NCBI GenBank assembly: GCA_903877125.1
Contig: CAIRCM010000096.1
Span: 1-37,419, forward strand
Origin: an uncultured Acetobacteraceae bacterium
GTDB lineage: Bacteria; Pseudomonadota; Alphaproteobacteria; Acetobacterales; Acetobacteraceae
DNA length: 37,419 nt
Direction of reading: 5' to 3'
In this document: positions 1 to 37,419 of the stretch, one piece after another
Numbering within the stretch: the stretch's first letter is position 1
Layout: each line of letters begins with the position of its first letter
Program-made: the position numbers and the translations under genes
Notes under the pieces: model-generated
Databases searched by the model: none
Told to the model about the DNA's origin: nothing
What the model saw: only the letters and a program-made list of their open reading frames with translations

Positions 1-175
1 GTTTGGGTCACTTGGTGTGCCCAGGCTGCGTCATTGCAGACGGGAAGGCGACCTGTCGTGAGCCTAACATGAAGCCAGTCGGAAAGCCGGATGCGGGAAA
101 CCCGCACGTCCGGTTTGATGAGCGGGGGAGGGAAACGGGTTGCCTTGGCAATACCGCGCCCTTCCTCGACTCTAC
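1..175 (+). mobile_element. Group II intron, 3' end (window starts inside it)
   Basis: This is the terminal part of a bacterial group II intron; the ribozyme 5' domains and any intron-encoded reverse transcriptase lie outside the window. Positions 1-83 look like the end of domain IV, the linker that follows the maturase ORF. Positions 84-116 fold as domain V and 124-175 as domain VI (described separately). The proposed intron end is C175, giving the usual AC 3' terminus, seven nucleotides from a bulged A169 that fits the lariat branch point. The next base begins an in-frame Crp/Fnr-type coding segment. The short reading frames across 1-175 are not genes. Identification rests on structure and on remembered similarity of the DV sequence to alphaproteobacterial introns; the exact 3' splice site is an inference. 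Confidence 0.8.
84..175 (+). ncRNA. Group II intron domains V and VI
   Basis: Domain V (84-116): lower stem AAGCCGGA (84-91) pairs with TCCGGTTT (109-116) through one G-U pair and carries the AGC catalytic triad at 85-87. A two-base CG bulge follows at 107-108. The upper stem TGCGG/CCGCA is capped by a GAAA-type loop at about 97-101, one base shorter than the textbook form. Domain VI: GGGGGAGGG (124-132) pairs with CCCTTCCTC (159-167) including two G-U pairs. Inner stems are CGG/CCG and TTGCC/GGCAA with a TT loop. A169 is unpaired on the 3' side, as expected for a branch-point adenosine. The pairing is read directly from the sequence. Confidence 0.8.
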
Positions 176-463
176 CGCAATACCAGCGAAACGCTGTCCG
201 ATTTCGTGATGTTCGACCTGCCCGTGCGTCTGGGCCGCACCCTGATCAAGCTCGCCCGCGATTACGGGACAACGGTCGGCACCGCGGTGCGGATCGGCAT
301 GAAATTGTCGCAGAATGACCTCAGCCGGCTGGTTGCCGCGACCCGCGAAAGTGTCAACAAGCAGATGCGTGTGTGGGAGGACGAAGACCTCGTGCTCAAG
401 CAGGGCGGCCTGCTGATCATCAAAAACCTGGACGAGCTGAAGCGCCAAAGCGGTCTGAGTTGA
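176..463 (+). pseudogene. Crp/Fnr-type regulator, C-terminal part, split by the intron
   Basis: The 95 residues from 176 read as the end of a Crp/Fnr-family transcription factor. RNTSETLSDFVMFDLPVRLG matches the end of the dimerisation helix and the start of the DNA-binding domain. A winged helix-turn-helix follows, with KLSQNDLSRLVAATRESVNK as the recognition helix region, and the protein ends with a typical basic wing. The cyclic-nucleotide-binding beta-roll that should precede it is absent, because the intron lies immediately upstream in the same reading frame. A TTG at 140 could start a 107-aa frame, but its first 12 codons are intron domain VI, so I do not take it as a real start. If the intron splices, the gene may still work; without splicing it is broken. 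The N-terminal exon should lie beyond the left edge. Confidence 0.75.
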
Positions 464-533
464 AAACCGGGGCTTGCGGAACGGCGCGGCGCCCATAGGA
501 TACAACCAACAAGTCAACAGGAGGGACTTCCGT

Positions 534-1787
534 ATGATATCGCGCTGGATAGGCGGCGTTTTTTGCGCGGCTATGTTGCTACTGGCCGGGCTCGCGCCCG
601 CCTGGGCCGACGAAAAGCCGATCACTATCGGATTCGGCATGGCGCTGACCGGTGGCCTCGCCCCGAACGGCAAGGCCGCTCTGCTCGCCATGCAAATCTG
701 GGAAGAAGAGGTCAATGCCAAGGGCGGTCTGCTCGGCCGGCCCGTGAAGCTGGTCTTCTACGACGATCAGTCCAATCCCTCGACCGTTCCGGGGATCTAC
801 ACGAAACTGCTGGACGTCGATAAGGTCGATATTGTCGTCAGCGGTTACGCCACCAACATGGTCGCCCCCGCTTTGCCAGTCGTCATGCAGCATAAGCGGA
901 CATTCCTGTCCCTGCTCGGCCTCGCGGTGAACAGTGAGTTCAACTACCCGAACTATTTCTCCTTCACGCCGACCGGTGGCCCGCATCCGAAGCAAAGCTT
1001 CAGCGCCGGCTTCTTCGGCACCGCCATGGCGCTGAACCCGAAGCCCACCACGATCGCGCTGGTCGGGGCGGACGCGGAATTCGCGCGCAACGCGCTTGAA
1101 GGCGCGCATGAACTGGTGAAGGAAGCCGGTCTGAAAATCGTCTACGACAAAACCTACCCGCCGACGACTGCCGACTACACACCGATCGTGCGTGCCATCC
1201 AGGCAACCAATCCCGATCTGGTGTTCGTCGCTTCCTATCCGCCTGACACTGTGGGAATCATCCGCGCGGCGCATGAAGTGGGGCTGAAGGCACGGCTGTT
1301 CGGGGGCGGCATGGTCGGGTTGCAGTCAACCGCGATCAAGGTCCAGCTTGGGCCACTGCTCAATGGCATCGTCGACTATGACTTCTGGCTCCCGGTCGGC
1401 AAGTTCGCCACGCCCGAGGCATTGGACTTCCTGAAGCGCTATCAGGCGAAATCCGGCGCCGCGGGTGTCGATGCGCTTGGTTACTATCTGCCACCGTTCG
1501 CCTATTCCTACATGCAGGTGCTGGCGCAGGCGATCGAGGCGACCAAGGGCCTCGATCAGGCGAAACTCGCCGACTACATGCGCAAGACCACCTTCAACAC
1601 GGTTGCCGGCCCGGTCAAATTCGGTCCGGGTGGCGAATGGGTCGAGGCTCGGGTGATGGAGGTGCAGTTCCAGGGCGTGAAGAGCAACGACCTCGATCAG
1701 TTCCGCGACCCGAAGACGGAAGTCGTGCTTTGGCCGCCCGATCTGAAGACCGGGGACGTCGTCACCCCGTATGACGCGGGGAAATAG
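534..1787 (+). CDS. Branched-chain-amino-acid-type ABC transporter substrate-binding protein
   Basis: A 417-aa periplasmic solute receptor of the LivJ/HAAT family (type I periplasmic binding fold), which binds amino acids, amides or related small acids for an ABC importer. The start ATG534 is preceded by AGGAGGG at good spacing. An upstream in-frame ATG-like extension to 474 would put 20 polar residues before the signal peptide and is unlikely. Residues 1-23 form a classic Sec signal peptide ending AWA|DEK. The mature part opens with ITIGFGMALTGGLAPNGKAA and EEVNAKGGLLGRPVKLVFYD, the family's N-terminal signature, and continues through the second lobe (TTIALVGADAEFARNALEGA). No permease or ATPase gene (livHMGF) is adjacent, so it is an orphan receptor here and its ligand cannot be deduced. 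Confidence 0.9.
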   Translation: MISRWIGGVFCAAMLLLAGLAPAWADEKPITIGFGMALTGGLAPNGKAALLAMQIWEEEVNAKGGLLGRPVKLVFYDDQSNPSTVPGIYTKLLDVDKVDIVVSGYATNMVAPALPVVMQHKRTFLSLLGLAVNSEFNYPNYFSFTPTGGPHPKQSFSAGFFGTAMALNPKPTTIALVGADAEFARNALEGAHELVKEAGLKIVYDKTYPPTTADYTPIVRAIQATNPDLVFVASYPPDTVGIIRAAHEVGLKARLFGGGMVGLQSTAIKVQLGPLLNGIVDYDFWLPVGKFATPEALDFLKRYQAKSGAAGVDALGYYLPPFAYSYMQVLAQAIEATKGLDQAKLADYMRKTTFNTVAGPVKFGPGGEWVEARVMEVQFQGVKSNDLDQFRDPKTEVVLWPPDLKTGDVVTPYDAGK

Positions 1788-1825
1788 CCGCGCGGGGTTG
1801 TATTGGCGTCAACCTTACTCTTCCC

Positions 1826-1892
1826 CGTCATCGTCCGGCTTGTCCGGGCTACCAATGACCGCATATCGCGCGATAGGTAGCCCGGAGAAGCC
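1826..1892. repeat. REP-like inverted repeat, copy 1
   Basis: Begins CGTCATCGTCCGGCTTGTCC. The arms CCGGGCTACC (1844-1853) and GGTAGCCCGG (1876-1885) are perfectly complementary over 10 bp, and a small palindrome TATCGCGCGATA sits in the loop. It lies between two convergent genes, so it could act as a bidirectional transcription stop, although no T-run follows. Its left part is closely similar to the element at 37350-37419, so it is a dispersed family rather than a one-off hairpin. Confidence 0.6.
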
Positions 1893-1909
1893 TTACCCCA
1901 TTCACCGAT

Positions 1910-2674
1910 CTATCGCCCGCGCCACGACGGCGCCCGTTTCGTGAGAAACGCCTCCATCCCTTCCCGGAAATCCGCGCTTCCGTAGCACAGGCGGATCAGG
2001 TCAGCGTCCGGCGGCAGGGTGTCCCGCAGGCGCCGCAGCCCCTCTTTGGTCGCCCGCAACGTCAGCGGCGCCTGACCGGCGACAAGCTGCGCCAGTGCCT
2101 CTGCCCGAACAGCCAAAATTTCGGCATCCGGCACGATTTCGCTGACCAGACCAGCGGATCGCGCTTCCTCCGCGCCCAGCAGACGGGCCGTGAAGATCAT
2201 TTCCGTCACCCGCGCCGGCCCGATCAGCGCGCTCAGTCGAGCGAGGTTCGCGACCGACAGGCAGTTGCCCAGGGTCCGGGCGATTGGGAAGCCGAAACGC
2301 GCGTCGGCGGTCGCGATACGCAGATCGCAGGCGGCCGCGAGGCCGGCACCGCCCCCCGTGCACGCCCCGGCGATCGCGGCGATCGTCGGCACCGGGCAAC
2401 GTTCCAGCACACCCAGAACGCGGTCGAGTTTCGCCTCGTAAGCGATCCCGTCTTCCGCCGATTCAAACGCCCGGAACTGGGCGATATCCGTGCCCGCGGC
2501 AAACGCTTTGCTGCCCGCGCCGGTCAGGATCAACACCTTCGCCCCGGACGGGTCGGCCGCGATGTCCGCCAGCCGCTCGTACATCGCGAAGGTCAGCGCA
2601 TTGCGGGCCTGGGGACGGTTGAGCACGACATGCCCGATCCCGTCACGGACCGTGAAAAGCAGTTCTTCGGTCAT
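1910..2674 (-). CDS. Crotonase-superfamily protein (enoyl-CoA hydratase/isomerase family)
   Basis: A 254-aa protein of the crotonase fold that should bind an acyl-CoA thioester. The start ATG at 2674 was chosen because MTEELLFTVRDGIGHVVLNR matches the usual N-terminus; an upstream extension would overlap the preceding gene. The oxyanion-hole element KAFAAGTDI (about 57-64) and the glycine-rich loop TGGGAGLAAACD (106-117) are present. The two acids used by classical hydratases are not: the first is replaced by G111 (GGGAG instead of GGGxE) and the second by I131 (FGFPIARTLG instead of FGxPE). It may therefore be an isomerase, thioesterase or other crotonase rather than a hydratase. It starts four bases after the stop of the ClpP-like gene, so the two are probably co-transcribed. 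Confidence 0.85.
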   Translation of the reverse strand: MTEELLFTVRDGIGHVVLNRPQARNALTFAMYERLADIAADPSGAKVLILTGAGSKAFAAGTDIAQFRAFESAEDGIAYEAKLDRVLGVLERCPVPTIAAIAGACTGGGAGLAAACDLRIATADARFGFPIARTLGNCLSVANLARLSALIGPARVTEMIFTARLLGAEEARSAGLVSEIVPDAEILAVRAEALAQLVAGQAPLTLRATKEGLRRLRDTLPPDADLIRLCYGSADFREGMEAFLTKRAPSWRGR

Positions 2675-2678
2675 GCCG

Positions 2679-3908
2679 CTAGCGATCGGGCCGCTGTGAG
2701 ACGATCTTGGCGTTCTCGCGGTAGATCGTGATTTCGCCACCGGAGGTGAACCGCGCGCCAATCAGAAAATCGGTCACGCCCGTCGACCGGTTGCCATGAC
2801 GGGAGTCGAGATATTCGAAGTCCACCAGCCCACGGATCTCGCAATTCGATGCGCCCTCGTCGCAGGTGATCCGCAGGCTGTCGGCGTGCACCGTGTAGAC
2901 CCGGGTCGGCCAGCGCGCGATAAACTGCTGTTTGGCCTTCATGACTTCGTCGCGATCCGTCTGACGCCCGTAAAAATCGACCGTCTCGGCATAGATGTCC
3001 CCGAAATACCCGATCGCGCGGGCATCGAGATCCGACCAGTGGTCGAAGTAATCGCTGATGAAGTCCATCGCCTTCTGCCGCAGCGCGGTCTTGGTCACCG
3101 TCGCCGGTTTGACGTTCGGCAGCGGCCGCACGTTGGGTTCGCTGGTGGTTGTCGGGCGCAGCGGCTTGACCCCGGTCCGTTCGGGGCCGCCGGACGGTGG
3201 CTTGATGGGGGTACCGGCACCGGCGACATCGGAATCGTCGGAGTCCGGATCGGCCTCCGGCCGTCGGCGGGGCGTCGGACCGGTTTCCGGCGGCAGTCGC
3301 CCCGGAGCGATCTGCGGCGTCAACAGCGCCACGGACACGCCGAGCTTGCGCGCGTCTTCCATGGTCAGCCACTTGATCTCCTCGGGTGCTGCAGAGGTCA
3401 TGAAGATCACCGCCGCCTCCGGCAGCCCAAGCCCATTCAGATACGCGCCCACCAGCGCATTGCCGACACCGCTTTCCCGCGGCCCGCCGCGTTCTTCGAC
3501 ATAGGCCGCGTGGAACCCGATCCGCGCGCTGTTGGCCATATACCGTGTCGTGCCCCCGAGCCACGCCAGGGCGCAGGCCGATGCGCATTGCACCCCCGCC
3601 GGCACCGCGGTCGAGAATTTGCCCTGCCGGATCGCCCGCCCGATCGCCAGCCCGGAGTCCAGGTCCCCGCCATTGCTGCTGAACATCACCAGCGCCTTCG
3701 TCAGCCCCGCCACCGCGTCGCTGAACCGCTTGCCGTCGTCGGTTTCAAGCGTGCCCCGCACCGTCACCGTGGGCGTATCCCCGTTGCGGTCCACGTCGAT
3801 CCGAGCGGCCGAAGCGGCTCCGGTCACGACGAGAACGGCGAGTGCGGCGCACAGAAAAAGGCACCGGCAGCGGGCGGATACGCGGAAAGCTATGGCGATG
3901 TGGATCAT
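2679..3908 (-). CDS. Secreted ClpP-like protein with C-terminal NTF2-like domain
   Basis: A 409-aa protein exported by a Sec signal peptide (residues about 1-34, ending GAASA|ARID) from ATG3908. Residues about 35-200 resemble the periplasmic ClpP-like family (COG3904 type). MFSSNGGDLDSGLAIGRAIR is the substrate-groove strand, QCASACALAWLGGTTRY contains the serine at the ClpP nucleophile position, and ARIGFHAAY supplies the candidate His. A proline/arginine-rich low-complexity linker (about 205-275) follows. It ends in a roughly 120-residue NTF2/SnoaL-like domain (DFISDYFDHWSDLDARAIGY to the C-terminus), a fold usually used for binding. Peptidase activity is inferred from Ser and His only; the third catalytic residue was not identified. 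It leads a two-gene unit with the crotonase downstream. Earlier in-frame starts would add a basic tail that spoils the signal peptide. Confidence 0.75.
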   Translation of the reverse strand: MIHIAIAFRVSARCRCLFLCAALAVLVVTGAASAARIDVDRNGDTPTVTVRGTLETDDGKRFSDAVAGLTKALVMFSSNGGDLDSGLAIGRAIRQGKFSTAVPAGVQCASACALAWLGGTTRYMANSARIGFHAAYVEERGGPRESGVGNALVGAYLNGLGLPEAAVIFMTSAAPEEIKWLTMEDARKLGVSVALLTPQIAPGRLPPETGPTPRRRPEADPDSDDSDVAGAGTPIKPPSGGPERTGVKPLRPTTTSEPNVRPLPNVKPATVTKTALRQKAMDFISDYFDHWSDLDARAIGYFGDIYAETVDFYGRQTDRDEVMKAKQQFIARWPTRVYTVHADSLRITCDEGASNCEIRGLVDFEYLDSRHGNRSTGVTDFLIGARFTSGGEITIYRENAKIVSQRPDR

Positions 3909-4138
3909 GTCGCCACCGATAGCACAGCCGCTTTTGGCCTGCCACAAGTCCATCGGTGCCGACACGCGACAGTGATCGGAACGCCGCCTCCGCCGCGACC
4001 GGCCGACCAAGGGCGCGCATCCTTTGCGTGCTTGCCCGGTCTGCGAGTGCGGCGCGAAAATGCGGATGCGCGGCCCGTCACCGACGATGCCCTTTCGATA
4101 GCGCGCCCGCCGCCAAACCTGTACCCACTCTGTCCCAG

Positions 4139-5275
4139 ATGGACACCCTAGCCCTCAACCTGGCCAAAGCCCTCCCCGGCCTCGCCATCCCATTCCTGCT
4201 GCCGTTGCTAGCGATAGCGGGCATTGGGATCGCTGTCGGCCTTGCGTTGCGACGGCGGCGCGTGCCACCTCCGCCGGCCCGGACGGTCTCCACGCCGCGA
4301 CCCGAACCCGAATGGCAGGCGCGCCATATCGGCTTCGGGCACGACGGCCTGATCCTCGACGGCCTGGACGTCTGGGACAGCGACTGGCGCCGGATCGGTG
4401 CGAATACCGTCATATTGCCGCACCCCGCCTACCCCACCCAACAACATACCTTCGATATCTACGAAGCGGGGGAGGGGACCCAAACCCGCGAATTCGCCGT
4501 GACCGAACTGTCGAACGGCGTGTGGGGTTTCTACACCCGGCATTACCCTGGCGAGCCGCGAACCGGCACCTCCACCGACGGCTCGATCGGCTTCGAAAAC
4601 CGCTATCCCACCCCGTCCGCCCGCCACGCCAGTCCCACCGGCCGCATCTGGCGCATCCCAACCGGCGAACTGTTGGCCGGCGGTGTCGGCTGGTCCGCCA
4701 GCGAGGTGATCCCCGAAGCCGAGGGTTCGTTGCTCTACGCACTGCGATACAATGGCAACGACGCGCTCTTCCGGCTCCATCCGCGTACCGACAGCTTCGA
4801 CACCGTCGGCGAAAATCGCCCCGCGGCCTCGCTCGGCCGGCTCGCCGAAGCCGTCGCCGCCGCCCTGGGGAAGAGTGTGGACCGAGCGAAAGCCGGTCTC
4901 GACGTCAGGCTGGCGCCCGATGGGGCGATCCGTGTCGAGCTCGCTTCGGTCGAATGGTCCAATTCGCACTGGGTCGATTCCCCGCGTGTCCTGGACGTCG
5001 CGACGGGCCGCATCCTGTTGGACCTCTGGAACACCGACTGGGACGCAGCGGTCTCGTTCCCCGGTGCCGGCCAGGTGGATTTGGGCCTGCGGCGCTACAA
5101 CGGGGTCGGCCGTTTCCAGGTCGGCATCGATCTCACAACCGGCCGGTTCACGCTATCCGAAGGCCCGACCACGCCCTCAACGATCGGGCCGATCGGCGAA
5201 CTCCCGCCGGCGCTGGAGGCCGCATCCCGGCGTGCCGGCGAAGCTCCGCCACGCGGTGTGACCGGGAACGGTTAG
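4139..5275 (+). CDS. Membrane-anchored protein of unknown function
   Basis: A 378-aa protein whose first 36 residues form one hydrophobic segment (LAIPFLLPLLAIAGIGIAVG) followed by RRRR. This predicts a single N-terminal anchor, with the short side in the periplasm and the large soluble part in the cytoplasm by the positive-inside rule. The soluble part has two similar-looking beta-rich blocks (about 55-200 and 235-350). They are rich in Trp and Asp (VWDSDWRRIG, LWNTDWDAAV) and in the phrase SNGVWGFY, which I associate with uncharacterised proteins of proteobacteria. No catalytic motif is visible. ATG4139 is the first start close to the hydrophobic segment; the 230 bp upstream, shared with the divergent ClpP-like gene, hold no clear promoter. 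The TAG stop lies inside a dispersed repeat. Confidence 0.7.
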   Translation: MDTLALNLAKALPGLAIPFLLPLLAIAGIGIAVGLALRRRRVPPPPARTVSTPRPEPEWQARHIGFGHDGLILDGLDVWDSDWRRIGANTVILPHPAYPTQQHTFDIYEAGEGTQTREFAVTELSNGVWGFYTRHYPGEPRTGTSTDGSIGFENRYPTPSARHASPTGRIWRIPTGELLAGGVGWSASEVIPEAEGSLLYALRYNGNDALFRLHPRTDSFDTVGENRPAASLGRLAEAVAAALGKSVDRAKAGLDVRLAPDGAIRVELASVEWSNSHWVDSPRVLDVATGRILLDLWNTDWDAAVSFPGAGQVDLGLRRYNGVGRFQVGIDLTTGRFTLSEGPTTPSTIGPIGELPPALEAASRRAGEAPPRGVTGNG

Positions 5276-5331
5276 GGCGTGATCGCCAGAGATGGAATCA
5301 CACGGCGGCGTGAATCACGCGATGATCACGC
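5272..5331. repeat. Stop-codon repeat, copy A (truncated)
   Basis: TTAGGGCGTGATCGCCAGAG and the following 40 bases match copy B at 30611 nearly base for base up to GCGAT (5323), then diverge. The shared core is TGGAATCACACGGCGGCGTG followed by AATCACGCGAT. GTGATC near the left end and GATCAC near the right end are complementary, making the element foldable. The TAG at 5273-5275 is the stop codon of the plus-strand gene, and the TGA of the convergent DUF817 gene (5326-5328) is also within it. Confidence 0.75.
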
Positions 5332-6588
5332 GTCCAACGGACCGCCCGTCCGCCGAGCCCTGACAAACCAACCGCGTCCGAGCGCCGCACCCCCGATGCC
5401 GATCCAATAAGCCGCGATATTCCACGGATCGAACACCCGCCCGAACAGCAGCGCCCCCGCCAGGGTCATGCGGAAGGCATCCAGTGCCGGCTGGTGGTAA
5501 AGCCGGAACAACTCCGCCGCGAATGCGATCGCCGCCGCCGCCGCGACCGACCGCCATGACGGCCTGCCGAACCGTTCGATGGACACGGCCAGCAGCAGAA
5601 CCATCGCGCCCCACAACACCCCGCCGCCATAGCGCAACCAGAATACCGGCAGCCCCATCGGCACCAGCCGCCAGATCAGCCCGCACCCCATCACCGCCAA
5701 GGCTGCCAGGAAACACCCCAAACGCGTCGGCCGCCGCCATTTTTCCAGCATCGTGCCCGCTACCAAAGTGTAGGAAACCAGCAGCAACAGCGACCATGAC
5801 GTCAACTTGGCCGGCGAAACCATGGTCCATTGCGTCATTTGACTGGGATAGAGCCAGGCCCCCGCCGCTGTGGCGATGTTCTCGCCGAACCAGATGAACA
5901 GCGCGACCAGGCTGAATCCCAACAGCAGCGGCATACGCCGATGGACCCGCCAGACCCGGAAATGGATCGTCGTCCGCCCGAACAGCATCGCCGCACCTGC
6001 CAGCAACGGCAGTCGCAGATCGATCCCCCAATGATCGGTGAAGAAATTCGCATAGATCGCTCCCGACAACGCCATCATCGCCGACAGCGCCGGATGGCGG
6101 GTGAAGCGGAAGTCGAACAGCCGCCAGACACGCGCCAGATAGCTGCCGACCGACGCGTACATGAACCCCGAGAACAGCGGCACCTGGCCAATCCGCAAGT
6201 GGCTGAATTCCGGATAATGCCACGATCCGACCGACGTTTTGAACAGTTCCATCAGCGTTCCAACAAGATGGAAAACAAGGATGACCTTCGCCTCCTCCAC
6301 GGTCTCCATCCGAAACCACAACAAGATAGCCTGGATGATGAGGCAGGCGATGACCAACGCATCGTAGCGCGGCAATCCGGCGCCATGCGGGTAATATCGT
6401 TTCGTGACGATCATCAGGCCGAGCAGCAGCCCCCCGAACAGACATGCCCATGCCTGTTTGACACCGAAACGCAGAAACTCATAGCCGGCGGCGGCCACCG
6501 GTCCTTGCCGGAGTGCCCAGGTCTCCATCCTTTCACGCAGGTCGCCAAGGAACGGCAATTCGTTGCGCGTCGCGGGATGCTCGGTCAA
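5326..6588 (-). CDS. DUF817-DUF2809 fusion, polytopic membrane protein
   Basis: About 420 residues, with many membrane segments. The N-terminal two thirds is a DUF817 (YoaT-like) protein with its recognisable signatures FGVKQAWACLFGGLLLG, YPHGAGLPRYDALVIACLII, FHLVGTLMELFKTSVGSWHY, LFSGFMYASVGSYLARVWRL and FIWFGENIATAAGAWLYPSQ. The last 125 residues read as DUF2809: GLIWRLVPMGLPVFWLRYGG, AELFRLYHQPALDAFRMTLA and LLFGRVFDPWNIAAYWIGIG. Both families have unknown function. The start is uncertain. TTG6588 gives an N-terminus like other DUF817 proteins; ATG6528 has its AAGG touching the start codon; GTG6657 would add a Cys/Arg-rich extension. The gene ends inside repeat copy A and converges on the neighbour to its left. 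Confidence 0.8.
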   Translation of the reverse strand: MTEHPATRNELPFLGDLRERMETWALRQGPVAAAGYEFLRFGVKQAWACLFGGLLLGLMIVTKRYYPHGAGLPRYDALVIACLIIQAILLWFRMETVEEAKVILVFHLVGTLMELFKTSVGSWHYPEFSHLRIGQVPLFSGFMYASVGSYLARVWRLFDFRFTRHPALSAMMALSGAIYANFFTDHWGIDLRLPLLAGAAMLFGRTTIHFRVWRVHRRMPLLLGFSLVALFIWFGENIATAAGAWLYPSQMTQWTMVSPAKLTSWSLLLLVSYTLVAGTMLEKWRRPTRLGCFLAALAVMGCGLIWRLVPMGLPVFWLRYGGGVLWGAMVLLLAVSIERFGRPSWRSVAAAAAIAFAAELFRLYHQPALDAFRMTLAGALLFGRVFDPWNIAAYWIGIGGAALGRGWFVRARRTGGPLDA

Positions 6589-6942
6589 ACCCGCCGTCTC
6601 TGGCGCCAAACCGCCCGATATGCCGCATCGCACCAGGCACCGTCCCGGCGCGCACACCGTCTGCCCAAGGTGCCGGCGTCAAAAAAACCGACCGTCATCG
6701 TGGGTCGCTCCATCCAGTACCGGCCGCCCCGGCGCGCGCGAAGTGTGGCGCATTCGCCGAGGGGTGTCAGGCCTCCCACGGATTTTCCCACCGGTTTTCC
6801 CGTATCCTGTTGGGCGGCCGAGCGTTTGCGACAAGTATCACCACGATCCCGGCGACGTTGGCCGAGCGAAGATGGTTCAACACCCGACGATTTTTGGTAT
6901 GCACATCGTCCCCAGGGGAGCCCCCAACACGGGAGTCTTTGC
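6589..6942. other. Divergent intergenic region, no gene seen
   Basis: These 354 bp separate the start of the DUF817-DUF2809 gene (minus) from the methyltransferase start (plus). I see no RNA gene, repeat or convincing sigma-70 promoter. A run of seven A at about 6683-6689 and the less GC-rich stretch around 6780-6900 are the only places where promoters look plausible. The region also contains the alternative upstream start (GTG6657) of the minus-strand gene. Confidence 0.5.
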
Positions 6943-7644
6943 ATGGCCCATGCCGCACAGCTGGAATTTGTCGGCCGCGTGAAAGCCGCCTTCCCTGATT
7001 TCTTCACCGACACGCGTGTCCTCGACATCGGCAGTCTGGATATCAATGGGTCCGCCCGGCAATTTTTCCGCGGTGGCACCTATACCGGGATCGATGTCGC
7101 CGCCGGGCCAGGCGTGGACATCGTTTGCCAAGGGCAGGATTTCAGCGCCCCGGACCGCAGTTTCGATGTCGTGATTTCCTGCGAGGCGATGGAGCACAAT
7201 CCGTTTTGGCGGGAAACCTTCGCGAACATGATCCGCCTCTGCCGCCCGGGCGGGCTGATCCTCGCGACCTGCGCTTCGATCGGCCGGATGGAGCACGGCA
7301 CCACCCGAACCGCCGCCGATGCATCGCCGCTCTCCGTCGGTATCGGTTGGGAGTATTACCGCAATTTGACTGGGGCGGATTTCAGGACCGCCATGGACCT
7401 GTCCGCATCGCTCGCGCCCTTCGCGTTTTTTTCGAACTGGGTGGCGCGGGACCTGTATTTCGTGGGATTCAAACGGGGCGGCGCCGCACCGCCCAACGCC
7501 GCCCAGGCAATCGCGGCCATCCGCCGCCATCACCGGTCCCAGAACCTGCGGCATGCGCTGCGATCGGACTACCTGCTCGCCCGGCTGCTGATCGCGCTGC
7601 TGGGCGAAGAACGTTACTCGTTTGGCCGGATCGTCCCCTGGTAA
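6943..7644 (+). CDS. SAM-dependent methyltransferase (class I)
   Basis: A 233-aa Rossmann-fold methyltransferase. Motif I is TRVLDIGSLDINGSARQFF (about 23-41), a DIGS variant of the glycine-rich SAM loop. Motif II is TYTGIDVAAGPGVDIV, with D as the ribose-binding acid. FDVVISCEAMEHNPFWRETF is motif IV/post-IV, and LCRPGGLILATCASIGR is the PGG strand. ATG6943 follows GGGAG at 6931 with suitable spacing; the reading frame stays open far upstream but antisense to the DUF817 gene, which is an artefact of base composition. This subfamily occurs among glycan and small-molecule methyltransferases, but nothing here reveals the substrate. The 3' end overlaps the convergent small gene by about 31 bp. 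Confidence 0.85.
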   Translation: MAHAAQLEFVGRVKAAFPDFFTDTRVLDIGSLDINGSARQFFRGGTYTGIDVAAGPGVDIVCQGQDFSAPDRSFDVVISCEAMEHNPFWRETFANMIRLCRPGGLILATCASIGRMEHGTTRTAADASPLSVGIGWEYYRNLTGADFRTAMDLSASLAPFAFFSNWVARDLYFVGFKRGGAAPPNAAQAIAAIRRHHRSQNLRHALRSDYLLARLLIALLGEERYSFGRIVPW

Positions 7645-7865
7645 GCCGTCTCGTCTTGTGAGGTCTCCATTGTTTCCCGCAGTGCCAGCCTGGCTGCGCC
7701 AATCAAAATCGCGGTCATCCGTTTGTCGTGCAGCCAGGCCTTGGCTTCGATCTCGGCCAGCGAGGCAGCGAGCGTTTCGATCGGATCGAGTATCTCGACC
7801 GCGGCGATCATATCTTCTTCGCAAAGTGGGGATCGTTGTGTCGTGAACATGTTGGTCCAATCCAT
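7614..7865 (-). CDS. Small hypothetical protein
   Basis: An 83-aa, mostly helical and acidic protein from ATG7865. Its codons end mostly in G or C like the neighbours, which supports a real gene, but there is no clear Shine-Dalgarno sequence. The longer in-frame start at 7970 gives an unlikely N-terminus. The sequence contains IETLAASLAEIEAKAWLHDK and AILIGAARLALRETMETSQD, suggesting two amphipathic helices; no known domain was recognised. It converges on the methyltransferase and overlaps its last codons. Plus-strand frames over the same stretch look less protein-like. Confidence 0.45.
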   Translation of the reverse strand: MDWTNMFTTQRSPLCEEDMIAAVEILDPIETLAASLAEIEAKAWLHDKRMTAILIGAARLALRETMETSQDETAYQGTIRPNE

Positions 7866-8179
7866 GGTACGGAATTCTTGACGTTCGGCGGCGACCTTCC
7901 TTGGCACACCTGTAACCCCGGGGTACGCCCAGCGACGCTTTCCGACCCAACATACGGATGCACCGCTCACGATTGCGTGTGCATCAGCGAGCGAATAAAT
8001 CCCAACGAAATAACGGTCAGTCGGATACTGGGGCTATATCGCCAAGCGAGCGGTATAGGCCATCCGGCCTAGAACGGGTCGCCGATCGGCCACCCGGCCG
8101 ACTGGCGGTGGACGCCGCACTTGCTAGTGTGTCTGCTGTGGGACGGCCCGATCGTCTGGGTGCCGCACAGGGACCGATC
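7866..8179. other. Intergenic region upstream of the signalling genes
   Basis: 314 bp between the divergent small hypothetical gene and the receiver gene. It is noticeably less GC-rich around 7970-8045. Plus-strand reading frames that run into the receiver gene from 7958 have no domain character and were not kept. One weak promoter candidate is listed separately; nothing else was recognised. Confidence 0.5.
7973..8001 (+). promoter_or_regulatory. Weak sigma-70-like promoter candidate
   Basis: TTGCGT (7973-7978), 17 bp spacer, TAAATC (7996-8001). It lies about 180 bp before the receiver gene, which would leave a long leader. This is a pattern match only. Confidence 0.2.
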
Positions 8180-8536
8180 ATGGACAGGCCAATCGTCTTG
8201 CTGTTGACCGACGAGCCGCGGATTGCCAGCGCCATTGGTTTGTTGTTGCTCGACTGGGGATACGATGGGCGTGGTTCCGCTTCGCCATGGGACATCGATC
8301 GGTCGGTGCGCGTCGCCGCCATCCTGGTCGATCTCCTGACTGCACGGACCGAACAGGCCCTGGATCGGGCGATGATGGTCCGGGAACGCCTCGGGCATTC
8401 CGTGCCGATCCTCATCCAGTCCAATGGTGCGCGCGGCGAAGCGATCGCCGCGGCCGGGGAACGCGTCACCATCCTCGCCAAACCCGTCGATCCCGCCCGC
8501 ATCCGCGCCTGGCTGTCGGCAGACGGCCGGCTCTGA
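8180..8536 (+). CDS. Stand-alone response-regulator receiver domain
   Basis: A 118-aa protein consisting only of a CheY-like receiver. The key positions are present: acidic pair D11/E12 after strand 1 (IVLLLTDEP), phospho-acceptor candidate D51 at the end of strand 3 (VAAILVDLLT), S81 at the end of strand 4 (PILIQSNG) and K101 followed by Pro (ILAKPVD). ATG8180 is preceded by AGGGA; the frame is open upstream but that part has no domain character. There is no output domain, so it probably relays or sequesters phosphoryl groups. It ends one base before the GTG start of the hybrid kinase, so translation of the two is likely coupled and they probably act together. Confidence 0.8.
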   Translation: MDRPIVLLLTDEPRIASAIGLLLLDWGYDGRGSASPWDIDRSVRVAAILVDLLTARTEQALDRAMMVRERLGHSVPILIQSNGARGEAIAAAGERVTILAKPVDPARIRAWLSADGRL

Positions 8537-8537
8537 C

Positions 8538-10826
8538 GTGCGGATCGCGCCCGAACGCGACGAAGCCCCCCGCACCTGGTTTTGCACCCCGGTCGCGGTC
8601 ATCGGTGTTCTGGCCTCCCTCGCGCTGGCCCTTGCCACCCGGCATGACGAGGATGCGCAAATCCGCGCGAGCCTGGAAACCCAGGCCGCCGCGCTCGCCA
8701 AGGGGATCGAAATGCGGTTGGATCAGCAGATCAAGCCGCTCTCCGTCCTCGCCTCTACGCTGGAAGCCCTGCCGACGCCTTCGGCCGATTATTTCGCCAT
8801 CATGGCCCGTAACGTCCAGGCGCTCGGCGTGCCTTTCGGGCGCTTGGGCTGGCAACCCCGTGTGCCCGCGGACCGCAAGGAAGCGTTCGAGGCCGAAGCG
8901 CGCGCAGCCGGATTCAGCGGCTACCGTATCCGCGCTTTCCCCACCGGCAGCGCGCCCGACCCGGTCGAACCGCGCGCCGATTATTTCCCGTTTCGGCTCG
9001 AATCGACCCTGAACGGCGCGCCCTCGATCCTGGGCTACGATATCGCGTCGGAACCGGGTCGTTGTGCCGCCATCGATCTCGCGCGCGATCTTGGTGAACC
9101 GGTCGCCATGCGCCCGCGCGCAAGCCGTTCCGTACAATCGCAACGCCGAGCCCATGTCATATATTGGCCGCTCTACCAGGGCGGAGCACGGCCCACCACG
9201 CTGGCCGAACGCCGCGCGCGCCTGACCGGCTACGTCACGGTGTTCGTTTATATGGACGATCTGTTGAAACACGCCATGCGAGACATGCCGCCGCTGCCGG
9301 AAACCATTCTGTTTCGCGCCCGCAATCCCGGCGACGACGGCCCGCTGGACCAGGTTGGCTGGTACGACCGCGATGCAGGTCTGACCGTTTTGGAACCGGG
9401 CACACCAGACCCTCCGCGGTCCGCGTTGTCGTTCGATAAGACGTTCACCCTGCTGCACCAGACCTGGGGGCTGACGCTCTCGTTTCCCAAAACTATCGTC
9501 GCCGAACGCCGAAGCGTTATGCCGGTGCTTGTCGGCATCCTGGGCGCGGTCGTGACCCTCGGCCTCACCGCCGTCGTCTTCGCCATGGCTCGCGCGGCGG
9601 AAACCGATCGCGCCGACCGCCGCGGTACCGAAATCCTGATGGACGAACTGGCGCAAGCCAACCGTGCCCTGACCCTCGCCAACGCCCAACTCAGCGCTCG
9701 GGAGCGTGCCAGCATCAGCCTGGCACACGCCCGCACCCGCTTCCTCGCCTCCGCCAGCCACGATCTACGCCAGCCGCTCCACGCCCTGGCCTTGTTCACG
9801 ACCGCGCTCGCACGCAGGGTGACCGATCCCACCGCCATCGAACTGGTCGGCAACATCCATGAGCTTGGACTGTCCATGCAGGGCATGTTCAACAGCCTGC
9901 TTGACCTTTCCCGCCTGGATACCAAGTCGATCGAACCGCGCCTGCGGCACTGCGACCTCGACGGCCTCATCGTCCGGTTGATCGCCGAATATGCGCCCCG
10001 CGCGACGGCAAAAGGCGTGACCCTGCGAAGGGCCGGACGCTTCCCGCCGATCGAAACCGACCCGGGGCTGATGGAATCCGTGTTGCGCAACCTGATCGAC
10101 AATGCGGTCAAATTCACCGACCAGGGCGGCGTCCTGATCGCCGGCCGTGCGCGCGGTGCGGCGTGGGTCGTCGAAATATGGGATACCGGCCCCGGCATCG
10201 GTGCCGATGAGACCGACCGGATATTCGAAGAGTTCGAGCGCCTGGAAGGCACTGTGAAGAAGCCCGGTTTCGGACTCGGCCTGCCGATCGTGCGCAAACT
10301 GTGCGCCCTGATCGGCGCGACCGTCGCGCTATGCTCCCGACCTGGCCACGGAAGCCGGTTCACCGTAACCCTGCCACGCCCGTTGTCGCCCATTTTTCCA
10401 CCGGCGGAGGCGGCATCGGTCCTGCCAAAGCCCGGCGGCGGCAAGACCATCCTTTTGGTCGATGACGATCCCGCGGTGCTGCGCGCCCTGTCGCTGGAAC
10501 TGTCCGACTGCGGCCACCGTACCGTCGTCGCGGACAATACCGACGATGCGATGCGTCTGATCGCCTCGGACACCGCGTTTGGGATGGCCATCCTGGACCT
10601 GCGTCTGGGCGGGCGGCACAACGGTTGGGCGCTCGCGGCCGCATGGCGGGCCCGCCGCCCGTATGCACCGATCATCCTTATGACCGGCAGCACCGATGCA
10701 CTCACGTTGCGCAAGGTACGCGATTCCGGGCTGCCGACGCTGTTCAAACCGGTCGCACCCGACCTGTTGCACCGGGTTATCGCTGATCCCTTGGCGTGGG
10801 CCCGACACCCATCCCCAACGCCTTAG
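8538..10826 (+). CDS. Hybrid sensor histidine kinase with CHASE-type sensor
   Basis: A 762-aa inner-membrane kinase. TM1 is at about 17-34 and TM2 at about 327-351, enclosing a periplasmic domain that reads as CHASE (PSADYFAIMARNVQALGVPF, GRLGWQPRVP). A coiled coil (about 365-395, ELAQANRALTLANAQLSARE) leads to the HisKA domain with H408 in SHDLRQP, N-box N518/N522 (RNLIDNAVKFT), G1 box DTGPGIG (549-555) and G2 box GFGLGL (577-582). A C-terminal receiver follows with D687 (AILDLRL) and K737 (LFKPVA). The start is GTG8538, one base after the receiver gene stop, because later starts would cut into TM1. There is no HPt domain, so phosphotransfer beyond its own receiver needs a partner. The natural candidate is the convergent NarL-type regulator, whose gene overlaps its last 50 bp. 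Confidence 0.92.
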   Translation: MRIAPERDEAPRTWFCTPVAVIGVLASLALALATRHDEDAQIRASLETQAAALAKGIEMRLDQQIKPLSVLASTLEALPTPSADYFAIMARNVQALGVPFGRLGWQPRVPADRKEAFEAEARAAGFSGYRIRAFPTGSAPDPVEPRADYFPFRLESTLNGAPSILGYDIASEPGRCAAIDLARDLGEPVAMRPRASRSVQSQRRAHVIYWPLYQGGARPTTLAERRARLTGYVTVFVYMDDLLKHAMRDMPPLPETILFRARNPGDDGPLDQVGWYDRDAGLTVLEPGTPDPPRSALSFDKTFTLLHQTWGLTLSFPKTIVAERRSVMPVLVGILGAVVTLGLTAVVFAMARAAETDRADRRGTEILMDELAQANRALTLANAQLSARERASISLAHARTRFLASASHDLRQPLHALALFTTALARRVTDPTAIELVGNIHELGLSMQGMFNSLLDLSRLDTKSIEPRLRHCDLDGLIVRLIAEYAPRATAKGVTLRRAGRFPPIETDPGLMESVLRNLIDNAVKFTDQGGVLIAGRARGAAWVVEIWDTGPGIGADETDRIFEEFERLEGTVKKPGFGLGLPIVRKLCALIGATVALCSRPGHGSRFTVTLPRPLSPIFPPAEAASVLPKPGGGKTILLVDDDPAVLRALSLELSDCGHRTVVADNTDDAMRLIASDTAFGMAILDLRLGGRHNGWALAAAWRARRPYAPIILMTGSTDALTLRKVRDSGLPTLFKPVAPDLLHRVIADPLAWARHPSPTP

Positions 10827-11475
10827 TCACCGCCTCAACCCGGTTGCGGGCATCGAGCTGGCGGAAAATCGCCGCCAGGTAGATCTTCACCGTGCCCTCG
10901 GCGATCGCCAGCGAACGGGCGATTTCCTTGGTCGAACGGCCACTCATCAGCAAGGCGAACACCTCCCGCTGACGCGGTGTCAGGGCCGCCGGATCGAACC
11001 CGCGCGACCCCAACGGGGCGGGCAGTACCGGGGCAGGGGGGGCGACGCTGTCCGACTCGATCGCTGTGATCCGGGGAGGCACGAAAATCCGACCGGTCAT
11101 GACTTCCATGAGTGCCGCCACGATCTCCCCGGCGGGAAGACTTTTCGGGATGAAACCGGATGCGCCCGCGGCCAGCGACTCCAGAATCGTTTGTCTGCTT
11201 TCACGTCCGGACAGAACCGCGATCGGAAGCTTGGGATAACGATGGCGGATATCGCGCAACGCCTCTCCCTCGCGCATGCCGGGCATCGTCAGATCGAAGC
11301 TGGCGAGGGAAACGTTTGTGCACGTATCGAGTTGTCCAAGCGCTTCGTACAGCGTGCTCGCTTCCGAAACCGTCACGCCCGGTAGCGCGTCGGTCAGTGC
11401 GTAGCGCAGTCCCTTTCGAAAGAGATCGTGGTCATCGGCTATTAGAATGTGCGGCCCGTCTTGCACGGTGATCAC
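10777..11475 (-). CDS. NarL/LuxR-family response regulator
   Basis: A 232-aa two-domain transcription factor. The receiver (about 8-125) has the acidic pair D14/D15 (ILIADDHDLF), phospho-acceptor D61 (ASFDLTMPGM) and K111 in FIPKSLPAGE. A proline-rich linker (about 135-160) leads to a LuxR-type helix-turn-helix (165-220: LTPRQREVFALLMSGRSTKE, IAEGTVKIYLAAIFRQL). The start GTG11475 has GGA at a plausible distance; GTG11466 is an alternative. The 3' 50 bp are antisense to the end of the hybrid kinase gene, an arrangement that could couple their mRNA levels. It is probably the output of the neighbouring kinase. The region upstream is unusually AT-rich for this window and likely holds its promoter. 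Confidence 0.92.
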   Translation of the reverse strand: MITVQDGPHILIADDHDLFRKGLRYALTDALPGVTVSEASTLYEALGQLDTCTNVSLASFDLTMPGMREGEALRDIRHRYPKLPIAVLSGRESRQTILESLAAGASGFIPKSLPAGEIVAALMEVMTGRIFVPPRITAIESDSVAPPAPVLPAPLGSRGFDPAALTPRQREVFALLMSGRSTKEIARSLAIAEGTVKIYLAAIFRQLDARNRVEAVTKALGMGVGPTPRDQR

Positions 11476-11519
11476 AACTATTCCGATTTCATAATATATC
11501 GACTCGACACCCGAATTAT
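11476..11519 (-). promoter_or_regulatory. AT-rich promoter region of the response regulator
   Basis: On the minus strand the segment reads ...TCGATATATTATGAAATCGG before the GTG. TATATT or TATTAT is a reasonable -10, but I find no matching TTGACA at the right distance. The AT-richness stands out against the surrounding DNA. Confidence 0.3.
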
Positions 11520-11554
11520 TAGATCAGTGCCGATGTGATGGCAAGCGCTGTGTC

Positions 11555-11591
11555 GGCCAGTCACGGCGAAGTGTCACGGCGACGACTGGCC
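11555..11591. promoter_or_regulatory. Inverted/direct repeat upstream of the SDR gene
   Basis: GGCCAGTC (11555-11562) and GACTGGCC (11584-11591) form an 8-bp perfect inverted repeat. Between them GTCACGGCGA occurs twice (11560-11569 and 11573-11582, 13-bp period). This combination between two divergent genes could be an operator or a small hairpin; there is no further evidence. Confidence 0.3.
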
Positions 11592-11641
11592 CGCACGGCG
11601 GGATTGTGCCATGCAGCCGGCATATTGCGAAGGAGTTCACT

Positions 11642-12391
11642 ATGACCGATCCCGTGACCCACGCTGCCTTCTCGAACCGTGCGGCCCTGGTGACCGGGGC
11701 CTCCCGCGGCATCGGACGTGCCATCGCGCTGGCACTGGCCGCATCCGGGGCCGCCGTGGCGGTGAACTGCCGCGAACGTTTGGTGGACGCTCTCGATGTC
11801 GTCGCCGAAATCCAGGCTGCCGGTGGCCGCGCCATCGCTGTCGGCGCGGACGTCTCGGATGGTGCCGCCGTCGCCGCGATGGTCGATCGTGTCTGTGCTG
11901 AACTGGGTCCGATCGATGTTCTGGTCAACAACGCGGGAATCGCCATCATTCGCGGCATCGATGATCTCACCGAGGACGAATTCGACACCACCATCGCGGT
12001 GAACCTCAAATCAGCCTTCCTCTGCACCAAAGCCGTCCTGCCGCATATGCGTGCCCAAAAATGGGGCCGGATCGTCAACATCTCCTCCGGCGCGGCGCGC
12101 GGTGCCGGCGGCGTGGGGCTGCACTACAACGCCTCCAAAGCGGGAATGGAGGGCCTGACCCGCGGCTACGCCGCCCGTCTGGTGAAAGAGGGCATCACCG
12201 TCAACGCCGTCGCTCCATCGCTGATCGAGACGGACATGGTGCGATCCGGCGTCGCATCGTCGCCCGCCCGCATCCCGATGGGCCGCTTCGGCACGTCGGA
12301 GGAAGTCGCACAGGCCGTTCTGATGGTCATGGGCAACGCCTACATGACCGGACAGACCGTTCAATTGAACGGCGGCATGAGCTTCCTGTAA
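11642..12391 (+). CDS. SDR-family oxidoreductase (FabG-like)
   Basis: A 249-aa short-chain dehydrogenase/reductase. The NAD(P) loop TGASRGIG is at 18-25, the DV motif at 70-71, NNAG at 96-99, and the catalytic residues are S149 (NISSG), Y162 and K166 (HYNASK). The C-terminal segment MTGQTVQLNGG is the usual GG tail of 3-oxoacyl-ACP-reductase-like SDRs. ATG11642 follows GAAGGAG at ideal spacing. The residue after the cofactor loop region (NCRER) suggests NADP preference, by analogy. It stands alone between divergent and convergent neighbours, so its substrate is unknown; FabG is the nearest family but not a safe gene name. Confidence 0.88.
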   Translation: MTDPVTHAAFSNRAALVTGASRGIGRAIALALAASGAAVAVNCRERLVDALDVVAEIQAAGGRAIAVGADVSDGAAVAAMVDRVCAELGPIDVLVNNAGIAIIRGIDDLTEDEFDTTIAVNLKSAFLCTKAVLPHMRAQKWGRIVNISSGAARGAGGVGLHYNASKAGMEGLTRGYAARLVKEGITVNAVAPSLIETDMVRSGVASSPARIPMGRFGTSEEVAQAVLMVMGNAYMTGQTVQLNGGMSFL

Positions 12392-12411
12392 CTGGAAGCA
12401 CGCCGCGCTTT

Positions 12412-14790
12412 TTACAGCGCCAGCAGGGCCTGGGCGCAGGCATCCAAAATCGCATCCCGGTCCAGGCCGTATTCCCGGTAGAGATCGACCAGATCGCCCG
12501 TCTGCCCAAACCGGTCCGGCCCAAGCGGTACCACCCGCTGGCCGCGCACCGATCCCAGCCAGGCATGCGATGCCGGATGCCCATCCAGCACCGTCACCAG
12601 TGCCGCGCCCGGGGCCAGCGGCGCCAGCAGTGTCTCGATATGCGCACGCGCGCCGGGATTGCCTTCCCGCCGAGCCCGCATCGCCGCCAGCCACCCGGCG
12701 TGCAAACGGTCGGGCGAGGTGATCGCCAGCAGCCCGGCCCCCGGTTCTTCCGCCACCACCTCGGCGAAGGCGTCCTCCACCTCCGGCGCGATCGGCCCCT
12801 GATAGCCCAGCGCGATCCGCGCCCCCTCGGCCGGCCGGACGATCCAATGCGCCCCCGCGATCACCGCGGCCGGATCCAGCACCCGGTCCTTCTGATCCAG
12901 CGCCCGCGTCGAAAGCCGCAGCCACACCGCCGATCCGTCGGGCCGTTGCATGTGATCGAACGCATGCCGCAGCAGAATCGCGAGTTCGTCGACATAGGCC
13001 GGCTCGAAACTCGCCAGCCGGTCGGCCGACATGCCGATCAGCGGCGTGTTGATCGACTGGTGCTGCCCGCCCTCGGGCGCCAGCGTGATCCCCGACGGCG
13101 TCGAAACCAGCAGAAACCGCGCATCCTGATAACAGGCGTAGAGCAGCGCATCGAGGCCGCGGTTCACGAACGGATCATACACCGTCCCGATCGGCAAAAT
13201 CCGCGCTCCCGTCATCGCCGGCGCCAATCCCGCGGCGCCCAGCACCAAAAACAGATTCTGCTCCGCGATCCCCAGCTCGATATGTTGCCCCTTCGGCGAC
13301 ATTCCCCAGCGCTGCGCCGATGCCAGCTTGGCGTCGCGGAACACGTCGTTGCGCGTATGCCGATCGAAAATCCCGCGCCGGTTCACCCACGGCCCCAGAT
13401 TGGTCGAAACCGTCACGTCCGGGCTCGTCGTCACGATATGCGCCGCGAGGTCCTTCAACTCCCCCTGGCCGCGCCCGATCTCGGCGAGGATGTCGCCGAA
13501 CCCGCCCTGCGTCGACATCTTCCGCCCCGCCAGCTTCGCCACCGGCAGCACCGCGGGCACATGCACCGCCGGCGCCGACAGCGCCCGCCCCTCCGGCGTC
13601 AGCGGCGTGGCGAACGGCACGTTGTCGAGGAAGCCGCGCATCTCCTCGTCCGGCACATCCAGCCCTTCGAACAGGTCCCATTCGTGGCCCGGCCGGATGT
13701 TCATGTCGTGGCGGAACTGCTCCATCTGTTCCTTCGACATCAGCCCGGCGTGGTTGTCCTTGTGCCCCGCGAAGGGCAGACCCATCCCCTTGATCGTGTA
13801 GGCGATGAAGCAGGTCGGATGATCGCCTTCGCTCTCCGCCTGGCGCATCGCCTCGATCACCGCCTCGATGTCGTGCCCGCCCAGATTGGTCATCAGATCG
13901 GCCAGCGCCTCGTCGCTCAGCCCATCGATGATCGCCCGAGCGGGCGAGCGCCCGAGGTCCGAAAGCAGCGTCTGGCGCCACGCCGCGCCGCCCTGGAAGG
14001 TCAGCGCCGAGTAAAGGCTGTTCGGGCAATCGTCGATCCAGGCCCGCAGGTCGGCCCCGCCCGGCAGCGCGAAGGCGGCCTGTTGCTTGCGCCCGTGCTT
14101 GATGGTGATGCAGTTCCAGCCCATGTCGCGGAACAGCCCTTCGATCCGCCCAAAGAGACGGTCGGGAACGACGGAGTCCAGGCTCTGGCGGTTATAGTCC
14201 ACCACCCACCAGACGTTGCGCACGTCGTGCTTCCAGCCCTCCAGCAGGGCTTCGTAGATATTGCCCTCATCGAGTTCCGCGTCGCCGGCGATGGCGATAT
14301 GCCGCCCTGCCGGCAGGTCCGATCGCCCCAGCCCATGCAGCCGCACATAATCGGCCATCAGCGCCGAAAAACTGGTCATCGCGACGCCGAGCCCGACGGA
14401 ACCGGTGGAAAAATCGACCTCCGCCCCGTCCTTCACCCGGGACGGGTAGGGCTGAATCCCCCCCATCTGCCGCAGCCCGCGCAGCTTCTCCGCCGTCTGC
14501 CGGCCAAACAGGTAGTTGATCGCATGGAACACCGGCCCCGCATGCGGCTTGACCGCGATACGGTCCTGCGGCCGCGCGATGTGCATATACAGCGCCGTCA
14601 GGATCGAGATCGACGACGCGCACGACGCCTGATGCCCACCGACCTTCAGCCCATCCCGGTTCGGCCGGATATGATTGGCGTTATGGATGGTCCAAGCCGA
14701 CAGCCACAGCAGCTTCTTCTCGATCTGCTTGAGGATATGCACATCGCGCGCGCGCAAAGCCGGCTGGGAGGGGCTGATTGGCATATCCAT
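12412..14790 (-). CDS. AceE/transketolase-type thiamine-diphosphate enzyme
   Basis: A 792-aa protein combining the pyrophosphate-binding and pyrimidine-binding domains of homodimeric 2-oxo-acid dehydrogenase E1 and transketolases. The ThDP/Mg motif runs from GDAELDEG (169-176) to the NRQSLD end (about 200-205). IELGIAEQNLFLVLGAAGLA carries the glutamate that activates the cofactor. GGHQASCASS and FSTGSVGLGVAMTS are typical of the AceE branch. It is about 90 residues shorter than E. coli AceE, and no E2 or E3 gene is nearby, so it may use a different acceptor or act like a transketolase. The start ATG14790 was chosen for the family-like N-terminus; ATG14784 is equally possible. It is the last of five minus-strand genes and is 62 bp from the PstS-OmpA gene. 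Confidence 0.8.
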   Translation of the reverse strand: MDMPISPSQPALRARDVHILKQIEKKLLWLSAWTIHNANHIRPNRDGLKVGGHQASCASSISILTALYMHIARPQDRIAVKPHAGPVFHAINYLFGRQTAEKLRGLRQMGGIQPYPSRVKDGAEVDFSTGSVGLGVAMTSFSALMADYVRLHGLGRSDLPAGRHIAIAGDAELDEGNIYEALLEGWKHDVRNVWWVVDYNRQSLDSVVPDRLFGRIEGLFRDMGWNCITIKHGRKQQAAFALPGGADLRAWIDDCPNSLYSALTFQGGAAWRQTLLSDLGRSPARAIIDGLSDEALADLMTNLGGHDIEAVIEAMRQAESEGDHPTCFIAYTIKGMGLPFAGHKDNHAGLMSKEQMEQFRHDMNIRPGHEWDLFEGLDVPDEEMRGFLDNVPFATPLTPEGRALSAPAVHVPAVLPVAKLAGRKMSTQGGFGDILAEIGRGQGELKDLAAHIVTTSPDVTVSTNLGPWVNRRGIFDRHTRNDVFRDAKLASAQRWGMSPKGQHIELGIAEQNLFLVLGAAGLAPAMTGARILPIGTVYDPFVNRGLDALLYACYQDARFLLVSTPSGITLAPEGGQHQSINTPLIGMSADRLASFEPAYVDELAILLRHAFDHMQRPDGSAVWLRLSTRALDQKDRVLDPAAVIAGAHWIVRPAEGARIALGYQGPIAPEVEDAFAEVVAEEPGAGLLAITSPDRLHAGWLAAMRARREGNPGARAHIETLLAPLAPGAALVTVLDGHPASHAWLGSVRGQRVVPLGPDRFGQTGDLVDLYREYGLDRDAILDACAQALLAL

Positions 14791-14852
14791 GGCAGGGCGT
14801 CCGTCGAGGTGATCCGTCCTCGCCTCATACCGGCAACGCCCGCCGCTTGTCA

Positions 14853-16316
14853 TCATCGCGCCCCACGGAACCAGACCTCCACCCGCCGGTTCAACGGCGC
14901 GGTCATGGGGTCGCCGCCACAGGCAACCGGTTCGGCCGCCCCCAACCCGGCCGCGATGATATTCTTAAGCCCCGCACGCCGCAGCCGCGCCTGCACCGCC
15001 TCCGCCCGCTCGGCCGCGAGCGAAGCCGGCTCCGTCGCATCGGCGTGACCGATCAGCGCCATCTGCGCCTTCGTCGATGACCGTTGCCGCACCCAGGCAA
15101 GCAGCCGGGCGATGTCGCCCTCGGCTGTGCCGTCCAGCACCGCGCTCCCCATGGGAAATCGAAACGTCAGCGATAGACGTTGTCCGTTGTCGGTCGTTTC
15201 CTCATCGAGCATCGGCGTCGCGTCAACCATCCCATGCGCCGCGAGGGCCGCCTGTCCGCTCGGACCAAGCGCGAAGTCCAGAAATGCCCGCGCGTGCGCG
15301 TTCGGTGCCCGCCCCGGCACGGTGTAGACGTAAAGCCGCTGTGTCGCGGGATAGTCGCCGGCCTTGATCCGGAATACCGCGGGCGCGATCGGGCTGTCGC
15401 ATCCGGTCCCGAACGCCATCGCCTTGGCGGCGCCCCGGTCCCCGAATTCCGCGTAGCCAATGACGGCCGGGCTGTCCGCCACCCGATCGGTCAGCGCCGC
15501 CGTCGCGTCCATCGGCGCCTCGATCGTCAAACCGACCGACCGCAAACATTGGCCCGTATCGGTCTGTCCCAGGAACGTCGAGCAAAACCACCCGGTTTCC
15601 TCCCGATCCGCCGCGAGCACCACGCGCCCGATGGGCATGTTTGACGTGCCGCCTAGCTGCGCCCAGGCGGTGAATTGCCCCAAGAAAAGCTTCCGCGTCT
15701 GCGTCGGGGTCAGTGCGGGCACTGGGTTGTCGCGGTGGACCAGCAGCACCAGTGCCGCGGTCGCGATCTGATATTCCGAACCCGGCCGCCGCCATTGCGC
15801 CAGCGGCGCCACCTTCGCCAGCCCCGCTCGGCGTGCCGCTTCAATGTCGGCTTCCTCGGCCGGCCCCGCTGCTACCCAGAAATCGGCCTCCTCCCGCAGC
15901 AACGCAATCAGGCCGGCTGCCCGCGAAACCGTCTGCGTATCCACCCGAACGCCCGCCGGTTTCGCCCCCGCCCAGGCCGCCGCCAGGACAGGAACGATCC
16001 TCGCCGCGACAAAGGCCGAACCCGCCAACCGCACCGCCGGACCGCTTGGGGGAGGCGGTGGAAGCGGCAAAGCATCCTGGCTTGGCGGCCACGCAACCGA
16101 GACAGCATATGCAATCAGGATACCGGTGCCGCTTAGAATACCGGTCGCAGCGATCAGGGCCAGGATAAGGCGCTTGGGATTCCAATACCGGTCCGGCGCG
16201 ATTTGCAGACTCGCACGAAACGAATCCGGCCGCGGGCGCGCCTCGGTTCCGGCCGGTTCCCAAGTCGGTCCCGACTTCGAAGACGACGAAATGCGACCCG
16301 GCCCGCGCCTTGCCAT
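14853..16316 (-). CDS. PstS-like binding protein fused to an OmpA domain
   Basis: A 487-aa protein. Residues 1-45 are cytoplasmic and basic. One membrane segment (about 50-73, LILALIAATGILSGTGILIA) follows, then a Pro-rich spacer. A phosphate-binding-protein-like domain (about 90-370) starts with VRLAGSAFVAARIVPVLAAA and includes VLLVHRDNPVPALTPTQTRK and AVIGYAEFGDRG. The last 105 residues are an OmpA-like peptidoglycan-binding domain (ALIGHADATEPASLAAERAE, ending NRRVEVWF). It would sit anchored in the inner membrane with its OmpA domain gripping the cell wall. No pst permease genes are next to it, so a transport role is doubtful; sensing or wall-associated binding is equally possible. Confidence 0.8.
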   Translation of the reverse strand: MARRGPGRISSSSKSGPTWEPAGTEARPRPDSFRASLQIAPDRYWNPKRLILALIAATGILSGTGILIAYAVSVAWPPSQDALPLPPPPPSGPAVRLAGSAFVAARIVPVLAAAWAGAKPAGVRVDTQTVSRAAGLIALLREEADFWVAAGPAEEADIEAARRAGLAKVAPLAQWRRPGSEYQIATAALVLLVHRDNPVPALTPTQTRKLFLGQFTAWAQLGGTSNMPIGRVVLAADREETGWFCSTFLGQTDTGQCLRSVGLTIEAPMDATAALTDRVADSPAVIGYAEFGDRGAAKAMAFGTGCDSPIAPAVFRIKAGDYPATQRLYVYTVPGRAPNAHARAFLDFALGPSGQAALAAHGMVDATPMLDEETTDNGQRLSLTFRFPMGSAVLDGTAEGDIARLLAWVRQRSSTKAQMALIGHADATEPASLAAERAEAVQARLRRAGLKNIIAAGLGAAEPVACGGDPMTAPLNRRVEVWFRGAR

Positions 16317-16437
16317 GATGTATCGACTGTAAGGTCGGACGGCGTGGCGCCGGAATCACGATTTCTTGCGCGGCGGGTCCCCGTGCCGATATCCGCTGGG
16401 CGAGCGCGCGGATCGTTTACCCGAGGCGGAAAGCGAT

Positions 16438-17817
16438 TTAACCCCACCCCCGCGCCAGCTTCCGCACGACCGTGGAAGCGTTCCGCTTCCCCTCCCCAGC
16501 GTAATCTTCATGCCAGTCCTCGATCTTCGCGGGATCGTAGAGGTAGTTCACCATCAGCGTCGCGCTCTCCCGGGCACCCTTCTCGGACGTATCCCCCGCC
16601 ATGTTCAACCGTTCCACACGGGCACCGTTCGACAGGTGGAAATGCGCCACCGGATCCCGCGCGCGCTTCTTCTCGCCCTCGTTCAGAAGATACCGCGCGC
16701 ATAGCCGCACCAGCGTCGGCTCCGCCGTCTTCCGCAGCCCCGGCTCCGTCCACCAGCCGGTCTTCGCGATGATCCCCGCCAACGCCGCCGGCCCCGATTC
16801 CGCCGGAAAGGCCGACTGCAGGCTGGTGGTTTCCTCCGGACTGAGCAGATCGTGCGCCGGCGCGGCCAGCGTCGCATCCAGCCAGCGCCGGAACCCCGGA
16901 ATCGGCGACAGCGTCGCGAAGGTCCTGATGTTGCGGAATTCCGCCGACAATTCCGTCACCACCCGCTTGATCAGGAAATTGCCGAAGCTGATCCCCGCCA
17001 AACCCGGCTGGCAGTTGCTGATCGAGTAGAAAATCGCCGTATCAGCCTCCCCAGGGTCCAGCACCGGCGCCTGCTCGTCCAACAGCCCCTGCACGCTGCC
17101 CGCCAATCCCAGCACCAGCGCCACCTCGACGAAAATCAACGGCTCCCCCGGCATGCGCGGATGAAAGAACGCATAGCAGCGCCGGTCCGAATCCAGCCGG
17201 TTCTTCAAATCCCGCCAGGACCGGATCGCGTGCACCGCCTCGTAATCCACCAGCCGTTCCAGGAGTGCCGCGGGGCTGTTCCAGTCGATCCGGTGCATCT
17301 CCAGAAAGCCGATGTCGAACCACGCCGCGAGCAGCCCGCGCAGATCCGACTCCAAAGCGGCCAACAGCTTGTCGGTGCCCCGGTGCTTCATCAGAAACGC
17401 GCGCAGGTCGACCAGGAATTTGCAGCCGTCCGGGATCGAGGAAAACTGCGTCAGCAGCTTCACCCGTGGCGGTTCCAGCGCCCGCCGCAACGCCGCCGTC
17501 GCCGAAGCCCGAACCATCGCGTCACCGGCTTCCTGAACCGCGGCATAGGCCTTGGCGACCGCCGCGGGATCGGCATCGAAACCCGCGAGTTCGCGCAGAA
17601 ATTCGATCCGCCCCGCCTCATCCAGTCCCTGATACGCCTGTGCCAGCTTCGCCGCCCGATTACGCGCGCTGACCTCGCCCCCTTTGCCCGCGAGGCAGGC
17701 CCGCATCTGCGCTTCGAGCGTCAGGTCCTCCTCCCCGGCCACGCTGGCCGCCATGTCGCGCCAGACGGCGGTGATACGGGACAAGGCGCGATCGAACAGG
17801 CCGGCGGTTTCGGGCAT
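16438..17817 (-). CDS. Malonyl-CoA decarboxylase
   Basis: A 459-aa protein, full length for the bacterial enzyme that converts malonyl-CoA to acetyl-CoA and CO2. The N-terminal helical domain spans about 1-185 and the GNAT-like catalytic domain follows. Recognisable blocks are FFHPRMPGEPLIFVEVAL (about 217-234), IFYSISNCQPGLAGISFGNF (about 262-281), LSPIPGF (303-309, with the Ser usually considered catalytic), HFHLSNGARVERLNMAGD (about 392-409, with the active-site His) and SATLMVNYLYD. It starts 13 bp after the stop of the NAD(P)H-hydrate repair gene, so they share an mRNA. With the CoA-transferase two genes upstream, this suggests malonate use or malonyl-CoA disposal, which is an inference. 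Confidence 0.93.
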   Translation of the reverse strand: MPETAGLFDRALSRITAVWRDMAASVAGEEDLTLEAQMRACLAGKGGEVSARNRAAKLAQAYQGLDEAGRIEFLRELAGFDADPAAVAKAYAAVQEAGDAMVRASATAALRRALEPPRVKLLTQFSSIPDGCKFLVDLRAFLMKHRGTDKLLAALESDLRGLLAAWFDIGFLEMHRIDWNSPAALLERLVDYEAVHAIRSWRDLKNRLDSDRRCYAFFHPRMPGEPLIFVEVALVLGLAGSVQGLLDEQAPVLDPGEADTAIFYSISNCQPGLAGISFGNFLIKRVVTELSAEFRNIRTFATLSPIPGFRRWLDATLAAPAHDLLSPEETTSLQSAFPAESGPAALAGIIAKTGWWTEPGLRKTAEPTLVRLCARYLLNEGEKKRARDPVAHFHLSNGARVERLNMAGDTSEKGARESATLMVNYLYDPAKIEDWHEDYAGEGKRNASTVVRKLARGWG

Positions 17818-17830
17818 GCGGGACTCCTTC

Positions 17831-19312
17831 TTATGGTGCGGTGCCGTCGTTCAGCGGCCCGAGGCCCAAATGGCCCACGATTTCGCTTTCGCCAAGGGCA
17901 AGTTTCAGGGCCGGCAGCAAATCCTCGACGACCATGCCCGGTCCCGCCAGAAACGCCGCGCGGCCATGCATATAGGCGGCCGCACAGGTCGCTTCCCACG
18001 CCGCCATCCCCTGCGTGAGCAGCCCGCCGATGACCCCGGCCAGCACGTCGCCCGCCCCCGCCGTCGCCAGCCAGGGCGGGGCTGAGGCGTTGATCGCCAC
18101 CCGCCCATCCGGCGCCGCGATGATCGTGTCCGCCCCCTTCAACAGCACGACCGCCCCCGTCAGCCGCGCCGCTGCCCTGACCGCGCCAACCCGGTCGACC
18201 CCGGGCGGCCCGAACGCGCGAGCAAACTCCCCGGCATGCGGTGTCAGGACCGCCGCCCCTCGCAGCGCCGCCGGATCGCCGGCGTACGCGGAGAACACAT
18301 CCGCATCCCCCACCACGACCCGCCCCGCCGTCATCAACAGCGGCCAGGTGGCCCGCACCGAATCCGCCCCAAGCCCCGGTCCGCACACCCAGACCAGGCG
18401 GCGCGCGTCGCCAAGAAGGGCAGGGACCCCGTCCTCGCTGACGATCGTCCCGGGGGAGGCGGTGCGATACACATCCGCCCGCCCCAGCGCGGCGATGGTC
18501 ACGAGGCCAGCCCCGGCGTGACGCGCCGCATCCGCGGCCAGCCGTGCCGCCCCGGTCATCGCGTCCCCGCCGATCACCGTGACATGCCCGCGGCTGTATT
18601 TATGGGAGTCCGCCGCGAGACCCGGCAGCGTCCAAAGATCCGGCGTGTTGGCGAAGGTGCTGACCGGGCCCATGGCGCCCCGGGGCATGCCAATGTCGGC
18701 CAGCACCGTCTCCCCGCACAGATCCCGCCCCGGCAGCAGCAGGTGCCCCGGCTTCAGGCGGAAGAACGTCACCGTAAGCCACGCCGGCACGCAGGCACCC
18801 CGCATTGCCCCTGTTTCCCCGTCGAGGCCCGAGGGCACATCGATCGCCACGATCTGCCGAGCCGCCGCCAAAGTCTCCGCCACGATCCCCCCGACGTCGC
18901 GCGACAATCCCGCCCCGAATACCGCATCGACGACCAGATCGGCCCGCGCCGCTTCCTCGGGCGAGAAACGGCACATCGGCCCGGACCAGCGCCTCGCCGC
19001 GCCCGCCGCGTCCGAACCGGCGCGCGGCTCGGCCAGCGCGGCCACGCAAACCGGCCAGCCTTGGTTGGCCAGCAGGCGTGCGGCGACATACCCATCCCCG
19101 CCATTGTTCCCAGGCCCCGCCAAAACCAGCGTCCGTCTCGGCCGCATACGCGCGGCTATCGCCCGCGCCACCGCTCGGCCCGCGTTTTCCATCAGCGTCG
19201 GCCCGGGAACGCCGAGCCCAGGTGCCGCGGCATCGGCCTGCCCCATTTCGGCCGGCGTCAGCAGTTCCGATCGGCCGGTCAACCGGCGGAGGCGGAAGGG
19301 ATCGAATGCCAT
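17831..19312 (-). CDS. nnr: Bifunctional NAD(P)H-hydrate epimerase / ADP-dependent dehydratase
   Basis: A 493-aa fusion that repairs hydrated NADH and NADPH. The N-terminal YjeF-type epimerase (about 15-215) shows PTLMENAGRAVARAI, the loop LAGPGNNGGDGYVAARLL, DAVFGAGLSR and AIDVPSGLDGETG. The C-terminal ribokinase-like dehydratase (about 225-480) has HVTVIGGDAMTGAARLAADA, LTPHAGEFARAFG, VLLKGADTIIAAPDG and the catalytic WLATAGAGDVLAGVIGG. Both halves look intact. ATG19312 gives the usual N-terminus. It is cytosolic housekeeping, with malonyl-CoA decarboxylase directly downstream; the pairing is probably operon convenience rather than a shared pathway. Confidence 0.95.
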   Translation of the reverse strand: MAFDPFRLRRLTGRSELLTPAEMGQADAAAPGLGVPGPTLMENAGRAVARAIAARMRPRRTLVLAGPGNNGGDGYVAARLLANQGWPVCVAALAEPRAGSDAAGAARRWSGPMCRFSPEEAARADLVVDAVFGAGLSRDVGGIVAETLAAARQIVAIDVPSGLDGETGAMRGACVPAWLTVTFFRLKPGHLLLPGRDLCGETVLADIGMPRGAMGPVSTFANTPDLWTLPGLAADSHKYSRGHVTVIGGDAMTGAARLAADAARHAGAGLVTIAALGRADVYRTASPGTIVSEDGVPALLGDARRLVWVCGPGLGADSVRATWPLLMTAGRVVVGDADVFSAYAGDPAALRGAAVLTPHAGEFARAFGPPGVDRVGAVRAAARLTGAVVLLKGADTIIAAPDGRVAINASAPPWLATAGAGDVLAGVIGGLLTQGMAAWEATCAAAYMHGRAAFLAGPGMVVEDLLPALKLALGESEIVGHLGLGPLNDGTAP

Positions 19313-19509
19313 GGCGGAGGGGACCTTGTCAGAGAAGGCCGAACGTCATCGGTCCCCAACGACAATACCGCAATGCCGTCCGCGATCCCATCCCGCTTCA
19401 TGCCGGCGCAGCGCGCCATGAAGGCAACCCGGCATTGTCACCGCGCCAAGCCCGAAAACGCCATCGTCGGACAGACACCAAACCAAGGCGCCGCGACAAA
19501 ATCGTGCCG

Positions 19510-20703
19510 TCAGATCGCCCCCTCCCGAACCAGGGCCTCGACCGCGTCGCCGCCCAGCCCCAGCCATTCCCCGTACACCTCGGCGTTATGCTGCCCCAGT
19601 AACGGGCTCGGCACCGCGTCCACCCGGTCCGCGCCATGCAGACGCAGCGGAGAATTCGGCAGCACGACCTCGCCCAGAGAAGGGTGTTGGACCCGCTGCA
19701 GCATCCCCCGTTCATGCATATGCGCGTCCTCCATCACCTCCTGCGCAAACCGGACCGGCGCCGCCGGCACCCGCAGGCGTTTCAGCGTCGCCGCCACCGC
19801 CGCCTTGGTCTGCCCCCGAGTCCACGCGGTCACCAACGCCTCGGTCTCCGCCATGTTCGCGGTCCGGGCGGGGTTGGTCAGGAACCGCGGATCGTCCTTC
19901 AAATCCTCGCGCCCCATCGCCACCAGCAGGTTCTGCCAGTGCTGTTCCGTCACCACATGGATCGCCACATGCCCATCGCTCGTCACGAACGTGTTGTAGG
20001 GCGCGCTGCTCAACCCCGCCTGCCGGTTGCCCGCCCGGGGCGGCGTCTTCCCCGTCCGAACGAAATAATCGTAACTCGAGGCCAGCGTCGGATAGATCGT
20101 CTCCTGCATCGCGACCTCCACCAGTTGACCAAGCCCAGTCTGACTCCGGTGAAACAGCGCCGTCATTACCGCGCCATACAGGTGAATGCCCCCCATGAAA
20201 TCTACCAGCGTCGGCCCTGCCTTCATCGGCGGCCCCTCGGGATCGCCCGTCACGCTCATGATTCCCGAAGCCGCCTGAATGGTGAAATCCATCGCCAGAT
20301 TGTCCCGGTCCGGTCCGGAAATCCCGTACCCCGTCCCCGTCGCGTAGATCAGCCGGGGATTGATCGGCGCCAGTTCGGCATACCCAACCCCCAGCCGGTC
20401 CATCGCACCCGGTGCGAAATTCTCCAGCAGCACATCCGCCCGAGCCACCATCTGCTTCAGCAGATCGCGCCCTTTTTCGGATTTCAGGTTCAGCGTCACC
20501 GCCCGCTTGTTCGCGTTCAGCATCGCCATCGGCAGCGTCGTCTCCCCGCCTTGTGCGATGATCCGCCGTCGCAGCGGCTCGCCCCCCGGCGGCTCGATCT
20601 TGATGACGTTGGCGCCCCCCTTGGCCATCAGCATGGTGGCATAGGGACCCTGATAAATCTGGCCGAAATCCAGAACAGTGATACCGCCGAGCGGGGTGGA
20701 CAT
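19510..20703 (-). CDS. Class III (CaiB/BaiF) CoA-transferase
   Basis: A 397-aa family III CoA-transferase moving CoA between carboxylic acids. The N-terminal motif ITVLDFGQIYQGPYATMLMA replaces the usual AGP with QGP. VIKIEPPGGEPLRR and NANKRAVTLNLKSEKGRDLL follow. D139 (AMDFTIQAASG) is the aspartate that forms the acyl-enzyme anhydride, and GGIHLYGAVMTALFHR completes the large domain. ATG20703 is preceded by GAGG; a TTG six bases upstream is less likely. It is the first gene of the minus-strand run and is separated by 197 bp from the hydrate-repair gene, so it may have its own transcript. The donor and acceptor acids cannot be read from the sequence. Confidence 0.9.
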   Translation of the reverse strand: MSTPLGGITVLDFGQIYQGPYATMLMAKGGANVIKIEPPGGEPLRRRIIAQGGETTLPMAMLNANKRAVTLNLKSEKGRDLLKQMVARADVLLENFAPGAMDRLGVGYAELAPINPRLIYATGTGYGISGPDRDNLAMDFTIQAASGIMSVTGDPEGPPMKAGPTLVDFMGGIHLYGAVMTALFHRSQTGLGQLVEVAMQETIYPTLASSYDYFVRTGKTPPRAGNRQAGLSSAPYNTFVTSDGHVAIHVVTEQHWQNLLVAMGREDLKDDPRFLTNPARTANMAETEALVTAWTRGQTKAAVAATLKRLRVPAAPVRFAQEVMEDAHMHERGMLQRVQHPSLGEVVLPNSPLRLHGADRVDAVPSPLLGQHNAEVYGEWLGLGGDAVEALVREGAI

Positions 20704-20821
20704 GGGCAAACCTCATATGAACAGCTGTCGTGGACACCTTAATAACTGGCGCCCGTAACACAACGCTGGCGCCCCGCCCCCGCTTCTGGTCCCATTCCGG
20801 CCAGCATTACCGGAGTCGCGC

Positions 20822-21448
20822 ATGCCCCATGTCGTCGCCGTGGCCCAACGCAAAGGCGGTGCGGGCAAAACCACCCTCGCGGCCAACCTCGCCGTCGCCT
20901 TGGCCGCCGAGTATAAAGTCGCCCTCGTCGACATCGACCCGCAGGGCAGCCTGACCCAATGGCACGCCATCCGTATGACGCGGACCGACGCGAAGCCCCT
21001 GACCTTCGCCAACCTGTCCGGCTGGCGCCTCACCGCCGAACTCGACCGGCTCAAGCGCACCCATGACTTCGTCATCGTCGACAGCCCCCCGCAGATCGAT
21101 ACCGATGCCAAGCTCGCCATCCGCGGCGCTTCCCTGGTCCTGATCCCCATCCAGCCCAGCCCGCCCGACCTTTGGGCGGCCGAGGGCACAATCAAACTCG
21201 CCGCCGAAGAACGCCGCCCGGCGGTCATCGTGCTCAACCGCGTTCCCCCGTCGTCCCGCCAGAAGGACATCCTCGCCGCCGGACTGGCCGACCGCGGCAT
21301 CGTCCCGATGCGTGCGACGCTCGGCAACCGCACAGCCTTCGTCGATGCCTTCGCCGCCGGTCTGGGCGTTACCGAGGGTGCCCCCCGGTCTTCCGCAGCC
21401 AAGGAAATTCAGGCATTGATGCGCGAAATTCTGGAGAGAGTCGGATGA
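20822..21448 (+). CDS. ParA/MinD-family ATPase
   Basis: A 208-aa deviant Walker-A ATPase. KGGAGKTT is at 11-18 (signature lysine K11), Walker A' is VALVDIDPQGSLTQW and Walker B is DFVIVDSPPQ. It is short, with no N-terminal HTH, which is typical of small ParA/ParF-like proteins that position cellular cargo as well as plasmid partition proteins. No parB or parS-like sites lie nearby, so a chromosome-segregation role is not supported. It overlaps the next gene by ATGA, so the membrane protein downstream is its likely partner or at least co-expressed. Start ATG20822 has GGAG at about 8 bp. Confidence 0.9.
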   Translation: MPHVVAVAQRKGGAGKTTLAANLAVALAAEYKVALVDIDPQGSLTQWHAIRMTRTDAKPLTFANLSGWRLTAELDRLKRTHDFVIVDSPPQIDTDAKLAIRGASLVLIPIQPSPPDLWAAEGTIKLAAEERRPAVIVLNRVPPSSRQKDILAAGLADRGIVPMRATLGNRTAFVDAFAAGLGVTEGAPRSSAAKEIQALMREILERVG

Positions 21449-21891
21449 GCTGGTTTTTGCCCGTGATGAAAGGCCTGCATATTCTGTCGGCCGTTTTTTG
21501 GGTCGGCGGCATGTTCTTCGCCTACCTCGTGCTGCGCCCGAGCCTGCTCGTCCTCGAACCCAACCAGCGCATGCTGGTGCACACCCAGGTGTTCCGCCGC
21601 TTCTTCCGCGTGGTCTGGCACGCCATGCCCCTGAGCATCGCGACCGGCCTGGCGATGGTCTTCGTCGTGTTCGGCGGCATGGGGGCCGTATCCCCGCGCG
21701 TGCACACGATGATGGCACTCGGCCTCGTGATGGGTGCGATCTTCGCCTACATTTACTTTGGCCCCTACAAGCGCTTCCAGCGCACGACCGACAAGGCCAA
21801 TATGACCGCTTCGCTCGACGTCATCCGTAAACTGATTGGGGTCAACCTCCTGCTTGGCGTCGTCACCATCGTCGTCGGGTCGATCGGCTAG
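21445..21891 (+). CDS. CopD-like small integral membrane protein
   Basis: A 148-aa protein with four predicted membrane segments: about 5-30, 55-78, 85-105 and 122-147. The first contains MKGLHILSAVFWVGGMFFAY, the pattern of CopD/DUF2269-like proteins in which the histidine can bind haem or copper. A second His (HAMPLSIATG) and a third (VHTMMALG) fall in later helices, which fits a haem- or metal-binding bundle. The ATG overlaps the stop of the ParA-like gene (ATGA), indicating translational coupling. No copper genes are near. The TAG stop is within repeat copy C. Confidence 0.8.
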   Translation: MSWFLPVMKGLHILSAVFWVGGMFFAYLVLRPSLLVLEPNQRMLVHTQVFRRFFRVVWHAMPLSIATGLAMVFVVFGGMGAVSPRVHTMMALGLVMGAIFAYIYFGPYKRFQRTTDKANMTASLDVIRKLIGVNLLLGVVTIVVGSIG

Positions 21892-21967
21892 ATACGTGAT
21901 CGCCACAGGTGGAACCACAAAGACTTACAGAGCAGGATTGGGTCAACTAGACCCGATCGTGCTCTAA
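21888..21967. repeat. Stop-codon repeat, copy C (internally deleted)
   Basis: It matches copy B at 30611 but lacks the 27 bases corresponding to 30641-30667. It keeps GATCGCCA, the GTGGAA.CAC block, and AGAGCAGGATTGGGTCAACT. The right part folds into GAGCAGGATTGGGTC (21930-21944) and GACCCGATCGTGCTC (21950-21964), a 15-bp stem with one mismatch and one G-T pair, which could stop transcription from both sides. It supplies the TAG stop of the CopD-like gene (21889-21891) and the TAG stop of the convergent acetyltransferase (21964-21966). Confidence 0.75.
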
Positions 21968-23988
21968 CCGAGCACCAGCCGAGCTTCCATCACATCGGGA
22001 TCGTCCGGCAACCGGTGCACCGCGAACCCGAGGTGCCGGATAAACGCCAGCATCGGGGCATTGTCCGACAGGATCTGCCCCACCACTTCGCGCAGCCCGC
22101 GATCCCGAGCCCAGTCGATCAGCCGCTGCATCATGTGGCTCGCCAGACCGCGCCCCTTCATGTCCGCCTGCACGACGATCGCGAACTCCCCGGACGAGCC
22201 GCCAGCCTCCTGCACCAGCCGAGCGACCGCGACCGTATCGCCCGTGTCCTCCCGGCACGCGATGAAGGCCATCTCCCGATCGTAATCGATCTGTGTCAGC
22301 CGCGAGAGCCGCTCGGGCGGCAGTTCGTTCATGGCGCTGAAAAAGCGGAAACGGATGTCGGTCGGCGAGAGCCGCCGGAAGAACGCGGCATGCGCCTCCG
22401 CATCCTCGGGCCGGATCGGCCGGACGATCAGGTGCAGATCCCCGGCGGTCCAGGGCCGCACCAGCTCGGCCGGGTAGGGCGCAATCGCCAGACCGCCGGC
22501 CGTGTCCCCGGGCGCCCGCAAAACCAGCGAGCACGCCGCCGTGTCCAATGAGGCGATCGCCGGGAAATCGACAACCAACTGGCTGACCCGCACCAGCGTC
22601 TCCGTCAGCTCCGGTTGACCCGCCCGCATCGCCAGACCACGCGCCAAAGCCAGGTTCAACGGCGGAAGATCCACCGCTGCGCCAACCGCGATCGCCGGCC
22701 CGAACACGAGGTCGTCGAACACCGCGATGCCCGGCGCATCCCCGGCTTCGATCCCGTACGCCCCGAACATCGTCCGAACCGCATCGGGCGTCAAAACCGT
22801 CGTGAGCACGCGACGCACCGCGTCCCGGTCCGGCGCCAGCGTCAGCACCGCGCTTCCCGGCACCTCCCGCGCCGCTGCCCGATTCCGCCGGTCCTGCACC
22901 AAATGGACAAACCCCCGCACCGCCTGCTCGGGGGACGCGAACACTGTCGCCCCCGCCCCCGCCAAACGCCGCCGCAGCGCAGCCCCCGTCGTCTCCCCCA
23001 TCGCGCAATACAAAACCGGAACCGGTGACCGGGCCACCATTTCAATTGTCTCGCCCGGCGTCCCCACCACCAGCACCCCGCCAGCCGCCTCATCGGCCGT
23101 TGACAGCGCTACCCCCAGCCGAGCCGCCGCATCGGTCGCGAGGCTCCCCGCACCCGGATCCGCCGCCTGAATCGCCAAGGTGTCGCGCCGGATCGGCCGC
23201 GTGCGGGACAATGTCTCGGCCGCCGCCAGCATGTCCTCCAGACCACCCACGCTTAGCACCCCCGCCCGGCGCAGCGCCGCCTCGAACACCGCGGCGGCCC
23301 GACCCGAAGGATCTGCCGGGCGCGGCCCCGACCGAAACGCCACCACCGGCCGCACCCGCGACGCCGCCCGCGCCGCGGACAAAAACGCTCGGGGATCGTT
23401 GAGGTGCGAAATCTCCAGCAGGATCGCCCCCGCGGCGGCATCCTGCGACAGCCAGTCCAGTGCGGTGGCGAAGCCCAGGTCCGCATTTCCGCCGACACCG
23501 ATCACATGGCTGAAGCCAACCCCGTTCGGTTCCGCCCAGTCGATCAGCGTGCGGGTCAGGCCGGCGGACTGCGAAACCAGCGCCAGCCGCCCCGGTGGGA
23601 TCGGAATGTGTGCGTGTGTCGCGTCCAGCCCGAAGGCTGGCACCGCGATCCCAAACGCATGCGGCCCCAGCACCCGTACCCCGGTGCGCCGGCTCGCCGC
23701 CGCCAATCCGTCAGCCGCACCGGGCACGATCGCGGCAAAGCACCCGAGCGCGCCCAGCGTTTCGATCGTCGGAATCACCGCCTCCACCGGCGTTGCGATC
23801 ACCGCGAGGTCCGGCGCCGCCCCCAGCGCCGCGGCGCTCAGGACCGTGTCGATACGCCCCTTGAACCCCCCCATCGTCAGCCGCGCGGCGATATCCGCCC
23901 CATCGTCGCCGATCACCGCGACCGAGGCCGGGCGGAACAGACAGGCCGGATCGAACCGCCCGGCGGCGGATAAACGAGGGATCGTCAT
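21964..23988 (-). CDS. Pat-type protein acetyltransferase with reduced ATP-grasp region
   Basis: A 674-aa protein with the order CoA-binding domain (about 15-125, PASVAVIGDDG), succinyl-CoA-ligase-like domains (about 130-370, LALVSQSAGL) and C-terminal GNAT acetyltransferase (about 519-674, with acetyl-CoA loop KGRGLASHMM at 611-620). This is the layout of lysine acetyltransferases such as PatZ, which is about 210 residues longer. The missing length is in the ATP-grasp part. Residues about 396-500 keep MFGAYGIEAG and FGPAIAVG..DLPPLNLALA but have no HK..GGV loop or VQ.M block, so ATP binding is not expected. A GPN motif of the second domain reads GPH here. ATG23988 was preferred over GTG23994. 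It ends inside repeat copy C. Confidence 0.85.
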   Translation of the reverse strand: MTIPRLSAAGRFDPACLFRPASVAVIGDDGADIAARLTMGGFKGRIDTVLSAAALGAAPDLAVIATPVEAVIPTIETLGALGCFAAIVPGAADGLAAASRRTGVRVLGPHAFGIAVPAFGLDATHAHIPIPPGRLALVSQSAGLTRTLIDWAEPNGVGFSHVIGVGGNADLGFATALDWLSQDAAAGAILLEISHLNDPRAFLSAARAASRVRPVVAFRSGPRPADPSGRAAAVFEAALRRAGVLSVGGLEDMLAAAETLSRTRPIRRDTLAIQAADPGAGSLATDAAARLGVALSTADEAAGGVLVVGTPGETIEMVARSPVPVLYCAMGETTGAALRRRLAGAGATVFASPEQAVRGFVHLVQDRRNRAAAREVPGSAVLTLAPDRDAVRRVLTTVLTPDAVRTMFGAYGIEAGDAPGIAVFDDLVFGPAIAVGAAVDLPPLNLALARGLAMRAGQPELTETLVRVSQLVVDFPAIASLDTAACSLVLRAPGDTAGGLAIAPYPAELVRPWTAGDLHLIVRPIRPEDAEAHAAFFRRLSPTDIRFRFFSAMNELPPERLSRLTQIDYDREMAFIACREDTGDTVAVARLVQEAGGSSGEFAIVVQADMKGRGLASHMMQRLIDWARDRGLREVVGQILSDNAPMLAFIRHLGFAVHRLPDDPDVMEARLVLG

Positions 23989-24084
23989 CCCCACACTCTA
24001 GCACGCCTCTGCCCCCGCGCGGCGTTGCATTCCCAAGGCGGCTGCGGTTGCATACGCGGGAAAATACCGAATGGAGGAAACCCC

Positions 24085-25035
24085 GTGCCCGACCGCTCCC
24101 GCTGGGACCCCGAAATGGCCGCGTTCACCGAAGCCGCCGAGGCCGAGGCCGCCAAATACCCGCCCGTCCTTGCCACGATCCCGCTGGAGCCACACCGCAA
24201 GGTCAACGACCTCCTGGGCATGCGCACCGCCGTCGGTGGGCCCGAGATGGCCATCCGATCCGACCGCTGGATCGACGCCCGCGGGCGCCGCATCTTCTGC
24301 CGCCTGTTCCGCCCTTTCGCCGACGCCGACCTGCCGACCCTGGTGTATTTCCACGGCGGCGGCTGGGTCTGGGCCAATGTCGATACGCATGACCGCATGG
24401 TGCGCGAATACGCCGCCGCGGGCCCCGTCAATGTGGTCAGCGTCGATTACGCTCTGTCGCCGGAAGCCAAATTCCCCCAGGCGCTGGAGGAATGCGCCGC
24501 CGTCGTGCGCTGGCTCGCCGAACACGGTGCCGAATGGGGCCTGGACGGCAGCCGCCTGATGGTTGGCGGCGACTCCGCCGGCGGCAACCTCGCCCTCGCG
24601 ACCGCCCTCCTGCTGCGCGACACCTGCGGCCCGGCGCTGAAGGGCATCCTCGCCAACTACCCCGTGTCCGACAGCCGCTTCGATACGCCGAGCTACCAGG
24701 AGTTCGGGGCGGGAGGCTACGGCCTGAACACTCAGCGGATGGCGTTTTACTGGAGCGTCTACGTCGCCCACGACGCCGACCGCCTCAACCCCCTGGCCGC
24801 CCCGCTCCGCGCCGATCTCAGCGGCCTGCCCCCGGTCATGGTACTGTTGGCGGAACTCGACGTGCTGCGGTCCGAAGGCGAAGCCCTGGTCGAAAAACTC
24901 CGTGCCGCCGGCAACCCCGTGGAAACCAAAACCTTCGCCGGCGTGGTGCACGGCTTCCTGCGCGCGACGTCGGCGGTGCAAAAGGCCCGCGATGCCGTGG
25001 CCACCGCTGGGGAATGGACGCGCCGGGTGGGGTAG
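24085..25035 (+). CDS. Alpha/beta hydrolase, HSL (hormone-sensitive lipase) family
   Basis: A 316-aa carboxylesterase-type hydrolase. It has the HSL signature HGGGW at 90-94 (oxyanion hole), nucleophile S164 in GGDSAGGN, D259 in LLAELDVLRSEGE and H289 in VVHGFLR, so the triad is complete. The start is GTG24085 with a strong GGAGG eight bases before; an ATG-like extension at 24025 would be upstream of that site. No signal peptide is present, so it acts in the cytoplasm on short acyl esters or related substrates. It is divergent from the acetyltransferase gene (about 95 bp between starts) and is followed by a terminator-like structure. Confidence 0.92.
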   Translation: MPDRSRWDPEMAAFTEAAEAEAAKYPPVLATIPLEPHRKVNDLLGMRTAVGGPEMAIRSDRWIDARGRRIFCRLFRPFADADLPTLVYFHGGGWVWANVDTHDRMVREYAAAGPVNVVSVDYALSPEAKFPQALEECAAVVRWLAEHGAEWGLDGSRLMVGGDSAGGNLALATALLLRDTCGPALKGILANYPVSDSRFDTPSYQEFGAGGYGLNTQRMAFYWSVYVAHDADRLNPLAAPLRADLSGLPPVMVLLAELDVLRSEGEALVEKLRAAGNPVETKTFAGVVHGFLRATSAVQKARDAVATAGEWTRRVG

Positions 25036-25055
25036 CGGCGCGCCGTAGCAGGTAG

Positions 25056-25092
25056 GGGGACGATCCGTCCCCAGGCGGCATAATCGCCTTTT
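25056..25092. terminator. Terminator-like hairpins after the esterase
   Basis: GGGGACG-ATC-CGTCCCC (25056-25072) is a 7-bp perfect stem. It is followed directly by GGCG-7 nt-CGCC and TTTT (25074-25092). The T-run favours termination of the plus-strand esterase transcript. Confidence 0.4.
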
Positions 25093-25253
25093 GCTGCCGG
25101 AGCAGAAGGAAAACCCGCGAACGAACCCAAACGACCAGGCTGCGCCACTTCGCGACTTCGCGGCTTGGTGTTGAAACGCGGTGCCGCCCGCACGCCGCCC
25201 ATCAAAACAAAGCCGCCAAACCTGCGTCAGCCAGTCACGCCAACAAACGATTT

Positions 25254-26429
25254 TTACCGCACCGGCACCGGACCCGTATAAACAGCGCGCGGCCTGATCG
25301 CATGCGGATCGCCCCGCTGCTCCAGCCCATGCGCGATCCAACCCACCGAACGCCCCAGCGCGAACAGCCCAAATGCCGCACCAGCCGGCAGCCCCAGATG
25401 CCGGCGCAGCGCCACCAGACCAAGATCGACATTGGGATACTGGCCGGTCAACGCCACGATCTGATCGATCCAGCCGCCCCACTCCGGCCGCGATGGCAGA
25501 ATCGCCGCCAGCAATGCCCGAGCCCGCACATCGCCTTCCGGATAAAGCGTGTGCCCAAACCCCGGCACCGCCTGACCACCTGACAATTGCTGCCGCACCA
25601 CTGTATCGGGACGCGGGGCCGCATCCAGCGTGTCCCAGAACGCCTCGATCCGCGCTGTTGTCCCGCCATGCCGAGGCCCCGAAAGCGCCGCCAAACCGCC
25701 GATCACCGCCGCCCGCAGGCTCGCCCCGGTCGAGGCAATGCAGCGAGCGGTAAAACTTGAAGCGTTCAACTCATGATCGGCGCAAAGCACCAGCGCCGTC
25801 CGCACCAGATCGGCCCCGGTCGTGTCCAGCGCCCACGCGGCCGCGCACTGCGCATGAACCGGTGCGGCATCCGGCTGCGTCCCCAACAGGCACGCCGCCA
25901 ACGCCCGCACCAATGCCCCGCACCCCGCCGCGAGCCTCGCCGGATCGCGCTGCCACGACGCCGTCGGATCGTCGCCCGTGGCGGCTGCGAACCGAGTCAG
26001 CAAATCGTCGGACGCCGACGTGACCCCGCCGGCCAACGGCTCTGCCGTCCCGCCAAACGGCACGTCCGCCGGAACCTGCCAGAGCAGTGCCGCCACCGCC
26101 TCCAATCCCGCCGATCGGGCCAGCGCCACCGCATCCGTGCCACGATAGTAAAGAGAACCGTCCGCCACTGTCGCGATCGACGATGCCAGCACCGGTGCTC
26201 CCCAGTTCAGCGCCGACCGAGCCACTGCCTTCGGCCGCCGCCCTGCTGCCCGCTGCTCGGCCAACCGTTCCACTGCCTCCGCCGAATATCGGCTCTCGCG
26301 GGAATGCGGATCGGGCAGGGCCGGCAAAAGCCCGCGGCTGACATAGGCGTAGAGGGATTGCCGGGCGATCCCAAGCCGGGCTGCCGTCTGTGCGGCGGTG
26401 AGGGTGGGGGGGATGTGGGCATCTTCCAT
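25254..26429 (-). CDS. MerR-type HTH fused to citrate synthase
   Basis: A 391-aa protein. Residues about 9-65 form a MerR/excisionase-like helix-turn-helix: LTAAQTAARLGIARQSLYAY, then VSRGLL and SRYSAEAVERLAEQR. The rest is a citrate-synthase fold with its acid-base set: H in CADHELNASSFTAR, GPRHGG, VPGFGHTLYPEGDVRA with the second His, and a C-terminal ALGRSVGWIAHGLEQR. It probably condenses an acyl-CoA with oxaloacetate or a related keto acid, or uses the fold as a ligand sensor for the HTH. ATG26429 is the natural start; a longer frame runs through the intergenic palindrome and looks non-coding. The gene is divergent from a CoA-transferase, and a 23-bp palindrome abuts its start codon, so autoregulation is plausible. 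Confidence 0.88.
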   Translation of the reverse strand: MEDAHIPPTLTAAQTAARLGIARQSLYAYVSRGLLPALPDPHSRESRYSAEAVERLAEQRAAGRRPKAVARSALNWGAPVLASSIATVADGSLYYRGTDAVALARSAGLEAVAALLWQVPADVPFGGTAEPLAGGVTSASDDLLTRFAAATGDDPTASWQRDPARLAAGCGALVRALAACLLGTQPDAAPVHAQCAAAWALDTTGADLVRTALVLCADHELNASSFTARCIASTGASLRAAVIGGLAALSGPRHGGTTARIEAFWDTLDAAPRPDTVVRQQLSGGQAVPGFGHTLYPEGDVRARALLAAILPSRPEWGGWIDQIVALTGQYPNVDLGLVALRRHLGLPAGAAFGLFALGRSVGWIAHGLEQRGDPHAIRPRAVYTGPVPVR

Positions 26430-26460
26430 ATTGATCAAGTTAATCAATATTGACGATACG
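26428..26460. promoter_or_regulatory. Candidate operator/promoter between citrate synthase and CoA-transferase
   Basis: ATATTGAT (26428-26435), seven bases, ATCAATAT (26443-26450): a perfect 8-bp dyad, strikingly AT-rich in this genome. It overlaps the minus-strand ATG. On the plus strand TTGATC (26431), an 18-bp spacer and GATACG (26455) could be the CoA-transferase promoter, with the dyad covering its spacer. The DNA-binding domain of the divergent citrate synthase is the obvious candidate to bind it. Confidence 0.5.
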
Positions 26461-26512
26461 AACAACCCAACCCACCCTCCCCAAACCACGACAAACCCGG
26501 CGGGAAATACCA

Positions 26513-27868
26513 ATGATCTACCTCGACACGATCTGGAACGCCCTCGGCGGCAATCCCCAAGCCCTGAACCGGATCGCCATGACCGGGGAGGGCGCCTTGT
26601 CCTCCGTCTTCCCCGTCACCGATCTCGCCGCTGCCACCATCGGGGCCGCTGGCCTCGCGGCGGCGGAACTCGCAGGCGCCAACCAAACCGTCCGGGTCGA
26701 CCGACGGCTGGCCTCGTTATGGTTCGGCATGACCGTCCGCCCTCAGGGATGGCAACTGCCGCCCGCATGGGACGCGGTCGCCGGGGACTATAAGACCCAG
26801 GACGGCTGGATCCGCCTGCACACCAACGCCCCGCACCACCGAACCGCCGCCCTCGCCGTCCTTGGAACCGCCAACGACCGCGACCAGGTCGCCAAAGCCG
26901 TCGCTAACTGGAACAAGGTGGATCTGGAATCCGCCATCGTCGCCACCAATGGCTGCGCCGCCGCGATGCGATCCCTCGATGATTGGCGCGCCCACCCGCA
27001 AGGCCGGGCCGTCGCCGCCGAACCTTTGCTGCACCTTGCCACCGGGTCGTCCGCCCCCGACGATCGCCCGATCTCCAGGACCCGCCCGCTCCAGGGAATA
27101 AAGGTGCTGGACCTCACCCGCGTCCTCGCCGGCCCCGTCGCCACCCGCTTCCTCGCCGGCCTCGGCGCCGAGGTCCTGCGCATCGATCCGCCGGACTGGA
27201 ACGAGGAAAGCCTCGAACCCGAGGTCACCTTGGGCAAAAGAACCGCGAGGCTCGACCTCCGAACCCCCTCTGGCCGCGCCACGCTCGACCATCTCCTCTC
27301 CGGCGCCGACATCCTGGTCCACGGCTACCGTGCGAACGCCTTGTCCCGCCTCGGCCTCGACGCCGCCGCCCGCCAGGCGATCCGCCCCGGCCTGATCGAC
27401 GTATCGCTCGACGCCTACGGCTGGACCGGACCCTGGCCCGAGCGCCGGGGCTTCGACAGCCTGGTGCAGATGAGCAGCGGGATCGCGAACGAAGGGATGC
27501 GCGTCCTCGGCAAGGACAAACCGCATCCGCTGCCGGTGCAGGCCCTGGATCACGCCGCCGGTTATATCCTCGCCGCCGCCGCGCTCATCGGCCTCAAACG
27601 GCGCCGCGAATCGGCCCGAGGCAGCATCGCCCGCACGTCCCTCGCTCGGGTCGCGGCACTCCTGACCGAACATCGCCAGCCCCCCGAAACCGCCGCCCTG
27701 GCCCCGGAAACCGAGGCTGACCTGGGCCCTGAAACCGAAGCTACCGCCTGGGGGGCTGCCCTCCGGATCGCGGCACCCGTCAGTATCGAGGATGCGCCCT
27801 TGTCATGGCGCGGTCGCCCGCCCGGGCCACTGGGTGCCTCGTCGCCTATGTGGGACGATCGGCGATAA
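26513..27868 (+). CDS. Class III CoA-transferase with lobes in swapped order
   Basis: A 451-aa CaiB/BaiF-type protein. Residues about 55-185 resemble the region that normally follows the catalytic domain (GDYKTQDGWIRLHTNAPHHR, NGCAAAMRSLDDWRAHPQG). The usual N-terminal block, IKVLDLTRVLAGPVATRFLA and LGAEVLRIDPP, only appears at about 198-230. It is followed by KRTARLDLRTPSGRATLDHL, and the catalytic Asp is in RRGFDSLVQMSSGIA (about residue 316). I have seen this order in a branch of ~450-480-aa CoA-transferases, so it is a family trait rather than a local rearrangement. ATG26513 has only a weak Shine-Dalgarno (CGGGAA). It is divergent from HTH-citrate synthase and may supply or release its CoA ester. 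Confidence 0.85.
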   Translation: MIYLDTIWNALGGNPQALNRIAMTGEGALSSVFPVTDLAAATIGAAGLAAAELAGANQTVRVDRRLASLWFGMTVRPQGWQLPPAWDAVAGDYKTQDGWIRLHTNAPHHRTAALAVLGTANDRDQVAKAVANWNKVDLESAIVATNGCAAAMRSLDDWRAHPQGRAVAAEPLLHLATGSSAPDDRPISRTRPLQGIKVLDLTRVLAGPVATRFLAGLGAEVLRIDPPDWNEESLEPEVTLGKRTARLDLRTPSGRATLDHLLSGADILVHGYRANALSRLGLDAAARQAIRPGLIDVSLDAYGWTGPWPERRGFDSLVQMSSGIANEGMRVLGKDKPHPLPVQALDHAAGYILAAAALIGLKRRRESARGSIARTSLARVAALLTEHRQPPETAALAPETEADLGPETEATAWGAALRIAAPVSIEDAPLSWRGRPPGPLGASSPMWDDRR

Positions 27869-27930
27869 GCACGGCGGCGCCGCATTTTGACCGCCGCCGG
27901 CAGGGTTCCGCTCGATCGGCACGGACGATG
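27869..27930. other. Convergent gap with GC-rich hairpin
   Basis: 62 bp between the CoA-transferase and selB stops. CGGCGGC and GCCGCCG pair around a 14-base loop containing ATTTTG. It might slow transcription from both sides, but there is no trailing T-run. Confidence 0.3.
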
Positions 27931-29781
<1,851 letters not shown>

Positions 29782-29861
29782 ACCCACCAGCCTAATCCGC
29801 CCCGGCTTGCCGAACCAGGGCCGCGGCGGCACTGTGCGGTCCGGGAACAGGAGACGGACAG

Positions 29862-30614
29862 ATGGACCTTAAAGGCACGGTTGCATTGGTGACGGGCGGC
29901 AACGGCGGCCTCGGGCAGCGGATCGGTCACGCGCTGGCGAAGGAGGGCGTGCATATCGCCGTGATGTACGCGCAGAGCCGCGAGCAGGCCGAAAGCGTGG
30001 CAACCGAGCTGAAATCGAAATATCAGATCAACGCGGCGGCGTTCCAGTGCGATATCACCGATCCCGCGGCGGTCACGCAGCTTGTCGCCGACGTGGTCAA
30101 ACGCTTCGGGCGTCTGGATATCCTGATCAACGACGCCGCCTACAACAAAGCGATCCCCTTCTCCGATCTGGATAATCTGACCGAATTCGAATGGGACAAG
30201 ATACTCGCCGTCAACCTCACCGGGCCGATGCGTATGATCAAGGCGGTGGCGCCGGTGATGAAGGCGCAGGGGCGGGGCCGGATCGTGAACATCTCGTCGG
30301 TGGCGGGCCTGCATCCGACGGGGTCGTCCATTGCCTATGCGGTATCGAAGGCTGGGCTGATTCATCTGACCCGCTGCATGGCGGTGGGGTTGGCGCCGGA
30401 GACGCTGGTCAATTGCGTCGCTCCCGGTCTGATCGAAGGAACGCGCGCCACGGCGAATCTGTTGCCGGAAATGGTCGCTCGGTCGGCCGCCGGCGCGGTG
30501 CTGAAAAAGGCCGCGGACAAGGACGATTGCGCCGATCAGGTGGTGACGATGTGCCGCACCGAAACCATGACCGGGCAGACGATCGTGATCGACGCCGGCC
30601 GTGTGTTCCATTAG
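29862..30614 (+). CDS. SDR-family oxidoreductase with NDAA variant
   Basis: A 250-aa short-chain dehydrogenase. The cofactor loop TGGNGGLG is at 11-18 and CDI at 63-65. Catalytic S145/S146 are in NISSVAG, and Y159 and K163 in AYAVSK. The structural NNAG motif is altered to NDAA (90-93), replacing the second Asn by Asp and the Gly by Ala. The tail [15 protein letters not shown] is shorter than the usual DGG. ATG29862 follows AGGAG at seven bases. It is divergent from selB (80 bp) with which it need not be related. The TAG stop is supplied by repeat copy B, and a peptide-type binding protein follows on the same strand 120 bp later. Confidence 0.88.
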
Positions 30615-30719
30615 AGCGGGATCGCCAGGGGTGGAATCACACGGCGGCGTGAATCACGCGATCAAACAAAGATTTATAGAGCAGGATTGGGTCAACTTGA
30701 CCCGATCCTGCACTAGAGC
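30611..30719. repeat. Stop-codon repeat, copy B (longest)
   Basis: It begins TTAGAGCGGGATCGCCAGGG and ends CACTAGAGC, with TAGAGC at both ends. The left half carries GATCGC/GCGATC complementary arms (30619-30624 and 30658-30663) around TCACAC..GCGTGA. The right half folds as GCAGGATTGGGTCAA (30681-30695) against TTGACCCGATCCTGC (30697-30711), 15 bp with one G-T pair. Copies A and C are shorter versions. The SDR stop codon TAG (30612-30614) is part of the element. Confidence 0.8.
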
Positions 30720-30734
30720 AACAGAAGCCCGCAC

Positions 30735-32321
30735 ATGACAAACATCGGACGCAGAACGCTTCTCGGAACCGCCGGCGCGGCGTTGGCCATGCCCGCCCTC
30801 GCTGCCAGCGAGAAGGAGCGCGTTCTGCGGTTCATGCCGCAGGTCGATCTGGTCACGCTCGATCCGCATTACAGCATGACCAACGTGACACGGAACCACG
30901 GGGGGCTGGTGTTCGATCAGCTCTACGGAACCGATTCCACATCGCGCGCCCAGCCGCAGATGGCCGAGGGGCACACGGTCGAGGATGGCGGCAAGCGCTG
31001 GCGTATTCGCCTGCGTGAGGGACTGCGGTTCCACGATGGGGAACCGGTGCTCGCCCGGGACTGCGCCGCGTCGGTCCGTCGCTGGGGCCGGCGCGACGTT
31101 CTGGGTGTCGAATTGTTGAGCATCGCTGATGAAATCTCGGCGGCCGACGATCGCACGATCGAGTTCCGGTTCAAAAAGCCGTTTCCGAAACTGCCGGAAG
31201 CGCTGGGCAAGCCAGGCGCCTTCATGCCGGCGATGATGCCGGAACGGCTGGCGTCGGTCGATGCGTACAAACAAATTCCTGAGATCATCGGCAGCGGACC
31301 GTTCCGCTATGTGGCATCGGAACGATTGCAGGGCGTGCGCAACGTCTATGCCAAATTCGATGGCTACGTGCCGCGCTCCGACGGCAAGCCCGATCGCGGC
31401 ACGGGGCCGAAAATCGTGCATTTCGAGCGGGTGATCTGGACAACGATGCCCGACCAGGGGATCGCGCTGGCGGCGCTGCAGAAAGGCGAGCAGGACTGGT
31501 GGGAGTTCGCATCGCAGGATCTGCTGCCGATCATCCGCAAGGATCCCGCCCTGCGCGGCGAGGTGCTGGAAACCGAGGGTAATTGCGCCTTCATTCGCTT
31601 CAACCATCTGCAACCGCCGTTCAACCGGCCGGAAATGCGCAAGGTCATTCTCCGCGTCCTCGATCAGGAGGATTTTTGCGCCGCCGTGGGTGGCGCCGAT
31701 CCGGCGCTGCGCCGGCCGGGCACGGGGTTTTACCCGCCCGGCATGCCCGATGCGACCGATGCCGGCCTCGACGCCATCCGAACCAAGCTGACCGATGCCC
31801 AGGCCCGGCAGGCGTGGAAGGACGCCGGCTATAACGGCGAGAAAATCGTGCAGATCTCGCCAGCCGATTATCCCAATGTGCGCGCGGCCAACGAGGTGCT
31901 GGCGGACCTGCTGAAGCGGATCGGCATCAATCTGGACTATGTCAGCCTCGACTGGTCCTCGATGACCCAGCGGGTGATCAAGAAGGATCCGCCGGAAGCC
32001 GGCGGGTGGCATATTCACGCGCTGAACGTGCCCTGCATTTCCATTGCATCGCCGCTGGTCAATTCGCGCCTGCGCGGCACCGGGGCGGAGGAGTCGGGAT
32101 GGTTCACCGACGCCCGCTACGAGGAACTGCGCGGTCAGTGGATGCTGGCCGAAGAGCCCGCGGAACGTCGCCGACTCGCCGAGGAATTGCAGCGCGAATG
32201 CTTGGCGGCCGTGCCGTTGGTGCCCGCCGGCGTCACCCTCCAACCGGCGGCTTGGCGCGCCGACCTCGAGGGTGTTCTGGGCGGCGTGCCGAAATTCTGG
32301 AACGTGCGGCGTAAGACCTGA
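30735..32321 (+). CDS. Extracellular solute-binding protein family 5 (peptide/nickel type)
   Basis: A 528-aa periplasmic receptor of the DppA/OppA/NikA class. The N-terminus MTNIGRRTLLGTAGAALAMP is a twin-arginine-like signal peptide (RR at 6-7, hydrophobic core, ALAA cleavage at about 24). The mature part shows the family 5 sequence FMPQVDLVTLDPHYSMTNVT, LREGLRFHDGEPVLARDCAA, IIGSGPFRYV and the C-terminal hinge region FIRFNHLQPPFNRPEMRKVI. Length is normal. Start ATG30735 has only a weak upstream purine stretch (AACAGAAG). No dpp-type permease or ATPase gene is adjacent, so the transporter partner is elsewhere. It lies just after repeat copy B. Confidence 0.9.
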   Translation: MTNIGRRTLLGTAGAALAMPALAASEKERVLRFMPQVDLVTLDPHYSMTNVTRNHGGLVFDQLYGTDSTSRAQPQMAEGHTVEDGGKRWRIRLREGLRFHDGEPVLARDCAASVRRWGRRDVLGVELLSIADEISAADDRTIEFRFKKPFPKLPEALGKPGAFMPAMMPERLASVDAYKQIPEIIGSGPFRYVASERLQGVRNVYAKFDGYVPRSDGKPDRGTGPKIVHFERVIWTTMPDQGIALAALQKGEQDWWEFASQDLLPIIRKDPALRGEVLETEGNCAFIRFNHLQPPFNRPEMRKVILRVLDQEDFCAAVGGADPALRRPGTGFYPPGMPDATDAGLDAIRTKLTDAQARQAWKDAGYNGEKIVQISPADYPNVRAANEVLADLLKRIGINLDYVSLDWSSMTQRVIKKDPPEAGGWHIHALNVPCISIASPLVNSRLRGTGAEESGWFTDARYEELRGQWMLAEEPAERRRLAEELQRECLAAVPLVPAGVTLQPAAWRADLEGVLGGVPKFWNVRRKT

Positions 32322-32425
32322 GGTCCGATTTGCGGCTTGCTTAAGGGCAGCGTTCCGGGGTTGCTGTCCCCCCGGCCGATGCATCGCGACTCGGCACCCC
32401 CCGCTTTCCATGGTGACGCACGCGT

Positions 32426-35400
32426 ATGCCGACGCCCTATTCCTCGCAGGATTTGAGCCGCGTTTTCGATGCGCGGGCATTGACGCGTGGGCGGAGTCTG
32501 GGACTGGCCGGCGCGGTGGATGTTCGGCTGGACGGCGATGCCATCGTCGGCTCCGTTCAGGATCGCGACTTCCTTCGGACAGTCCGGATCGTGCCCGCCA
32601 CGATGGGGCGGCGGGTGGTGTTCGATCACGACTGTTCCTGCCGGATTCGGGCCTGCTCGCATCTGGCCGCCGCCGCCTTCGCCGCGCTGGACCGCTTCCC
32701 CGCCTTGCGCCGGCCGGAGCAGCAGACCTTCCTCGATACCCTCGCCGCACCGGTGCCGCAGAAGGAGCGGCAGCGGCTGGTGTTCGAACTCGCCCTGGCC
32801 GAGGGGCGTCATGCCTGCGTCGTCGTCGCGATGCGGGTGGGCGAACGCACCGGCGCCATCGTGGCGACGACCCCGCGGGAGGTCGCCGCGGATGAGACGG
32901 TTGATTCGGCCGTCCGCGATCTGGTGTTCCTGTTGGGGGAGGGGAGCGAGCCCCGCACCGGCGTCGCGCCGGACTTGGTGACCGACCTGCTCGATGCGCT
33001 GATCGAAACCGGTTGCGCGCGCTGGCACGCGGGCGGCCAACGCTTGACCAAGGGCGAAACCCGGGTATTCGCCTCCGCCGCCGCCGTGGCACTGCCGCCA
33101 CGGTCCGGTGTGATCGTGGCCGACAGCGGGCCGTGGTACGTCGATGCCGCGACCGGCGCCGTCGGGCGCATACGCATCCGAGCGGTTGCGTCCCCTCCGC
33201 CTCCGCCGCCGCAATCCAAGGTTGCCGCACCTGAACCCCCGCGCCGGCGCATCGAAACGGCGAGCAACGTCGAACTCGCCATCGTCGACCGGCCGATGAC
33301 GCCGGTTCTGCGCCTGACCCGCTTTCCCTGCCCGGACGAGCGCGGACGGATCGAGCAGCGTGACGCCCTTTTGCTGGAACTGGATTACGGCGGCACCGTC
33401 ATCCCATTCGACGACGAACGCCAGTTCGTGCGTGCCAACACGCCCTACGGGCCGGAATTCATTCGCCGCGACCGCAAAGCCGAGGCCGCCGCGCAGGAGG
33501 CGCTCCGCCAGGACGGACTGGTTCAGATGCGTATGGCCACGGGTCAGGCCGCCAAGGGGCGTCTCGTCTATGTGTTCCGCGGTCCCGATGCGCCGGAGAA
33601 CTGGCAGGCCTTCATTGCCGAACGGCTGCCGACCCTCGCCGCCCTGGGCTGGCAGAATGAGGTCGATGCGGCATTCGGTCCCCGCATCGCCGCGAGCCAG
33701 GGCCTGTGCGACATGCGCGTCGCCGATTCGGCCGAGGGCGGTTTCTCGCTCGATCTCGGTATCGACATCGACGGGGAGCGGCATCCCCTGCTGCCGATCC
33801 TGCTCCGCCTGCAGGACCGTGGCGGCATGGACACCGCGCGTGTCGTCGGCGGGGAGGTGATCACCAGCCTCGACGACGGACGCATCCTCAAACTCCCGGC
33901 GGAGCGGGTCGCGCGGCTGCTGGCGGTGATGGACGACCTCGCGGAAACCGCGCGGCGGGCGGCGGGCAACAAGCTGGAACTCGACGCCGATCAGGCCGCG
34001 GATGTGCTCGACCTCGAGGATATACTGGCCACCCGCTGGCAGGATGGTGCCGCCGCCCACGTCGCTCGGTTCCGGTCGGTGGACGAGGTGCCGGCGGTGC
34101 CCATCCCCGCCGGTTTCAATGCCGAACTGCGCCCGTATCAGCAGCACGGGGTCAACTGGTTGCAATACCTGCGCGCGAACGACTGCGGCGCCCTGCTGGC
34201 CGACGACATGGGGCTGGGCAAGACGGCGCAGACCATCGCGCATATCGCCATCGAGGAAGCCGCCGGCCGGCTGGATCGTCCCGCGCTGGTCATCGTCCCC
34301 ACCACCCTCGTCCCCAACTGGACCGCCGAGTTGGCTCGGTTCGCACCACATTTGCGGGTGGCCGTGCTCTACGGGCTCGACCGGCACGAACGGCGCGGCG
34401 AACTGGACGGCGTGCATGTGGTCGTGACGACATACACGGTCCTGACCCGCGATATCGAGGACATGGCCGCGCTGCCCTGGCATCTGGTGGTGCTGGACGA
34501 AGCGCAGGCGATCAAGAACCCCGGATCGAAGGCGACGCATGCGGTGTGCCGGTTGAAGGCACAGCAACGCGTGTGCCTGTCGGGCACGCCGATCGAGAAC
34601 AATCTGGGGGAACTGTGGTCGCAGTTCGCCTTCCTGATGCCGGGATTGCTGGGGACACGGAAGAACTTCACCCGCCGGTTCCGCTCCCCGATCGAGAAGG
34701 ACGGCGATCCGGTCCGCCGGCGCCAGCTCTCGGTGCGCATCCGCCCGTTCATCCTGCGCCGCACGAAATCCGCCGTGGCCACCGAACTGCCGCCGAAACA
34801 CACGATCCTGCGGCGGATCACTTTGGCACCGGATCAGCGCGAACTCTACGAAACGATCCGCGAAACGATGCAGGCCCGGGTCGCGGAAGGCATTGCCGAA
34901 CGCGGTATCGCGCGCAGCCATGTGCTGGTGCTCGATGCCCTGCTGAAGCTGCGGCAGGTCTGCTGCGATCCCCGGCTGGCGTCCAAGGGGGCTGGCGGAT
35001 CGTCGAGCAAGCTGACCGACATGCTGGAAATGGTGTCCGAGATGATCGCCGAAGGACGCCGCATCCTGCTGTTTTCGCAGTTCACGTCGATGCTCGACCT
35101 GATGAAGGCGCCGCTGACCGAGGCCGGTATTCCCTTCGTCGAACTGCGCGGCGACACGGCCGATCGCGCCGAACCGGTACGCGCGTTCGAGGCCGGGGAG
35201 GTGCCGCTGTTCCTGATCAGCCTGAAGGCCGGCGGGCGCGGTCTGAACCTGGTTTCCGCCGATACCGTCATCCACTACGACCCCTGGTGGAACCCCGCGG
35301 TCGAGGATCAGGCGTCCGACCGCGCCCACCGCATCGGGCAGACAAAATCGGTGTTTGTCTACAAGCTGATCGCCGCCGATACGGTCGAGGAGCGGATCGT

Positions 35401-35530
35401 CGAATTGCAGGAACGCAAAGCCGCCTTGGCCGCGATCGCGTTGAGCGAGGACGGTGTCGGCCTGCCGCCAATCGATGAAGACGATATCGACTTCCTCTTC
35501 GGCACCGACCAGCGGCAATTGGCGGCGTGA
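32426..35530 (+). CDS. SWIM zinc-finger SNF2-family helicase
   Basis: A 1034-aa SNF2-like ATPase that translocates on double-stranded DNA. An N-terminal SWIM zinc finger (C70-x-C72-x4-C77-x-H79, CSCRIRACSH) suggests nucleic-acid or protein binding. Residues about 100-560 form the bacterial SNF2 accessory region, with a Pro-rich break near 255-275. The ATPase core starts at about 565 (LRPYQQHGVNWLQYLR). It contains Walker A DDMGLGKT (about 590), Walker B/motif II LDEAQ (about 689), motif III LSGTPIENNLGELWSQF, and in lobe 2 FSQFTSMLDLM, LISLKAGGRGLNLVSADTVI and motif VI DRAHRIGQTKSV (about 964). All helicase motifs look intact. It is monocistronic with no restriction, phage-defence or partner genes adjacent, so repair/transcription-associated roles are the default. 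Confidence 0.95.
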   Translation: MPTPYSSQDLSRVFDARALTRGRSLGLAGAVDVRLDGDAIVGSVQDRDFLRTVRIVPATMGRRVVFDHDCSCRIRACSHLAAAAFAALDRFPALRRPEQQTFLDTLAAPVPQKERQRLVFELALAEGRHACVVVAMRVGERTGAIVATTPREVAADETVDSAVRDLVFLLGEGSEPRTGVAPDLVTDLLDALIETGCARWHAGGQRLTKGETRVFASAAAVALPPRSGVIVADSGPWYVDAATGAVGRIRIRAVASPPPPPPQSKVAAPEPPRRRIETASNVELAIVDRPMTPVLRLTRFPCPDERGRIEQRDALLLELDYGGTVIPFDDERQFVRANTPYGPEFIRRDRKAEAAAQEALRQDGLVQMRMATGQAAKGRLVYVFRGPDAPENWQAFIAERLPTLAALGWQNEVDAAFGPRIAASQGLCDMRVADSAEGGFSLDLGIDIDGERHPLLPILLRLQDRGGMDTARVVGGEVITSLDDGRILKLPAERVARLLAVMDDLAETARRAAGNKLELDADQAADVLDLEDILATRWQDGAAAHVARFRSVDEVPAVPIPAGFNAELRPYQQHGVNWLQYLRANDCGALLADDMGLGKTAQTIAHIAIEEAAGRLDRPALVIVPTTLVPNWTAELARFAPHLRVAVLYGLDRHERRGELDGVHVVVTTYTVLTRDIEDMAALPWHLVVLDEAQAIKNPGSKATHAVCRLKAQQRVCLSGTPIENNLGELWSQFAFLMPGLLGTRKNFTRRFRSPIEKDGDPVRRRQLSVRIRPFILRRTKSAVATELPPKHTILRRITLAPDQRELYETIRETMQARVAEGIAERGIARSHVLVLDALLKLRQVCCDPRLASKGAGGSSSKLTDMLEMVSEMIAEGRRILLFSQFTSMLDLMKAPLTEAGIPFVELRGDTADRAEPVRAFEAGEVPLFLISLKAGGRGLNLVSADTVIHYDPWWNPAVEDQASDRAHRIGQTKSVFVYKLIAADTVEERIVELQERKAALAAIALSEDGVGLPPIDEDDIDFLFGTDQRQLAA

Positions 35531-35665
35531 GCGGGGCGCATCGCGGTTCGGACCTCGCGCCCGACGTCAAGCCAACGCCCGTCGGCAAGTGCGCCGGCCG
35601 GCCGTTGGCCAAGCGGCGCGTTCCGGCCTAGTCTGTCGCCGAATGCGAGGCGAAAGAGGAAACCC

Positions 35666-36094
35666 ATGAGCGACTGGAGCAAGGTGACGCGGCCCATCCC
35701 CGTCCCCGACGAATGGACCAAACCTTTCTGGGCTGCCGCCAAGAGGCACAGTCTGGAGATGCAGCGTTGCCAGAGCTGCGGCCATTTTCAACACCCGCCT
35801 TATGCCACGTGCACGCAGTGCATCGGCGTCGATCTGAAGTTCGAGCCCGTGCGCGGCCAGGGCAAAATTTACGCCTACACCATCATGTATCACACCGGCG
35901 ACAAGCGGTTCGCCTCCGCGGTGCCCTATGCCTCCATCATCGTCGAACTCGACGATGCCCCAGGCGCCTTCATGGCCGGCAATCTGCTCGGCGCCGAATA
36001 TACCGAGGCCAAGGTCGGGCGGCGCGTCGAAGTCATCTTCGAAAAACTGAACGACGATATCACGCTGCCGCAATTCAAGCTGGCGGGGGAATGA
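35666..36094 (+). CDS. DUF35 zinc-ribbon/OB-fold acyl-CoA-associated protein
   Basis: A 142-aa protein with a rubredoxin-like zinc ribbon (C35, C38, C49, C52: CQSCG...CTQC) followed by an OB fold (GQGKIYAYTIMYHTG, VPYASIIVELDD, GRRVEVIFEKL). DUF35 proteins form tight complexes with thiolase-like enzymes, including the steroid side-chain aldolases and ketothiolases of archaea, and help bind the acyl-CoA. The AGAGGA at about 35655 is well placed for ATG35666. Its stop overlaps the start of the thiolase-like gene (ATGA), so the two products are very likely made in equal amounts and form one complex. Confidence 0.9.
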   Translation: MSDWSKVTRPIPVPDEWTKPFWAAAKRHSLEMQRCQSCGHFQHPPYATCTQCIGVDLKFEPVRGQGKIYAYTIMYHTGDKRFASAVPYASIIVELDDAPGAFMAGNLLGAEYTEAKVGRRVEVIFEKLNDDITLPQFKLAGE

Positions 36095-37284
36095 GCGCCA
36101 TGTGGGAAAATCGTTGCAAGATCGCCGTCAGCGGCGTCGGCTTCTCGAAGGTCACACGCTCCGCCGATATCCCGCTCGCCGCGCATGCGCTGGAAGCGGT
36201 CAAGGGCGCGGTCGCCGATTCCGGGCTGAAGATGGAAGACATCGACGGGCTCGCGACCTATCCGGAATTGCCGGCGACCGGCCATGCGGAGGTCGACGGA
36301 ATCTCCGTGGTGTCGGTGAACTGCATGATGGCGATGCTGAAGCTCCCGTCGCTGACGTGGCACATCCAGGTCGGGTCGAGCAATATCGGCGGCGCACTGC
36401 AACAGGCGGCCAATGCGCTGCTGGCCGGCGTGTGCAAATACGCCGTCGTATGGCGCGCGATGCACAATCCGCGCGGCACGTATCAGAACCTGCCCGGTAA
36501 CATGGCGGCCGGTGCGGGGCAGTTTACGGGCCCTTACGGTTTCGGCGGGCCGGGCCAGGGGCATGCGGTGGCCTATGCGCGGTGGCTGGAAAAGAACGGC
36601 CAGACCCGCGACAAGATGGCCACCCTGGTGCTGAACCAGCGCAAAAACACCCAGCACAATCCGCACGCCTATTTCTATGGCACGGAACTGACCCGGGAGG
36701 ACTATTTCGCCTCCCGCATGGTGGCCTACCCGTTCTGCCTGTTCGATTGCGACATCCCCGTGCAGGGCGCGGTCGCATTGGTGCTGACCACGGCGGATCG
36801 GGCACGCGACCTGAAGCCGACGCCAGCCTATCTGGCGGGCTATGGTCAGCGTCTGCACTTCGAAACCGCGGGCCGGATCGGCAGCCTGTCCAACTACATG
36901 GAAGGCGGCTCGAGCTCCGCGAAGCTGACCTGGGAATGTTCGGGTTTTTCCCCGAAGGACGTGGACGTCGCACAAATTTACGACGGATTCTCGGCCTCGG
37001 TCATCTACGGTCTCGAATCCTACGGGTTCTGCAAGGAAGGGGAGGCGCTGGACTTCATCCAGGGCGGGCGGATCGAACTGGACGGCGAACTGCCACTGAA
37101 CACCTTCGGCGGCAGTCTGGGCACCGGCCGTATCCACGGGCTGTGGCACATCATCGAGGGCGCGTTGCAGGCCTCTGGCCGGGCTGGGACACGCCAGGTG
37201 AAGGATGCCAACGTGTCGTTCGTGGGGGCGAGCGCGCCGATCGTGACCGGCACGACGTTCATCTTCGTAAGGGATCCCTACTGA
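36091..37284 (+). CDS. Thiolase-superfamily protein, probable DUF35 partner (aldolase type)
   Basis: A 397-aa thiolase-fold protein of the SCP2/Ltp-like branch: KIAVSGVGFSKVTR, SGLKMEDIDGLATYPELPAT, AQIYDGFSASVIYGLESYGF and LNTFGGSLGTGRIHGLWHII. Two classical thiolase residues are absent. The nucleophilic Cys position reads VGSSNIGG (S96/S97), and the usual GH motif near the end reads GR (R347). Y297 in IYDGF is kept; a tyrosine near this position is used by Ltp2-type retro-aldolases that shorten steroid side chains. With the DUF35 gene upstream overlapping by ATGA, a two-subunit aldolase acting on an acyl-CoA is the best guess. Substrate is unknown, and no sterol genes are in view. Confidence 0.85.
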   Translation: MSAMWENRCKIAVSGVGFSKVTRSADIPLAAHALEAVKGAVADSGLKMEDIDGLATYPELPATGHAEVDGISVVSVNCMMAMLKLPSLTWHIQVGSSNIGGALQQAANALLAGVCKYAVVWRAMHNPRGTYQNLPGNMAAGAGQFTGPYGFGGPGQGHAVAYARWLEKNGQTRDKMATLVLNQRKNTQHNPHAYFYGTELTREDYFASRMVAYPFCLFDCDIPVQGAVALVLTTADRARDLKPTPAYLAGYGQRLHFETAGRIGSLSNYMEGGSSSAKLTWECSGFSPKDVDVAQIYDGFSASVIYGLESYGFCKEGEALDFIQGGRIELDGELPLNTFGGSLGTGRIHGLWHIIEGALQASGRAGTRQVKDANVSFVGASAPIVTGTTFIFVRDPY

Positions 37285-37349
37285 AGCCCGTCCGTGGGCT
37301 AGGCAACGCGCAAAAATTACCGCTCCAAGTCGCGGCGGTCTCGTTACAT

Positions 37350-37419
37350 CGTCATGGCCCGGCTCGTCCGGGCCACCTATAGCGGCACACTGCCACAACA
37401 GGTGGCCCGGACGAGCCGA
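37350..37419. repeat. REP-like inverted repeat, copy 2 (at the right edge)
   Basis: CGTCATGGCCCGGCTCGTCC resembles the left part of the element at 1826. The arms at 37360-37378 and 37400-37418 are perfectly complementary over 19 bp (CGGCTCGTCCGGGCCACCT and its complement). The element probably continues past the window, since the mirror of CGTCATGG is not yet seen. It follows the thiolase-like gene and may end its transcript. Confidence 0.65.

What the first reader, a model, noticed from the sequence alone, without database searches (positions are those of the whole stretch)
1..463. Group II intron inserted in frame inside a crp/fnr-type gene
Domains V and VI can be folded by hand, with a bulged A169 seven bases from the likely 3' end (C175). 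The next codons, in the same frame, continue a Crp/Fnr protein exactly at the junction of the dimerisation helix and the DNA-binding domain. Many bacterial group II introns sit outside genes; one inside a regulator would either inactivate it or make its expression depend on splicing.
Basis: partly seen in the sequence, partly recalled or inferred. Interest (0 to 1): 0.7.

Follow-up and report, generated by a model that had tools for sequence, protein, structure and literature searches.

The report
Group II intron splitting crp gene
The window begins inside a mobile self-splicing intron that sits, without disturbing the reading frame, in a gene-regulator gene of a bacterium probably of the acetic-acid family; about 18 copies of the intron are in that genome, at least four of them inside genes, which should work only if the intron is spliced out.

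Summary
Confirmed. Window 1-175 is the 3' end of a group II intron: the last codons of its reverse transcriptase/maturase ORF (2-61), domain V (Rfam RF00029, 48.9 bits) and domain VI with bulged A169. Codons 176-460 are the C-terminal half of a Crp/Fnr protein. The other half ends contig C177 of the same assembly: ...LLTVLCERL, then the intron 5' end GTGCG. Joined exons form a 240-codon open frame that aligns across the junction to uninterrupted genes in six same-genus genomes, so the insertion was exact. The assembly holds 18 intron 5' ends and 18 3' ends, nearly identical; the interior (about 1.5 kb) is not assembled. Four copies lie inside genes (crp, sugar transferase, MFS transporter, CoA ligase), all sense and frame-preserving; the other 14 appear intergenic. 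The sites share an IBS2-IBS1-like target; the crp site fits only with one extra base at -5, which could weaken splicing. Best reading: a recent retrohoming burst, with crp expressed through splicing. Splicing itself is untested. Group II introns inside bacterial genes are a known kind; a conserved regulator as host, and four genic sense insertions, are uncommon.

The parts
2..61 (+). last 19 codons and stop of the intron-encoded protein (RT/maturase)
   Evidence: frame 2 reads FGSLGVPRLRHCRREGDLS*; cf. ...VFGDLGVPRLRNLRRKGALSS at the end of the complete protein of relative G027; the copy on C122 shows 45 codons of it
82..116 (+). intron domain V
   Evidence: RF00029 match 82-175; fold
120..175 (+). 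intron domain VI and 3' end (...AC)
   Evidence: fold with helix 120-131/160-172; 18 copies diverge after 175
169..169 (+). bulged A, presumed branch point
   Evidence: unpaired between pairs 168-123 and 170-122
176..463 (+). second exon of a crp/fnr-type gene (95 codons plus stop)
   Evidence: HTH_Crp_2; joined protein has cNMP_binding 43-126 and HTH_Crp_2 163-235. First exon lies outside the window at the end of contig G000:C177

Best explanation
A mobile group II intron that encodes its own RT/maturase has multiplied to about 18 near-identical copies in this genome by retrohoming into sites like CTCBGCGNGCTCTG|CG. One copy went in the sense direction into a Crp/Fnr regulator gene, exactly between the codons for ...CERL and RNTSE..., adding and removing nothing. 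Shown: both intron ends, exact junction, restored frame, empty sites in relatives, intact DV/DVI in this copy. Inferred: the unassembled interior is complete; the intron is spliced out with protein supplied by this or any other copy; the ligated mRNA makes full-length Crp/Fnr protein. Unspliced message would give the cNMP-binding domain plus 28 intron-coded residues and a stop.
For: RF00029 and bulged A. Exon 1 plus GTGCG on C177. Joined 240-codon frame with both Crp/Fnr domains. Gap-free alignment over the junction in 6 of 6 close relatives examined, and the same order hydrolase-exon 1-exon 2 in all six. 18 5' and 18 3' ends. Three further genic sense copies that also restore frames, with uninterrupted homologues. 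Window positions 67-175 are identical in 17 of 17 copies that cover them. No second close copy of this gene: 1 match to exon 2 in the own genome.
Against: No RNA evidence. The interior (about nt 182-1669 of the 1,922-nt relative) and so EBS1 and most of the RT ORF are missing from the assembly. The crp site is the worst of 18 in the ungapped target score (-11.2, next 4.2), through one extra base at -5. C177 and C96 are joined by inference only; the gene after exon 2 in the window was not found within the 1.5 kb downstream fetched in the six relatives. Four of four sense insertions is a small number.
Confidence: 0.62

Rival explanations
1. The intron is there but does not splice usefully at this site; crp is a recent loss-of-function allele that makes a truncated cNMP-binding protein.
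For: Only site of 18 without C at -5; the target match needs a one-base bulge inside the presumed IBS1. [quoted passage not shown] In T. elongatus poorly matched introns sit mostly in intergenic regions (PMC2882425, passage).
Against: Both exons are free of stops and frameshifts, though a recent insertion would leave them so anyway. The intron got in at this site, so its RNA can pair there well enough for reverse splicing (inference). This copy may have its own EBS1, which cannot be read.
Confidence: 0.28
2. The two halves are now in different places, separated by recombination between intron copies, and crp is dead or needs trans-splicing.
For: Contigs break at every copy, so adjacency is not shown for any pair; 18 near-identical copies are substrates for recombination; no downstream synteny with relatives found.
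Against: Nothing positive; simple cis insertion explains the data.
Confidence: 0.05
3. Assembly artefact: an unrelated intron end joined to a crp fragment.
For: Draft assembly of 231 contigs that breaks at repeats.
Against: Exon 1 independently ends in the intron 5' end at exactly the complementary codon. The window copy has a private base, A51, where 13 of 13 other uninterrupted copies covering it have T, so it is a resolved copy.
Confidence: 0.02

Closest known systems
Group II introns of Thermosynechococcus elongatus (PMC2882425; passages read)
   Same: Many copies of related mobile group II introns in one bacterial genome, mostly intergenic, a few in genes (one in a glycosyl transferase gene), insertion by retrohoming at IBS-like sites.
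   Different: There several diverged families, many ORF-less; here one near-identical family whose visible copies carry the end of the RT ORF, with four of 18 in genes, one a Crp/Fnr regulator.
Ll.LtrB of Lactococcus lactis (PMC6003770; passages read)
   Same: Group II intron inside a protein gene whose expression needs splicing.
   Different: Host gene there is a relaxase on a conjugative plasmid; here a regulator gene next to ordinary metabolic genes.
RmInt1, class D, of Sinorhizobium meliloti (PMC5894124; passages read)
   Same: Alphaproteobacterial, multi-copy (10 in strain GR4), intron protein without endonuclease domain.
   Different: Same IEP class not tested; target here is not shown to be an insertion sequence.

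Membership tests
Group II intron | domain V | tested here: met
   RF00029 48.9 bits, model positions 1-77 of 77
Group II intron | domain VI with bulged A 7-8 nt from the 3' end | tested here: met
   A169, 3' end C175
Group II intron | 5' end GUGYG and 3' end AY | tested here: met
   GTGCG on C177 and 18 of 18 5' ends; AC at 174-175. The consensus itself is recalled
Group II intron | encodes RT with maturase domain | tested here: inconclusive
   Own copies show only the protein's C-terminus. Complete relatives L137 and L145: TIGR04416 at 338.3 and 337.3 bits (cut-off 300), RVT_1 and GIIM
Group II intron | EBS1-IBS1 pairing | tested here: inconclusive
   Own EBS1 not assembled. In 4 relatives a stretch near intron nt 215 is complementary to IBS1 over 5 of 5 bases in three and 4 of 5 in one
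Group II intron | exact insertion without target duplication | tested here: met
   crp: 6 of 6 relatives with no indel at the junction
Group II intron | splicing in the cell | not testable with these tools
   no RNA data
Group IIB, IEP class D, E or F | IEP clade and ribozyme subclass | not tested
   Only absence of an endonuclease domain in Pfam hits of two relatives and an IBS2-like block in the target were seen; no tree was built
Crp/Fnr regulators | cNMP-binding domain followed by Crp-type HTH | tested here: met
   PF00027 at 43-126, PF13545 at 163-235 of the joined protein

The most novel reading that the evidence does not exclude
Expression of a Crp/Fnr regulator is limited by splicing at a target with a one-base bulge, so that the amount of shared intron protein, and with it the intron load of the genome (about 18 copies), sets the level of a transcription factor and of a sugar transferase, a transporter and a CoA ligase: a post-transcriptional regulon tied to a retroelement.
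Probability: 0.06. Interest if true: 0.75.

Novelty: new member of a known kind. Interest (0 to 1): 0.43.

Why it matters
Most bacterial group II introns lie outside housekeeping genes (PMC4424553 and PMC6003770, passages). A genome with about 18 near-identical copies, four inside genes in splicing orientation and one of them in a regulator at a bulged target, is a natural test of how well such introns must splice to be tolerated, which bears on how introns came to settle in genes. The genic sites can be tested directly in a splicing assay.

Tried and rejected
A complete intron could not be read in the own genome: a search with the 1,922-nt intron of relative G027 gave 36 matches, 18 5' and 18 3' pieces, and none from the interior. 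The only RVT_1 match in the own genome (C39, 54.3 bits) is not the intron protein; it lies beside two 113-base repeats that differ at 14 positions, all 14 an A in one of them, the mark of a diversity-generating retroelement.

More genic copies: all 31 ORFs of 100 aa or more that touch (within 2 bases) one of the other 28 junction ends in the listing, plus one 6 bases away, were scanned with Pfam (32 in all: 10, 10, 10, 2). One had a match: a TauD gene antisense to the intron, its domain starting at residue 36 from the junction. Shorter ORFs were not scanned, and the 14 other 5' ends were not paired with 3' ends, so 'intergenic' for these is the likely reading, not a proof.

Target as an abundant repeat: CTCTGCGNNCTCTGCG with up to 1 mismatch has 4 places in the own genome, the reversed control 5: not supported, although several 5' flanks resemble each other.

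Print: 'group II intron' with 'Acetobacteraceae' gave 1 unrelated paper, with 'crp fnr' none, with 'transcriptional regulator gene' 1 toolkit paper, with 'cyclic AMP receptor protein' and two more terms 183 papers holding at least 3 of 4 terms, of which the 10 listed had no occurrence of that name. The library lacks most subscription papers, so this shows little.

Not done: IEP class by a tree; structure prediction; the last genome search.

Full report
What the window shows. Positions 82-175 match Rfam RF00029 over the full model at 48.9 bits. The strand folds far better than its shuffles (z -5.61, 0 of 200 as good), and the basal DVI helix has A169 as its one bulge. Positions 2-61 encode FGSLGVPRLRHCRREGDLS and a stop, the end of an intron-encoded protein. 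From 176 the frame runs to the stop at 461-463 and is a Crp-type HTH.

The missing half. The window is the whole of contig C96 in a 231-contig, 5.15-Mb assembly. Of six cNMP-binding domains in that assembly one lies near the end of C177. There the frame ends ...LALRLLTVLCERL and is followed by GTGCGTCCCGAAGGACGCG..., a group II 5' end. Joining C177 and C96 gives a 240-codon open frame with the junction after codon 145, carrying PF00027 and PF13545. Six of the 32 other same-genus genomes searched have this gene uninterrupted at 68-79% identity over the C-terminal half; others have matches at lower identity or none. All six align across the junction with no indel there, four with no gap in 394-400 nt and two with 8 gap positions elsewhere. 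The hydrolase gene upstream, exon 1 and exon 2 are contiguous in all six; the periplasmic binding-protein gene that follows exon 2 in the window was not found within the 1.5 kb fetched downstream in them, so adjacency of C177 and C96 rests on the gene itself and not on downstream synteny.

Copies. The assembly holds 18 intron 3' ends and 18 5' ends; a complete 1,922-nt intron of a relative finds these 36 pieces and no interior. The contigs end inside the intron at 17 of the 18 3' copies. The copy on C67 is interrupted 112 nt from its 3' end by another sequence; a similar sequence lies at the broken sugar-transferase gene of genome G009, probably an insertion sequence. Positions 67-175 are identical in 17 of 17 copies that cover them and the eighteenth (C43) is identical over its 55 bases; the C122 copy differs at 66. 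The window copy alone has A at 51, where 13 of 13 other uninterrupted copies covering it have T.

Genic copies. Besides crp, three exon pairs join to long open frames: C201 with C196 (481 codons, sugar transferase PF02397), C173 with C163 (463 codons, MFS), C101 with C99 (767 codons; CoA-binding, Succ_CoA_lig and ATP-grasp). Uninterrupted homologues span each junction: 73-76% in G028, G003 and G001; 75-82% at eight places in seven genomes; 87-91% in G009, G001 and G011. Around these junctions the DNA aligns with no or small gaps. All four copies are in sense orientation. Scans of 32 ORFs at the other junction ends gave one Pfam match, a TauD gene antisense to the intron that probably starts beyond the junction. 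The other 14 copies are taken as intergenic, with the limits told under Tried and rejected.

Target. Over 18 sites T at -4, C at -3 and G at -1 are invariant; C at -5 in 17 (crp has G); T at -2 in 16; C at +1 in 16 and T in 2, both able to pair with a G; G at +2 in 17; and a second block near -14 to -8 (CTCBGCG). The crp site has the lowest leave-one-out score (-11.2 over 16 positions; next 4.2). Leaving out its base at -5 raises a 14-position score from -10.6 to 18.5, which no position on either strand of the window reaches even with a bulge allowed (0 of 74,790). The bulge position was chosen after seeing the site. The codons CGN CTG are also in the relatives, so the extra base was there before the intron. 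In four complete relatives a stretch near intron nt 215 is complementary to their IBS1 (five of five bases in three, four of five in G027, which reads CAGAG, what the present target would need). Own copies are readable only to about nt 180 from the 5' side.

Family. Two complete relatives code 439-440-aa proteins that pass TIGR04416 and carry RVT_1 and GIIM. The DV sequence is found in 53 stretches of named genomes, among them Alphaproteobacteria, Terriglobia and Bryobacterales, Opitutaceae and Nitrospinota bins, so the family is widespread.

Mechanism. Shown: exact insertion, both ends, intact DV and DVI, restored frames. Inferred: splicing with protein from any copy and a full-length Crp/Fnr made from ligated mRNA. 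Unspliced crp message would end after 28 intron-coded residues. From papers, passages only: most bacterial group II introns lie outside housekeeping genes (PMC4424553; PMC6003770), and in T. elongatus the poorly matched ones are mostly intergenic (PMC2882425). The crp copy departs from that trend, which is why weak or regulated splicing is worth testing.

Noticed in passing
L026 651-763 and 2370-2482 (G000:C39): Own genome holds a diversity-generating retroelement: RT gene with two 113-base repeats differing at 14 positions, all an A in the template copy, the variable copy at the 3' end of a formylglycine-enzyme-like gene (family name recalled).
   Followed up: partly
L133 (G000:C67 end); L236 and L237 (G009:C197, C263 ends): A sequence ending TGCTATGCGGTGAATAAGA-G/T-GGGCTA interrupts one intron copy and a similar one lies at the broken sugar-transferase gene of G009; probably an insertion sequence.
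   Followed up: partly
L123, L127, L131 (3' flanks): Three insertions without a gene at the junction share a stretch like GCGCCCAAATGCCG about 16-31 bases after the junction.
   Followed up: no
L150, L171, L184, L193 (3' flanks): Relatives of the intron in Acidiphilium, Belnapia, Gluconacetobacter and a Rhodospirillales MAG sit before similar coding sequence (IKGRKRHI...-like), which looks like a transposase (recalled), so one branch may home into an insertion sequence.
   Followed up: no
L105 140-1078: TauD-family gene reads away from an intron copy in antisense, its domain starting 36 residues from the junction.
   Followed up: no
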